From Anaeromyxobacter paludicola (GTDB lineage Bacteria > Myxococcota > Myxococcia > Myxococcales > Anaeromyxobacteraceae): a stretch of DNA of 64,000 bases. The position numbers were made by a program, and so were the translations under genes. The stretch is taken from the NCBI RefSeq assembly GCF_023169965.1, contig NZ_AP025592.1, positions 4,154,001-4,218,000 of the forward strand, read 5' to 3'. Below, piece by piece: positions 1 to 64,000 of the stretch. Below the pieces are notes generated by a model. That model was not told the DNA's origin. It worked only from the letters and a program-made list of their open reading frames with translations, and did no database searches. Position 1 is the first letter of the stretch, and every line of letters begins with the position of its first letter.

Positions 1-64
1 GGTTCCGCGCCTCCGCGACCGCCGCCTGCAGGGTGAGCTGAAGCTCCTTCGTGACCGTGACCAT
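1..64 (-). CDS. clpA: ClpA, ATP-dependent Clp protease ATP-binding subunit (N-terminal fragment)
   Basis: Only the first 21 codons are in the window; the gene continues past base 1. The ATG lies 2 bp after the clpS stop. The visible residues (MVTVTKELQLTLQAAVAEAR) fit the start of the ClpA/ClpB N-domain, where helix 1 begins with a short polar stretch and LQ..L.. spacing. ClpA is the AAA+ unfoldase that feeds ClpP and takes N-degron substrates from ClpS. The clpS-clpA order is the normal one, which supports the call more than the fragment itself. Confidence 0.8.
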   Translation of the reverse strand, partial: MVTVTKELQLTLQAAVAEARN

Positions 65-66
65 CG

Positions 67-390
67 CTACTCCGGCTCCACCGTGCAGAGGAGGGGGAAC
101 TCCGCCGCGCGCGCGAGTGACATCACCTTCGCCGCCTTCGTCTCGGCGATCTCCAGGGAATACGTGCCCGCCACGCCCACTCCGCGCTGGTGGACGTGGA
201 GCATGATGCGGGCCGCCTGCTCCGGGTCGTGGTGGAAGACCTCCTCGAGCACCGCCACCACGAACTCCATGGTCGTGTAGTCGTCGTTGTGCAACAGAAC
301 CTTGTAGAGCGGCGGCTTCGCCAGCTGCTTGCCGGTCTTCGACTTCGGCGCGACGACGGCGCCGCCGCCGGGGGTCTTGGGCTCGGCCAT
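67..390 (-). CDS. clpS: ClpS, adaptor for the ClpAP protease
   Basis: 107 aa, normal for ClpS. A disordered N-terminal extension (residues 1-26) is followed by the folded core with the signature [11 protein letters not shown] (about residues 35-45), whose acidic residues line the N-degron pocket, and the conserved HVHQRG helix region further on. ClpS binds proteins with Leu, Phe, Trp or Tyr at the N terminus and delivers them to ClpA. It sits 11 bp downstream of aat and 2 bp upstream of clpA, so the transferase that makes the degron, the adaptor that reads it and the unfoldase are co-transcribed. Confidence 0.96.
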
Positions 391-401
391 GGACCGCTAT
401 T

Positions 402-1139
402 CTAAGCGGAAGACGGGCGCGGTGCCGCTCCGGCGGCGGGCCCGGCCCCGGGGCCCTCCGGCAGCGTCCAGGGGCCGCGGCGGGTGGGCGCCCGCAGCGC
501 CTCGGCCAGGCGGTCGAGGAAGTCGGCGCGCGGGATCTCCTCCGCGCCCAGGCGGACCAGGTGGTCGGTGCGCACCTGGCAGTCCACCAGCCCGAAGCCC
601 TCGGCGCCGAGCCACTCCACGGCGCGCGCGAAGGCGGCCTTGGAGGCGTCGGGCCGGTCGGCGAACATCGACTCGCCGAAGAAGGCGGCGCCGAGCGAGA
701 CGCCGTAGAGGCCGCCCGCGAGCGCCTCGCCCTCCCAGGCCTCGAACGAGTGGGCGAAGCCGAGCGCGTGCAGCCGCTCGTAGGCGGTGATCATCTCGCG
801 GGTGATCCAGGTCCCGTCCTGGCCCGGGCGCGGCTTGCCCGAGCAGCGCCGGATCACCTGCCCGAAGGCCCGGTCGGCGGTGACGCGGTAGCGGCCGCGC
901 CGGAGCGTGCGCCGGAGCGACTGCGAGACGTGCAGTCGCGCCGGCTCGAGCACCAACCGCGGGTCGGGCGACCACCAGAGGATGGGGTACTCCTCCGAGA
1001 ACCAGGGGAAGATGCCGACCTCGTAGGCGGCGAGCAGCCGCTCGGGCGAGAGGTCGCCGCCCACCGCCAGGAGCCCGTCCGGCTCGGCGAGCGAGGGGTC
1101 GGGGAAGGCGATCTGGCGCGGGAGTCGGTAGACGGCCAC
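402..1139 (-). CDS. aat: Leucyl/phenylalanyl-tRNA--protein transferase
   Basis: 245 aa, full length. It adds Leu or Phe from aminoacyl-tRNA to proteins with N-terminal Lys or Arg, creating ClpS degrons. Family motifs are visible: [19 protein letters not shown] near the N terminus, the WWSPDPR block (about 55-61), and [18 protein letters not shown] (about 142-159), the core of the GNAT-like fold. The C terminus after residue 215 is a low-complexity Ala/Gly/Pro tail. The start is GTG with no Shine-Dalgarno sequence; a TATGAT hexamer lies exactly 6 nt before it, so the message may be leaderless. It heads the aat-clpS-clpA group and lies 57 bp after the sigma-factor gene on the same strand. Confidence 0.96.
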
Positions 1140-1145
1140 GCGAGG

Positions 1146-1151
1146 ATCATA
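1146..1151 (-). promoter_or_regulatory. Candidate -10 element for a leaderless aat transcript
   Basis: TATGAT (minus strand) is followed by 6 nt and then the GTG start of aat, so a transcript starting 7 nt after the hexamer would begin at the start codon. No convincing -35 is present and no ribosome-binding site precedes the GTG. This is inference from spacing only. Confidence 0.35.
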
Positions 1152-1196
1152 GCAGCGGGACGGCCACGGCCGCCGCTCACCGCCCCTCCCTGCCGC

Positions 1197-2042
1197 TCAG
1201 GCCTGGGGCGGCCGCTCGGTGAGGAAGCGCTGGAGCGCCTGCCGGACCGAGTGCTGCACGGCCTGGGGGACCTCCGGCGCCGGGGAGCGGGCGCAGAGCG
1301 TGAGCGTCGCCCGCAGGCTGTCGCAGCGCGCCGTGCAGCGGGGGCAGCCGGCGAGGTGCTGCTCCATCTCGGCGCAGAGGTCGCTCGAGATCTCGCCCTC
1401 GAGGTGGCGCGAGAAGAGCGCCGCCACGTCCGGGCAGGCGGCCTCGCCCGCGGGCCTCGCGGGGGCGGGCTCGGGGATGCCGAGGCGCGGCGCCACCGAC
1501 TCCCGGACCGCGACCCGGGCGCGGTGGAGCCGGCTCTTCACCGCGTCCACCGAGAGCCCGAGGATCTCCGCCACCTCCGGCGCGGTCAGCCCCTCCACGT
1601 CGCGCAGCAGCAGCACCTCCCGGTACATGGGCTGGAGGGCGGCGATGGCGGCCTCCAGCGCCGCCTCCACCTGTCGGCCCGCCAGCGTCTCGTCGGCCGG
1701 CCGGGCCGGGTCGGGGAGCCGGGTCACCTCCTCCTCACCCTCGGAGCCGACGCGCTGCTCCTCGGCCGGCTCGTACTTCCCGCGCCGGCGCTTCTTGATG
1801 CAGAAGCTCCGGGCGATGCTGTAGAGCCAGGTGGAGACCGACGACTGCCCGCGGAAGTCGCGGATGCCGCGCGCCACGGCGAGCAGGGTGTCCTGCAGGA
1901 CGTCCTTCGCGTCCTCCTCGTCCCGGCACATCTTGAGCCCGAAGCGGTAGATGCGCCGCTGGTGCCGCTCGAGGAGCTCCTCGAGCGCCTCGCGCCGCCC
2001 CTCCCGCGCCTCCGCCAGGAGCCGCTCGTCGTCCCGTTCCAT
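1197..2042 (-). CDS. ECF-type RNA polymerase sigma factor with fused C-terminal zinc-finger (zf-HC2) domain
   Basis: 281 aa from the ATG at 2042; that start has AAGGA 8 nt upstream, whereas the longer frame would need a TTG. Sigma region 2 is at about residues 15-85 (DEEDAKDVLQDTLLAVARG, then FRGQSSVSTWLYSIARSFC) and region 4 at about 130-185 (LQPMYREVLLLRDVEGLTA and a helix-turn-helix ending VKSRLHRAR). The last 80 residues hold HLAGCPRCTARC, the H-x3-C-x2-C pattern of anti-sigma zinc fingers. So one polypeptide carries a sigma factor and an anti-sigma-like module. No separate anti-sigma gene is adjacent. The target regulon is unknown; the divergent act operon is a candidate by position only. 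Confidence 0.88.
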   Translation of the reverse strand: MERDDERLLAEAREGRREALEELLERHQRRIYRFGLKMCRDEEDAKDVLQDTLLAVARGIRDFRGQSSVSTWLYSIARSFCIKKRRRGKYEPAEEQRVGSEGEEEVTRLPDPARPADETLAGRQVEAALEAAIAALQPMYREVLLLRDVEGLTAPEVAEILGLSVDAVKSRLHRARVAVRESVAPRLGIPEPAPARPAGEAACPDVAALFSRHLEGEISSDLCAEMEQHLAGCPRCTARCDSLRATLTLCARSPAPEVPQAVQHSVRQALQRFLTERPPQA

Positions 2043-2251
2043 GCCCGAGTCCTTATCCCGGCCCGGCTCGCCCGACAAGGTGACGCAGCGTGAACGCGGA
2101 AAGCCCTCGCACGCGGCCTTTTCGTGAAGGCCACCCCAACAGAGACTTTATTCCCGTTGATTCCCTCGTCACTTAACGGCCACCCGGTCACCACGCGGGC
2201 AGCCGCCGGAGGGCTGCGCCTCTCGCCCGTCGGAGGGTGCCCGGCAAATCC
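2043..2251. promoter_or_regulatory. Divergent control region between the sigma factor and the act respiratory operon
   Basis: About 209 bp between divergent genes. A stretch near 2138-2180 is clearly richer in A/T than its surroundings. On the minus strand TTAAGT, 17 nt, then GAATAA is a weak sigma70-like pair pointing at the sigma gene. On the plus strand GGAGG at 2232-2236 is the only ribosome-site-like element before actA, about 15 nt from the chosen ATG. No convincing promoter was found for the act operon. Confidence 0.3.
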
Positions 2252-2902
2252 ATGAGCGCACTCTTCCGCCCCCGCGCCAACACCCTCTTCCGAATCGCGC
2301 TGGTCATCCTCTTCGGCGGCGCCGCCGGGACGATCGGCGGCCTGATGCTCTACTGGCGCGTCCCCGCCGGCACGCGCCAGTTCGCCGAGCTCCAGCAGCC
2401 GCTCCAGTTCGACCACCGGCACCACGTCGTGGACGACAACATCGACTGCCGGTACTGCCACCAGACCGTCGAGAAGAGCAACACCGCGGGGATCCCGGCC
2501 ACCTCGCTCTGCATGAACTGCCACTCGCAGATCTGGAACCGCAGCCCGCTGCTCGACAAGGTGCGCGAGAGCTACTTCACCGGCCGCACCGTCGAGTGGA
2601 TGCGCGTCCACCGCCTGCCGGACTTCGTCTACTTCAACCACTCCATCCACGTGACCAAGGGCGTGGGGTGCGAGACCTGCCACGGCCGCGTGGACCAGAT
2701 GCCGGCCATCCAGCAGGTGGCGCCGCTCACCATGAGCTGGTGCCTCGACTGTCACCGCGACCCGGCGCTGCACCTGCGGCCGCGCGAGGCGGTGACGCAG
2801 ATGGACTACAAGCCGGAGAAGGACCAGGCGGTGCTCGGGCCCGAGCTCGCGAAGAAGTACGACGTCCACTCCCGAACCAGCTGCACCACCTGTCACCGCT
2901 AG
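2252..2902 (+). CDS. actA: ActA, pentaheme cytochrome c subunit of alternative complex III
   Basis: 216 aa from the ATG at 2252; an in-frame GTG at 2237 would overlap the only GGAGG. One N-terminal membrane segment (about 12-34) anchors it. Five CxxCH sites are visible: CRYCH (66), CMNCH (87), CETCH, CLDCH and the C-terminal CTTCH. This matches the multiheme ActA family, which carries electrons from the quinol-oxidising part of alternative complex III to the monoheme ActE or directly to the oxidase. It is first in a 12-gene operon whose later genes encode the rest of this complex and a caa3 oxidase. Confidence 0.92.
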
Positions 2903-2908
2903 GCGACC

Positions 2909-5865
2909 ATGGGACTGCCCATCTACGGACAGGCGGCCGAGCCGCCGACGAAGCCGAACCACCGCCCGCTCTGGCGAAGCCTGGAGGAGCTCGCGCAGGG
3001 CCGCTCCGAGGCGCGCTCCCCCGAGTTCGCGCCCGGCGCCGACGGCCCGCCCGACGCGCTCTCGCGCCGCAGCTTCATGCAGCTCCTCGGCGCGACGCTG
3101 GCGTTCGCGGGGCTCGAGGCCTGCTCGCCGCCGCGCGAGAAGATCTACCCCTTCGTCCGGCAGCCGGTGGGGCTCGTCCCCGGCCAGGCGGTCCACTACG
3201 CCACCGCGGCCACGCTCTCCGGCTACGCCACCGGCCTCCTCGTCCGCAGCAACGAGGGGCGGCCGACCAAGGTGGAGGGGAACCCCAACCACCCGGCCAG
3301 CCTGGGCGGCGTCGGCCCGTTCCAGCAGGCGATGCTGCTCGACCTCTACGACCCGTCGCGCGCCCGCGGCTTCCAGAAGAAGGGGCGGCAGCTCTCGTAC
3401 CGGGCGGCGCTCCTCGAGCTCTCGACGCTCGCGAGGTCGCACGAGAAGGACGGCGGCGCGCGGCTCCGGTTCCTCGCCGACCCCTCGAGCTCGCCGCTGC
3501 TCGCCGACCTCCGCCGGCGCATCCTGGCGCGGTTCCCCAAGGCCCGCTTCACCGCCTGGGACCCGCTCTCCGACGACGCCGCCCGCGACGGCGGCCGGAT
3601 CGCCTTCGGCGCGCCGCTCGAGGCCCGCCCCGCGCTCGGCCCCGCCGACGTGATCCTCTCGCTCGACGCCGACTTCCTCGGCCTCGGCCCCGACCAGCTC
3701 CGGCTCATGCGCGAGTGGTCGTCGCGCCGGGTCCCCGGCCAGCTCAACCGGCTCTACCAGGTGGAGCCCGGGCTCTCGGTGACCGGCATGAACGCCGACC
3801 ACCACCTGCGGACCCGCGCCGCCGAGGTGGCGGGGTTCGCCCGCGCGGTGGCCGCCCGGCTCGCCGCGAAGCACGGCCTCGCCGCGCTGGCGCCGCTCGG
3901 GGAGGGCGCCGCCCCGAACCCGCGGGCCGACGTGGTGGCCGACGACCTCGCCCGCGCCCGCGGCCGCTCCCTGGTGCTCTGCGGCCCGCGCCAGCCGGCC
4001 GCGGTGCACGCGCTCGCCCACGCCCTCAACGCCGCCCTCGGCAACGCCGGCGCCACCGTCCGCTACCGCAAGCCGGTGCTGAACGACGCCGCCACCGGCC
4101 CGGCCGGCCTCGCCGCGCTCGCCGCCGAGCTCCGCGCCGGCCAGGTGGACACGCTGGTGGTCACGGCGGCGAACCCGGTCTACACCGCGCCCGCCGACCT
4201 GGGCCTCGCGCCGCTGCTCGAGCAGGTCCCGAACGCGATCTACTTCACGCTCCACGACGACGAGACCGCCGACGCCTGCGGCTGGATGCTGGCGGCGAGC
4301 CACCCCTACGAGCAGTGGGGCGACGCCCGCGGGCCCGACGGGACCGTGGCGCTGGCGCAGCCGCTCATCGCCCCGCTCTTCGAGAGCATGGGCGAGGTGG
4401 AGCTCCTCGCCGCCTTCCTCGACCAGGCCGACCTCGGGCCGCGCCGGCTCCTGCAGGACCTCTGGCGCGAGCGGCGGGGCGGGGCCGCCTTCGACGCCGA
4501 GTTCGAGCGCTGGCTCGCGGCCGGCGTCGTCCCGGGCACGGCGGAGCCGGCCGAGGCGCCGGCGGTGCAGTCGGCGGCGGTGGCCCAGGCGCTGCGCGAC
4601 CTGAAGCCGGCCGGCGCCGGCGGCCTCGAGGTGAGCTTCGTCCCCGACTACAAGACCCTCGACGGGCGGTTCGCGCCCAACGCCTGGCTGCAGGAGCTGC
4701 CGCACCCGGTCAGCAAGATGACCTGGGACAACGCGGCCTACCTCTCGCCCGCGACGGCGGGGCGGCTCGGGCTCGTCAACGGCGACCTCGTCGAGCTGCA
4801 GCTCGCCGGCCGCAGCCTCACCGCGCCGGTCTGGGTGCAGCCCGGCCACGCCGACGACGCGCTCACGCTGCCGCTCGGCTACGGGCGGCGCGCCGGCGGG
4901 CCGGTGTCGAGGAACGTCGGCTTCGACGCCGGGCGGCTGCGCCGCGGCGACGCCCCCTGGTTCGCCGCCGGCGCGGCCTTGCGCAAGCTCGGCAAGCGCC
5001 ACGCCTTCGCGGTGACGCAGACCCACGACAGCATGGAGGGGCGGCCGCTGGCGCTCGACTTCACCGCCGCCGGCTGGGAGCACGAGAAGGGCGAGCTCGA
5101 GGAGCACCGCGGCGAGCCGGCGAGCCTCATGCCGCAGATGCACGCCTACGAGCAGGAGCAGTACCGGTGGGGCATGGCGGTGGACCTCTCCCGCTGCACC
5201 GGCTGCAGCGCCTGCGTGGTGGCCTGCCAGTCGGAGAACAACATCCCGGTGGTCGGCAAGGAGCAGGTGGAGCGGCGGCGCGAGATGCAGTGGCTGCGCA
5301 TCGACCGCTACTACCAGGGCACCGCCGCGGAGCCGGAGGTGGCGCTCCAGCCGGTGGCCTGCGTCCACTGCGAGAAGGCGCCCTGCGAGTACGTCTGCCC
5401 GGTGAACGCCACCGTCCACTCCGACGAGGGGCTGAACGAGATGGTCTACAACCGGTGCGTCGGCACCCGGTACTGCTCCAACAACTGCCCGTACAAGGTG
5501 CGGCGCTTCAACTTCCTCGACTACCGCGGGGAGATGGCGCCCACCGAGAAGATGCTCATGAACCCCGAGGTCACCGTGCGGACCCGGGGCGTCATGGAGA
5601 AGTGCACCTACTGCGTGCAGCGCATCGAGCGGGCCCGCATCGAGGCGCGCGTCGCCGGCCGGCTCATCCGCGAGCAGGACCTGAAGAGCGCCTGCCAGCA
5701 GGCGTGCCCGGCCGAGGCGATCGTCTTCGGGAACCTCAACGACCCGCAGGCGCGGGTGACGCGGCTCCACCAGGACGAGCGCCGCTACGACCTGCTCCAC
5801 GAGCTCGGCACGCGGCCCCGCACCACCTACCTCGCCCGCCTCCGCAATCCGAACCCGGACCTCGC

Positions 5866-5869
<4 letters not shown>
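2909..5869 (+). CDS. actB: ActB, Tat-exported molybdopterin-oxidoreductase-like/Fe-S fusion subunit of alternative complex III
   Basis: 986 aa. A twin-arginine motif SRRSFMQLL (52-60) and a hydrophobic stretch mark Tat export. Residues about 70-720 resemble the CISM catalytic subunit; in this family that part binds no molybdenum. Residues about 745-986 are a ferredoxin-like subunit with four cysteine groups ([42 protein letters not shown] with a later CQQACP). The fusion of these two parts is diagnostic of ActB. It relays electrons from quinol on ActC toward the hemes. It starts 6 bp after actA and overlaps actC by 4 bp (ATGA). Confidence 0.95.
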
Positions 5870-7298
<1,429 letters not shown>

Positions 7299-7302
<4 letters not shown>

Positions 7303-7838
7303 GCCACGCCGACCCGCTCGTCCGCAGCTTCGTGCTGGCCGAGTTCGCCGAGCCGGAGGCGCTCTTCGCCGCCGCCCGCAAGGTGCGCGCCGCCGGCCAC
7401 ACCGCGCTCGACGCCCACATGCCGTACCCGGTCCACGGCGCCGACGAGGCGCTCGGGATCCCGCACTCCCGGGTGCCGCTCATCGCGCTCTGCGGCGGGC
7501 TCACCGGGGTGGTCACCGCCTACCTCATGGCCTGGTGGATGAACGCGGTGGACTACCGGATCAACGTGGCCGGCCGCCCGTTCAACGCCATCCCCGCCTT
7601 CGTCCCCGTCATGTTCGAGCTCGGCGTCCTCTTCGCGTCGCTCTCCATCTTCGTGGGCTGCATCCTGCTCTTCCGGCTGCCCCGCCTGCACCACCCGGTC
7701 TTCGAGGCGGACGCCTTCCGCTCCGCCTCGGTGGACAAGTTCTGGCTCTCCGTCGAGACGGCCGACCCGGCCCCGCTCGAGGAGGAGCTGCGCCGGGCCG
7801 GGGCGAGCGTGGTCCAGGTGGTGGAGGGCCAGCCATGA
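7299..7838 (+). CDS. actD: ActD, small membrane subunit of alternative complex III (DUF3341 family)
   Basis: 179 aa. A soluble N-terminal domain with [20 protein letters not shown] (14-33) and [10 protein letters not shown] (39-48) precedes two membrane helices (about 58-80 and 97-126) and a short C-terminal tail ending in a ferredoxin-like beta segment. This layout is standard for ActD. The subunit has no redox cofactor and a structural role in the complex. ATGA overlaps link it to actC upstream and actE downstream. Confidence 0.93.
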
Positions 7839-8401
7839 GGCGCCTCGTCCCCCTCGCCCTCGTGGGCCTCTGCGCCTGCCAGGTCTTCGACCCGATGATG
7901 TGGCAGCAGAAGTACAAGCCGTACCGCGGCACCACCTTCTTCCCCGACGGCGTGTCGATGCTGGCGCCGCCGCCCGGCACCGTCCCGTCCTCGGGCGCGA
8001 TCGAGCCCGCGCTCGCGACCGGCATCGGCCCCGACGGCAAGCTCCTGCCGGTGGCCCCGGTGGCGCTCTCCCGCGACCTGGTGGAGCTGGGCCGGCGCAA
8101 GTTCGACCAGACCTGCGCCATCTGCCACGGCCTCACCGGCGACGGCGACAGCATGGTGGCGAAGAACATGGCGCTCCGCCCGCCGCCCTCGATCCACCTC
8201 AAGCGCAGCTTCCCGGACGGCTACTTCTACCAGGTGGTCACCAACGGCTTCGGCGTGATGCCCTCGTACGCGGCGGAGCTGTCGGTCGAGGAGCGCTGGG
8301 CGGTGGTGGCCTACGTGCGCGCGCTCCAGCTCTCGCAGAACGCCCGCATCGACCAGCTCCCGGCGGAGCAGCGGAGCAAGGTGCAGGAGGAGCCCCGATG
8401 A
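7835..8401 (+). CDS. actE: ActE, monoheme cytochrome c lipoprotein of alternative complex III
   Basis: 188 aa. The N terminus [15 protein letters not shown] has a lipobox ending at Cys15, so the mature protein should be lipid-anchored at the membrane. One heme site, CAICHG (94-99), and a later Met in GVMPSYAAEL as the probable axial ligand define a class I cytochrome c. ActE is the likely exit point for electrons to the CuA/cytochrome domain of the downstream caa3 oxidase. It overlaps actD and actF by 4 bp each. Confidence 0.93.
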   Translation: MRRLVPLALVGLCACQVFDPMMWQQKYKPYRGTTFFPDGVSMLAPPPGTVPSSGAIEPALATGIGPDGKLLPVAPVALSRDLVELGRRKFDQTCAICHGLTGDGDSMVAKNMALRPPPSIHLKRSFPDGYFYQVVTNGFGVMPSYAAELSVEERWAVVAYVRALQLSQNARIDQLPAEQRSKVQEEPR

Positions 8402-9576
8402 AGATCACCCCGTTCCAGGGCGGCAGCCGGCTCATGGCCGTGGCCGGCGCGGTGGCGGTGGCCGGGCTGGCGCTCACCGCGCTCGGGGCCGCCTTCGACC
8501 CCCGCCGCGCCCTCTGGGCCTACCTCGTCGCCTTCACCTACTGGGTCGGCATCGCGGTGGCGGCCCTCATCCTGCTCATGGCCCTCCACGCCGCGAACGC
8601 CCGCTGGCCGGTGGCGGTCCGCCGGATGCTGGAGGTGATCCCGCTCTCGAGCGCGCTCTTCCTCGTCCTCTTCGTCCCGCTGCTCCTCGGCGCGAAGCAG
8701 CTCTTCCCCTGGGCCGGCCACCAGGAGCTGGCCGGCGAGGCGGCCCGGGCCATGGAGCACCGCAAGGCCTGGCTCAACGTGCCCTTCTTCGTGGTCCGGG
8801 CGGCCTTCTACTTCGCCGTCTGGATCGGCTTCTCGCACGCCTTCCACCGCTGGTCGGTGGCGCAGGACGAGAGCGGGGCGCCGGGCCTCACCCTCAAGGC
8901 CCACCGGCTCGGCGCCGGCGGCCTGCCGCTGCTCGCGCTCACGCTCACCTTCGCCGCCTTCGACTGGTGGATGAGCCTGACGCCGCAGTTCTATTCGACC
9001 ATCTTCGGCGTCTACTACTTCGCCGGCAGCTTCGTGTCGGCCATCGCGGTGCTCATCATCGCCGCCGCGTGGGGGCGGCGCGAGGGCGTCTTCGGCGGCG
9101 CGCTCACGCTGGCCCACTTCCACAGCCTGGGGAAGCTCCTCCTCGCCTTCGTCGCCTTCTGGGCCTACATCGCCTTCTCGCAGTTCCTCCTCATCTGGAT
9201 CGCCAACATCCCGGAGGAGGTGCCCTGGTACGCCATCCGCAACCGCGGGGGCTGGATGCCGGTCGGCGTCTTCCTCGCGCTCTTCCACTTCGTGGTGCCG
9301 TTCTTCGTCCTGCTCTCGCGCCAGATCAAGCGCGAGCCGGAGCGGCTGCAGTGGGTGGCGGGCTGGATCCTGGTGGCCCACTTCGTCGACGTCTACTGGG
9401 TGGTGATGCCGCACCTCTCGCCGGAGGCGCCGCACCCGCACTTCACCGATCTCACCGCCCTCGTCGGCGTCGGGGCGGCGGCGGTGGCCTTCACCGTCTG
9501 GCGCCTGCGGGGCCGCAGCGCCGTCCCGGTGGGCGACCCCTACCTCGAGGAATCGCTGAGGTACGATCCGCAATGA
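8398..9576 (+). CDS. actF: ActF, NrfD-like membrane subunit of alternative complex III
   Basis: 392 aa with about ten membrane helices; a diverged paralogue of ActC. Visible features include FDWWMSLTPQFYSTIFGVYYF (family block, about residues 196-216) and a conserved acidic/aromatic stretch in the last helices. In known complexes ActF and ActC form a pseudo-symmetric pair, with ActF proposed to carry a proton path rather than a quinol site. It is translationally coupled to actE and to the next small gene (ATGA). Confidence 0.93.
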   Translation: MKITPFQGGSRLMAVAGAVAVAGLALTALGAAFDPRRALWAYLVAFTYWVGIAVAALILLMALHAANARWPVAVRRMLEVIPLSSALFLVLFVPLLLGAKQLFPWAGHQELAGEAARAMEHRKAWLNVPFFVVRAAFYFAVWIGFSHAFHRWSVAQDESGAPGLTLKAHRLGAGGLPLLALTLTFAAFDWWMSLTPQFYSTIFGVYYFAGSFVSAIAVLIIAAAWGRREGVFGGALTLAHFHSLGKLLLAFVAFWAYIAFSQFLLIWIANIPEEVPWYAIRNRGGWMPVGVFLALFHFVVPFFVLLSRQIKREPERLQWVAGWILVAHFVDVYWVVMPHLSPEAPHPHFTDLTALVGVGAAAVAFTVWRLRGRSAVPVGDPYLEESLRYDPQ

Positions 9577-9950
9577 CCGAGCACTCGCACAGCGAAGGGC
9601 GTCCGACCGCGGTCGAGCCCGACGTCATCTCCACCGGCAAGCTCGTGGTCGTCGGGTTCGCGGCCATGCTGGTGTTCCTGCTCGCCTCGCTGGCGGCGGC
9701 GCGCATCCTCCAGACGCGGCGCGATCAGCTCAACCCGGGCGGACCGCCGCCGTACCCGTCGGAGCTCGGCAAGCCCAAGATCGGCATGGTCGAGCAGCAG
9801 CTCTTCGACAAGCAGACCCGGGCCAGGGAGCTGCTCCGCAAGCAGCGCGCCCAGCTCGCCGGCTACGGCTGGATCGACAAGGAGAAGGGCGTGATCCACA
9901 TCCCCATCGACGAGGCCATCGACCGGCTCGTGAAGGGAGAGCGCCCGTGA
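9573..9950 (+). CDS. Small single-span membrane protein between actF and sco, function unknown
   Basis: 125 aa. A polar N terminus (1-22) is followed by one membrane helix (about 24-45, VVVGFAAMLVFLLASLAAA) and a 75-residue charged domain. The C-terminal segment GYGWIDKEKGVIHIPIDEAI (about 97-116) is the most distinctive part and looks conserved. It overlaps its neighbours on both sides. From memory, similar short proteins occur at this place in other act-cox clusters, so an accessory or assembly role for the supercomplex is likely. No cofactor motif is visible, and I assign no specific function. Confidence 0.75.
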   Translation: MTEHSHSEGRPTAVEPDVISTGKLVVVGFAAMLVFLLASLAAARILQTRRDQLNPGGPPPYPSELGKPKIGMVEQQLFDKQTRARELLRKQRAQLAGYGWIDKEKGVIHIPIDEAIDRLVKGERP

Positions 9951-10819
9951 CCGCCCGGCTCCCGCCCGGCCTCGCCGGCCGGCTCGCCGCGGCGGCGCTC
10001 GTGGCCGCCCTGGCGCTCCCGGCGCGGGCGTCGGCCGCCAAGGACCCCACCGAGGCCGACGACGCCGCCGACGCCGCCACCCCCGACATCCTGCGCGGCG
10101 TGGAGGTGGAGGAGCGGCTCGGCGCCAGCGTCCCGCTCGACGCCCGCTTCGTCGCCGCCGACGGCCGCCCGCTCCGGCTCGGCGACCTGCTCGGCCGCGG
10201 GCGCCCGGTGATCCTCACGCTCGTCTACTACAACTGCCCCATGCTCTGCGGGCTGGTGCTGGGCGGCCAGGCGCGGGCGATGCGCCAGACCGGCCTCGAG
10301 CTCGGCAAGGACTTCGACGCGGTCACGGTGAGCTTCGATCCGCGCGAGGGGCCCGCGCTCGCCGCGGAGCGGCAGTCCGGGTACCTCCAGGCGACCGGCA
10401 AGCCCGACGCCCGCGCGAGCTGGGCCTTCCTCACCGGCCAGGAGCCGGACATCCGGGTCCTCGCCGACGCGGTCGGCTTCCACTACAAGTACGACGCCGC
10501 GACGAAGCAGTTCGCGCACGCCGCCGCCATCTTCGTGCTGACGCCGGAGGGCAAGGTGTCGCGCTACCTGTACGGCATCGACTTCCCGCCGCGCGACCTC
10601 CGGCTGGCGCTGGTCGAGGCGGGCGGCGGCCGGGTGGGGACGAGCTTCGACAAGGTGCTGCTCACCTGCTACCGCTACGACGCCACCGGGCGGCGGTACA
10701 CCCCCTACGTGTTCGGCTTCATCCGCGCCGGCGGCCTGCTCGTCTTCGCCGCGCTCGCGACCACGCTCGCCGTCTTCTGGCGGCGCGAGGCCCGGAAGCT
10801 CCACGGGAGGCACGCGTGA
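9947..10819 (+). CDS. Sco1/SenC family copper chaperone for the CuA site
   Basis: 290 aa, GTG start inside the preceding stop. An N-terminal signal segment (about 8-30) leads to a thioredoxin-like domain with YYNCPMLCG: Cys97 and Cys101 are the copper ligands, and the later His in FAHAAAIFVLTPEG is the third. A C-terminal membrane helix (about 258-277) gives an anchor at both ends or after signal removal. Sco proteins deliver copper to CuA of cytochrome oxidase subunit II, whose gene follows with a 4-bp overlap. Confidence 0.94.
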   Translation: MTARLPPGLAGRLAAAALVAALALPARASAAKDPTEADDAADAATPDILRGVEVEERLGASVPLDARFVAADGRPLRLGDLLGRGRPVILTLVYYNCPMLCGLVLGGQARAMRQTGLELGKDFDAVTVSFDPREGPALAAERQSGYLQATGKPDARASWAFLTGQEPDIRVLADAVGFHYKYDAATKQFAHAAAIFVLTPEGKVSRYLYGIDFPPRDLRLALVEAGGGRVGTSFDKVLLTCYRYDATGRRYTPYVFGFIRAGGLLVFAALATTLAVFWRREARKLHGRHA

Positions 10820-11845
10820 ACGAGCTCATGCGCCGGATGCTGTTCCTCCCCGAGCAGGCGTCCCAGTACGCCCGCGACGTGGACCACCTGCACTACTTCG
10901 TCATCACCACCACCATGATCGCCGCCTTCGGCGTGGCGATCACCGCGCTCGGCTTCTTCGTGCGGTACCGCCGCCGCTCCGAGTCGCAGACCACCCCGGT
11001 GGTGAACCCCAAGCCCATCCACGAGGTGCTCTTCATCGGCGTGCCGCTCTCCTTCTTCCTGCTCTGGTTCGCCATCGGCTTCCCGCAGTTCGTGCGGCTG
11101 CAGACGCCGCCCAAGGACTCGATGGACGTCTACGTCCAGGCCAAGAAGTGGATGTGGAAGTTCTCCTACGCCGGCGGGCCGAACGGCATCGACGTGCTGC
11201 ACGTGCCGGCCGGGCGCCCGGTGCGGCTCCTCATGACGAGCCGCGACGTGATCCACTCCTTCTTCGTGCCGGCGCTCCGGCTGAAGCAGGACGTGCTCCC
11301 GGGCCGGTACTCGCAGACCTGGTTCAACGCCGACAAGCCCGGCCGCTACGAGCTCTTCTGCGCCGAGTACTGCGGCATGGGCCACTCGGCCATGCTCGGC
11401 GAGATCGTGGTCATGCCGCCGGCCGAGTTCGACGCCTGGCTCGCCGACGCCCGGCGCTCCGGCTCGCCGGCGCAGGACGCCGCCATGACCGAGGAGGACC
11501 GGACCGATCCCCGGCAGAGCCTGCCGGAGCAGGGGCGGCGCCTCGCCGCCGAGTACGGCTGCCTCAAGTGCCACAGCGTGGACGGCACCCGGCACATCGG
11601 CCCGACCTGGCTCGACCTCTACAAGAAGACCGAGCGGCTCGAGGGCGGCAAGGAGGTGGTCGCCGACGAGGGCTACCTCACCGAGTCGATGATGGATCCC
11701 CGCGCCAAGATCGTGGCCGGGTACCAGGCGGTGATGCCGACGTACCAGGGGAAGATCCCGGCGCCGGAGATCGCCGCCATCGTCGAGTTCATCAAGTCGC
11801 TGCGGACGGACGCCGTGAGGGTGGAGCCGTCGAAGGGCCCGGTCT

Positions 11846-11865
<20 letters not shown>
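10816..11865 (+). CDS. coxB: Cytochrome c oxidase subunit II with C-terminal cytochrome c domain (caa3 type)
   Basis: 349 aa. Two membrane helices (about 28-50 and 70-92) precede the cupredoxin domain with CuA ligands His147, Cys182, Cys186, His190 and Met193 in FCAEYCGMGHSAM. A fused class I cytochrome c follows, with heme site CLKCH (249-253) and probable Met307 ligand. This is the caa3 arrangement, where the fused heme receives electrons directly from the reductase complex. The GTG start overlaps sco by 4 bp and the 3' end overlaps coxA by 20 bp. Confidence 0.96.
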
Positions 11866-13496
<1,631 letters not shown>

Positions 13497-13504
<8 letters not shown>

Positions 13505-14150
13505 GGCCACCACGCCCGCGATCGAGCCGCCGCTCGCGCACCACTTCGTCTCGATGAGGCAGCAGACCGAGGCCGCGCGCCTCGGGATGTGGCTCTTCCT
13601 GGTGAGCGAGGTGCTGCTCTTCACCGGCCTCTTCACCGCCTACGCGGTGTACCGGTTCCTCTACCCGACCGTGTTCGAGGAGGCGAGCCGCAAGGGCGTG
13701 GAGCTCTGGGCCGGCACCACCAACACCTTCGTCCTCATCACCTCGTCGCTGACGGTGGCGCTCGGCTACCACTTCGCCAAGGAGGGGCGGGGCAAGCTCG
13801 CGGCGGCGCTGCTCGCGGTCTCGCTCGCCCTCGGCTTCGTGTTCCTCGGCATCAAGGCCATCGAGTACACGAACCACTTCCACGAGGGGCAGCTGCCCGG
13901 GAAGTTCTACCACTTCGCCGAGGTGCAGGGCCCCGGCGCGAGCATGTTCTTCACCCTCTACTTCATCATGACCGGCCTGCACGGCGCGCACGTGGTGGTG
14001 GGCATGACGGTGCTCGCGATCATGGCGGTGCGGGCCTGGCGGGAGGAGTTCGGGCCGGTGCACTTCGCGCCCATCGAGCTCGCCGGCCTCTACTGGCACC
14101 TCGTGGACCTCATCTGGATCTTCCTCTACCCGCTGCTCTACCTCATCTGA
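13497..14150 (+). CDS. coxC: Cytochrome c oxidase subunit III
   Basis: 217 aa with about five membrane helices, the short bacterial form that lacks the first two helices of the mitochondrial type. The start of helix 1 ([19 protein letters not shown]) and the last block ([18 protein letters not shown]) are typical. The internal [11 protein letters not shown] and [11 protein letters not shown] segments are also standard for caa3 operons. It overlaps the end of coxA by 8 bp. Confidence 0.95.
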
Positions 14151-14165
14151 TCGGAGCGACCCGGC

Positions 14166-14597
14166 ATGGCCCACGGCGAGAACGCGGCAGGGTTCGAGGA
14201 GCACCACGGCACCGGGCGCTACGTCGCGGTCTGGGTGGCGCTCTGCGTGCTCACCGTCGCCACCTTCCTGACCTCGCGGCTGGCGCTCGGCCCGCCGTGG
14301 CACCTGCTGGTGGCGATGGCCATCGCGGGCGGGAAGGCGACGCTGGTGGCGCTCTTCTTCATGCACCTGTGGGATCAACCCGGGGCGAACCGGCTGGTCT
14401 TCGTCACCTCGCTCGCGTTCGTGGCGCTCCTCATCGGCCTCACCGTGCTCGACAACGCCACCCGCTTCCCGCTCACCAACCCGCCGCACGAGCAGACCCT
14501 CCGCTTCCAGCCGCCGGGCGAGGAGCCCCACGTGCAGGAGGGCGAGCGGGGCCAGGGGCGCCCCGGCGCCATCGGCCGCCCCGCCGCCGAGCACTGA
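14166..14597 (+). CDS. Cytochrome c oxidase subunit IV (prokaryotic caa3 type)
   Basis: 143 aa with three membrane helices (about 18-38, 46-68, 76-96) and the family segment GGKATLVALFFMHLWDQPG. The C-terminal 45 residues are polar, rich in Pro, Glu and Gly, and longer than usual. This small subunit stabilises the oxidase and has no cofactor. It ends the act-sco-cox operon; no clear terminator follows, but the next gene appears to have its own promoter. Confidence 0.9.
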   Translation: MAHGENAAGFEEHHGTGRYVAVWVALCVLTVATFLTSRLALGPPWHLLVAMAIAGGKATLVALFFMHLWDQPGANRLVFVTSLAFVALLIGLTVLDNATRFPLTNPPHEQTLRFQPPGEEPHVQEGERGQGRPGAIGRPAAEH

Positions 14598-14608
14598 GCA
14601 ACCTTCCG

Positions 14609-14637
14609 TTGACCTGCCGCGCCCGCGTCCCCACCTT
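14609..14637 (+). promoter_or_regulatory. Candidate promoter for the ASRT-family gene, probably leaderless
   Basis: TTGACC (14609-14614), a 17-nt spacer and CACCTT (14632-14637) form a sigma70-like pair. The ATG at 14644 is exactly 7 nt after the last T of the hexamer, where transcription should start. No Shine-Dalgarno sequence precedes the ATG. The -35 is good and the -10 weak. Confidence 0.4.
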
Positions 14638-14643
14638 CCAGGC

Positions 14644-15036
14644 ATGGGGGACGGCGAGGACGCGGGCGCGATCGGGCGCCGCCGCTGGGCCATCGCCGAG
14701 GGGTACATCCCGCCCTTCTCGAGCGGCAAGGTGGGGCGGGCCTTCGAGAGCCACGAGACCGCCTGCCTGCTGAACGCCGGCGCGTCCGACGCCCACGTCC
14801 GGATCACGATCTACTTCCCGGACCGCGAGCCGGCCGGCCCGTACCTCGTGACGGTGCCGGCGCGGCGCACGCTGCACCTGCGCTTCAACGACCTCGCGTC
14901 GCCGGCGCCGGTGCCGAGGGGCGCCGACTACGCGAGCGTCCTCGAGTCGGACGTCCCGATCGTCGTGCAGCACACGCGGCTGGACGCCCGGCAGGCCGAG
15001 TCGGCGCTGCTCAGCACGGTCGCGTTCGCGGAGTGA
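14644..15036 (+). CDS. Sensory rhodopsin transducer (ASRT) family protein
   Basis: 130 aa. The sequence closely follows the Anabaena sensory rhodopsin transducer: RRWAIAEGYIPP (about 12-23), SHETACLLNAG, AHVRITIYFPDREPAGPY, TVPARRTLHLRFNDL and the C-terminal VPIVVQHTRLDARQAESALL. The Anabaena protein is a soluble beta-barrel tetramer that interacts with a rhodopsin, but most members occur without one and the family has been proposed to bind small molecules such as sugars. No rhodopsin gene is in this window. Three metabolic enzyme genes follow within 14 to 26 bp, so a role in that pathway is more likely than light sensing here. Confidence 0.92.
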   Translation: MGDGEDAGAIGRRRWAIAEGYIPPFSSGKVGRAFESHETACLLNAGASDAHVRITIYFPDREPAGPYLVTVPARRTLHLRFNDLASPAPVPRGADYASVLESDVPIVVQHTRLDARQAESALLSTVAFAE

Positions 15037-15062
15037 CGCCGCCTCGCGGCGGAGGAGGGGAC

Positions 15063-16844
15063 ATGGCGGCGACGGTGGGCGAGTTCATCCTCGGGCGGCT
15101 GCGGGCCTGGGGCGTCCGGCGCATCTACGGCTACCCGGGCGACGGCATCAACGGCGTGCTCGGCGCCTTCCGCAAGGTCCCGGAGCTCGACTTCGTGCAG
15201 GTCCGGCACGAGGAGATGGCGGCCTTCATGGCCTGCGCCCACGCCAAGTTCACCGGCGAGGTGGGGGTCTGCCTCGCCACCAGCGGCCCCGGGGCCATCC
15301 ACCTCCTGAACGGCCTCTACGACGCCAAGCTCGACCACCAGCCGGTGGTGGCCATCGTCGGCCAGTCGGCGCGCACGGCGCTCGGGGGCGACTACCAGCA
15401 GGAGGTGGACCTCCTCTCGCTCTTCAAGGACGTGGCCAAGGAGTACGTGCAGCAGATGCACGTCCCGGAGCAGGCGCGGCAGCTCGTGGACCGGGCGGTC
15501 CGCATCGCGCTCGCCGAGCGGACCGTCACCTGCATCATCCTGCCGAACGACGTGCAGGAGCTGCCGGTGAAGCCGCCGCCGGAGAAGCACGGCACCGTCC
15601 ACACCGGCATCGGCCAGGGCTGGTCGGCGCCGCGGGTCGTGCCGCGGGAGGAGGACCTGCGCCGGGCGGCCGAGGTGCTCAACGCCGGCCAGCGGGTGGC
15701 GATGCTGGTGGGGGCGGGCGCGCTCCGGGCCAGCGACGAGGTCACGGCGGTGGCCGACGTGCTCGGCGCGGGCGTCGCCAAGGCGCTCCTCGGCAAGGCG
15801 GCGCTGCCCGACGATCTGCCCTGGGTGACGGGCGCCATCGGGCTCCTCGGGACCAAGCCGTCCTGGGACCTGATGATGGAGTGCGACACGCTGCTCATGG
15901 TCGGCTCCTCCTTCCCGTACTCCGAGTTCCTGCCGCCCGAGGGGCAGGCGCGCGGCGTCCAGGTGGACCTCGACGGCCGGATGCTCTCCATCCGCTACCC
16001 GATGGAGGTGAACCTGGCCGGCGACAGCGCCGAGACGCTCCGGGCGCTCCTGCCGCTCCTGCGGCGCAAGGAGGACCGCTCCTGGCGCGCGAAGATCGAG
16101 CGGGAGGTGGCGCGCTGGTGGAAGGTGCTCGAGGCCCGGGCCATGAACCCGGCCCACCCCATCAACCCGCAGCGGGTCTACTGGGAGCTCTCGCGCCGCC
16201 TGCCGGCGAACGCCATCCTCTCGGCCGACTCCGGCTCGTCGGCCAACTGGTACGCCCGCGACGTCCGGATCCAGCGGGGCATGATGGCCTCGCTCTCCGG
16301 CAACCTCGCCACCATGGGCCCGGGCGTGCCGTACGCCATCGGCGCCAAGTTCGCCTTCCCCGACCGGCCGGTCCTCGCGCTGGTGGGCGACGGCGCCATG
16401 CAGATGAACGGCAACGAGGAGCTCATCACCATCTCCAAGTACTGGAAGGAGTGGCGCGACCCCCGGCTGGTGGTCCTGGTCCTCAACAACCGCGACCTCA
16501 ACCAGGTGACCTGGGAGCAGCGGGTCATGGAGGGCGATCCCAAGTTCCAGGCCTCGCAGGACCTGCCCGACTTCCCCTACGCGCGCTACGCCGAGTCGAT
16601 CGGGCTCGCCGGGCTGCGGATGGAGACGGCGGACGACGTGGGGCGGGTCTGGGACCAGGCGCTCGCCGCCGACCGGCCCTGCGTGGTCGAGGCGATCACC
16701 GATCCCGAGGTGCCGCCGCTCCCGCCCCACATCACCTTCGAGCAGATGAAGGGGTTCATGGGCGCCATCGCCCGGGGCGATCCCGACCGGGCGGCCTTCA
16801 TCCGGCAGGCCTGGAAGGACATGCTGAAGAGCTGGACGGCGTGA
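15063..16844 (+). CDS. Thiamine-diphosphate-dependent enzyme, pyruvate oxidase/acetolactate synthase family
   Basis: 593 aa from the ATG at 15063, chosen because GGAGGAGGGG lies just before it; an upstream GTG at 15033 lacks this. The N-terminal PYR domain has GYPGDGING and the catalytic Glu50 in VRHEEMAAFMA. A central Rossmann domain (about 190-330) precedes the PP domain with GDGAMQMNGNEEL and a downstream NN pair, the metal/ThDP motif. The family decarboxylates a 2-oxo acid; the exact acceptor cannot be read from sequence. It is close to proteins usually annotated as pyruvate oxidase-like. It shares 1 bp with the next gene, so the two are coupled. Confidence 0.85.
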   Translation: MAATVGEFILGRLRAWGVRRIYGYPGDGINGVLGAFRKVPELDFVQVRHEEMAAFMACAHAKFTGEVGVCLATSGPGAIHLLNGLYDAKLDHQPVVAIVGQSARTALGGDYQQEVDLLSLFKDVAKEYVQQMHVPEQARQLVDRAVRIALAERTVTCIILPNDVQELPVKPPPEKHGTVHTGIGQGWSAPRVVPREEDLRRAAEVLNAGQRVAMLVGAGALRASDEVTAVADVLGAGVAKALLGKAALPDDLPWVTGAIGLLGTKPSWDLMMECDTLLMVGSSFPYSEFLPPEGQARGVQVDLDGRMLSIRYPMEVNLAGDSAETLRALLPLLRRKEDRSWRAKIEREVARWWKVLEARAMNPAHPINPQRVYWELSRRLPANAILSADSGSSANWYARDVRIQRGMMASLSGNLATMGPGVPYAIGAKFAFPDRPVLALVGDGAMQMNGNEELITISKYWKEWRDPRLVVLVLNNRDLNQVTWEQRVMEGDPKFQASQDLPDFPYARYAESIGLAGLRMETADDVGRVWDQALAADRPCVVEAITDPEVPPLPPHITFEQMKGFMGAIARGDPDRAAFIRQAWKDMLKSWTA

Positions 16845-17950
16845 TGCCGGGGGGGACGGCGGCGCGGGTGGAGGGGGTGGAGGTCTCGGCCTTCACCGTG
16901 CCCACCCGCACCCCGGAGTCGGACGGCACGCTCGAGTGGAAGGCGACCACGCTGGTCTGGGTCGAGGCGCGCGGGGGAGGGGAGCTTGGCGCCGGCTACT
17001 CCTACGCCGACACCGCCACGGCGCGGCTCGTCCACGACCTCCTCGCGCCCCTCGTCGCCGGGCGCGACGCCCTCGACGTCCCCGGCGCCTGGGCGGCGAT
17101 GGTCCGCGCCATCCGCAACCTGGGCCGGCCGGGCGTCTCGTCGATGGCCATCTCGGCGGTGGACGCGGCGCTCTGGGATCTGAAGGCGAAGCTCCTCGGG
17201 CTGCCGCTGGCGCGCCTGCTCGGGATGGTCCGGCCCGCCATCCCGGCCTACGGCAGCGGCGGCTTCACCTCCTACGGCGAGGCCGAGCTCCGGGAGCAGC
17301 TCGGGGGCTGGGCCGCCGAGGGGCTGCGGCGGGTGAAGATGAAGGTGGGGCGCGACCCGGCGGCCGATCCGGCGCGGGTGCGGGCGGCGCGCGAGGCGGT
17401 GGGGCCCGAGGTGGCGCTCTTCGTGGACGCCAACGGCGCCTACCGGCGCAAGCAGGCGCTGCGGCTCGCCGAGCGCTTCGCCGCCGAGGGCGTCTCCTGG
17501 TTCGAGGAGCCCGTCAGCTCCGACGACCTCGAGGGGCTGCGCCTGCTGCGCGACCGCGCCCCGGCCGGCATGGAGGTGGCCGCCGGCGAGTACGGCTACG
17601 ACTCCTGGTACTTCCTGCGCATGCTGAAGGCCGGGGCGGTGGACGCCCTCCAGGCCGACGCCACCCGCTGCGCCGGCATCACCGGCTTCCTCGAGGCGGG
17701 CGCGCTCGCCGCCGCCTTCGGCGTGCCGCTCTCGAGCCACTGCGCCCCCTCGCTCCACGTGGCGCCGCTGTGCGCGCTCCGGGCCGCCGTGCACGCCGAG
17801 TACTTCTTCGACCACGTGCGGCTCGAGGGGATGCTGCTCGACGGCGCGGCCCGCGCCGTGGACGGCGCGCTCGCGCCCGACCTCTCCCGCCCCGGCCTCG
17901 GGATCGCCCTCAAGGCGGCCGACGCCGAGCGGTTCCGAGCCCCCTTCTAG
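16844..17950 (+). CDS. Enolase-superfamily enzyme, mandelate racemase/muconate-lactonizing family
   Basis: 368 aa. After the capping domain (about 1-125) comes the barrel with RRVKMKVGRD (KxK catalytic lysines, about 165-168), LFVDANGAY (metal Asp), WFEEPVS (metal Glu) and VAAGEYGY (metal Glu). The late SSHCAPSLH segment carries a His in the place of the general base seen in the mandelate racemase subgroup. Such enzymes remove a proton alpha to a carboxylate, usually dehydrating or epimerising sugar acids. The substrate is not predictable here. The ATG overlaps the preceding stop by 1 bp and the next gene starts 13 bp on. Confidence 0.9.
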   Translation: MPGGTAARVEGVEVSAFTVPTRTPESDGTLEWKATTLVWVEARGGGELGAGYSYADTATARLVHDLLAPLVAGRDALDVPGAWAAMVRAIRNLGRPGVSSMAISAVDAALWDLKAKLLGLPLARLLGMVRPAIPAYGSGGFTSYGEAELREQLGGWAAEGLRRVKMKVGRDPAADPARVRAAREAVGPEVALFVDANGAYRRKQALRLAERFAAEGVSWFEEPVSSDDLEGLRLLRDRAPAGMEVAAGEYGYDSWYFLRMLKAGAVDALQADATRCAGITGFLEAGALAAAFGVPLSSHCAPSLHVAPLCALRAAVHAEYFFDHVRLEGMLLDGAARAVDGALAPDLSRPGLGIALKAADAERFRAPF

Positions 17951-17963
17951 AAAGGACCACCCC

Positions 17964-20900
17964 GTGAACCCGCTCGAGCCCCTCGCCCCGCACCGCGTCC
18001 TCCTCCCCGGCCTCGGCCCCGCCGCCGTCCCCGAGGCCCGGGCGCTCGAGGAGGCGCGTGCGCGGCCGGGCGAGTGGGTCACCTCCGAGGCGGCCCGCGC
18101 GCTCGAGGCCGACCTGCGGCGGGTCGTCGCGGGCGAGGTCCGCTTCGACGCCGGCAGCCGCGCCCTCTACGCCACCGACGGCTCCAACTACCGGCAGGTG
18201 CCCATCGGCGTGGTGGTGCCCCGGAGCGAGGAGGACGTGGTGGCCACGATCGCGCTCTGCCGCAGGCACGGGGCGCCGGTGCTCTCGCGCGGCGGGGGCA
18301 CCAGCCTCGCCGGGCAGTGCTGCAACGTGGCGGTGGTGATCGACTTCTCGAAGCACGTGAACCGGCTCCTCGAGCTCGACCCCGCGTCGGGCTTCGCCTG
18401 GGTGGAGCCCGGGCTGGTGCTCGACCGGCTGCGCGACGCCGCCGAGGCCCACCACCTCACCTTCGGCCCCGATCCCTCCACGCACGACCACTGCACCCTC
18501 GGCGGGATGATCGGGAACGACTCCTGCGGCGTCCACTCGGTCATGGCCGGGCGGACCGCCGAGAACGTGCTGGCGCTCGACGTGCTCACCTACGACGGCG
18601 CGCGCTTCGTGGTGGGGCCCACCAGCGACGACGCCTACCAGGAGCTCTCCGATCTGGGCGGCCGGCGCGCCGAGATCCACGCGCGGCTCCGGATGCTGCG
18701 CGACCGCACCGCCGACCTCGTGCGGGCGCGCTACCCGAGGATCGAGCGGCGGGTCTCCGGCTACAACCTCGACGCCCTCCTGCCCGAGAACGGCTTCGAC
18801 GTGGCCCGCGCGCTGGTGGGCAGCGAGGGCACCTGCGTGACGGTGCTCCGGGCCAAGGTGCGGCTCGTCCACAGCCCTCCCTCGCGGGCGCTGCTCGTCC
18901 TCGGCTACCCGAGCGTCTACGAGGCCGGCGACCACGTCCCGGAGCTGCGCCGCTTCGGGCCCATCGGCCTCGAGGGGATCGACGACCGGCTCGTGGAGGA
19001 CATGAAGAAGAAGCGGCTCCACCCGGAGCGGCTGAAGCTGCTCCCCGACGGGAAGGGCTGGCTGCTCGTCGAGTTCGGCGGCGACACGCGCGCGGAGGCG
19101 GAGGAAAAGGCCCACCGCTGCATGGACGCGCTCCGGAAGGCCCGGGGCGCGCCGTCGATGAAGCTCTTCGACGACCGCGCGGAGGAGGCGATCGTCTGGA
19201 AGGTGCGCGAGTCGGGGCTCGGCGCGACCGCCCGCGTCCCGGGCGAGAAGGACACCTGGGAGGGCTGGGAGGACTCGGCGGTCCCGATCGACCGCGTCGG
19301 GCCGTACCTGCGCGACCTGCGGCGGCTCTTCGAGGAGTCGGGCTACGACTGCGCGCTCTACGGCCACTTCGGCCAGGGCTGCATCCACACCCGCATCGAC
19401 TTCGACCTCACCACCCGCGACGGGATCGCCCGCTACCGCCGCTTCGTCGAGCGCGCCGCCGACCTGGTGCTCTCGCACGGCGGCTCGCTCTCGGGCGAGC
19501 ACGGCGACGGCCAGTCCCGCGCCGAGCTGCTCCCGAAGATGTTCGGGCCGGTGCTCGTGGACGCCTTCCGCGAGTTCAAGGCGATCTGGGACCCCGCCGG
19601 CAAGATGAACCCGGGCAAGGTGGTGGACCCGTATCCGCTCGACTCCAACCTGCGGCTCGGCGAGGGGTACCGGGAGCTCGCGCCGCGCACCGCCTTCGCC
19701 TTCGACGCCGACGCGCGGCGCTTCGGCCGGGCCACGGCGCGCTGCGTGGGGGTGGGGGAGTGCCGGCGCGACCACGGCGGCGTGATGTGCCCGTCCTACC
19801 GGGTGACGCGGGAGGAGATGCACTCGACCCGCGGCCGCGCCCACCTCCTCTTCGAGGCGATGGAGGGCGAGCCGCTCCGGGGCGGCTGGCGCGAGCCGGC
19901 GGTGAAGGAGGCCCTCGACCTCTGCCTCGCGTGCAAGGGGTGCAAGAGCGACTGCCCGATGAACGTGGACATGGCGAGCTACAAGGCCGAGTTCCTGTCG
20001 CACTACTACCAGGGGCGGCTCCGGCCGCGGGCCGCCTACGCCATGGGGCTCGTCATGTACTGGGCGCGGCTCGCGTCCTTCGCGCCCTGGCTCGCGAACC
20101 TCGTGGCCGCCGCGCCCGGACTCTCGGCGCTCGCGAAGTGGGCGGGCGGGATCGCCCTGCGCCGGCGGGTGCCGCGCTTCGCCCCGTACACCTTCCGGGA
20201 GTGGTTCCGCGCCCGGCCGCCCGGGCGCGGGGGGACGCCGGTGGTCCTCTTCCCCGACACCTTCAACGACCACTTCCACCCGGAGACGGCCATCGCCGCC
20301 GTCGAGGTGCTCGAGGCGGCCGGCGCCGAGGTGCGCGTCCCGGACCGCTGGCTCTGCTGCGGGCGGCCGCTCTACGACTACGGCCTGCTCGACCGGGCGA
20401 AGGGGCTCCTCGGGGACCTCGTGGACGCGCTCTCGCCGGCCGCCGAGGCCGGGATCCCCATCGTCGGGCTCGAGCCCTCCTGCGTGGCGGTCTTCCGCGA
20501 CGAGCTCGTGGACATGCTCCCCGACGATCCCCGGGCGCGCCGGCTCTCCGAGCAGGTGCTCACGCTCTCCGAGTGGCTGGACCGGCGCGGCGACGCCTGG
20601 ACGCCGCCTAGGCTGCGCGGGCCGGCGGTGATGCAGGGCCACTGCCACCACCACGCGGTGATGGGGCTCGCGCCGGAGGAGCGGGTGGCGAAGGCGGCCG
20701 GGCTCGACGTCACCCTGCTCGACGGCGGCTGCTGCGGGATGGCCGGCTCCTTCGGGTTCGAGGCCGGGGAGCGCTACCGGGTCTCGGTCGCGGCCGGCGA
20801 GCTGGCGGTCCTGCCGGCCGTCCGGAAGGCGCCGCCGGAGGCGCTGGTGCTGGCCGACGGCTTCTCCTGCCGCGAGCAGATCGCGCAGGGGACGCGCCGG

Positions 20901-21107
20901 CGCGCGGTCCACCTCGCCGAGGCGCTCGCGGCGGGGCTCCGCGGCGGCTGGCGGGCCGGCGCCCCCTGGCCGGAGCGGACGGCGAGGGGCCGGCGGCCGG
21001 GCTTGCCGGCGAGGGCCTGGCTCCGGAAGCTCGCGCCGCAGCTCGCGCTGGGGCTCGCCCTCGCCTGGGTCGCGGGCGCGCTGGGGCGCCGGCGGCGAGG
21101 GCGTTGA
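17964..21107 (+). CDS. FAD-linked oxidase/Fe-S/CCG-domain protein, D-2-hydroxyacid dehydrogenase (GlcD/GlpC fusion type)
   Basis: 1047 aa, GTG start with AAAGGA upstream. Order: FAD-binding domain (about 45-270; RGGGTSLAGQCCNVAVV), FAD-oxidase C domain (about 300-580; YGHFGQGCIHTRID and SGEHGDGQSR), ferredoxin part with CVGVGECRRD...GGVMCPSY (about 593-610) and CLACKGCKSDCP (about 653-664), then a CCG domain with WLCCGRPLYDYG and GCCGMAGSFG. This is a full D-lactate/glycolate-type dehydrogenase in one chain that passes electrons to the quinone pool. The last 30 residues are hydrophobic (LALGLALAWVAGALG) and end in RRRRGR, which could be a C-terminal membrane anchor. Confidence 0.9.
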   Translation: MNPLEPLAPHRVLLPGLGPAAVPEARALEEARARPGEWVTSEAARALEADLRRVVAGEVRFDAGSRALYATDGSNYRQVPIGVVVPRSEEDVVATIALCRRHGAPVLSRGGGTSLAGQCCNVAVVIDFSKHVNRLLELDPASGFAWVEPGLVLDRLRDAAEAHHLTFGPDPSTHDHCTLGGMIGNDSCGVHSVMAGRTAENVLALDVLTYDGARFVVGPTSDDAYQELSDLGGRRAEIHARLRMLRDRTADLVRARYPRIERRVSGYNLDALLPENGFDVARALVGSEGTCVTVLRAKVRLVHSPPSRALLVLGYPSVYEAGDHVPELRRFGPIGLEGIDDRLVEDMKKKRLHPERLKLLPDGKGWLLVEFGGDTRAEAEEKAHRCMDALRKARGAPSMKLFDDRAEEAIVWKVRESGLGATARVPGEKDTWEGWEDSAVPIDRVGPYLRDLRRLFEESGYDCALYGHFGQGCIHTRIDFDLTTRDGIARYRRFVERAADLVLSHGGSLSGEHGDGQSRAELLPKMFGPVLVDAFREFKAIWDPAGKMNPGKVVDPYPLDSNLRLGEGYRELAPRTAFAFDADARRFGRATARCVGVGECRRDHGGVMCPSYRVTREEMHSTRGRAHLLFEAMEGEPLRGGWREPAVKEALDLCLACKGCKSDCPMNVDMASYKAEFLSHYYQGRLRPRAAYAMGLVMYWARLASFAPWLANLVAAAPGLSALAKWAGGIALRRRVPRFAPYTFREWFRARPPGRGGTPVVLFPDTFNDHFHPETAIAAVEVLEAAGAEVRVPDRWLCCGRPLYDYGLLDRAKGLLGDLVDALSPAAEAGIPIVGLEPSCVAVFRDELVDMLPDDPRARRLSEQVLTLSEWLDRRGDAWTPPRLRGPAVMQGHCHHHAVMGLAPEERVAKAAGLDVTLLDGGCCGMAGSFGFEAGERYRVSVAAGELAVLPAVRKAPPEALVLADGFSCREQIAQGTRRRAVHLAEALAAGLRGGWRAGAPWPERTARGRRPGLPARAWLRKLAPQLALGLALAWVAGALGRRRRGR

Positions 21108-21166
21108 CGCGCTGCGGGGAGACCGCTCGCCTCGCCGCTCCGGCGCGCGCGCCCTACCTTTGGCAC

Positions 21167-21835
21167 ATGGCACAGGAATCTCTCCAGTTCGGACGCGTCA
21201 CCGAGCGCGCCGGCACCGACCGGAAGGTCTGGCTCTTCGTCCTCCCGGCCATGGCGGCGCTCGTCCTCCTGCTCGTCTTCGCCGGTCTCGCCATCTCGCG
21301 GACGAGCGGCCTCGAGACCCAGGTCCGGCAGCTCACCTCCGCGAACCAGGAGCTCCAGAAGAACCTCGACGAGCGGGACCAGGTCATCACCAAGCAGCGC
21401 GCCGACGTCTCCGTCCTCGAGACTCCCGGTAGCGGCGCGACCCTGCTCACCTCGCCCGACCCGAAGGGCATCGCCAGTGGCGTGGCGCTCTACCACCCCG
21501 AGCACCACGCCCTGAACGCCTACCTGTTCGGGATGACGGCGCCGCCGGCGGGCCAGGAGTACCGGCTCGAGGCGGTGGTCGGGAAGGAAGGCGAGCGCAA
21601 GCCGCTCGGCAAGGTCGATCCGGACGCCTCCGGCTCCGCCTTCTTCCTCTCGAAGGAGGTGCCGGACGGCCTCACCGGCGTGCACGTCGCGCTCTACCCG
21701 GCCGGCCAGCAGGGCGCCCCGGCGGAGGGGAAGCCGCTCCTCACCGGCGTGCTCCCGGGCGTGGGCCAGACCGGCGTGGCCGACCAGCGGGTCCAGGCGC
21801 GCACGCCGCCCGCCGAGACCCGGCGCGGCCGCTGA
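21167..21835 (+). CDS. Single-span membrane protein resembling the C-terminal part of RskA-type anti-sigma factors
   Basis: 222 aa from the ATG at 21167. One membrane helix (about 24-46) is followed by a coiled coil (about 50-85, LETQVRQLTSANQELQKNL) and a beta-rich extracytoplasmic domain. The latter has GATLLTSPDPKGIASGVALY, PAGQEYRLEAVVG and later GVHVALYPAG, a pattern like the anti-sigma-K C-terminal domain. The usual N-terminal zinc-finger sigma-binding domain is absent: only 23 cytoplasmic residues precede the helix, without Cys or His pairs. No Shine-Dalgarno site is present; TACCTT lies 6 nt before the ATG. Function is uncertain. Confidence 0.6.
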   Translation: MAQESLQFGRVTERAGTDRKVWLFVLPAMAALVLLLVFAGLAISRTSGLETQVRQLTSANQELQKNLDERDQVITKQRADVSVLETPGSGATLLTSPDPKGIASGVALYHPEHHALNAYLFGMTAPPAGQEYRLEAVVGKEGERKPLGKVDPDASGSAFFLSKEVPDGLTGVHVALYPAGQQGAPAEGKPLLTGVLPGVGQTGVADQRVQARTPPAETRRGR

Positions 21836-22009
21836 GGCGAGGCGGGCGCGCGCGGCCCCGGCCCGGCGCCGCGGCGCGGGCGCCCGCTCACCGGCCCCTC
21901 GCGCTGCCGCCACGGCGGCGCTCCCACGGCCTGGGACCGGCGGGCCCTCCCGCCCCTTCCCTATGAAGGCGGGCTGGCGGGCGCGTGAGAGGGGCCCACC
22001 CTTTCACGC
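21836..22009. other. Intergenic region without a recognised gene
   Basis: 174 bp of very GC-rich DNA between two plus-strand genes. ACCCTT (21998-22003) lies 6 nt before the next ATG, the same spacing seen before aat, the ASRT gene and the RskA-like gene. No terminator or clear -35 was found. Confidence 0.3.
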
Positions 22010-24508
22010 ATGACCTCGCTCGCCGCGGCCGCGCTCGCCCTCGCGCTGGGCGCCACCTCGATCGCGCCCATCGCCGGCGGCAACGCGCTCACGCTGCCGG
22101 CGCAGCGGCACCTCCTGCGGCTCGATCCGGCGGGGCACGCGCCGGTGCTGCTCCTCGCGCTGCAGCAGGAGGGGGCCCAGGGGCACGGCCTCGGCTTCTT
22201 CCGCAGCGACGACCTCGGCGCCTCCTGGCGCTGGTACGCGGCCATCCAGGACGACTGGAGCGAGCCCGACACCGCCGACCTCCTCGCCGCCGGGGACGAC
22301 GCCGCGCTCGTGTATTCCTATGAGGCCCCGAGCCTCTCGGGCTCGCTGCGCCACGACGTCTTCTTCCAGTGGTGGCGCTGGAACGGGAGCGACCACCGGC
22401 CGGACGCGCCGGTGCGGGTGTTCCACCCCGCGAGCGACGCGAGCGCCTTCTCGCGCGCCGAGCTGGCGGTGGACTCGGCCGGGCGGATCTGGGTCCAGGC
22501 CTTCCGGCTCGAGAGCGACGGGACCTCGACGGCGGTGGTCTCGGTCAGCGCCGACGGCGGCGCGACCTTCGCCGAGCAGCCGTCGCTGGCGCACCTGCCG
22601 GCGCGGGGCGGCGGGCGCATCCTCTCGCTGGGGAGCCGCCTCCTCTTCGTCTACGACTCCCACGACTTCTCCGGCTCCACGGCCCGGTTCCGCACGCGCG
22701 GCGACGGGGATCCGCTCTCGCAGTGGTCGGCCGAGCAGACCGCGTTCCCGGACGGCATCTACCACGGGGCGGCGCTGTCGGCGGTGGCCGACGGCGCGGG
22801 CGGGGCGGAGCTCTTCTACAAGAACAAGAACGAGCAGCTCTTCTGGCGCCACTTCGACGGCGGCGGCTTCGGCGCGGCGCAGGCGGTGGAGACCGCCGGC
22901 GACTGGGCGCTCCAGCCGGCGGCGGCGCAGGCCGGGAGCGAGGTGGTGGTCTTCTTCAACACGCCGGTCACGCTCGACGCCTACTACCGGATCCGCGCCC
23001 GCGTCCTCTCGGGCGGCGCGCTCGGCCCGGCGCAGCTGCTCGATGACGCGGCGCTCTTCAAGGGCTACCCGGCCGCGCCGGAGCGCTGGCCCGGACCGGG
23101 CGGACTGCCCTGCGTCTACAGCGCCGCGCCCGACGCGAACGGCGGCGGCAACGAGGTGCTCACGCTCTTCGCCGGCGGCGGGGCGCCCGCGCCCGGGCCC
23201 ACGCCGAGCCCCAGCCCGAGCCCGACACCGAGCCCCAGCCCGACCCCGGCGGGCGGCGGAACGCCGCCGCCCGCCGGGACGCTCTTCGCCGACGCCTTCG
23301 CCCGCGCGGCCCAGGGGCTCGGGCCCGACTGGCAGACCCAGGGCGTCTGGTACACCACCGGCACGCGCGCGGTGGCCGACGACTTCACCAACCTCGCCGG
23401 CGAGGTGCGCGCCACCTGCGCCGACTGCCGGGTGGACGTGAGCGTCGTCTCCTTCGGCGTGAGCGAGGTGGCCGCGTTCCTCCGCGCCCCCACGCCGGGG
23501 GGCGCGCAGCGGTACGACGTGGCGCTCCTCGGCGACGGCTCGATCGCGCTCCGGCGGGTGGTGGGCGGCGTCCCGACCGTGCTCGCCCGCGGGCCCTCGG
23601 GGCTCGCCGCCCTGAACGACTGGGCGCGGATCGGGCTCGAGGCGCGGGGCCGATCGCCGGTGTCGCTCACCGCCTACGTGAACGGCGCGGCCCGGCTCGC
23701 CGCCACCGACGGCTCGGCCCAGGCGCTCGGGGCGGCCGGGTACGCCGGCCTCTCGACCGGCGCCGCCGGCATTCCGTTCCAGGACTTCGTGCTCGCCGGG
23801 ACGGGGGCGACGCCGAGCCCCGCGCCCACGCCCAGCCCCGCGCCGAGCCCGAGCCCGAGTCCGAGTCCGAGTCCGAGTCCGAGTCCGAGTCCGAGCCCGA
23901 GCCCGAGCCCGAGCCCGAGTCCGAGTCCGAGTCCGAGTCCGAGCCCGAGTCCGAGCCCGAGCCCCGCGCCGCCGAGCGGACTGCTCTTCGGCGACGACTT
24001 CCTCCGCGTCGGCACCTCCCTCGGCGCGCCCTGGACGCAGACCGGCACCTGGATCACCCGGACCGGCGCGGCCACCGACGACAACGGCGCGAACGTGGGG
24101 ACCGAGGGCGCCGCCGCCTGCGCCGACTGCACCGTCTCCGCGCGGATGGTCGGCTTCGGCGTCCCGGAGATGTCGATCTTCCTGCGCGCGCCCACCCCCT
24201 CCCCGGGCGACCGGTACGAGCTCGTGCTGCTCGGCACGAACCGGGTCCGGATCCGCCGCCTCTCGGGCGGCGTCGCGACGACCCTCGGGGAGGCGCCCGC
24301 CGGGATCCCGACGCTCTCCGACTGGGCGACGCTCTCGCTCACCGCCCAGGGCGGCGGGCCGGTCTCGCTCACCGCGCGCGTGAACGGGGCCGCGGTGCTC
24401 GGCGTGACCGACGGCGCGGCCGCCGCGCTCCGCGGCGCGGGCTACGCCGGCCTGGCCTCGCCGTCGGCCGGCGTGGCCTGGCGCACCTTCCGCCTCACGG
24501 CGCCGTAG
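22010..24508 (+). CDS. Secreted beta-propeller-like protein with two C-terminal lectin-like repeats and Pro-Ser linkers
   Basis: 832 aa. An N-terminal signal-like segment (MTSLAAAALALALGA) leads to a 380-residue region with BNR/sialidase-like propeller features (GLGFFRSDDLGASWRWYAA, VSVSADGGATFAEQP). Two copies of a 170-residue domain follow (about 420-605 and 660-832), each with CADC, FLRAPTP, RYDVALLG/RYELVLLG, a ..VSLTA.VNGAA.L..TDG.A segment and a final GYAGL; these look like concanavalin/LamG-type folds. Linkers of Pro-Ser/Thr dipeptides join the parts; the second has about 27 dipeptides. No catalytic sialidase residues could be confirmed, so binding or an unknown hydrolase role is possible. 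Confidence 0.7.
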   Translation: MTSLAAAALALALGATSIAPIAGGNALTLPAQRHLLRLDPAGHAPVLLLALQQEGAQGHGLGFFRSDDLGASWRWYAAIQDDWSEPDTADLLAAGDDAALVYSYEAPSLSGSLRHDVFFQWWRWNGSDHRPDAPVRVFHPASDASAFSRAELAVDSAGRIWVQAFRLESDGTSTAVVSVSADGGATFAEQPSLAHLPARGGGRILSLGSRLLFVYDSHDFSGSTARFRTRGDGDPLSQWSAEQTAFPDGIYHGAALSAVADGAGGAELFYKNKNEQLFWRHFDGGGFGAAQAVETAGDWALQPAAAQAGSEVVVFFNTPVTLDAYYRIRARVLSGGALGPAQLLDDAALFKGYPAAPERWPGPGGLPCVYSAAPDANGGGNEVLTLFAGGGAPAPGPTPSPSPSPTPSPSPTPAGGGTPPPAGTLFADAFARAAQGLGPDWQTQGVWYTTGTRAVADDFTNLAGEVRATCADCRVDVSVVSFGVSEVAAFLRAPTPGGAQRYDVALLGDGSIALRRVVGGVPTVLARGPSGLAALNDWARIGLEARGRSPVSLTAYVNGAARLAATDGSAQALGAAGYAGLSTGAAGIPFQDFVLAGTGATPSPAPTPSPAPSPSPSPSPSPSPSPSPSPSPSPSPSPSPSPSPSPSPSPSPAPPSGLLFGDDFLRVGTSLGAPWTQTGTWITRTGAATDDNGANVGTEGAAACADCTVSARMVGFGVPEMSIFLRAPTPSPGDRYELVLLGTNRVRIRRLSGGVATTLGEAPAGIPTLSDWATLSLTAQGGGPVSLTARVNGAAVLGVTDGAAAALRGAGYAGLASPSAGVAWRTFRLTAP
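23813..23970 (+). repeat. Hexanucleotide repeat tract encoding a (Pro-Ser)n linker
   Basis: Tandem CCGAGT/CCGAGC units, with a few CCGCGC variants at the ends, encode the linker between the two lectin-like domains of the secreted protein. A six-base unit changes length without shifting frame, so linker length may vary between strains. A shorter, more degenerate tract (about 23200-23255) encodes the first linker. Confidence 0.85.
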
Positions 24509-24521
24509 CCGCGAGGGCACC

Positions 24522-24634
24522 GCTGGCGGCCCCTCCCCAGCCCTCCCCACGCGGTGGGGAGGGAGTGCAGCGTGGAGCACCTCGAGGTCTTCCCCTCTCC
24601 CGCGGAGCGGGGGAGGGCGAGGGAGGGGGTGCGG
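24522..24634 (+). repeat. Interspersed palindromic repeat, full two-part copy (A+B)
   Basis: Lies between the convergent propeller gene and ligase gene. Part A (24522-24565) is an inverted repeat of CCCTCCCC and GGGGAGGG around a short loop; part B (24589-24634) has CTCCCGC/GCGGGGGAG arms followed by a GAGGGAGGGGG tail. Part B recurs almost unchanged at 52729-52774, and both parts recur inverted at 55677-55827. The hairpins may also serve as a two-way terminator for the convergent genes, although T-tracts are missing. Confidence 0.85.
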
Positions 24635-24646
24635 CCCGGTGTCGCC

Positions 24647-25702
24647 TCAGGGGTCCGCGCCGGGCGGCTCGAGCTCCGCCCGCCCCGCGGCCCCGAGCTG
24701 CTCCAGCCGGCACTGGTCGGGCCGCTTGTCGGGCCGGAGCCGCACGAGCCGGGTGCCGTGGCGGAAGCGGCCGCCGCTCACGTGGCGGAACGCGACCTCC
24801 ACCACCAGCTCCGGCCGCACCGCCACCCACTCGGTGGAGCGGCCGCGCGCCCAGCGCGAGGGGCCGCCCGGGGCGGTGCCGCTGAAACCGGTCCCCGGAC
24901 CGTTCGACGCGAGCGCGGGCAGGGTGGCGGTGAAGGCCCTGCGGGTCGCGGCGTCGAACCCCGAGCAGTGGCCGACGTGGTCGAGCCGCCCGTCGTCGCG
25001 GTAGAGCCCGAGGAGGAGCGAGCCCACCTCCCGCCCCTTCGCCGCCCAGCGGAAGCCGCCCACCACGCAGTCGGCCGTGCGCTCCGGCTTCACCTTCACC
25101 ATGTCCCGCTCGCCGCCGCGGTAGGGCGCGGCGGCGCGCTTCGCGACCACCCCGTCCACCCCGGCGCGCCCGGAGAGCCACCCGAGCGCCTCCTCCCGGT
25201 CGCGGGCCACCGGCGAGAGCCGCACCGGCCCGTCCCCGAGGAACGCGGCCGCGAACCGCTCCAGCGCCGCCCGCCGCGCGGAGAGGGGCTCGTCGGCGAG
25301 CAGCCGGCCCCGCTCGTCGGCGAGGAGGTCGAAGACCAGCAGCGCCGCCGGCCGCTCCCGCGAGAGCCGCCGGATCCGGCTCTCCGCCGGGTGGATGCGC
25401 TGCAGGAGGTCCTCGAAGGAGAAGCCCTCCGCCACCGGCACGACGATCTCGCCGTCGAGGATGAAGCGCGGGGCCGGGAGCGTTCCCAGGGCCTGGACCA
25501 GCTCCGGGAAATAGCGGCCGAGCGGCTGCCCCGCCTTCGACTGGAGCGCCACCTCGGCGCCGTCCCGGTAGGCGAGGCAGCGGAAGCCGTCCCACTTCGG
25601 CTCGAGCTGCCAGCCCTCGCCCGCCGGCAGGTCGTCCTCGAGCCGCGCCTCCATGGGCGGGAAGGGGGGCTGGATGGGGAGCGCGAGCGGCGGCCAGTCC
25701 AT
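24647..25702 (-). CDS. ATP-dependent DNA ligase (LigC-like, ligase domains of the LigD family)
   Basis: 351 aa. The nucleotidyltransferase motif I is PKWDGFR with AMP-accepting Lys36; FILDGEIV (motif III), a central FDLLAD (motif IIIa region), GVVAKR (motif IV) and [17 protein letters not shown] (motif V) follow, then an OB-fold domain (about 215-330). It has only the ligase module, without the primase or nuclease modules of LigD. Such stand-alone ligases act in repair, often with a Ku/LigD system encoded elsewhere; no Ku gene is in this window. It diverges from gltB. Confidence 0.92.
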
Positions 25703-25763
25703 GCCCTACGTTACGGGCTGGGCCGGTGGGCGGCCGGGAGCGCCCTTCCGGGGACCGTCCCGC

Positions 25764-25792
25764 TTGACCCGGCGGTCCCTCTTCGTGAAAAC
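25764..25792 (+). promoter_or_regulatory. Candidate sigma70-type promoter for gltBD
   Basis: TTGACC (25764-25769) is followed after 17 nt by GAAAAC (or AAAACT with an 18-nt spacer). The expected start is near 25798, giving a leader of about 40 nt before the gltB ATG at 25839. The -35 matches in five of six bases and the -10 is weak. Confidence 0.4.
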
Positions 25793-25838
25793 TGGCAGAT
25801 CCCGCCTCACGGGTAACTACACGATGGACGAAGGTGAG

Positions 25839-28800
25839 ATGACACAGACCGGGTATCCCCAGAAGCAAGGGCTCTACGATCCGCAGAACGAGAAGGACTC
25901 CTGCGGCTTCGGGTTCGTGGTCGACCTCCAGGCCCGGCGGTCGCACGCCATCGTCCAGAAGGCGATCCAGGTGCTCGTGAACCTCGAGCACCGCGGCGCC
26001 GCCGGGAGCGAGAAGAACTCCGGCGACGGCGCCGGCCTCCTCATCCAGATCCCGCACCGCTTCCTCGAGCAGGAGCTCGCGAAGCAGGGGGTGGCCCTGC
26101 CCGAGCCCGGCGCCTACGGCGTCGGCATGGTGTTCCTGCCGCGCGACCCGGCGAGCCGCCGGGCCTGCGAGCAGCGGTTCGAGCAGGTGGTCCGGGAGGA
26201 GGGGCAGGAGGTCCTCTGCTGGCGCGACGTGCCGACCGACAACGGCACCCTCGGCCAGACCGCCCGGGCGAGCCAGCCCGTCGTCCGGCAGCTCTTCGTC
26301 CGCCCCGGCGCCCTCGGCGGCGCGCTCGGCGCGGCCCAGGACGGGCTCGGCTTCGAGCGGAAGCTCTATGTGATCCGCCGCCTCGTGGAGAAGGCCGTCT
26401 CGCGCTCCGCCATCCCGGGCCGCGACGCCTTCTACGTCCCGAGCCTCTCGGCGCGCACCCTCGTCTACAAGGGGATGCTCAACGCCACCCAGCTCGCCTC
26501 GTTCTTCCCGGACCTCTCGGACCCGGCGATGGACTCGGCGCTCGGCATGGTGCACTCGCGCTTCTCGACCAACACCTTCCCGTCCTGGTCGCGCGCCCAC
26601 CCGTACCGCTTCATCTCGCACAACGGCGAGATCAACACCCTGCGCGGCAACATCAACTGGATGCACGCGCGGCAGAGCATGGTCTCCTCGCGCCTCTTCG
26701 GCGAGGACCTCAAGAAGGTGCTCACCGTCGTCGACACCGAGGGCAGCGACTCGGCCATGTTCGACAACGTGCTCGAGCTGCTGGCGCTCTCCGGCCGCTC
26801 GCTCCCGCACGCCATGATGATGATGGTGCCGGAGCCCTGGAGCCGGCACGAGTCGATGAGCCCGGAGAAGCGGGCCTTCTACGAGTTCCACTCCTGCCTC
26901 ATGGAGCCCTGGGACGGCCCGGCCTCCATCGCCTTCACCGACGGCAGCTGCATCGGCGCGGTGCTCGACCGCAACGGCCTGCGCCCCTCGCGCTACTACG
27001 TCACCAAGGACGACATGGTGGTGATGGCGTCCGAGGTGGGCGTGCTCGACCTCCCGCCGGAGCGGATCCTGAAGAAGGGCCGGCTGCAGCCGGGCCGCAT
27101 GTTCCTCGTGGACCTCGACCAGAAGCGCATCGTCTCGGACGACGAGGTGAAGCACAAGGTCGCGACGGCGCACCCCTACCGGCAGTGGCTCGACGAGAAC
27201 CTGGTCGACCTCTCCGACCTGCCGCCGCCGCCCTCGGTGATCGAGCCCGATCACGAGACCGTGCTCCGCCGCCAGGAAGCCTTCGGCTACACCGCCGAGG
27301 ACGTGCGGATGCTCATCACCCCGATGGCGACCAGCGCCACCGAGCCCATCGGCTCGATGGGCACCGACACCCCGCCGGCGGTCCTCTCGCAGAAGCCGCA
27401 GCTGCTCTACAACTACTTCCAGCAGCTCTTCGCGCAGGTCACCAACCCGCCGGTGGACGCCATCCGCGAGGAGCTCATCATGGCGGTGGACACCGCCATC
27501 GGGCCCGAGGGCAACCTGCTCGAGCCCGGCCCGGCCTCGGCCCGGCAGATCGGGCTGCCCTCGCCGGTGCTCCGCAACGAGGAGCTCGAGAAGTTCCGCC
27601 AGCTCGACGGCGGGGCCGCCTCGCACGGCTTCAAGAGCATCACCCTCCCGGCGCTCTTCAAGGTGAAGGACGGCGGCGCCGGCCTCCGCAAGGCGCTCGA
27701 GGACCTGCGCTGGACCTGCTCCGAGGCGATCGCCGAGGGGCACAACCTCATCATCCTGTCCGACCGCGGCCTGGACGAGGAGAGCGCCCCCATCCCCGCG
27801 CTGCTGGCGGTGGCGGCGGTGCAGCACCACCTGCTGCGCGAGGGCTCGCGCACCCGCGTCGGCCTCGTGCTCGAGACCGGCGAGCCGCGCGAGGTGCACC
27901 AGTTCGCGCTCCTCATCGGCTACGGCGCGTCGGCGGTGAACCCGTACCTCGCCTTCGAGACCATCCACGACCAGATCCGGCTCGGGATGATCCAGGGCGT
28001 GGACGCCGAGGCGGCCGAGAAGAAGTACGTGAAGGCCATCAACAAGGGCATCGTGAAGGTCTGCTCGAAGATGGGCATCTCGACCATCCAGAGCTACCAC
28101 GGCGCCCAGGTCTTCGAGGCCGTCGGCCTCAACCAGGACTTCGTGGACGAGTACTTCACCTGGACCGCCACCCGCATCGGCGGCGTGGGCATCGACGTGG
28201 TGGCGAAGGAGGTCAAGCTCCGGCACGACCGCGCCTACCCGCCGAAGCGCCCCATCGTCCACAAGCAGCTCGGCACCGGCGGCCAGTACCAGTACCGGGC
28301 CGACGGCGAGCAGCACCTCTTCAACGCCGAGACCATCCACAAGCTGCAGTTCGCCTGCCGCACCGGGAGCTACGAGGTCTTCAAGGAGTACTCGGGGCTC
28401 GTGAACGGCATCTCCACCGGCCTCGCCACCCTGCGCGGCCTGATGGACTTCGTGCCGCCGCCCAAGCCGGTGCCCATCGAGGAGGTGGAGCCGGTCGAGG
28501 CGATCATGCGCCGCTTCAAGACCGGCGCCATGAGCTACGGCTCGATCAGCAAGGAGGCGCACGAGACCCTCGCGATCGCCATGAACCGGATCGGCGGCAA
28601 GTCGAACACCGGCGAGGGCGGCGAGGACCCGGCGCGCTACCAGCGCGAGCCGAACGGCGACTCCAAGAACAGCGCCATCAAGCAGGTGGCGAGCGGCCGC
28701 TTCGGCGTGACGAGCCACTACCTCGTCAACGCCAAGGAGCTGCAGATCAAGATGGCCCAGGGGGCGAAGCCCGGCGAGGGCGGCCAGCTCCCCGGCACCA

Positions 28801-30470
28801 AGGTCTACCCCTGGATCGCGAAGACCCGGCACTCCACCGCCGGCGTGGGGCTCATCTCGCCGCCGCCGCACCACGACATCTACTCGATCGAGGACCTGGC
28901 GCAGCTCATCCACGACCTCAAGAACGCCAACCACCAGGCCCGCATCTCGGTGAAGCTGGTGGCCGAGGTCGGCGTGGGCACCATCGCCGCCGGCGTCGCC
29001 AAGGCGCACGCCGACGTGGTGCTCATCTCGGGCTACGACGGCGGCACCGGCGCCTCGCCGCTCACCTCCATCAAGCACGCCGGCATCCCCTGGGAGCTCG
29101 GGCTCGCCGAGACCCACCAGGTGCTGGTGATGAACAACCTCCGCAGCCGCATCGCGGTGGAGTGCGACGGCCAGCTCAAGACCGGCCGCGACGTGGTCAT
29201 CGCCGCCCTGCTCGGCGCCGAGGAGTTCGGCTTCGCCACCGCGCCGCTGGTGGTCATGGGCTGCGTGATGATGCGCAAGTGCCACCTCAACACCTGCCCG
29301 GTGGGCGTGGCCACGCAGGACCCGCTCCTGCGCAAGCGCTTCACCGGCGATCCGGCCCACGTGGTCAACTTCATGCGCTTCATGGCGCAGGAGGTCCGCG
29401 AGTACATGGCCGAGCTCGGCTACCGCACCATCGACGAGATGGTGGGGCGCTCCGAGCGGCTCGAGATGCGGCGCGCCGTCGAGCACTGGAAGGCGCGCAA
29501 CCTCGACTTCTCGCGCATCCTCTTCAAGCCCACCGTGCCGAAGCACTACGGGCGGACCTGCCAGATCCCGCAGGACCACGGGCTCGACGAGGCGCTCGAC
29601 ACCACCACGCTCCTCGAGCTCTGCCGCCCGGCGCTCGAGCACGGCAAGCCGGTCCAGGCCACGCTGCCCATCCGCAACGTGAACCGGGTGGTCGGCACCA
29701 TGGTCGGCAGCGAGCTGACCCGCCGCCACGGGCCCGGGGGGCTGCCGGAGGACACCATCCGGCTCCACTTCCAGGGCTCGGCGGGCCAGAGCTTCGGCGC
29801 CTTCATCCCGAAGGGCATGACGCTCACGCTCGAGGGCGACGCCAACGACTACATCGGCAAGGGGCTCTCGGGCGGCAAGCTGGTGGTGTTCCCGCCGCAG
29901 GAGAGCACCTTCGTCGCCGAGGAGAACGTCGTCGTCGGCAACGTGGCCCTCTACGGCGCCACCTCCGGCGAGGCCTTCATCCGCGGCGTGGCCGGCGAGC
30001 GGTTCGCGGTCCGCAACTCCGGCGCCCACGCGGTGGTGGAGGCGGTCGGCGACCACGGCTGCGAGTACATGACCGGCGGCCGGGTGGTGGTGCTCGGGCA
30101 GACCGGGCGCAACTTCGCCGCCGGCATGTCGGGCGGCATCGCCTACGTGGTGGACGAGGACGGCCTCTTCGCGAAGCGCTGCAATCGCGAGCTGGTCGGG
30201 CTCTCCCGGATGGAGGACGAGGCCGAGATCGCCTTCGTGAAGGGGCTCGTGTCCAAGCACGCGCTCTTCACCGGCTCGACCCGCGCCCGCGCCGTCCTGG
30301 AGGCCTGGGACGAGTGGCTCCCGCGCATCGTGCGGGTGATGCCGAACGACTACCGGAGGGTCCTCGAGGCGCAGGCCAGGATGCGCGAGAAGGGGCTCTC
30401 GCCGGAGGAGGCCGAGATGGCCGCCTTCGAGGAAAACACGCACGACGCGATGCGGGTGGGTGGGAACTAG
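25839..30470 (+). CDS. gltB: Glutamate synthase (NADPH) large subunit
   Basis: 1543 aa. I chose the ATG at 25839 because AAGGTGAG precedes it; ATG 25824 is also in frame. A short propeptide ends before Cys22 (DSCGFGF), the nucleophile of the glutamine amidotransferase domain (about 22-425). The central domain, the FMN barrel (about 835-1215, [16 protein letters not shown] and [13 protein letters not shown]) and the 3Fe-4S site [13 protein letters not shown] (about 1141-1153) follow, then the C-terminal beta-helix (GXXGXXXG repeats, about 1290-1490). It makes two glutamates from glutamine and 2-oxoglutarate with GltD. gltD starts 3 bp after its stop codon. Confidence 0.97.
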
Positions 30471-30473
30471 ATC

Positions 30474-31961
30474 ATGGGAAAGCCGACCGGATTCATGGAG
30501 TACCAGCGGGAGGCCGCCCACGTGCGCCCGCCGACGGAGCGCGTGAAGGACTGGAGCGAGGCCCACCCGCCGTACGCCGAGGAGACCCTCCGCACCCAGG
30601 CGGCCCGCTGCATGGACTGCGGCGTGCCCTTCTGCCACACCGGCGTGCTCATCGGCGGGATGGCCTCCGGCTGCCCGGTGAACAACCTCATCCCGGAGTG
30701 GAACGACCTCGTCTTCCGCGGCCAGTGGCGCGAGGCGCTCATCCGGCTCCACAAGACCAACAACTTCCCCGAGTTCACCGGGCGCGTCTGCCCGGCGCCC
30801 TGCGAGGGGAGCTGCACGGTGGGGCTCGACGGCGATCCCGTCACCATCAAGAACATCGAGGTCAGCATCATCGACCGCGCCTTCGAGGAGGGCTGGGTGC
30901 GGGCCGAGCCGCCGCAGGCGCGCACCGGCAAGCGGGTGGCGGTGGTGGGCTCCGGCCCCGCCGGCCTCGCCTGCGCCGCCCAGCTCAACCGGGCCGGGCA
31001 CATGGTGACCGTGTTCGAGCGCGCCGACCGGATCGGCGGCCTGCTCATGTACGGCATCCCGAACATGAAGCTCGACAAGGGCGTGGTGGAGCGGCGCGTC
31101 CGGCTGATGGCCGACGAGGGCGTGCGCTTCATCACCGGGACCGAGGTGGGCAAGTCCTTCGCGGCGAGCCGGCTCCTCTCCGACTTCGACGCCGCCGTCC
31201 TCTGCGGCGGGGCCACCCAGGCCCGCGACCTCCAGGTGGACGGCCGCGGCCTCCTGGGCATCCACCTCGCGATGGAGTTCCTCGCCGCCAACACCAAGAG
31301 CCTCCTCGACTCGAGGCACGCCGACGGCGCGTACATCAGCGCCAAGGGCAAGCACGTCATCGTGATCGGCGGCGGCGACACCGGCACCGACTGCGTCGGC
31401 ACCTCGCTCCGCCACGGCGCCGCCAGCGTGACGCAGCTCGAGATCATGCCCCGCCCGCCCGACAAGCGCGCGCCCGGCAACCCGTGGCCGCAGTGGCCCA
31501 AGGTCTACAAGATGGACTACGGCCAGGAGGAGGCCGCCGCGCTCTTCGGGGCCGACCCGCGCCAGTACCTCGTCAACACCCGCCGCTTCGCGGGCGACGA
31601 GGCGGGCCGCGTGAAGGCCATCGAGGTCTTCGACGTGGAGTGGGCCAAGGACGAGAAGGGCCGCTTCGTGCCGAAGGAGAAGCCGGGCACCGCGCGCACC
31701 CTCCCGGCCGACCTGGTCCTGCTCGCCCTCGGCTTCGTGGGCCCCGAGAAGGGCGGCATGCTCGCCGAGCTCGGCGTGAAGCTCGACGAGCGCGGCAACG
31801 TCTGGACCGACGCCGAGAAGATGACGAGCGTCCCCGGCGTGTTCTCCGCCGGTGACATGTCCCGCGGCCAGTCGCTCGTGGTCTGGGCCATCAACGAGGG
31901 GCGCAAGGCCGCCCGCGGCGTGGACAAGTACCTCATGTACGGGGAGACGGTGCTGCCGTAG
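30474..31961 (+). CDS. gltD: Glutamate synthase (NADPH) small subunit
   Basis: 495 aa. An N-terminal ferredoxin-like domain has CMDCGVPFC (Cys46, 49, 54) and CPAPCEGSC, which bind 4Fe-4S clusters. The FAD site is [18 protein letters not shown] (about 152-169) and the NADPH site is [13 protein letters not shown] (about 298-310). A second FAD motif near the C terminus ends in [18 protein letters not shown]. The subunit takes electrons from NADPH and passes them to GltB. A perfect 13-bp hairpin 29 bp downstream probably ends the transcript. Confidence 0.97.
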
Positions 31962-31985
31962 GCGGCGCCCTCGACGCTCCGCGGT

Positions 31986-32435
31986 TCACGGGCCGCGCTC
32001 CGGGCTTCCGGAGCGCGGCCGGACGGCGAGGAGCCCGGTCGACCAGAGCGCGGTCCGCTCGTCGATCCGGTCGCGCACGAGGGCGTGCAGCCCCCACAGC
32101 ATCGCTACCGCCAGGAGCGCGGAGACGAGCCGCCCCAGCGCCTCGTGCACGCCGAAGAGCGCGTAGAGCCAGGAGACGGACCAGGGATAGGCGGGGAGCT
32201 CCGTCTCGACGTAGCCGGGCCCGTCACCGGCCCAGTCGATCTGCGGGTAGAGGAGCCGGTGGCCGCCCTCGGCGAAGTTGCGCGCCATCGCGGCCGTGTC
32301 GCACTCGCGCCAGGAGCCGAACCCGAGCAGCGGCGCGTCGAGGTGCCAGAGCCGCACGGCGAGGCCGAGCGCGAGGAGCGCGAGGAGCGCGGCCCGGCTC
32401 GCCCACGGTGGAGTGCGTGCGCCGGGCTGGGACAT
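31986..32435 (-). pseudogene. Truncated GT39/ArnT-like membrane glycosyltransferase remnant
   Basis: 149 codons from an ATG at 32435. The N terminus (first helix about 13-29; then WHLDAPLLGFGSWRECDTAAMARNF) is typical of the start of dolichol-phosphate-mannose-type glycosyltransferases, with the acidic residue of the first periplasmic loop. Two more hydrophobic stretches follow (about 75-85 and 98-115). Family members have about 450 to 600 residues, so two thirds are missing. The frame ends in PRSGSPERGP, encoded by the gltBD hairpin itself, which shows that the end is not original. Most likely a deletion remnant; a real short protein is less likely. Confidence 0.6.
31991..32020 (+). terminator. 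Hairpin terminator candidate after gltBD
   Basis: A perfect 13-bp inverted repeat (GGCCGCGCTCCGG and its complement) encloses a GCTT loop. There is no T-tract, so it is a strong hairpin but not a textbook intrinsic terminator. It overlaps the 3' end of the opposing truncated glycosyltransferase ORF. Confidence 0.65.
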
Positions 32436-32638
32436 GGCGCGGCAAGCTACGCGCCGGTGGCCGCCCGGACCGTCCTGATTCCGGGTGGCTGCGAGCGTCG
32501 CGGGGGGGGGGCGCGGCGCCCCGGGTCGCGGCCGGGCATCGAGCCGACCCGCCGACCCCGGGTCGCTCCGAAGAGGAAGAACGCCGTCGCGCCTGCTATG
32601 CTCGCGGGGGGTAGGCGAGGGGGCCGCCGAGGGGACGC
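32436..32638. other. Intergenic region with a G10 tract
   Basis: 203 bp between the divergent glycosyltransferase remnant and the binding-protein gene. It has a run of ten G (32502-32511) and an extended -10 element near its right end. No RNA gene was recognised. Confidence 0.4.
32594..32602 (+). promoter_or_regulatory. Extended -10 promoter candidate for the binding-protein/kinase operon
   Basis: TGCTATGCT contains the TGN extension directly before TATGCT. There is no matching -35, as is common for extended -10 promoters. Transcription would start near 32609, 30 nt before the ATG, which has GAGGGG 5 nt upstream. Confidence 0.4.
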
Positions 32639-33676
32639 ATGACCCTGGCATCGGGAGAGCGGGGCAGTCCGGCGCGCCGCCTGGCGACGCTGGCCCTCGT
32701 CCTGCTCGCCGCCTGCCGGCCCGGCCCGCCGCCGTCGCGCCCGCTGGTGCTCGGCGCGCCCACGCTCCCCTCGCTGGGGCTCCTCGACGTCGCCCGCTTC
32801 GGCGGGGAGCGGGGCCGCGCCGGCGCGCGCGTCGAGCGGCGCGCCTACCAGAGCGGACGGGCCGCCCTCGACGCCCTGCTGGCGGGCCAGGTGGACCTGG
32901 CCGCCTGCTACGACATGGCGTTCGTGGTCGCCGCGCTCTCCCACCCCGAGCTCCGCGTCCTCACCTCGCTCCACCACGCCTCGGCCGGCACCGTGATCGT
33001 GACCCGGCGGGGCGGCGGCGTCGCGCGGCCGGAGGACCTGCGCGGCCGGCGGGTCGGCGTGCCGCGGGACACGAGCGCCGACTTCTTCCTCGAGACGCTG
33101 CTCAGGTTCGCCGGCGTGCCGACCGGCGAGGTCGAGCGGGTGGATCTCGCGCCCGAGGCGGCCGCGGCCGCGCTGGCCCGCGGCGAGGTGGCGGCGGTGG
33201 CGATCTGGTACCCCCAGGCGCGCAAGGTCCGGGAGGCGCTCCCTCCCGGCGAGGCGCTCGAGATCACCTCCGACGTCCACACCGAGGTCTCGATGCTGGT
33301 CGTCCGCGCCGACGTGCTGGCGGCCCGGGACGCCGAGGTGCGCGCGGTGGTCCGCGCCCTCTCGGAGGCGGAGTGGCTGGTTCAGCGGCGGCCCGACGAG
33401 GCCTTCGCGGCGCTCCGCCGCGCCTTCCCGGGGGAGCGGGAGGACGACCTGCGCGAGGACTGGGCCCGGGCCCGCCCCGAGCTCGGGCTGCGCAACGCGA
33501 TGCTGGCGGTGCTGGAGCGGGAGGCGCGCTGGGTGCTGCGCGAGCGCGGCCGGCCCGGTCCCGGCCCCGACTTCCGCGAGCTCTTCGCGCAGGGCCCGCT
33601 CACGGCGGCCGACCCGGAGGCGGTGACCGTCTACCCGGCGCTGCCGCCGCCGCTCGAGGAGGGCGACGCCCCGTGA
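32639..33676 (+). CDS. ABC-type substrate-binding lipoprotein (NMT1/SsuA-like)
   Basis: 345 aa. The signal peptide ends in the lipobox LLAAC with Cys26. The mature protein has the type II periplasmic-binding fold pattern of the nitrate/sulfonate/thiamine-precursor group: ALLAGQVDLAACYDMAFVVA (about 80-99), RGRRVGVPRDTSADFFLETLL (hinge and second lobe) and ARGEVAAVAIWYPQA. Such proteins normally serve an ABC permease and ATPase, but none is encoded beside it. Instead its stop codon overlaps the start of a histidine kinase gene, so it may present the ligand to that kinase. Ligand unknown. Confidence 0.82.
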   Translation: MTLASGERGSPARRLATLALVLLAACRPGPPPSRPLVLGAPTLPSLGLLDVARFGGERGRAGARVERRAYQSGRAALDALLAGQVDLAACYDMAFVVAALSHPELRVLTSLHHASAGTVIVTRRGGGVARPEDLRGRRVGVPRDTSADFFLETLLRFAGVPTGEVERVDLAPEAAAAALARGEVAAVAIWYPQARKVREALPPGEALEITSDVHTEVSMLVVRADVLAARDAEVRAVVRALSEAEWLVQRRPDEAFAALRRAFPGEREDDLREDWARARPELGLRNAMLAVLEREARWVLRERGRPGPGPDFRELFAQGPLTAADPEAVTVYPALPPPLEEGDAP

Positions 33677-35178
33677 GCCTCCGGCGCACCCTGGTCGTCC
33701 CCCAGCTGCTCCTCGGGGGCATCGCCCTCCTCGGCCTCGCCGGCATGGCGGTCGAGTCCTCCCGGCAGCTCGAGGTGCTGCAGCGGCGGGCGCACCAGGT
33801 CCGGACCGAGACGCAGCTCGTGGCCCGCCTGCAGGAGCTCTCGGGCATCTCCGAGCGGGCCACCCAGGCCTACCGCTTCGACCCGCGTCCGGAGCGGCTC
33901 GACGCCATCGAGCACGCCGAGCTCGAGACGGAGCAGATCGAGGCCGCCCTCGCCCGGCTCCCGAGCGGCTACCGGACCGCCGAGATCTGGGGCGAGTGCC
34001 TCGCGGCGCGCCAGGTCCAGTCGTCGCTCCGGAACGACCTGCTCCGGACGGTGAAGGAGGGCGACGAGGCGCTCATCGGAGGCCGGTTCGAGAAGTGGGT
34101 GATGGCGACCGACCTCTCGAGCGCGGTGCTGGCCGACCTCGCCGCGCTCACGAGCCGCCAGCTCGACACGGCGGTGGACCAGATCGACGCGCGGCGGTCC
34201 CGGGTGGTGTGGCTGCTCGGGACCTTGCTCGGCACGAGCGCGCTCCTCACCCTCGCCTACTCGCTCTTCGTGAGCCGCGAGGTGGTCCGGCCCCTGCGCG
34301 GCATGACCGCCACCGCCGAGCGGATCGCGCGCGAGGAGGTGGTCCTGCCGGTGCCGGGGCGGGGGCGGCGGGACGAGATCGGCGTCCTCGCCGAGGCGTT
34401 CGAGCGGATGACCGGCCACCTCTTCCGGGCCCGGGCCCGGCTCGAGGGCGCGGTCAAGGCGCGCGACGAGTTCCTCTCCATCGCCTCCCACGAGCTGCGC
34501 ACGCCGCTCACCTCGCTCGAGCTGCAGCTCGCGCTCCTGCAGCGGCGCGCCCTCGCCTCCGAGCCGGGCGACGAGCGCGCCCGGAGCGGGCTCGAGTCGG
34601 CCCTCCGGCAGGTCCGGCGGCTGGAGCGGCTCGTGGGGGAGCTGCTCGACGTGAGCCGGATCCAGGCCGGCAAGCTGCAGCTCGCGCGCGAGCGGGTGGA
34701 CCTCGGGGAGGTGGCCCGCGCGGTGGCGGCCCGCTTCGCGGCGGAGCTCGAGCGGAGCGGGATCGCCCTCGACGTCGTGGTCGAGCCGGGCGTGGTCGGC
34801 GAGTGGGACGGCGAGCGGCTCGACCGGGTGGTGAGCAACCTGCTCGCGAACGCCATCAAGTACGCCCCCGGCGGCGCGGCGACGCTCCGCGTGGACCGGC
34901 TGCCGGACGGCCGCGGGCGGCTGCAGCTCCAGGACGACGGGCCGGGGATCCCGCCCGAGGTCCAGGAGCGCATCTTCGAGCGCTTCGAGCGGGCCGACGG
35001 CCGGCGCGGCATCGCCGGGCTCGGCCTGGGGCTCTACATCGTGCGCCAGATCGTCGAGGCGCACGGCGGGAGCGTGGCGGTGCGGAGCGCGCCGGGCCAG
35101 GGCGCCACCTTCGTCGTGGAGCTGCCCGCCGCCGCCTGCGGGCAGGTGAGCGAGGGCGGGGGCGGCGCGCCGGCCTGA
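33673..35178 (+). CDS. Membrane sensor histidine kinase, partner of the upstream binding protein
   Basis: 501 aa, GTG start overlapping the preceding stop (GTGA). TM1 (about 7-26), a 150-residue helical periplasmic domain (about 28-177, CHASE3-like in appearance), TM2 (about 178-200) and a HAMP domain (about 201-255) come before the kinase core. The phospho-accepting site is SIASHELRTPL with His273; N box LLANAIKYA, G1 DDGPGIP and G2 GLGLGLYIV are intact. No response regulator gene is adjacent, so its output partner must be encoded elsewhere. It converges with the OFA transporter gene, with a 1-bp gap. Confidence 0.9.
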   Translation: MSLRRTLVVPQLLLGGIALLGLAGMAVESSRQLEVLQRRAHQVRTETQLVARLQELSGISERATQAYRFDPRPERLDAIEHAELETEQIEAALARLPSGYRTAEIWGECLAARQVQSSLRNDLLRTVKEGDEALIGGRFEKWVMATDLSSAVLADLAALTSRQLDTAVDQIDARRSRVVWLLGTLLGTSALLTLAYSLFVSREVVRPLRGMTATAERIAREEVVLPVPGRGRRDEIGVLAEAFERMTGHLFRARARLEGAVKARDEFLSIASHELRTPLTSLELQLALLQRRALASEPGDERARSGLESALRQVRRLERLVGELLDVSRIQAGKLQLARERVDLGEVARAVAARFAAELERSGIALDVVVEPGVVGEWDGERLDRVVSNLLANAIKYAPGGAATLRVDRLPDGRGRLQLQDDGPGIPPEVQERIFERFERADGRRGIAGLGLGLYIVRQIVEAHGGSVAVRSAPGQGATFVVELPAAACGQVSEGGGGAPA

Positions 35179-35179
35179 T

Positions 35180-36517
35180 TCAGCTCGCCCGCGCGCCCCG
35201 GTGGTGCAGGTGCAGCGCCTCCCCCCAGGCCTCGCCCGCGCGCCGGGCCCCCGGCTTGCGCGTGACGAGCGGCAGCAGGGTGGCCGCGAGCAGCAGCCCC
35301 CCGATCCACGGCAGCGCGCCGGAGAAGCTCCCGGTGTGGTCCTTCACCAGGGCCACGAAGATCGGGCCGACGATCCCGCCCACGCCCCAGGCGAGCAGGA
35401 TCCAGCCGTAGTTCACGCCCATGTACTTCGTGCCGAAGTAGTCGGCGGTGAAGGAGGGCATGGTCCCGAAGCCGCCGCCGTAGCAGAGCAGCACCACCGC
35501 GAAGAGGATGGTGACGATCGCGAGGGAGTGGATGCCGCCCACCAGGAAGAAGATGAGCACCTGCGAGCCGTAGATGAGCAGGTAGGCGAGGTTCCGGCCG
35601 ATGCGGTCCGAGACCGCGCCCCAGAAGAAGCGGCCGAGCCCGTTGAAGAGGGCGATGAAGCCGTAGATGGCGAGCGCCACGCCGGGGCTGGCGCCGGTGA
35701 GCTCGCGCATGATCGGCACCGCGTTGGAGATGAAGAGGATGCCGGCGGTGACGTTCAGGAAGAGCATGAACCAGAGGGCGTAGAACTGCGGCGTGCGCGC
35801 CGCCTCCGACGGCGGGTAGTCGCGCCCCTGCGCGGCGGCCGCGGCGACGGCCCCCGGGCGGGCGAAGCCGGCCGGCGGGTTGCGGACGAGGAGGGCGCAG
35901 GCGCCTCCCAGCAGGAGGTAGACCACCCCCGACCAGAGGAAGGTCTGCATGATGGTGGAGACCGCGTCCGGCGTCATCGCCGCCTCGACGCCGCGCGCCC
36001 GCTCCGCGAGCACCGCGCCGGCCTGGCGGGAGGCGGCCGAGAAGGAGGGGATGGCCTTGAGGAGGTTGTTGTAGAAGAACGCGCCCAGGCCGAACCCCAT
36101 CACCACCATGCCGCTGCCGAGGCCGCGCTTGTCGGGGAACCACTTCGTCACCACGGCCACCGGCGTGATGTAGGCCATGCCGAGCCCGATCCCGCCGACG
36201 AGGCCGTAGGTCAGGTAGATCCACCAGGCGCCGAGGGAGGTGGTGAGGAGCCCGGCGAGGATGTTGCCCACGCCCCAGAGCGCCACCCCGGTGACGGTGG
36301 GCCAGCGCGGCCCGGCGCGGTCCTGCCACCGCCCGCCGACGATGGCCCCCACGCCCAGGAAGAAGATGGCCAGGGCGAAGGTCCAGGTGGTGGTGGTGTT
36401 GCTCCAGCGGAAGCTGGCGATGAGCGGCTGGGTGAAGAGGCTCCACGAGTAGACCGTCCCCAGGCAGATCATGGTGATGGTCCCGGCCAAGGCGATGAGC
36501 CAGCGGTTGTTCGTCAC
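35180..36517 (-). CDS. OFA-family (oxalate/formate antiporter-like) MFS transporter
   Basis: 445 aa, GTG start with GGGGGA upstream. About twelve membrane helices. Family features include MICLGTVYSWSLFTQPL in helix 1, FFLGVGAIVGGRWQDRAGPR in the first conserved loop and YGLVGGIGLGMAYITPVAVV. OFA members move oxalate, formate, lactate or related monocarboxylates. Being last in an operon that begins with a formate channel and contains a formate dehydrogenase, formate or a related organic acid is a reasonable guess, but sequence alone does not fix the substrate. It lies 12 bp after moaA. Confidence 0.85.
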   Translation of the reverse strand: MTNNRWLIALAGTITMICLGTVYSWSLFTQPLIASFRWSNTTTTWTFALAIFFLGVGAIVGGRWQDRAGPRWPTVTGVALWGVGNILAGLLTTSLGAWWIYLTYGLVGGIGLGMAYITPVAVVTKWFPDKRGLGSGMVVMGFGLGAFFYNNLLKAIPSFSAASRQAGAVLAERARGVEAAMTPDAVSTIMQTFLWSGVVYLLLGGACALLVRNPPAGFARPGAVAAAAAQGRDYPPSEAARTPQFYALWFMLFLNVTAGILFISNAVPIMRELTGASPGVALAIYGFIALFNGLGRFFWGAVSDRIGRNLAYLLIYGSQVLIFFLVGGIHSLAIVTILFAVVLLCYGGGFGTMPSFTADYFGTKYMGVNYGWILLAWGVGGIVGPIFVALVKDHTGSFSGALPWIGGLLLAATLLPLVTRKPGARRAGEAWGEALHLHHRGARAS

Positions 36518-36529
36518 GGTACGTCCCCC

Positions 36530-37537
36530 CTATCCCCCGATGCCCCGCATCGGCAGCAGCACCAGCCGCGCGGGGTCGTCCATGTGGTGGCGCGGCTCCT
36601 TGCGCCAGAGCGCGCCGCGGACCCGGTCCTCCAGGAGCGCGTCGCTCGCGCCCTCGCGCAGGAGCTGGCGCAGCGGCACGCGCTCGTGGCCGCCCAGGCA
36701 GGCCTGGAAGGCCCCGTCGGCGGAGATCCGGGCGCGGTTGCAGGAGGCGCAGAAGTTCTCGGTGAGGGCGCCGATGAAGCCGACGAGCCCGCCCGCCCCG
36801 TCGGCGCAGCGGCCGCGCAGGTAGCGCGCCGGCCCCCAGCCGCGCGCCGGGTCGGGCGAGAGCGCCACCCCGGCCTCGCCCAGGCGGCGCTCCACCTCGG
36901 CGCTCGGCACCGGGCGTCCGGACCCGAAGGGCATGAGCTCGATGAAGCGCGGGGTGGCGCCGCGGCTCCAGGCGTGGCGCGTGAGCGCCGCGAGCTCCCC
37001 GTCGTTCACGCCGCCCATCACCACCGTGTTCACCTTCAGCGCGGCGAAGCCCTCGGCCGCGGCGGCGTCGAGCCCGGCGAGCACGTCTGCGAGCCGCGCC
37101 CCCCGGCCGCTGACGCGCTCGAGCATCGCCGGGTCGAGCGTGTCGAGCGAGACGTTGACCGCGCCCACCCCGGCGCGGTGGAGCGGACCGGCGAGCTCGG
37201 CGAGCCGGTGGCCGTTCGTGGTGAGGGCCACCTCCTCGATCCCGGGCACCGCGCGCACCGCGGCGGCCACCTCGACCACGTCCCGGCGCAACGTCGGCTC
37301 GCCGCCGGTGAGCCGCACCCGCCGCACGCCGAGCCGGGCGAAGAGCGACACCAGCCGGGCGAGCTCGCCCGCTCCGAGGAGCGCCTCCGGCGCCTCGAGG
37401 CCGGCGGCCGAGCAGTAGTCGCAGCGGAAGTTGCAGCGATCGGTCAGCGAGAGCCGCAGGTAGCGGATCGAGCGTCCCTGCCGGTCCTGGAGGCCGCCGG
37501 GGGAGGGGAGGTCAGGGATGTGCGAGGCCGGGGTCAT
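36530..37537 (-). CDS. moaA: GTP 3',8-cyclase, first step of molybdopterin synthesis
   Basis: 335 aa. The radical-SAM cluster motif is CNFRCDYC (Cys35, 39, 42). The C-terminal second cluster motif is FCASCNRARIS plus a later Cys in FQACLG. GGEPTLRRDVVEV is the SAM-binding block. Molybdenum cofactor is needed by the formate dehydrogenase encoded just upstream in the same operon. The gene overlaps the NrfD-type subunit gene by 26 bp. The C-terminal GG common in MoaA is present at the very end. Confidence 0.95.
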   Translation of the reverse strand: MTPASHIPDLPSPGGLQDRQGRSIRYLRLSLTDRCNFRCDYCSAAGLEAPEALLGAGELARLVSLFARLGVRRVRLTGGEPTLRRDVVEVAAAVRAVPGIEEVALTTNGHRLAELAGPLHRAGVGAVNVSLDTLDPAMLERVSGRGARLADVLAGLDAAAAEGFAALKVNTVVMGGVNDGELAALTRHAWSRGATPRFIELMPFGSGRPVPSAEVERRLGEAGVALSPDPARGWGPARYLRGRCADGAGGLVGFIGALTENFCASCNRARISADGAFQACLGGHERVPLRQLLREGASDALLEDRVRGALWRKEPRHHMDDPARLVLLPMRGIGG

Positions 37538-38678
37538 GGAGGGTGGGTGTAGCGGGCGGCTCTGCCCCCTTCTCGCCCAGGGCCCGATCGAGCCCCGGCT
37601 GGGCCCGGACCACGTCGGCCGCCCCGCGGCCGCGCCGCTGCTGCTCGAAGGAGGCGTGGGGGTCGAGGGCCGAGCGGCGGCCGGCCTGGTAGATGGCGAA
37701 GCGGAGGGCGAGCGACCCCGCCGTGCCGCAGAGCCCGGCGGCGCGGCGGAGCGAGCGGCGCCCGCGCGAGCCGAGGGTGAGGGCCAGGCTCGCGAGCGAG
37801 AGGGCCTGGCCCGCGCGCCAGAGCGCTCCCGAGATCCCCGTCCGCAGGGGGCGCGCCACGCGCGGCACCACCCCCGCCTCGGCCTCGAGGACGCCGGTCA
37901 TCACGAGCTCGCTCACGTTCGCGAGCACCCCGAAGCGGCGGACCACGGGCTCGCTCCGGTCGCCCGGCGGGAAGAGCTCGAGGAGGGCGGTGGCCGCGGC
38001 CGCGCCCGAGCAGGAGAAGAGCACCGGCAGCGCGCGGCGCGTCCCCTGCCAGAGCGGCACGGCGGTGTTGGCGATGAGCACGCCGGTGTAGCCGGTGAGC
38101 CCGAGCCCGCAGAGCCCGGCCACGGCCGCCGCGGCGTCGCCCGCCCGGCGCGCGCCGGGGCCGACCGGCAGGAGCGCCGCCCCGGCCGCGGCGGCGGTGG
38201 CCGCGCCGAAGCCCGACAGGATCCAGGTCCCCACGTTCATGGGCGAGGTCGGCCGGAAGACCCGCAGCATGTTCAGGAACCGGGCCGGCCGGCCCAGGTC
38301 GGCGATGAGGAGCGCGGCGCTCGCCCCGGCCCCGGCCGCGGCCGTGAGCCGGCACCGGCGCGAGAGGGCGCGGGTGCCGCGCGGGCCGAGGAGGTCGGAC
38401 GCCGCCCCGAGGACCGCCGAGGCGCCGGACACGCCCCCCACGTAGAAGTAGGCGGGGATGAACCACTTCCAGACCGGCTCCTTGAGGAGCGGCATGCCGT
38501 AGTAGCTGGGCCGGCCCTCGAGCTCCGGCTCCGGGGGCGCCATCACCCGCCGCTCCGAGTGGCCGGCGTCGAGCCGCCGCACCCGCTGCTCCGCCCCCTC
38601 GCCGGCGAGGGTCCCCAGCCCGGGGTCCACGTTCCGCCCGTCCCGCGCCGCCTCGCGCCGCTCCAGGAGCGTCTTCAT
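37512..38678 (-). CDS. NrfD-type membrane subunit of formate dehydrogenase
   Basis: 388 aa with about eight membrane helices. EPVWKWFIPAYFYVGGVSGAS (about 50-70) is the typical first-helix block of NrfD/PsrC proteins, and LIADLGRPARFLNMLRVFRPTSP follows the quinone-site region. It replaces the cytochrome b subunit found in FdnGHI. It should pass electrons from the Fe-S subunit to menaquinone. The ATG overlaps the Fe-S gene stop (ATGA). The first 40 residues are polar, and the last 50 residues are soluble. Confidence 0.88.
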   Translation of the reverse strand: MKTLLERREAARDGRNVDPGLGTLAGEGAEQRVRRLDAGHSERRVMAPPEPELEGRPSYYGMPLLKEPVWKWFIPAYFYVGGVSGASAVLGAASDLLGPRGTRALSRRCRLTAAAGAGASAALLIADLGRPARFLNMLRVFRPTSPMNVGTWILSGFGAATAAAAGAALLPVGPGARRAGDAAAAVAGLCGLGLTGYTGVLIANTAVPLWQGTRRALPVLFSCSGAAAATALLELFPPGDRSEPVVRRFGVLANVSELVMTGVLEAEAGVVPRVARPLRTGISGALWRAGQALSLASLALTLGSRGRRSLRRAAGLCGTAGSLALRFAIYQAGRRSALDPHASFEQQRRGRGAADVVRAQPGLDRALGEKGAEPPATPTLHDPGLAHP

Positions 38679-39697
38679 GCCGCCCTCCGCGCCGAGAGGA
38701 CCACGCCGACGGCCGCGAGCCCCAGCCCCGCGATGCCGGCCGCCATGGCCCACCAGCTGTCCGCGATCTTCTTCGTCGGCACCACCGGGTCGGGCGGGAG
38801 GTTGTAGACCTCGGGCTCGTCGCAGAGGAGGAAGAAGGCGCGCAGGCCGGCGGTGCCGGGCTGGCTCGCGGCGCTCTCCCCGTACAGCCGCGCCTGCGGC
38901 ACGCCGCGGGCCCGCAGCTGCTCCACCCGGTGCGCCGCCCGCTCCCGCAGCTCGTCGATGGGGCCGAACTGGATCGAGGCGGTCGGGCAGGCCTTGGCGC
39001 AGGCCGGCACCATGCCGCCCTCGAGCCGGTCGTAGCAGAGGGTGCACTTCCAGGCCCGGCCGTCGTCGGCGCGCCGGTCCACCACGCCGAACGGGCAGGC
39101 CGAGACGCAGTAGCCGCAGCCGTTGCAGACGTCGGGCTGCACGTAGACCGAGCCGAACTCCGTCCGGATGATCGCGCCGGTGGGGCAGGCCTCGAGGCAG
39201 CCGGCCCGCTCGCAGTGCTTGCAGACGTCCGACAGCATGAGCCAGGAGAACTTCCCCATCGCCTGCGCCGTCGGCCCGAGCGCCACCGGCGTCTCGATGT
39301 GGCTCGGCGACACGTCGTCGGCGAGCGGGCTGGTGGTGCCGGCCTGGCCGAGCGGCCGCAGGGGCTCGAAGGCCCGCGCCCCGGCCTCCACCCCGTCGCG
39401 CGGGCTGCCCTGGCCGGGCAGCGGCGACTCCCGCTCCACGAAGGCCACGTGCCGCCAGGTGGAGGCGCCGAGGTGGCCGGTGTTGTCGTAGCTCATCCCG
39501 GTGAGCCGGAAGCCGTCGTCGGGGAGCTGGTTCCACTGCTTGCAGGCCACCTCGCAGGCCTTGCAGCCGATGCAGAGGGTGGAGTCGGTGAAGAAGCCCA
39601 TCTGCCGCGGCCCCTGCTGCTGGCCTCCGGCGCGGCGCTCGAGGTCGCGGGCCTCGGCGGCGCCGAGCTGGTAGTCGCGTCCCAGGTTCCCGGTCAT
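38675..39697 (-). CDS. Formate dehydrogenase iron-sulfur subunit
   Basis: 340 aa. Four ferredoxin-type clusters are indicated: CIGCKACEVACKQWN (about 42-56), a second group CKHCERAGCLEACPTGA, the third CNGCGYCVSACPFGV, and CTLCYDRLEGGMVPACAKACP. Residues after 245 include a C-terminal helix (about 315-335, WWAMAAGIAGLGLAAVGVVL) that anchors the subunit in the membrane. It connects the catalytic subunit to the NrfD-type quinone-reducing subunit. It starts 3 bp after the fdhA stop. Confidence 0.93.
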   Translation of the reverse strand: MTGNLGRDYQLGAAEARDLERRAGGQQQGPRQMGFFTDSTLCIGCKACEVACKQWNQLPDDGFRLTGMSYDNTGHLGASTWRHVAFVERESPLPGQGSPRDGVEAGARAFEPLRPLGQAGTTSPLADDVSPSHIETPVALGPTAQAMGKFSWLMLSDVCKHCERAGCLEACPTGAIIRTEFGSVYVQPDVCNGCGYCVSACPFGVVDRRADDGRAWKCTLCYDRLEGGMVPACAKACPTASIQFGPIDELRERAAHRVEQLRARGVPQARLYGESAASQPGTAGLRAFFLLCDEPEVYNLPPDPVVPTKKIADSWWAMAAGIAGLGLAAVGVVLSARRAA

Positions 39698-39700
39698 GGC

Positions 39701-42700
39701 CTAGGTCCTCCTCGGCTCGACCGGCGGCTGGCGGTGCTTCGCGTGGAGCCCCGGGAGGTCGCGCGGCGCCTCGCCCTCGGCCGGGCGCGGCTCCTGGAGC
39801 GACGCCCCGCCCGTCGCGGCGCGCCGGCCGAAGGAGTGGCGGCCCGGGCGGATGTCGCCGGTGAGGGCCTTCGACTCCTGGATCGAGACGTTCGGATCGG
39901 CCACGAACCCGATGAGCTCGTTGGCCGGATCGCCGCGCACCCGCCCGACGTAGCTCCAGTGGTACGGCAGGCCGATGGTGTGGACGGTCCGCCCGCGCAC
40001 CGTGAGCGGCCGCAGCCGCCGCGTCACCAGCACCCGGCACTCGATCTCGCCGCGCGCCGTGGTGATCGTGGCCCAGCCGCCGTTGCGCAGCCCCTTCTCG
40101 CCGGCGAGCTCGGGCGAGACCTCGCAGAACATCTCCGGCTGAAGCTCGGAGAGCCAGGAGAGCCAGCGGCTCATGCCGCCCGCGGTGTGGTGCTCGGTGA
40201 GCCGCCAGGTGGTGAGGACGTAGGGGAACCGCCGGTCGCCGAAGGCCCGGTGGTAGGGGTTCTCGCGGCGGTGCCACTCCATGCGCGCCGGGTTGCACTG
40301 CTGCGGGTAGAGCGGGTTCTCCACCACCGACTCCTCCGGCTCGTAGTGGGTCGGGAGCGGCCCGTCGAGGAGCCCGGAGGGCGCGAAGAGCCAGCCCTTG
40401 CCGTCGGCCTGCATGATGAAGGCGTCGGTGCCGCCGATGCTGGCGAGCCCGACGGCCCCCTCCGGCGCGCGGTAGCTGGGCGGCTTGTCGAGCTGGAAGT
40501 CCGGCACGTCGTGGCCGGTCCACCTCCCCTGGGCCGCGTCCCACCAGACGAGCCGCTTGCGCTCCGACCAGGGCACGCCATCCGGATCGGCCGAGGCCCG
40601 GTTGTAGAGGATGCGCCGGTTCGACGGCCAGGCCCAGCCCCACTCCGGCGCCACCCAGTGCTGCTCGCCCTGCGGCTTGCGCCGCGCGGCCTGGTTCACG
40701 CCTCCGGCGTAGCAGCCGGAGTAGATCCAGCAGCCGCAGGCGGTGGAGCCGTCGTCGGCGAGCTTCGCGAAGCCCGGCACCGGCTCGCCGTCGGCGACGG
40801 TGAAGCCGTTCACCTCGAGGAGCACCCGCTCCGCGTCCGGCTCGGCGTGCGGCCCCGACTCGCCGTAGTCCCAGGTGAGCGCCTGGATGGCCCGGTCCTT
40901 CGGGTCGGCGGAGCCGGCGTAGAGCGCCTTGAGCCGCTTCCCGAGGTGGTAGGTGAAGTGGAGCTCGCTGCGGCAGTCCCCCGGCGGCGCGAGGGCCTGG
41001 TGGTGCCACTGCAGCATCCGCTGCGTGTTGGTGAAGGAGCCGCTCTTCTCGGTGTGGGTGGCCGCCGGGAAGAAGAAGACCTCGGTCTGGATCTCCTCGG
41101 TCCGCACCTCGCCGCGATCGATCTCGGGCGCGGTGCGCCAGAACTCCGCGGTCTCGGTGAGCGCGAAGTCGCGCACCACCAGCCACTCCAGCTTGCGCAG
41201 CCCCTCGCGGTGGAGGGCGCCGTGCATGGAGCCGACCGTGGGGTTCTCGCCCATCACGAAGTAGCCCTTGAGCTTGCCGTCGGCCATCTCGGAGACGGTC
41301 GTCATGTGCGAGTGGTTGCCGGTGAGGCGCGGCAGGAGGTCGAACAGGTAGTCGTTCTCCCGGGTGGCGGCGTCGCCGAACCAGGCCTTCTGGAGCGAGA
41401 CGACGTACTTGCGGAACTCGCTCCACCAGCCGGTGGCCGAGGCGTTGTTGTTCACGTACTGGTCGAGGCCGCGCTCGGGCAGCACCGCGTGCGGCATGGG
41501 CAGGTAGCCCGGCAGCAGGTCGAAGAGGGTGGGGATGTCGGTCGAGCCCTGGATCGAGGCGTGCCCGCGCAGCGCCATGATCCCGCCGCCCGGCCGGCCC
41601 ATGTTGCCGAGCAGGAGCTGGAGGATGGCCGCGGTGCGGATGTACTGCACCCCGACCGTGTGCTGGGTCCAGCCCACGGCGTAGCAGAAGGCCGCGGTCC
41701 GCTCGCGCCCGGAGTTCCGGCACAGCGTCTCGGCCACCTCGAGGAAGAGGGCCCGCGGGATGCCGCAGGTTTCCTCGACCACCTCGGGCGTGTAGCGGGA
41801 GAAGTGCCGCCGCAGGAGCTGGAAGACGCAGCGCGGGTGCTGCAGCGTGGGGTCGTTCTTCCGCTCCGTCATCTTCACGCCGCGCAGGTCGTGCCGGCCG
41901 GCGCCCTTCTCGCCGTAGACCTCCTTGTGCCCGGCGGCGGGGACCACGCCGTCCACCCCCTCGTAGGACCAGGTCTCCCAGCCGTACTTGTTCTTCTCCG
42001 CGTCGAACCCGCTGAAGAAGCCCTCGAGGTCCTCGGTGTCGCGGAAGCCCTCGTCGATGATCGTCGCCGCGTTGGTGTAGCTCGCCACGTACTCGTGGAA
42101 CCAGCGGTCGTTCTCGATGGCGTAGCGGATGATCCCGCCCAGGAAGGCGATGTCCGAGCCGGGGCGGATGGGGACGTGCAGGTCGGCGACCGCGCTGGTC
42201 CGCGTGAAGCGGGGATCGACGTGGATGATGGTCGCCCCGCGGTTCTTCGCCTCCATCACCCAGCGGAACGCCACCGGGTGGCACTCGGCCATGTTGGAGC
42301 CCTGCACCACCACGCAGTCGGAGTTCTGCAGGTCGGAGGGGAAGGTGGTGGCGCCGCCGCGGCCGAAGGAGATCCCCAGACCGGGGACCGTGGAGCTGTG
42401 TCAGATCCGCGCCTGGTTCTCCACCTGGACCACGCCGAGCGCGGTGTAGAGCTTCTTGAGCAGGTAGTTCTCCTCGTTGTCGAGGGTGGCGCCGCCGAGG
42501 TGGGCGATCCCGAGGGTGCGCCGGACGAGGTCGCCCTGGTGCTCCGCCCCCTCCTCCTCGACCCGCTCCTGCCAGGTCTCGTCGCGGGACCGCTTCACCC
42601 GCTCCGCCACCATCTCCATGGCCCGCTCGAGCGGGAGGGTCTCCCACTCGCGCCCGCCCGGGCGCCGGTAGAGCACCTGCTTCTCGCGGTGCGAGCCGGT

Positions 42701-42988
42701 GACGAGCTGGAAGGTGGCGGCGCCCTTCGGGCAGAGGCAGCCCTGCGACACCGGCGAGTCGGGGTCTCCCTCGACGTCGATGATCCGCTCGTCCTTCACG
42801 TAGACGAGCTGTCCGCAGCCGACGGCGCAGTACGGGCAGATCGAGCGGGCCACCCGGTCCGCGCGGGCGGTCCGCGGCGCGAGCTCGCGGGTCCGCGCGC
42901 TCGCGGCCGTGCCGTCGAGCCCCGTCGCGTCCCGCGCCGCGAGCTGCCGCAGCACCGGCCACTCCCCCAGCACCGGAAGCCTCGCCAT
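39701..42988 (-). CDS. fdhA: Formate dehydrogenase catalytic subunit, selenocysteine-containing (Mo/W-bis-MGD)
   Basis: 1095 aa if the TGA at 42401-42403 is read as selenocysteine 196; GAGGAGGGG lies 8 nt before the ATG. The 4Fe-4S motif is CPYCAVGCGQ (Cys51, 54, 58) with Cys86. The context ARI-Sec-HSSTVPGLG is the standard formate dehydrogenase active site, where Sec binds the metal and the following His assists catalysis. A SECIS hairpin follows at the right distance. The C-terminal dinucleotide-binding domain ends the protein. It oxidises formate to CO2. No Tat signal is present, so the active site probably faces the cytoplasm. An annotation that treats TGA as stop would split the gene. 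Confidence 0.95.
42371..42403 (-). promoter_or_regulatory. Selenocysteine UGA codon and bacterial SECIS hairpin in fdhA
   Basis: In the mRNA, UGA (42403-42401) is followed by 11 nt and then a 7-bp stem, GGUCCCC pairing with GGGGAUC (one G-U), that closes a GGUCU loop (42389-42371). The 11-nt distance and the GGUCU loop are the same as in the Escherichia coli fdhF SECIS element bound by SelB. The window does not contain selA, selB or selC. Confidence 0.9.
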
Positions 42989-43065
42989 GGTCTCACCCCT
43001 CCTCACGCTCGCCGAAATGTGGGGGCGGGCGCGGCGGAGCGGCAACGCGGGGCGGCGCAGGGCGG

Positions 43066-43926
43066 TCAGGCGGGCGGCGGCACGGCGATGCGCTCGGCGT
43101 GGGCGTACACGTTGAGCGCCGCGCCCCGCACGAAGCCCACCAGCGTGACCCCGGCGCGCTCGGCCAGGTCGACGGCCAGCGACGACGGCGCGGAGACGCC
43201 CGCCAGGACCGGGATCCCGGCGGCGGCCGCCTTCTGGACGAGCTCGAAGCTCGAGCGGCCGCTCACCGCGAGGAGGGCCGGGGCGCCCTCGCCGCCGGCC
43301 CCGAGCCGCCCTTCGCGGAGCAGCCACCCCACCACCTTGTCCACGGCGTTGTGACGCCCGACGTCCTCGCGGGCGGCGAGGAGGCGCCCGCTCGCGTCGA
43401 AGGCGGCGGCCCCGTGGAGCCCGCCGGTGCGGGCGAAGACCGGCTGCGAGCGCGCCAGCGCCGCGAGCGCCGTGGAGACCACCTCGGGCGCGAGCCGGAC
43501 CGCGCGGCCGACCACGCCGCAGCGCTGCACGAGCCCGTCCACGCTCTGCCGCCCGCAGACGCCGCACGCGGAGGTGGTGACCGCCCAGCGCCGGCTCTCG
43601 AGGACGCGCTCCACCACGATCGGCTGACCGGCCGCGGAGCGCACGTCGATGACGTTCCCGTACCCCTCCTCGCCGGGGCGGCCGCAGTGGGCGGCGCTGC
43701 CGACGTCGGCGGCGGAGGCGATCATCCCCTCGGCGAAGAGGAAGCCGAGCGAGAGCTCGCCGTCGTGGCCGGGGGTGCGCATGGTGACCGCGACGGCCTC
43801 GCCGTCCACCCGGATCTCGAGCGGCTCCTCCTCCGCCACCGCGTCGAGGAGCTCCTCCGGCGCGCCGCGCCCGAGGCGCAGCACCTTCCGCTCGACCGCG
43901 CCGCGCGGCAGGGGAGGGCGGCTCAC
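43066..43926 (-). CDS. fdhD: FdhD, sulfurtransferase required for formate dehydrogenase activity
   Basis: 286 aa, GTG start. The conserved CGVCG loop (Cys121, Cys124) carries sulfur from IscS to the molybdenum cofactor before insertion in formate dehydrogenase. SLGFLFAEGMI (about 59-69) and the RDVGRHNAVDKVVG-like segment EDVGRHNAVDKVVGW (about 190-204) are family signatures. It sits 77 bp upstream of fdhA and 13 bp downstream of the FNT gene on the same strand. Confidence 0.95.
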   Translation of the reverse strand: MSRPPLPRGAVERKVLRLGRGAPEELLDAVAEEEPLEIRVDGEAVAVTMRTPGHDGELSLGFLFAEGMIASAADVGSAAHCGRPGEEGYGNVIDVRSAAGQPIVVERVLESRRWAVTTSACGVCGRQSVDGLVQRCGVVGRAVRLAPEVVSTALAALARSQPVFARTGGLHGAAAFDASGRLLAAREDVGRHNAVDKVVGWLLREGRLGAGGEGAPALLAVSGRSSFELVQKAAAAGIPVLAGVSAPSSLAVDLAERAGVTLVGFVRGAALNVYAHAERIAVPPPA

Positions 43927-43939
43927 GCGGCCCTCCCGG

Positions 43940-44785
43940 TCAGGCGGCCCGGGCTGCGCCGGCGCGCACCTGGGCGTGGTTGAGCGCCGCCACGAGCGAC
44001 ACCCCGCCGATGGAGTTCCCGAGGAAGGCCGGCAGGAGGAAGCCGCCCAGGTAGGCGCCCGGCGAGAGCTCGCCGCTCGTCACGAGGTAGAGCGCCTCCA
44101 CCGAGCCGGCGACGGCGTGGGCGAAGCTCCCCACCCCCACGAGCCAGGTCACGATGATCACCACGAAGAGCTTCGCGTTCTCCGCCGCGGGCAGCAGCCA
44201 GATCATGAGGGCGATGAGCCACCCGCCATAGATACCACGCAGGAGCAGCGTGCCGAACCCCGGGGCCACCGCCTCGCGCGCCATCTGGGCGAAGACCTGG
44301 CGCACGTCGGCCGGGAACACGTCGCCGCGGCCGCAGAGCCAGGCGAACCCGAGCGCCCCCACCACGTTCCCGGCCAGCACCACCGCCCAGAGCCGCGCCA
44401 CCCGCCCGAACGTCGGGAGGGTGGGCCGGTCGAGGAAGGGGAGCATCACGGTGAGCGTGTTCTCGGTGAAGAGCTGCTGGCGCCCGAGCACCACCACGAG
44501 GAAGCCGATGCTGTAGCCGAGCCGGCTCACGAGCGGCCGCCAGGGCGCGTCGGGGAGCCCGTGGCGCAAGAGCCCCTCGGCCACCAGCGAGAAGCCCATC
44601 GAGAGCCCGGCCGCCACGGCCGACCAGGCGAGCGCCGGGACCGGCCGCTCCAGCTCCTCCGCGCCCTCGATCCGGATCGCCTCGTGGACCACCAGCGGGC
44701 CGATGGCCTTCCGCTCGGCCGCCCGCTCCCGCTCGCCCCGGGAGATCTCGACCGTCGGCGCCTCGACCGGCCCCTTCTCCGCCAT
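43940..44785 (-). CDS. Formate/nitrite transporter (FNT) family channel
   Basis: 281 aa with six membrane helices. Key family features: GRQQLFTENTLTVMLP in the second conserved block, FAHAVAGSVEALYLV containing the central-pore His, and FLGNSIGGVSLVAALNHAQV near the C terminus. The N-terminal 50 residues are polar and charged, resembling the YfdC branch of the FNT family. It is first in the formate operon, so formate uptake or export is the likely role. A GGGGAGGCGAGGG stretch precedes the ATG. Confidence 0.88.
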   Translation of the reverse strand: MAEKGPVEAPTVEISRGERERAAERKAIGPLVVHEAIRIEGAEELERPVPALAWSAVAAGLSMGFSLVAEGLLRHGLPDAPWRPLVSRLGYSIGFLVVVLGRQQLFTENTLTVMLPFLDRPTLPTFGRVARLWAVVLAGNVVGALGFAWLCGRGDVFPADVRQVFAQMAREAVAPGFGTLLLRGIYGGWLIALMIWLLPAAENAKLFVVIIVTWLVGVGSFAHAVAGSVEALYLVTSGELSPGAYLGGFLLPAFLGNSIGGVSLVAALNHAQVRAGAARAA

Positions 44786-44839
44786 CCCTCGCCTCCCCGG
44801 GAGGGAAGGTGGAGGCGGAGCGCCGCGCGGGCCAGGCCG

Positions 44840-46864
<2,025 letters not shown>

Positions 46865-47001
46865 GTCAGATTTCTGTCACGCCCTGACTCAGGGGTGGTA
46901 GGTGGGTGGGGCCGGCCGGCAGTCGACTGCCCGGGCCGGGCAGCAAGGACACCCCTGTACCTCCGATCCTGGCAGAGGGGACCGGGAAAAGGATGGCCCA
47001 C

Positions 47002-48546
47002 ATGACAAGAGGACGTTGGTTCCTGGCCGCCGTGGCCCTGCTCGCTTCAACCCGAGCGGGAGCCCAGGCCATTCCGCAGTTCGATCTCGAAAGGGTCCGC
47101 CTGGACCCGGCCGCCCGCGGTTCGCTCCTCGTCGGCGACGGCGAGACGCAGCCCGCCGAGTCGATTCGCGTCTCGCTCGGCCTCAACTACGAGCACGAGC
47201 CGCTGGCCGTGTTCCCGAGCGGGCGGGTCGCCGGCTACGGGCTCCTGGACCAGGGGGACGCCAAGTTCCTGGTCCGGGATCGGCTCACGCTGCAGGCCGG
47301 CATCGCCATCGGCCTGCTGCCCAACCTCGAGCTCGACTTCCGCATCCCGTACATCCCGTGGCAGGACACCGCGGCGGTGGGCGGCTTCGGCAAGGCCGAG
47401 CAGACCGGCCTCGGCAGCCCGTCCATCGGCCTTCGCCTCGGCGTGCTCCAGCAGGACGCCGGCATGCCGGTCAACGTCGCCCTCGCCGGCGACCTCTACC
47501 CGATGTTCGGCAACGCCGGCGCCATCGCCGGCGCCGACAGCGTGACCTTCGCGCCGCGGCTCGAGATCGGCCACCGCTTCGAGCGCTTCGTCGTGGGCGG
47601 CTTCGGCGGCGGGCTCATCCGCAAGGAGGTGCCGGTCGGGACGCAGACGCTCAAGTCTGAGATCCAGTACGGCGTGACCGTGGCCACCACCGGCCAGCTC
47701 CGGGCCGAGCTCTCGTACCTCGGCGCCCACACCTTCGGGCGCGGCATCGAGAGCGAGCTGCTCGCCGGCCTGCGCTACGTCGCGGCGCCGTTCGAGCTCT
47801 TCGTGATGGGCGGCCCGGGCTTCGCCGACGCGCTCGGCAACCCGGAGTACCGCGGCATCGTGGGCTTCGCGATCGACACCTCCACCACGGCCAAGAAGGC
47901 GGCCCCGCCGCCCCCGCCGCCGCCTCCTCCTCCGCCGCCCCCGCCGCCGCCGGCCCCCAAGGCCGACCCGTGCGCGCCCGGGCAGAGCCACACCCCCGAG
48001 CAGTGCCCGGCCCTCGACGACGACGGCGACGGCATCCCGAACGGCCAGGACGCCTGCCCGACCGTCCCCGGCATCCCCGAGCTGAAGGGCTGCCCGGACA
48101 AGGACAGCGACAACGACGGCGTCCCCGACCGGCTCGACAAGTGCCCGAACGAGCCCGGCCCGGCCGAGAACGGCGGCTGCCCCAAGGTCCAGGTGAAGGA
48201 GAACAAGATCGAGCTCGCCGAGAAGGTCTTCTTCGCCACCGGCAAGGCGGCCATCGAGCCGCGCTCGCAGCCCATCCTCGACGAGGTGGCGAAGGTGATG
48301 AACGCCCACCCCGAGATCGGCAAGGTGGTGGTCGAGGGGCACACCGACAACACCGGCAGCGCCGCCAAGAACCGCAAGCTCTCCGCGGCCCGGGCGCAGG
48401 CCGTGAAGGCGTACCTCGTGAAGCAGGGCGTGGACGCCGCCCGGCTCGCGTCGAAGGGCTTCGGCCCCGACCAGCCGGTGCAGCCGAACGACACGCCGGC
48501 CGGCCGCGAGGCCAACCGGCGCGTCGAGCTCCGGATCGCGAAGTAG
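47002..48546 (+). CDS. Outer-membrane protein with beta-barrel, TSP3 calcium-binding repeats and OmpA peptidoglycan-binding domain
   Basis: 514 aa from the ATG at 47002, with AAGGA 8 nt upstream; an ATG three codons earlier has no usable spacing. A signal peptide (about 1-22) ends near GAQA. Residues about 25-295 look like a beta-barrel with alternating hydrophobic residues. A run of 16 prolines precedes two TSP3 repeats (DDDGDGIPNGQDACPTVPG and DKDSDNDGVPDRLDKCPNEP). The C-terminal OmpA domain (about 400-514) has FATGKAAIEPRSQPIL and VEGHTDNTGSAAKNRKLSAARA. It probably links the outer membrane to peptidoglycan. Confidence 0.9.
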   Translation: MTRGRWFLAAVALLASTRAGAQAIPQFDLERVRLDPAARGSLLVGDGETQPAESIRVSLGLNYEHEPLAVFPSGRVAGYGLLDQGDAKFLVRDRLTLQAGIAIGLLPNLELDFRIPYIPWQDTAAVGGFGKAEQTGLGSPSIGLRLGVLQQDAGMPVNVALAGDLYPMFGNAGAIAGADSVTFAPRLEIGHRFERFVVGGFGGGLIRKEVPVGTQTLKSEIQYGVTVATTGQLRAELSYLGAHTFGRGIESELLAGLRYVAAPFELFVMGGPGFADALGNPEYRGIVGFAIDTSTTAKKAAPPPPPPPPPPPPPPPPAPKADPCAPGQSHTPEQCPALDDDGDGIPNGQDACPTVPGIPELKGCPDKDSDNDGVPDRLDKCPNEPGPAENGGCPKVQVKENKIELAEKVFFATGKAAIEPRSQPILDEVAKVMNAHPEIGKVVVEGHTDNTGSAAKNRKLSAARAQAVKAYLVKQGVDAARLASKGFGPDQPVQPNDTPAGREANRRVELRIAK

Positions 48547-48585
48547 CGCGACCCGCGGCGCCGGCTCGTCTCCGGCAGGCCTGAA

Positions 48586-48624
48586 GGCGGCGGACTCCCT
48601 CCGGGGAGCCCGCCGCTCTCTTTT

Positions 48625-48625
<1 letters not shown>
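48586..48625 (+). terminator. Intrinsic terminator after the OmpA-like gene
   Basis: GCGGCGG pairs with CCGCCGC, followed after one A-C mismatch by CTCCC with GGGAG, closing a TCCG loop; TCTCTTTTT follows. This is the strongest intrinsic terminator seen in the window. Its T-tract abuts the stop codon of the opposing response regulator gene. Confidence 0.9.
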
Positions 48626-49976
<1,351 letters not shown>

Positions 49977-49980
<4 letters not shown>

Positions 49981-51311
49981 GCGGCCCTCCCTTCGCGATC
50001 CGAGCCGGCCGGCAGCCGGAGCTCCGCCTCGGCGCCGCCGCCGGGCCGCGGCCTCAAGGCGAGCTCGCCGCCGTGCTGCCGCGCCAGCGCCCGCGCGATG
50101 GTGAGCCCGAGCCCGGAGCCGCTCGCCTTGGTGGTGACGCCGGGCTCGAAGAGCCGCGCCGAGAGCGCCGGGTCCGGCCCCGGGCCGCGGTCGCTCACCC
50201 GCACCACCGCCTCGCCGCCCTCGGCCGAGGCCGCGAGCGCCACCTCGGCGCCGGCCGGGCTCGCCTCGAGCGCGTTCTGCAGGAGGTTCACGATCACCTG
50301 CTTCACCTTGCGGCCGTCGCAGCGGGCCACCGCTTGGCCCGAGGCGGCGAGCCGGACGCCGCGCTGCCCCGCCAGCCCCTCGTGCAGCGCCGCTACCTCG
50401 CGGCAGAGCGCGCCGAGCTCCACCGGCGCGAGCGTGAGCGGCACCACCGGGCGCGAGAAGTTCAGGAACTCGTCGAGGATCACCTGCATCCGGTCCACCT
50501 CGCGCCGGAGCACCGCCAGCCGCTCGGCGGGCTTCCCCGGCGGCGCGCCCTGCGCGAGCAGCCCCGCCAGCCCCTTCACGCTGGCGAGCGGGTTCTTGAG
50601 CTCGTGCGCGATCTCGCCGGAGAGGGCGGTGAGCTCCTCGGCGCGATCGGCGTGGGCCCGCAGCCACTCCTCCTGCGCCGCGAGCGCCCGGCGCAGCATG
50701 GCGTCGAAGGCGCAGCGGGCCGCCCGGGCGAAGAGCGCGCCCACGAGGAGCGCGAGCGAGGTGAAGAGCGCCGTCGCGAGGAGGCGGGTCGCCGGGTCGC
50801 GCGGGGCCTCGAGCGCGCGCAGCGGCAGCGCCGCCCCGAGGGCGGTGCGGGCCTGGAGCGCCCAGAGCCCCCAGACGAACGCCACCTGGGCTGCGAGGAG
50901 CGCGGCGGCGAGCCGGGGCGCGAGGAACATGCCCACGAAGGTCGCGACCGGGAAGAGCACCGGGATGACCGGGCTCTGCAGGCCGCCGGTCACGACGCAG
51001 ACCGCGGCGAGCGCCGCCACCGCGACCGAGAGGTTCGCCGGGATCGAGCGCCGGTCGAAGCCGCGCCGCTCGTACCGGGCCACCTCGAACAGCACGAAGG
51101 CCGAGATGGCGAGGGCGAGCGGGGCGGCGGCGAGACGGCGCCACGGCGCGGGGTCGGTGAAGGCCGCCCAGCAGAGGAGGGCGAGCAGCACCGGGATCAG
51201 GAGCAGCCGCGCCCAGACCATCCGCCCGAAGAGGCGCGACAGCTCCTGATGCTGGATCTCCTCGAACCCCGTCGGCACGGGCCCCTCGTCCCTGGCGCTC
51301 CAGCCGAACAT
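49977..51311 (-). CDS. Membrane sensor histidine kinase (NtrB/ZraS-like) of the efflux locus
   Basis: 444 aa from the ATG at 51311. Five or six membrane helices (between about 32 and 198) with almost no periplasmic domain, so the signal is probably sensed within the membrane. The dimerisation motif is GEIAHELKNPLASVKG with His236; N box NLLQNALEA, G1 DRGPGPD and G2 GSGLGLTIA follow. The HELKNPL form is typical of kinases that pair with NtrC-type regulators. It lies 31 bp after tolC and is translationally coupled to the regulator gene. Confidence 0.92.
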
Positions 51312-51342
51312 AGCGCGTTCCCGTCCCGGGCGTCTCACCGGC

Positions 51343-52647
51343 TCAGGGCCGCCCCACCGCCCGGTCGAGCGCCGCGCCGGCCGCGCCGAGCCGGGCGCGC
51401 GCCTGGGCCAGCCCGGCGTCGGCCTGGTAGAGCCGGTCGGAGGCGTCGAGGAGGTCGAGCGCGCTCGCGGCGCCCCCCGCGAAGGCCCGCTCGGCGGTGG
51501 CGAGGGTTTCCTGGGCGAGGGCACGCTCGCGCTCCGCCAGGGCGAGCCGCTCGCGGGCCACCTCGCGGTCCCGGGCGGCGTCGGCCACCTGCTGCGCCAC
51601 CTCGAGGGCCGCCTGCCGCTCCGCCGCCTCGGCCTCCTCCGCGGCCGCCCGCGCGCGGGCCGAGGAGGCCTCGCGGGCGCCGCCGTCGAAGAGCGCCCAC
51701 GAGAGGTCGAGGGAGGCGCGCCAGCCGTCCTTCTTGCCGGTGGGGTAGGCGACGTCGGACGCGAACGCGGTCCCGGAGGCGGAGAGCGTGGGCAGCCAGC
51801 GCAGGCGGGCCGCCGTCACCCCGGCGCGGGCGGCCTCGGCGGTGGCGCGCGCCGCGCGCACCTCCGGCCGGCGCCCCAGGGCCTCCTCGCGCAGCGCCGC
51901 CCGGTCGGGGCCGGCGCCGGCGGGCGGCTCGCCCATCGCGATCCGCACCGGCCCCTCGCGCCCGAGCAGCACGCCGAGCGCGAGCCGCAGCCGCTCCACC
52001 TCGGCCCGGGCCCGGGTGAGCTCGCTCTCGCGCCGCACCGCCTCGGTCTCGGCCTGGAGCACCGCGAGCGGCGTGCCGGTGCCGGCGGCGCGGGCCCGCC
52101 GCGCGCTCTCGGCGTGGGTGCGCGCCGTGGCGAGGGCGCGCTCCGCGGCGAGCGCCACCTGCTCCGAGGCGTCCGCCGACCAGCCGGTGGCGACGAGCGC
52201 GGTCCGGAGCTCCTGCCGGGCCGTCTCGGCCCCCGCCGCCGAGGCGCGCGCCTGGGCGGAGGCCGCCGAGAGCTCGGCCCACTGGCTCGGGGCCGCCAGC
52301 GGGACCCGCAGCGCGGCCGCGGCGCTCCAGGCCTCGCCCGGCTGGATGACGAGCCGCGCCGGCAGCCCCGCCGGCAGCGCCGCCCCGGCCGGGAGGGTGC
52401 GCGCGAAGAGCTCCCCGATCGGCACCTCGGCGGCGTCGCTGTTCCGGACGTAGCTGCCGGACGCGGTGAGCGCCGGGAGCAGCGGCGCCCGCGCCAGCCC
52501 GCGCGCCGCCTCCACCTCGCGCGCCCGGTCGCGGGCCTGGGCGAGGGTGAGGTTGCCGGCTTCGAGGGAGCGGAGCGCCTCCTCGAGCGGCAGCGCGGGT
52601 GGCTCCGCGGCGGCGAGGAGGGCGAGGAGCGCGGGCAGGGAGCTCAT
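51343..52647 (-). CDS. TolC-family outer-membrane efflux protein
   Basis: 434 aa from the ATG at 52647; the longer frame needs a TTG. A short signal sequence (1-14) precedes two copies of the long helical/beta repeat pattern of outer-membrane efflux proteins: LPLEEALRSLEAGNLTLAQA at the start, and the second half begins near DRAALREEALGRRPEVRAAR. The rest is Ala/Arg-rich helical coil. It provides the outer-membrane exit duct for the ABC/HlyD pump encoded divergently. It has no Shine-Dalgarno site; the proposed sigma54 promoter would give a leader of only about three bases. Confidence 0.9.
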   Translation of the reverse strand: MSSLPALLALLAAAEPPALPLEEALRSLEAGNLTLAQARDRAREVEAARGLARAPLLPALTASGSYVRNSDAAEVPIGELFARTLPAGAALPAGLPARLVIQPGEAWSAAAALRVPLAAPSQWAELSAASAQARASAAGAETARQELRTALVATGWSADASEQVALAAERALATARTHAESARRARAAGTGTPLAVLQAETEAVRRESELTRARAEVERLRLALGVLLGREGPVRIAMGEPPAGAGPDRAALREEALGRRPEVRAARATAEAARAGVTAARLRWLPTLSASGTAFASDVAYPTGKKDGWRASLDLSWALFDGGAREASSARARAAAEEAEAAERQAALEVAQQVADAARDREVARERLALAERERALAQETLATAERAFAGGAASALDLLDASDRLYQADAGLAQARARLGAAGAALDRAVGRP

Positions 52648-52660
52648 GCGCGGCGCAGGG

Positions 52661-52676
52661 AGCAAGCCGGATGCCG
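52661..52676 (-). promoter_or_regulatory. Candidate sigma54 promoter for tolC and the two-component genes
   Basis: On the minus strand CGGCATCCGGCTTGCT has GG and GC separated by exactly 10 nt and a perfect TTGCT -12 box; the -24 box matches GGCA. Transcription would begin close to the tolC ATG at 52647. The bases TTGCTCC match those in the divergent promoter. Confidence 0.55.
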
Positions 52677-52728
52677 GACCGTCCGGGAAGGGCGAGCCGC
52701 TCGCGGGCGCTGCCCACCCCGCTGCCTT

Positions 52729-52774
52729 CTTCCCCTCTCCCGCGAAGCGGGGGAGGGTGAGGGAGGGGGCGCGG
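52729..52774 (+). repeat. Interspersed palindromic repeat, part B only
   Basis: Nearly identical to part B of the copy at 24589-24634 (about three differences in 46 bp), same orientation. Part A is absent. It lies between the tolC promoter and the direct repeats, and may have inserted there or act as a boundary. Confidence 0.85.
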
Positions 52775-52806
52775 CGCCGTGGAGCCGCGCCCGGAATCGT
52801 CGGCCG

Positions 52807-52835
52807 TCCGAACGCGGCGTCGGAAAACCGAACGC
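52807..52835. promoter_or_regulatory. Candidate enhancer sites: direct repeats for the NtrC-type regulator
   Basis: CCGAACGCG occurs at 52807-52815 and 52827-52835, 20 bp apart centre to centre, about two helical turns. Between and across them is TCGG-AAAA-CCGA, a small inverted repeat. Relative to the proposed hlyD start these sites lie about 75 to 105 bp upstream, the usual place for sigma54 activator sites. Confidence 0.5.
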
Positions 52836-52884
52836 GACCTTCCGCCGCGCCGCCGCATCACCTCGCCCGCCGCGGCCCCCGCGC

Positions 52885-52900
52885 TGGCGCGCCGCTTGCT
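52885..52900 (+). promoter_or_regulatory. Candidate sigma54 promoter for the hlyD-ABC operon
   Basis: TGGCGCGCCGCTTGCT matches the sigma54 consensus TGGCACG-N4-TTGCW with one mismatch and the exact GG-N10-GC spacing. Transcription would start near 52911, leaving a 40-nt leader with GGAGGAGG before the hlyD ATG. Confidence 0.65.
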
Positions 52901-52950
52901 CCTGCGGGGCGCGAGGCACCCGCCGGCGCGGGCGCCCCGGAGGAGGTCGC

Positions 52951-53991
52951 ATGCGGCGCATGCTGGTCGTCGGGCTCGTGCTGGTCGGGGTGCTCGCGGG
53001 GGTCCTCGCCTGGCGGCTGCGCGCCCAGTCGCGCGCGGCGCACGGACCGGCCGGCGGCACGGGGGAGATCGAGGGCACCGCCGTGGACCTCGCCTCGCGC
53101 CTCACCGCCCGCCTCGCCGCCGTGGCGGTCCGCAAGGGGCAGGTGGTCCGACAGGGCGAGCTCGTCGCCACCTTCGACTGCGCCGACACCCGGGCCGCCC
53201 TCGCCGAGGCCGAGGGGCGCGCGGCGCTCGCGGCGGCCCAGGCCGAGGTGGCCCGGTCCCAGCAGAGCTCCTCCGGGGACGCCGAGCGCGCCGCCCAGGC
53301 CGCCGCGTCGGCGGCCGACGCCCAGTCGGCCTCGCTGCTCGCGCAGCGGGACGCGGCGAGCCGGCAGGCGGCCCGGCTCGAGAAGCTCGGCGACGACGTG
53401 CCGTTCGCCACGCGGGACCAGAGCCGGGCGCAGGCCGACGGGCTCGCGGCCCAGCTCGAGGCGGCCCGCGCCCAGGCCGGAGCGGCGCGGCGGCAGGCCG
53501 CGGCGGCCCGGAGCACCGCCTCCGGCGCGGCCGGGCAGGTCCGGGCGGCGGAGGCGAGCCTCGCCGCCGCCCGAGGCACGGCGGAGCGGGCCCGGCTGCT
53601 CGCGGCCGAGTGCGAGCTGCGCGCCCCCCGCGACGCGGTGGTGTCCGAGCTGCCGCACGAGCCCGGCGAGCTCCTCGCCCCCGGGCAGGTGGTGGCGCGG
53701 CTCGTCGATCTGGCCGAAGTGAAGGCCACCTTCTACCTGCCCAACGCCGAGGTCGGCGCGGCGCGGCCCGGCGCGCGGGCGCAGGTGCGCGCCGACGCCT
53801 TCCCGGGCGAGGCCTTCGAGGGGAGGGTGGCCTCGGTCGCCGCCGAGGCCGAGTTCACGCCGAGGAACATCCAGACCCGCTCCGACCGCGACCGGCTCGT
53901 CTACCCGGTGGAGGTCCGGCTCCCGAACCCGGGCCTGAAGCTCCGGCCCGGCATGCCGGTCGAGGTGATCCTCCCCGGCACGGAGCGCTGA
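52951..53991 (+). CDS. HlyD-family membrane fusion (periplasmic adaptor) protein
   Basis: 346 aa from the ATG at 52951, with GGAGGAGG a few bases upstream. One N-terminal membrane anchor (about 4-24). The lipoyl half-motifs flank a long Ala/Gln/Arg-rich coiled coil (about 90-215, which should span the periplasm); GQVVARLVDLAEVKATFYLPNAEVG is the second lipoyl/beta-barrel block, and PGMPVEVILPG closes the barrel domain. It connects the inner-membrane ABC exporter to TolC. The TGA stop shares one base with the ATG of the ATPase gene. Confidence 0.92.
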   Translation: MRRMLVVGLVLVGVLAGVLAWRLRAQSRAAHGPAGGTGEIEGTAVDLASRLTARLAAVAVRKGQVVRQGELVATFDCADTRAALAEAEGRAALAAAQAEVARSQQSSSGDAERAAQAAASAADAQSASLLAQRDAASRQAARLEKLGDDVPFATRDQSRAQADGLAAQLEAARAQAGAARRQAAAARSTASGAAGQVRAAEASLAAARGTAERARLLAAECELRAPRDAVVSELPHEPGELLAPGQVVARLVDLAEVKATFYLPNAEVGAARPGARAQVRADAFPGEAFEGRVASVAAEAEFTPRNIQTRSDRDRLVYPVEVRLPNPGLKLRPGMPVEVILPGTER

Positions 53992-54746
53992 TGCCGGCCG
54001 CGCTCGTGGCCCGGGAGCTGCGCCGGCGCTTCGGGCCGGTGGAGGCGCTCGCCGGGCTCGGCTTCGAGGTCGCGGCGGGGGAGCTCTACGGTCTCGTCGG
54101 CCCGGACGGCGCCGGCAAGACCACCGCGCTGCGGGCCCTCGCCGGCCTGGTGCGGCTCGACGCCGGCGAGGTCCGCGTCCTCGGGCAGGACCCGGCGGGC
54201 GGCGGCGAGGTGCGCGAGCGGCTCGGGATGATGCCGCAGCAGTACAGCCTCTACGGCGATCTCTCCGTGGCGGAGAACCTCGCCTTCTTCGCGCGCCTCT
54301 ACGCCCTGCCGCGCGCCACCTTCCGCGAGCGCGCCCGGCGGCTCCTCGCCCTCACCCGGCTCGACCGCTTCCGGGAGCGGCGCGCCGAGGCGCTCTCGGG
54401 CGGCATGTACAAGAAGCTCGCCCTCGCCTGCGCGCTCCTGCACGAGCCGGCGGTGCTGCTCCTCGACGAGCCGACCACCGGCGTCGATCCGGTGAGCCGG
54501 CGCGAGCTCTGGGCGCTGCTCCACGAGTTCGTGCACGGCGGCATGGCGGTGCTGGTGACCACGCCGTACATGGACGAGGCCGAGCGCTGCGACCGGGTCG
54601 GGCTGGTCCACCGGGGGCGGCTCCTCGAGGAGGGCGCGCCGCGCGATCTCGTGGACCGCTACGCCGCCGAGGGGCGCCCGGGGCGCCACGGCGGGGCGCC
54701 CGACTTCGAGGACCTGTTCGTCGCCCGGGTGGAGGGGCGCGCGTGA
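53991..54746 (+). CDS. ABC exporter ATPase subunit
   Basis: 251 aa. Walker A GPDGAGKTT (about 37-45), Q-loop MMPQQYSLYGDLSV, signature LSGGMYKKLALA, Walker B LLLDEPTTGVDP and the H-loop region VTTPYMDEA. The switch position reads TTPYMDEAE, with Pro where His usually stands. This Pro is also seen in the first ATPase domain of related twin-ATPase exporters, where it suggests a catalytically weaker site. It matches the first ATPase domain of RbbA/YbhF-type exporters. It overlaps the next gene by 4 bp. Confidence 0.9.
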   Translation: MPAALVARELRRRFGPVEALAGLGFEVAAGELYGLVGPDGAGKTTALRALAGLVRLDAGEVRVLGQDPAGGGEVRERLGMMPQQYSLYGDLSVAENLAFFARLYALPRATFRERARRLLALTRLDRFRERRAEALSGGMYKKLALACALLHEPAVLLLDEPTTGVDPVSRRELWALLHEFVHGGMAVLVTTPYMDEAERCDRVGLVHRGRLLEEGAPRDLVDRYAAEGRPGRHGGAPDFEDLFVARVEGRA

Positions 54747-56971
54747 GCGGCCCGGCCGTGGTGGCGCGCGACCTCACGCGCCGGTTCGGCGGGTTCACCG
54801 CCGTGGACCGGGTCTCGTTCGAGGTGGAGCGCGGGGAGATCTTCGGCTACCTGGGCGCGAACGGGGCCGGGAAGAGCACCACCATCCGGATGCTCACCGG
54901 CCTGCTCGCCCCGAGCGGCGGGGAGGCGCGGGTGGCGGGGCACGACGTGCTCGCCCAGCCGGAGCGGGTGAAGAGCGCCATCGGGTACATGTCGCAGAAG
55001 TTCTCGCTCTACCTCGACCTGCCGGCGGGCGAGAACCTGCGCTTCTTCGCCGGGGCGCAGGGGCTCGCCGGCCGCGCCCGGGCGGTCCGCGCCGAGGAGG
55101 TGCTCGAGCGGGTGGGGCTGCGGGGCCGCGAGGCGGAGCCGACCGGCGCGCTTCCGGGTGGCGCGCGCCAGCGGCTCGCGCTCGGGTGCGCCATCCTCCA
55201 CCGCCCGGAGGTGCTCTTCCTGGACGAGCCGACCGCTGGGGTGGACCCGCTCGCCCGCCGCGACTTCTGGGCGCTCATCCGCGAGCTCGCCGCCGGGGGC
55301 ACCACCGTCTTCGTCACCACCCACTACCTCGACGAGGCCGAGTACTGCCGCCGCATCGGCCTGATGGTGGACGGCCGGCTCGTGGCGCTCGACTCCCCGG
55401 CGGCGCTCAAGGCGCGCTGGGTGCCCGGGGTGGTGCTGGTGGCCCGCGGGCGCGGGCTCGCGCCGGAGGCGCTGCGGCGGCTGCCCGGCGTGCTCGCCGC
55501 CGAGCCGTTCGGGGCCGGCCTCCACGTGCGCATCGACCCGGCGCGGCTCGCGCCGGCGCAGGTGGAGACGGCGCTCCGCGGCGCCGGGGCGCAGGGGCTC
55601 GTGCTCGCGCCGGCGGCGCCCAGCCTGGAGGACGTGTTCCTGGCGGTGGTCGGCGGTGGCGCCGGCCCCGAGGCGCCGCGCCCCCTCCCTGGCCCTCCCC
55701 CGCTGCGCGGGAGAGGGGAAGAGGGCGGCGCGGGGAGCGAGGAGGACGCAGCGGGGACCGAGCGTGGGCTGCGCCCCGCGGACCTCCCTCCCCGCCGGGC
55801 GGGGAGGGCAGGGGAGGGGCGGCCAGCAGGCGCCGCGACGCCCGCCGCGCCGGGCCGGGCGGCCCGCTTCCTCGGACGCGTCGCCGCCATGTCCTTCAAG
55901 GAGGCGCTCCACATCCGGCGCGATCCGCGCACGCTCTACCTCGCGCTGGTCATGCCGGTGGTGATGCTCCTCCTCTTCGGCTACGGGGTGAGCTTCGACG
56001 TCGATCACCTGCGGCTCGCGGTGGCCGACGCCGACCGGACCGCCGCCTCGCGCGCGCTCGTCCGGGCCTTCACCACCGCCGGCGAGTTCGACCGGGTGGC
56101 CGAGGTGGACCCGGACCGGGCCGACGACGTCTTCCGGCGGGCGCGCGCGGCGGCGGTGCTGGTGGTCCCGCGCGGCTACGAGGAGCGGCTCGCGGGCGGC
56201 CGGCCGGCGCAGGCGGAGCTGCTCGTGGACGGCTCGGACGGGAACACCGCCAACCAGATCCTGGCCAAGGCCGACGCCATCGCCCGGGACGAGGCGCGGC
56301 GGCTCGCCGGCGGCGCGGCCCGGCCGCCGCTCGAGGTCCAGGTGCTGACGCGCTACAACCCGGGCGGCCGGTCCGCCGTCTACCTCGTGCCCGGGCTCGC
56401 GGCCTACCTGCTCGCCATCGCCGCGGTGCTCCTCACCGCGCTCACGGTGGCGGGCGAGTGGGAGCGCGGCTCGATGGAGCAGCTCTTCGCGTCGCCGGTG
56501 AGCCGGCTCGAGATCGTGCTCGGGAAGCTCTTGCCCTACCTCGCCATCGGGCTCGTGCAGCTCCTGCTCGTCATCGCGGTGGGCGCGGTGGTCTTCGAGG
56601 TGCCGATCGTGGGGAGCGTGGCGCTCCTGTTCGCCCTCGGGCTCCTCTTCCTCGCCGGGATGCTGGCGCAGGGGCTCCTCATCTCGGTCGTCACCCGCAA
56701 CCAGCTCGTGGCCACCCAGGCCGGCGCGCTCTCCTCCCTGCTGCCCTCGATGCTCCTCTCCGGCATGCTCTTCCCCATCGAGAACATGCCGGCGCCGCTG
56801 CGGGCGCTCTCGCGCGTGGTCCCGGCGCGCTACCTCGTCCACGGGCTGCGCGGGGCGATGCTGAAGGGGAACGGGCTCGCGGTGCTCTGGCCGGACCTCC
56901 TCGCCCTCGCCGTGTTCGCCGTGGCGGTGGTGGCGCTCGCCACGGCGCGCTTCCAGCGGAGGCTGGCGTGA
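54743..56971 (+). CDS. ABC ATPase-permease fusion protein with a repeat-derived linker
   Basis: 742 aa, GTG start. Residues 1-310 are an ABC ATPase: Walker A GANGAGKST (about 38-46), Q-loop YMSQKFSLYLDLP, signature LPGGARQRLALG (Pro for the usual Ser), Walker B LFLDEPTAGVDP and H-loop VTTHYLDEA. Residues 312-362 are encoded by an inverted copy of the interspersed palindromic repeat and are low-complexity Pro/Gly/Arg. Residues about 375-742 are an ABC-2 permease: first helix VMPVVMLLLFGYGV, a large extracytoplasmic loop, then five C-terminal helices. Fusion of the second ATPase to a permease resembles RbbA; here the first ATPase is separate. Confidence 0.9.
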   Translation: MSGPAVVARDLTRRFGGFTAVDRVSFEVERGEIFGYLGANGAGKSTTIRMLTGLLAPSGGEARVAGHDVLAQPERVKSAIGYMSQKFSLYLDLPAGENLRFFAGAQGLAGRARAVRAEEVLERVGLRGREAEPTGALPGGARQRLALGCAILHRPEVLFLDEPTAGVDPLARRDFWALIRELAAGGTTVFVTTHYLDEAEYCRRIGLMVDGRLVALDSPAALKARWVPGVVLVARGRGLAPEALRRLPGVLAAEPFGAGLHVRIDPARLAPAQVETALRGAGAQGLVLAPAAPSLEDVFLAVVGGGAGPEAPRPLPGPPPLRGRGEEGGAGSEEDAAGTERGLRPADLPPRRAGRAGEGRPAGAATPAAPGRAARFLGRVAAMSFKEALHIRRDPRTLYLALVMPVVMLLLFGYGVSFDVDHLRLAVADADRTAASRALVRAFTTAGEFDRVAEVDPDRADDVFRRARAAAVLVVPRGYEERLAGGRPAQAELLVDGSDGNTANQILAKADAIARDEARRLAGGAARPPLEVQVLTRYNPGGRSAVYLVPGLAAYLLAIAAVLLTALTVAGEWERGSMEQLFASPVSRLEIVLGKLLPYLAIGLVQLLLVIAVGAVVFEVPIVGSVALLFALGLLFLAGMLAQGLLISVVTRNQLVATQAGALSSLLPSMLLSGMLFPIENMPAPLRALSRVVPARYLVHGLRGAMLKGNGLAVLWPDLLALAVFAVAVVALATARFQRRLA
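55677..55827 (-). repeat. Interspersed palindromic repeat (A+B, inverted) inside a coding region
   Basis: Part B, inverted, is at 55677-55722 and part A, inverted, at 55784-55827, with a 61-bp spacer against 23 bp in the copy at 24522-24634. It lies in frame in the ATPase-permease fusion gene and keeps the frame open. Identity to the other copies is obvious by eye over both arms. Confidence 0.85.
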
Positions 56972-58086
56972 GCCCGGCCTGGGTGCGGCTCGCGGCGGTG
57001 GCCCGCAAGGAGGGGCTCCAGACGGCGCGGGACCGGCGCATCGTCTTCATGCTGGTGGTGGCCCCCCTCGTCCAGACCATCCTCTTCGGCTTCGCGGTGG
57101 ACTTCCAGGTGGACCGGGTGCCGGCGGCGGTGGTGGACGCCGACCGGACGCCGGAGAGCCGGCTGCACCTGCGCCGGCTGCTCGCCGACGGCACGCTCTC
57201 GCGCGCGCGGACGCTCGGCGACGGGGCGGCGGCGCTCGACGCCCTCGACCGCGGGGAGGCGGCGCTGGCGGTGGTGCTCCGCCCCGGCTTCGGCGAGGAC
57301 CTCCTGGCCGGCCGGACGGCCCGTGCGCAGGTGGTGCTCGACGGCACCGACCCCAACCGCGCCACCGTGGCCGGGGGGGCGGTGAGCCGCTACTTCGGCG
57401 AGCGCGGCGCGGAGCTGGCCGCGGCCCGCGCCGGGCGGGAGCTCCCGCTGCGGCTCGTGCCGCGCATCGCCTACAACCCCTCGCTCCGGACGCCGCCCTT
57501 CATGATCCCGGGCGTGCTGGCGATGCTGCTCGTGGTGGTGACCACCATCGTCACCGCCATGGGGCTCGCGCGGGAGCGCGAGTCGGGCACGCTCGAGCAG
57601 GTGCTGGTGACGCCGCTCGCGCCGGCCGAGCTCCTCGCCGGCAAGATGGTGCCCTTCCTCGTGGTCGGGCTCTTCGACGTGCTGCTCGTGCTCACCGTGG
57701 GCGCGCTGGTCTTCGACCTGCCGCTGCGGGGCAGCCTCGCCGTGCTCGCCGCCGGGACGCTGCTCTACCTGCTCACGACGCTCGGCGTCGGGCTCCTCAT
57801 CTCGACGATGAGCCGCAACCAGCAGCAGGCCTTCCTGGGCGGGTTCCTCTTCACCTTGCCGGCGGTGCTGCTGGCCGGCGTGGTGACGCCCATCTCGAGC
57901 ATGCCGCCCCCGCTGCGGCTCGTGACCTTCGCGAACCCGCTCCGCTACTACGCCGAGGTCTCGCGGGCGGTGCTGCAGAAGGGGGCGGGCGCGGCCGAGC
58001 TCTGGCCGCAGCTCGCCGCGCTGGCGGTGTTCGGGCTCGCCATCTTCGGCGCGGCGGCGCTGCGGTTCCGGCGGCGGCTCGCCTGA
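56968..58086 (+). CDS. ABC-2 type permease of the efflux system
   Basis: 372 aa, GTG start overlapping the fusion gene by 4 bp. An N-terminal helix (about 28-46, VVAPLVQTILFGFAVDFQV), a 140-residue extracytoplasmic domain, then five helices: VLAMLLVVVTTIVTAMGL begins the second, and ERESGTLEQVLVTPL is the classic ABC-2 loop. The domain arrangement equals that of the permease half of the preceding fusion, so the two probably form a heterodimeric channel. It ends 3 bp from the convergent alkB gene. Confidence 0.92.
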   Translation: MSPAWVRLAAVARKEGLQTARDRRIVFMLVVAPLVQTILFGFAVDFQVDRVPAAVVDADRTPESRLHLRRLLADGTLSRARTLGDGAAALDALDRGEAALAVVLRPGFGEDLLAGRTARAQVVLDGTDPNRATVAGGAVSRYFGERGAELAAARAGRELPLRLVPRIAYNPSLRTPPFMIPGVLAMLLVVVTTIVTAMGLARERESGTLEQVLVTPLAPAELLAGKMVPFLVVGLFDVLLVLTVGALVFDLPLRGSLAVLAAGTLLYLLTTLGVGLLISTMSRNQQQAFLGGFLFTLPAVLLAGVVTPISSMPPPLRLVTFANPLRYYAEVSRAVLQKGAGAAELWPQLAALAVFGLAIFGAAALRFRRRLA

Positions 58087-58089
58087 GCG

Positions 58090-58758
58090 TCAGGGGGCGT
58101 CCCCTGGCGCCGGCGGCGGGATGGGGCGCCCGTAGACGCTCGGGTCGAGGCCGTGCCGGAAGGCGATGCTGACGCGCGGCCCGGCGCGCGCCACCTTCGG
58201 CACCGCGTGCTCCCAGGCCCGCTGCGCCTCGCCGCCGGTGACGAGGAGGTCGCCGCGGCCGAGCCGGAAGGCCAGCGAGCGGCCGCCGCCCCGGGGCCGC
58301 AGCAGGAACCTCCGCGGCTCGCCCAGCGAGACGAGCACGACGACGGGCGCCGCCACCTCCGGGCGGATCCGGTCGGCGTGCCAGGCCACGCCGTCGCGCC
58401 CATCGCGGTAGAGGTTGAAGCCGGCCGAGTCGAAGAGGACGCCGTAGCGCGCCGAGAGGCAGCGGCGCATCTCGTCCACGAGCGGCGGGAGGAGCGGCGC
58501 GCCGGAGGAGAGCTCCCAGGGCGCGGTGAGGCGCGGCTCGGCCAGCTCGCGCTCGTACATCCAGCGGGAGCGCTGGTCCCAGCGGCAGGCGCGCAGCACC
58601 TCGAGGAAGAGCCGGTCGGAGCCCGAGACCCAGCCCGGCGCGTGGTCCACCCACGACGCCTCGTCGAGCGCGATCCGGCGCAGCCCGGCGAAGCTCCGGT
58701 CGAAGCCGGGGGCGCCGCCGTCGAAGAGGGTGGGCTGGAAGCCCAGGTCGTCGGTCAT
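58090..58758 (-). CDS. alkB: AlkB-type 2-oxoglutarate/Fe(II) DNA dealkylase
   Basis: 222 aa. The iron ligands are His127 and Asp129 in AWHADR and His184 in WEHAVPK; the 2-oxoglutarate-binding RVSIAFR (195-201) follows. VVVLVSLGEPRRFLLRP and FRLGRGDLLVTGG are family beta strands. It removes methyl groups from bases by oxidation; this subtype (AlkB/ALKBH2-like) is mostly a DNA repair enzyme. The gene is alone between convergent and same-strand neighbours; no Ada box or Ada gene is nearby. Confidence 0.92.
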   Translation of the reverse strand: MTDDLGFQPTLFDGGAPGFDRSFAGLRRIALDEASWVDHAPGWVSGSDRLFLEVLRACRWDQRSRWMYERELAEPRLTAPWELSSGAPLLPPLVDEMRRCLSARYGVLFDSAGFNLYRDGRDGVAWHADRIRPEVAAPVVVLVSLGEPRRFLLRPRGGGRSLAFRLGRGDLLVTGGEAQRAWEHAVPKVARAGPRVSIAFRHGLDPSVYGRPIPPPAPGDAP

Positions 58759-58824
58759 GCCGGGGGCGATAACCGCGCGCCTGCCGCCGCGCCGCGGCGC
58801 CCCGCCCCGGCCTCCCCCCGGCGC

Positions 58825-59505
58825 CTAGTTCCCCGGCACGAAGCGGGGCATCAGCACGTGATTCTCGAGGTGCACGTGCGCGAGGGTGTCGGCCTCGATG
58901 GCGTCGAGCTCGGACAGGAGGACGCGGTAGGTGTTGCAGCCCCACTCCGGGAGGGTGAAGTCGTCGGTCAGCGTCCGGATGCGCGCGAGGAGGTCGCCGA
59001 CCGCGAGGTGGTCGGTCATCATCTTGTCGAGCTCGCGGGCGAGCAGCGCCGGGTCGGGGGCGCGCGACGCCAGCGCCGGGAAGAGCACCTGCTCCTCCTC
59101 GTCGAGGTGGGGCAGGAGGGCGGCCGAGAGCTCGGTGAAGGCGCGGTCCACCTCGACGAGCCGCGGGTCGTGCGCGCCGTGCACCTTGGCCACCTTGGCC
59201 GAGATGGGCGCCACGTACGGCAGCGTGCGCCGGAGGTAGCCGTGGTGCCGGTCGATGATGCGGGCGAGCAGCGCCGGCGTGGAGAGGGTGCGCGGGTCCT
59301 CCGCGGGAGCGTCGCTCGCGGAGAGCGCCGCCTCGACCTCGCCGAAGAGCCGCTCGGGGTCGAGCCCCCTGGGCTCGCAGGCCTCCGGGAGCTTCACGTT
59401 CCCGTGGCAGCAGTAGTCGAGTCCGTGCTTCTGGAAGACGCGCGCCGCCGCCGGGTGCGCGGTGACGATCTGGGCGATGGTCTCGTTCCGGTCGATCATG
59501 GTCAT
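58825..59505 (-). CDS. ric: RIC family di-iron protein, repair of iron-sulfur clusters (YtfE/ScdA)
   Basis: 226 aa, ATG with AGGGA 6 nt upstream. The N-terminal DUF542 domain has KHGLDYCCHGN (His27, Cys32, Cys33, His34). A hemerythrin-like domain follows with the His/Glu set in HHGYLRRTLPYV, HLDEEEQVLFP, MMTDHLAVGDLL and HVHLENHVLMPRF. RIC restores Fe-S clusters after nitric oxide or oxidative damage. The upstream region has a strong palindrome, so it is probably controlled by a stress regulator. Confidence 0.94.
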   Translation of the reverse strand: MTMIDRNETIAQIVTAHPAAARVFQKHGLDYCCHGNVKLPEACEPRGLDPERLFGEVEAALSASDAPAEDPRTLSTPALLARIIDRHHGYLRRTLPYVAPISAKVAKVHGAHDPRLVEVDRAFTELSAALLPHLDEEEQVLFPALASRAPDPALLARELDKMMTDHLAVGDLLARIRTLTDDFTLPEWGCNTYRVLLSELDAIEADTLAHVHLENHVLMPRFVPGN

Positions 59506-59742
59506 GGGAAGTCCCTGTGCAGCGGGCGTGCCGCGAGTGGAATCCCGCGTGCCGCCGCGGAGAAGCGCGAGGGCGACCCGGCGGGCTCACCGAAATCCCG
59601 TTGCGTCACCGAATGGCGGTTGCGGGGCGCAACGGCTTTTGGGTGTGTGCGGCCGGCGGACCAAGACTCCCCGGCGGCCGGGCGAAGGCGGCAGTAAGAC
59701 CCGGTCGCGAGGGGCGGCGCCGTTCCCTCGACGGGGAGTTGC
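59506..59742. promoter_or_regulatory. Divergent control region of ric and the hydrolase with palindromes
   Basis: 237 bp. CCGTTGCG (59599-59606) and CGCAACGG (59628-59635) are inverted repeats 21 bp apart, and GTTGCG-GGG-CGCAAC (59619-59633) is a compact palindrome inside that span. TTGCG/CGCAA half-sites resemble CRP/FNR-family sites, although the 3-bp centre is shorter than usual. The hydrolase ATG is preceded by GGGGAG at normal spacing. Confidence 0.4.
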
Positions 59743-60627
59743 ATGTTCGAGCTGAAACAGCGATCGATCAACGGCCACCAGCTCGCCTACCTGCTCGAAG
59801 GGGAGGGGCCCACCCTCCTGCTCGTCCATGGCATCGCTGGGACGTCGGCCACCTGGCTCGAGGCCATGAAGCGGCTCGCGTCCAGGCACCGGGTGCTGGC
59901 GCCGGACCTGCTCGGCCACGGGGCCTCGGACAAGCCGGAGGGGGATTACTCGCTGGGCGCCCACGCGGCGATGCTTCGCGATCTGCTGGGAAGCCTGGGG
60001 ATACCGCGGGTGACGGTCGCCGGGCACTCCCTGGGCGGCGGCATCGCCATGCAGCTCGCCTACCAGCACCCGGAGATCTGCCAGGCCATGATCCTCGTGT
60101 CGAGCGGAGGGCTCGGGCGCGAGCTCAACGCCGCGCTCCGCCTGCTGGCCCTGCCTGGGGCCGAGCTCCTCCTGCCGCTCATCGCCCCGGCGTTCGTTCG
60201 CGACCGGGGCAACGCGCTCCTGGCGTGGATCCGGGACCAGGGGATCCGCTCGCCCCGCATCCACGAGGGCTGGCAGGCCTACACCTCGCTCGCGGACCCC
60301 GAGTCGCGACGCGCCTTCGTGCGCGAGCTGCGGTCGGTGGTCGGGTACGGCGGGCAGGTGGTGAGCGCGAGTGACCGGCTCCCTCTCACGGCCGGGCTGC
60401 CGACCCTCATCGTCTGGGGCGACCGCGATCCCATCATCCCCCTGAGCCACGGCCGCGCCGCGCACGAGGCCATCTCCGGAAGCCGCCTCGAGATCTTCGA
60501 GGGCGCCGGGCACTTCCCTCACGCCGAGTTCCCCGAGCGCTTCGCCGAGGTGGTCGCCGAGTTCATGGAGCACTGCGAGCGCAGGCCGCTTCGAGCCGGG
60601 GAGCTCCCGGCCCCGCCGCCGGCGTGA
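59743..60627 (+). CDS. Alpha/beta hydrolase
   Basis: 294 aa, no signal peptide. The oxyanion segment is LLVHGIAGTSATW (about 27-39), the nucleophile elbow GHSLGGG with Ser96, the acid Asp in VWGDRDPIIP, and the catalytic His in GAGHFPHAE. The cap domain (about 125-205) is helical. It resembles esterase/lyase-type hydrolases of the 3-oxoadipate enol-lactonase shape, but the substrate cannot be read from sequence. It is divergent from ric and not in an operon. Confidence 0.88.
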   Translation: MFELKQRSINGHQLAYLLEGEGPTLLLVHGIAGTSATWLEAMKRLASRHRVLAPDLLGHGASDKPEGDYSLGAHAAMLRDLLGSLGIPRVTVAGHSLGGGIAMQLAYQHPEICQAMILVSSGGLGRELNAALRLLALPGAELLLPLIAPAFVRDRGNALLAWIRDQGIRSPRIHEGWQAYTSLADPESRRAFVRELRSVVGYGGQVVSASDRLPLTAGLPTLIVWGDRDPIIPLSHGRAAHEAISGSRLEIFEGAGHFPHAEFPERFAEVVAEFMEHCERRPLRAGELPAPPPA

Positions 60628-60720
60628 GCCAGCGGGCCGCCGGGCCGCCGGAGCGGTCGTTGGCCCAGGCGGCGCGCATCCTCGTCGGCCTCGCGCCGGC
60701 CGGCTGCGGCCCGAGACCCC
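60628..60720. other. Intergenic region between convergent genes
   Basis: 93 bp of GC-rich DNA with several CCGG-type short inverted repeats (for example around GGGCCGCCGGGCC) but no T-tract. No gene seen. Confidence 0.3.
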
Positions 60721-61053
60721 TCACGCGCCCGCGATCAGCACCGAGTCGGCGAGCGCCCAGGCGACCACCAGCCCGCGGGAGCGCAGCCGGACCTCCTGAC
60801 CGGCCTGGAGCACGTGATCGCGCGGGTCGCCGGCCTGGGTGACGAGGAGCTCGCCCGACTCGCAGCGCACCCGCGCCCCCGCGCCGGGCTGGAGCCGCCA
60901 GGTGGCGTCGCGGCGCAGCTCGCGCCGGACCTCCGCCCGCTGCGCGGCGCGCCCGCCGGCCCGCGCCCAGCCGAGCACCCTCGCGAGCGATCCCGGCCGC
61001 GCCTCGCGGCCCCTCGTCTCCAGCTCCACGTCCGTCCACGTTCCAGTGCTCAC
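60721..61053 (-). CDS. DUF2917 family protein
   Basis: 110 aa, GTG start with AGGAG 6 nt upstream and overlapping the upstream stop. The C-terminal 60 residues show the DUF2917 pattern: WRLQPGAGARVRCESGELLV, TQAGDPRDHVLQAGQEVRL and a final VVAWALADSVL. The fold is probably a small cupin-like barrel. The first 45 residues are charged and helical. Members often lie beside LysR-type regulators; here one is encoded divergently 376 bp away. Function unknown. Confidence 0.75.
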   Translation of the reverse strand: MSTGTWTDVELETRGREARPGSLARVLGWARAGGRAAQRAEVRRELRRDATWRLQPGAGARVRCESGELLVTQAGDPRDHVLQAGQEVRLRSRGLVVAWALADSVLIAGA

Positions 61054-61367
61054 GGCAGGCTCCTCTCGGCTCCAGGGTTCACGACGCAGGCGAGGCCCGG
61101 CGCGGACGGGGTCCCGCCCTCGAGCGCCGCCGCGGTGGGCGCGCCCAGGCGCGCCGCCGGCGCGGCCACGCCGAGCACGAAGAAGGCGGTCGCGAGGATC
61201 CAGCCGCCGAGGAGGACGGCCGCCGCTCCGGCGTCCCGCCTCGCGCCGCGGGGGCGCCACGCGGCCGGCGTTCGCGCCGCCTCGCCGCGCGACCGCTCCG
61301 CGAGGAGCGCCCGCTCCGGCGCGCCCCACCCGGGCGCTGCAACCAGGGTCCCGACTCGCGAGGTCAT
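61050..61367 (-). CDS. Small single-span membrane protein, function unknown
   Basis: 105 aa with a strong AAGGAG 7 nt before the ATG, which supports real translation. A charged Arg-rich N terminus (1-46) precedes one membrane helix (about 47-69, AGAAAVLLGGWILATAFFVLG) and a short outer tail with one Cys (GLACVVNPG). It is coupled to the DUF2917 gene (GTGA overlap) and divergent from the LysR gene with a 62-bp gap. No family recognised. Confidence 0.65.
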   Translation of the reverse strand: MTSRVGTLVAAPGWGAPERALLAERSRGEAARTPAAWRPRGARRDAGAAAVLLGGWILATAFFVLGVAAPAARLGAPTAAALEGGTPSAPGLACVVNPGAERSLP

Positions 61368-61429
61368 CGTCCGTCTCCTTTCGCCGGCGCCGCCGGCGGA
61401 TCGCGCTCACTGCGAGGAGGAAGCTACCG

Positions 61430-62437
61430 ATGGCGAAGAGCCCGTTGAAGGCGCAGGCGAGCGCCGACCCCGCGCAAGAACGCGCCCGGGCGCGAGCGCG
61501 CGCCGCCCCCGCGCAGGAACGCGCCCCCGCCGCCGCGAGCTTGCCCTCCGCGCGCGAGCGCGGCCTCGACTGGGGCAACCTGCGCTTCTTCCTCGAGCTG
61601 ACCCGCACCGGCAGCCACGCCCGCGCGGCGCAGCGGCTCGGCGTGGACCGCAACACGGTGGCGCGCCGGGTGGCGGCGCTCGAGGCGGAGCTCGGGCTCC
61701 CGCTGTTCGAGCGCGGCCCGCAGGGCTGGTGCTGCACGGCGGCCGGCCAGGACCTCGCGGAGCTGGCCTCGCGCGTCGAGGAGGACGTGCTCGCGCTGGC
61801 CCGCCACGCCGAGGCCCGCGATCGCTCGCCCAGCGGCACGGTGCGGCTCACCACCGCCTTCCACCTCTCGGCCTACCTGCTCGTCCCCGGCCTGCCGGCG
61901 CTGCGCGAGCGCCACCCCGGGCTGGTGGTCGAGGTGGTCGCCGACCAGCGGACCTTCGACCTCACCCGGCGCGAGGCCGACCTCGCCCTGCGGATGGGCC
62001 GCCCCCGGGACGCGGGGCTCGTCACCCGCAAGCTCTCCGACGTGGGCTACCGGCTCTACGCGGCCCGGGGTTCCCCGGCGGGCCGGCGCGGGACGGTGGA
62101 CTTCGCCCAGGACCCGTTCGTCGGCTTCGAGGACAGCCTCGCGAGCACGCCGCAGGAGCGGTGGCTCGGGCGCGTGGCGCCGGAGCGCCAGGTGGTGTTC
62201 CGCTGCAACAGCACCGCCTCGCTGGTGGCGGCGGCGCGCATCGGGGTGGGGGTGGCGGTGCTGCCGCGGTTCGTGGCCGAGCTCGAGCCGGGGCTGGTGC
62301 GGCTCGAGGGGCCGCAGCCGCCCGACCACGAGCTCTGGCTGCTCGTGCACGGAGACCTGCGCCGCACCCCGCGGGTGCGGGCGGTCATCGAGTGGGTGGA
62401 CGAGCTCGTGGTCCGGGCGCGGGCCTCGCTCGCCTGA
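61430..62437 (+). CDS. LysR-family transcriptional regulator
   Basis: 335 aa, ATG with GAGGAGGAA upstream. A 45-residue disordered N-terminal extension contains a duplicated PAQERA segment, encoded by a short imperfect direct repeat. The winged helix-turn-helix (about 48-105) has LDWGNLRFFLELTRTGSHARA and VDRNTVARRVAALEAELGLPLFER. The effector domain (about 130-330) follows. The pattern is that of the AceR/DsdC-like subgroup that often regulates adjacent divergent genes, so the DUF2917/membrane protein pair is the likely target. Confidence 0.92.
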   Translation: MAKSPLKAQASADPAQERARARARAAPAQERAPAAASLPSARERGLDWGNLRFFLELTRTGSHARAAQRLGVDRNTVARRVAALEAELGLPLFERGPQGWCCTAAGQDLAELASRVEEDVLALARHAEARDRSPSGTVRLTTAFHLSAYLLVPGLPALRERHPGLVVEVVADQRTFDLTRREADLALRMGRPRDAGLVTRKLSDVGYRLYAARGSPAGRRGTVDFAQDPFVGFEDSLASTPQERWLGRVAPERQVVFRCNSTASLVAAARIGVGVAVLPRFVAELEPGLVRLEGPQPPDHELWLLVHGDLRRTPRVRAVIEWVDELVVRARASLA

Positions 62438-62439
62438 GC

Positions 62440-63630
62440 TCAGGCCTTCAGCACCCCGTGGCGCCGGCCCACCGCGGCGAAGGCCGCCACCGCGCGGTCC
62501 ACCTGCGCCTCGGTGTGCGCGGCCGAGAGCTGCACGCGGATGCGGGCCTGCCCCTGCGGCACCACCGGGTAGCTGAAGCCGATGACGTAGATCCCCTCGT
62601 CGAGCAGGTCCTTCGCCATCGCCACCGCGAGCCGGGCCTCGCCCAGCATGATGGGCACGATGGGGTGGAAGCCGGGCGGCACCGCGAAGCCGGCGGCGGT
62701 CATCCCGTCGCGGAAGCGGCGGGCGTTCTCCATCAGCCGGTCGCGCAGGGCGGTGCTCTCCTCGAGCAGCCCCAGCGCCGCGAGGCTGCCGCCCGCGATG
62801 GCGGGGGCGAGGGTGTTCGAGAAGAGGTAGGGGCGGGCCCGCTGCCGCAGGAGCTCCACCACCTCGCGGCGCGCCGCCACGAACCCGCCCGCGGCGCCGC
62901 CGAGCGCCTTGCCGAGCGTGGAGGTGAGGATGTCCACCCGGCCCTGCACCCCGAGGTGCTCGGCCGTGCCGCGGCCGGTGCGCCCCACGAAGCCCGACGC
63001 GTGGGAGTCGTCCACGAGCAGGAGGGCGCGGTGGCGCTGGCAGAGGTCGGCGAGCCGGTCGAGCGGCGCGAGGTGGCCGTCCATGGAGAAGACGCCGTCG
63101 GTCGCCACCACCCGGAGCCGCTTGCCCTGCGTCGCCCGGAGCAGCCGCTCCGCCTCGGCGAGGTCGCCCGACGGGTAGCGGTGGCGCTCCGCCTTGCAGA
63201 GCCGGATGCCGTCGATGAGCGAGGCGTGGTTGAGCGCGTCGGAGACGATGGCGTCCTCCTCGCCGAGGAGGGCCTCGAAGACGCCGCCGTTGGCGTCGAA
63301 GCAGGAGCCGAAGAGGATCGCCTCCTCGAAGCCGAAGAAGCGGGCCAGCCGCGCCTCGAGCTCCTTGTGCAGGTCCTGGGTGCCGCAGATGAAGCGGACG
63401 CTGGAGAGGCCGAACCCGCGCTCGTCGAGCGCCCGCCGCGCCCCGGCGAGCACCGCGGGGTGGGAGGAGAGCCCGAGGTAGTTGTTGGCGCAGAAGTTCA
63501 GCACCTCGCGCCCGCCCACCTGGATGGCCGCCCCCTGCGGCGAGGCGAGGATCCGCTCCTCCTTCCAGGTGCCGGCCGCCCGGATGGCGTCGAGCTGGGA
63601 CCGGAAGATCGCGCTGGCCTCTTCGTTCAT
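62440..63630 (-). CDS. kbl: Glycine C-acetyltransferase (2-amino-3-ketobutyrate CoA ligase)
   Basis: 396 aa, full length. Alpha-oxoamine synthase family: the PLP lysine is Lys241 in [10 protein letters not shown], the substrate segment [13 protein letters not shown] (about 47-59), [10 protein letters not shown] and the catalytic His in [11 protein letters not shown]. It cleaves 2-amino-3-ketobutyrate with CoA to glycine and acetyl-CoA. The tdh gene lies 24 bp upstream on the same strand, so together they degrade threonine. Confidence 0.95.
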
Positions 63631-63654
63631 GGCGTCGCTCGCTCTCGGGCCGGC

Positions 63655-64000
63655 TCAGAAGCGGAGGAGCACCTTCGGGTGCACCTTGATGGCCTCCTCG
63701 AACCGGCCCGGCTCGTATTCGGAGAACGGGAGCACCGTACCGCGCCCCTCGTCGAGGATCACCTTCCAGACCAGGTCCTGCAGGTTCGGCTCGCGCGACT
63801 CGAGCAGGTTCCGGGTGATGTGCCAGGTCTCGAAGATGCGCCGCCCCACCACCGAGTGGAGCGTGATGCCCTCGACGATGACCCGGTCGATCTGCTCGAT
63901 GACCGCGTCGCCGCTCTTGAGGCCGAACATGATGACGTGCCCGCCGCGCCGCACCGCCGAGAGGGCGGTGTTGAGCGCCGCGTTCGAGCCCGACATCTCC
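63655..64000 (-). CDS. tdh: L-threonine 3-dehydrogenase, C-terminal part (gene runs off the window)
   Basis: About 115 C-terminal codons. EMSGSNAALNTALSAVRRGG, GGHVIMFGLKSGD and EGITLHSVVGRRIFETWHIT match the NAD-binding and C-terminal parts of Tdh; the zinc sites would lie upstream, outside the window. It oxidises threonine to 2-amino-3-ketobutyrate, the substrate of Kbl. An ATG appears in the fragment but is internal. Confidence 0.9.
   Translation of the reverse strand, partial: EMSGSNAALNTALSAVRRGGHVIMFGLKSGDAVIEQIDRVIVEGITLHSVVGRRIFETWHITRNLLESREPNLQDLVWKVILDEGRGTVLPFSEYEPGRFEEAIKVHPKVLLRF

Follow-up and report, generated by a model that had tools for sequence, protein, structure and literature searches.

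What does a substrate-binding protein do when its gene overlaps that of a sensor kinase and no transporter gene lies beside it? Such a pair is found in Anaeromyxobacter paludicola, within the 64,000-nucleotide stretch analysed here (the window, positions 4154001-4218000 of a complete 4.59-Mb genome). An earlier note on this DNA proposed that the two proteins form a two-part receptor. We find that the genes are co-inherited over two phyla without an adjacent transporter, and thus the pair most likely makes up one two-part receptor. We consider it probable that the lipoprotein serves signalling only and docks on the kinase at its four-helix domain, and that the response regulator is encoded elsewhere.

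Organization of the gene pair

The features of the locus are listed by coordinates in the window.

32639..33676, + strand: NMT1/SsuA-superfamily binding protein, a lipoprotein of 345 aa (P0001); Pfam NMT1, with TauA and SsuA as best solved relatives
32639..32716, + strand: signal peptide and lipobox LLAAC, ending at the codon of the lipidated Cys26 (32714-32716); from the sequence
33566..33637, + strand: C-terminal clade signature (PDF...ADPEAVTVY); from the alignment, and unaligned in transporter-linked homologues
33657..33662, + strand: AGGAGG, the kinase's ribosome-binding site, located within the binding-protein gene; from the sequence
33673..33676, + strand: GTGA overlap of 4 bp between the kinase start GTG and the binding-protein stop; from the sequence
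33673..35178, + strand: sensor histidine kinase of 501 aa with a GTG start (P0002); HAMP, HisKA and HATPase_c above cut-off
33754..34203, + strand: kinase periplasmic domain (about residues 28-177), a predicted four-helix bundle of no Pfam family; from transmembrane helices and AlphaFold2
34267..34422, + strand: HAMP linker; PF00672, 41.1 bits
34459..34671, + strand: HisKA with phospho-acceptor His273 (34489-34491); PF00512, 58.7 bits; H273 invariant in the alignment of relatives
34807..35133, + strand: HATPase_c with intact N, G1 and G2 boxes; PF02518, 111 bits

The kinase gene is an intact open reading frame whose start is overlapped by the lipoprotein stop, and the AGGAGG lies 10 nt upstream of its start codon. 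The GTGA overlap and the same arrangement in homologues suggest that the two genes form one transcription unit and are co-transcribed; a promoter scan at the locus found none. The earlier description of the genes as "fused by operon overlap" holds for this translational overlap, but no fused protein exists. In the kinase, which has transmembrane helices at residues 7-25 and 178-196, residues N389, D421, G423, G425, G449, G451 and G453 are invariant in the alignment of relatives, so the catalytic residues are intact.

Upstream of the pair lie gltBD and a glycosyltransferase gene fragment, and downstream lies a convergent MFS gene. The fragment (31986-32435, - strand; 149 aa, whole ORF to 32651), which sits between gltD and the binding-protein gene and covers just the beginning of a PMT_2 glycosyltransferase domain, is probably a gene remnant. 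The MFS protein (35180-36517, - strand) scores 359.5 against a cut-off of 320 with the L-lactate transporter model NF049980, and is encoded near moaA and formate dehydrogenase genes. The formate dehydrogenase alpha gene (39701-43045, - strand) is split by an in-frame TGA at residue 215 (context ARI-U-HSS), readthrough of which yields a single open frame; by its context this TGA appears to sit at the usual selenocysteine site. No tRNA genes, and hence no tRNA-Sec, were found in the 64-kb window. A ligand assignment from these neighbors was considered and rejected, as gltBD, the lactate-type MFS gene and moaA are common only to the sister genome and other lineages differ. The sister pair has a lipoprotein 58% identical to that of A. 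paludicola and a sensor domain ~70% identical.

Family and fold of the binding protein

The binding protein matches Pfam NMT1 (PF09084) at 56.9 bits (cut-off 20.5), NMT1_2 at 46.6 bits and Phosphonate-bd at 46.1 bits. It reaches the curated cut-off of the NMT1/THI5-like superfamily and scores below the family cut-offs of SsuA (101.6 vs 163.5) and TauA (64.9 vs 304). Its best solved relatives are TauA, SsuA and HMP-binding proteins, and it also resembles Thi5-type proteins; its AlphaFold2 model is of low confidence (mean pLDDT 69.5), being poorest over the C-terminal 60 residues. All of its matches are to type II families and none to the type I sugar type, which, with LLAAC at Cys26, confirms the lipobox and type II fold first noted from the sequence. 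By analogy, the small anion or amine proposed as ligand (nitrate, taurine or a pyrimidine) fits the NMT1/SsuA superfamily.

Absence of a transporter and of an adjacent regulator

In the complete genome, the nearest matches to the permease family PF00528 (BPD_transp_1) are located ~66 kb downstream and ~84 kb upstream of the pair. The claim that no ABC permease or ATPase gene is near is correct; other ABC ATPase-like ORFs are present in the window, but at a distance of at least 9.7 kb (44840-46864 and 52779-56971). Could the lipoprotein be a true uptake protein for a remote permease, with the kinase sensing alone and the adjacency being regulatory or accidental? About 15 BPD_transp_1 permease domains are available elsewhere in the genome, and the fold family is mostly one of transport. 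However, the genome encodes only two other NMT1 proteins, each of which adjoins a permease of its own, and the whole clade to which the lipoprotein belongs (see below) has no importers beside it and diverges in step with the kinase sensor domain, making this explanation very unlikely. A transporter partner for the lipoprotein was rejected on the positions of permeases throughout the genome together with the gene context of the clade.

No response regulator gene lies beside the pair in the A. paludicola genome or in its nearest relative. The nearest receiver domain is ~14.5 kb away and is part of a hybrid kinase; the whole genome encodes roughly 127 such domains. The kinase can therefore be called an orphan here, with no receiver domain within ~14 kb, but the term does not extend to all of its homologues, some of which are hybrid kinases or have an adjacent single-domain regulator.

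Co-conservation of the binding protein and kinase

A profile of the binding protein was searched against 195 Myxococcota genomes, then 84,980 species genomes, and then 297 genomes of a second phylum. Nine of the 195 Myxococcota genomes contain a match above 165 bits, with the remainder at or below 83 bits except for a contig-end fragment (90.6 bits, G018), and in all nine the gene is directly upstream of a kinase. The nine are A. paludicola and a second member of its genus (G001), four genomes of genus g3 (G003, G008, G016 and G019), G018, and two genomes of another family (G149 and G150). Weaker Myxococcota relatives almost all adjoin ABC permeases or ATPases, save one group (clade C, below). 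The scan of 84,980 genomes added one distant match, L090, in a groundwater "Deltaproteobacteria" genome, with a kinase 10 bp downstream that is of the HisKA_3 (NarX) class by sequence. A plasmid search returned, among the matches listed, only distant ones of less than 30% identity.

Scores in the second phylum are bimodal, at or above 167 bits or at or below 130 bits. The higher group spans the whole profile, including the C-terminal "V.PEAVTI" motif, and the lower matches mostly stop near model position 270, where clade members reach 322-326; nine of 11 low scorers with context examined are ABC-linked. The pairing is not due to chance, being kept in a second phylum as well as in nine of the 195 Myxococcota genomes.

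This co-inheritance is strict across the clade, which comprises 45 genes scoring above 165 bits, at 38 loci. Forty-one of these directly precede a protein with two membrane helices ~145 residues apart. Of the other four, the one at L150 is followed by a receiver-domain protein and the remaining three by a further clade copy, in tandem arrays with such a kinase at the end. It had been stated in advance that the receptor proposal would fail if orthologs usually lay beside ABC permeases. None of the 45 genes adjoins an ABC importer, and no importer genes were found in the clade loci outside the window.

The 41 partners, a few of them cut by contig ends, contain HAMP (38), HATPase_c (35), HisKA (21), HisKA_3 (12) and receiver (6) domains. 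The kinase class thus varies between HisKA, HisKA_3 and hybrid forms while the sensor domain is kept. Outputs vary likewise, from the hybrid kinases of Anaeromyxobacter to NtrC-like or single-domain regulators encoded nearby. One partner kinase in the alignment of L094-L152 kinases has an HD_5 match, which by sequence suggests a phosphodiesterase-type output. The tandem arrays place two or three binding-protein genes before one kinase (L140, 2955-7798; L097, 5418-9446; L145, 2570-6271, with one copy broken), and in these one kinase could read several ligands. L178 (G200:C119) departs from the tandem order: at the edge of a contig, the binding-protein gene faces a sensor-domain fragment in convergent orientation.

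A lipobox is present in all full-length Myxococcota members of the clade and, by a simple regular expression, in 25 of 43 members overall; several members without one have an uncleaved-looking N-terminal helix instead. Clade members would therefore usually be membrane-tethered, by lipid or by a signal anchor, which would suit a protein kept close to its kinase.

Reverse search, co-divergence and phylogeny

The converse search queried the genomes with a profile built from the kinase sensor domain. A binding-protein gene adjoins 26 of 26 loci with a sensor score of at least 58 bits vs none of 18 loci at or below 47 bits, many of which have an adjacent response regulator instead. Most of the high scorers contributed to the sensor profile. 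Eight had no part in it, seven of them scoring 72-146 bits and the eighth, a fragment at the edge of a contig, 58 bits; all eight adjoin the binding protein, convergently in G200. The search for co-conserved pairs that the earlier note had called for thus supports the pairing in both directions. One further high scorer, at G242:C151:2184-2780 beside L142, is an additional kinase with this sensor domain, encoded immediately after the first, and a single binding protein may serve both.

Gene adjacency alone can mislead, so a test of co-divergence matters: in Pseudomonas aeruginosa, the solute-binding proteins encoded near AgtS and AruS failed to activate these kinases (PMC11113362), a precedent that by analogy would count against a receptor. 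In a mirror-tree comparison of 39 pairs, binding-protein distances correlate with those of the periplasmic domain at r 0.81 (permutation p 0.0002), a value to which shared descent adds, and with those of the cytoplasmic part, a control with the same descent but with distances partly saturated by architecture changes, at r 0.22. Partial correlations (n=39) are 0.80 for the periplasmic domain and -0.04 for the cytoplasmic part, and within the second phylum alone the values are 0.58 vs 0.11. The signal fails within G242, a single genome with four pairs (r -0.45, not significant). Thus, the orthologs lie directly upstream of kinases with the same periplasmic domain and co-diverge with that domain, in support of the proposed two-part receptor.

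In a maximum-likelihood tree of 71 binding proteins, 43 clade members fall on one side of a branch with support of 100/99, recovered in every bootstrap tree, and apart from 22 ABC-linked homologs. The ABC-linked rows were picked from weaker matches, so the sharpness of this boundary is partly a matter of choice. Six further kinase-linked binding proteins from other Myxococcota (clade C; L088 and L155-L159) form a separate group (100/100). Their genes precede a longer PAS/GAF-type kinase with a different sensor, mostly with a 4-bp overlap, which suggests, at the level of sequence, a second, independent recruitment.

The kinase periplasmic domain

AlphaFold2 predicts kinase residues 28-177 to be all-helical in a four-helix arrangement (pLDDT 77), in agreement with the helical periplasmic domain of ~150 residues originally described. 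None of 34 members scores above any Pfam cut-off in this domain, and comparison with solved structures found no convincing sequence relation. The nearest solved chains include the sensor of Adeh_2942 (4k0d), NarQ, LytS of the XylFII complex and QseE of the QseG complex, and chemoreceptor bundles are alike. The match to LytS (5xsj_L) has Z 13.5, TMt 0.82 and 120 aligned residues at 2.2 A; the baseline for helical bundles is Z ~13, and the fold matches thus show fold class only. The top Foldseek match, 4k0d, was rejected as a relative, as it was missed by sequence search and no link to a binding protein was found for it. A predicted four-helix bundle of the kind present in known accessory-protein-driven kinases would favor the receptor reading.

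Four-helix sensors such as NarX and McpN can bind their ligands directly. The domain studied here might do the same, as in NarX, NarQ and McpN, with the lipoprotein as a delivery or inhibitory accessory, for example one that keeps the kinase inactive as long as it carries no ligand. The likeness of the sensor fold to NarQ and the chemoreceptor bundles and the presence of conserved sensor Arg residues are consistent with this, but most sensor positions are divergent and a dedicated binding protein with a ligand-pocket fold always accompanies the domain. We judge direct binding by the kinase to be unlikely.

The lipoprotein might also bind no small ligand and instead report on the state of the envelope, in the manner of QseG with QseE or of RcsF in the Rcs system. 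A lipoprotein combined with a four-helix-bundle kinase is indeed the plan of QseG-QseE (PMC12691602), and 9m08 chain C is among the structural matches of the sensor model. QseG, however, has no binding-protein fold. In the lipoprotein the two-lobe fold core is kept and conserved, including the loop preceding the helix that in SsuA-type proteins binds the anion, and we give an envelope-state accessory little credence.

Strong conservation within the second phylum is seen at Tyr, Phe and Leu positions of the sensor domain and at an "EERP..Q" patch close to the first bend. Predicted to lie far from the membrane, this patch is a candidate docking site for the lipoprotein.

Comparison with known systems

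XylFII is a binding protein of the sugar type (type I), and TorT and LuxP belong to a binding-protein superfamily other than the NMT1/SsuA type. Activation by a binding protein is known for about ten sensor kinases (PMC9602780). Established systems include LuxP-LuxQ and TorT-TorS (PMC6321045), XylFII-LytS, BctC-BctE (PMC9602780) and AioX (PMC5908839). The pair resembles TorT-TorS and LuxP-LuxQ in that the kinase would be activated via a periplasmic binding protein (PMC6321045). The LuxP-LuxQ model put forward earlier is apt in principle but not in structure: the LuxQ sensor is PAS-like, whereas that of the pair is predicted to be all-helical, and its predicted four-helix bundle brings LytS/XylFII, TorS/TorT and QseE/QseG nearer. 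XylFII-LytS of Clostridium joins a signalling-dedicated binding protein to a kinase with a helical-bundle sensor (PDB 5xsj), a plan that the pair may share, but no sequence relation to the pair was found. QseG is a lipoprotein encoded with a four-helix-bundle kinase, QseE, that it binds and activates (PMC12691602); it differs in not being a solute-binding protein, and the gene order and regulator differ as well.

AioX-AioS-AioR and ArrXSR resemble the pair in that one operon, kept across phyla, encodes both a kinase and a type II binding protein that serves sensing rather than transport (PMC5908839). In contrast to the pair, which has no regulator gene within ~14 kb, the AioXSR and ArrXSR clusters include one, and AioX belongs to a PhnD-like oxyanion group; the binding protein matches ArrX at E 0.17 only, and its Phosphonate-bd score is lower than its NMT1 score. 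SsuA and TauA, binding proteins of sulfonate ABC systems, represent its nearest superfamily in fold and sequence, but the lipoprotein has no permease or ATPase partner and scores under their family cut-offs. CuaD of Ruminiclostridium (PMC10384115) and BctC-BctE (PMC9602780) also signal from a binding protein via a two-component system, but they lie beside or within a transporter system and involve other binding-protein families. By the features tested, the pair appears to work like the binding-protein-activated kinases without being a member of the LuxP, AioXSR or SsuA families.

Proposed mechanism and significance

For the two-part receptor, we infer ligand capture, docking, a direction of effect and a regulator's identity along the following lines. 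The lipoprotein, held by its lipid at the periplasmic face of the membrane, would capture a small ligand between its two lobes and then either dock on the dimeric kinase at its four-helix periplasmic domain or shift its contact there. By way of the second membrane helix and the HAMP linker, the resulting movement would reach HisKA/HATPase_c and alter autophosphorylation on His273, from which phosphate would be transferred to a response regulator encoded elsewhere in the genome. The binding protein would serve signalling only and would no longer feed an importer.

We lean, by a small measure, toward the broader view that these pairs form a large, undescribed receptor family of the Myxococcota and a second "deltaproteobacterial" phylum. 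In such a family, an NMT1 subfamily would have left transport once and become tied to a dedicated four-helix docking domain that has no Pfam entry, and this unit would then have been put into varied kinase classes, some with two or three binding proteins per kinase, so that several ligands could be read. No description of this binding-protein/kinase family was found in the literature searched, which consisted mostly of papers outside subscription.

In conclusion, while the principle of binding-protein-activated kinases is known, a dedicated family of pairs spanning two phyla is new and apparently undescribed. As the clade keeps its input unit and changes the kinase, it supplies numerous natural replicates with which the docking surface could be mapped and ligands identified. 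The clade also indicates that an NMT1-type protein with the annotation "ABC transporter substrate-binding protein" may be a receptor, in which case transport would be mis-assigned in environmental genomes.
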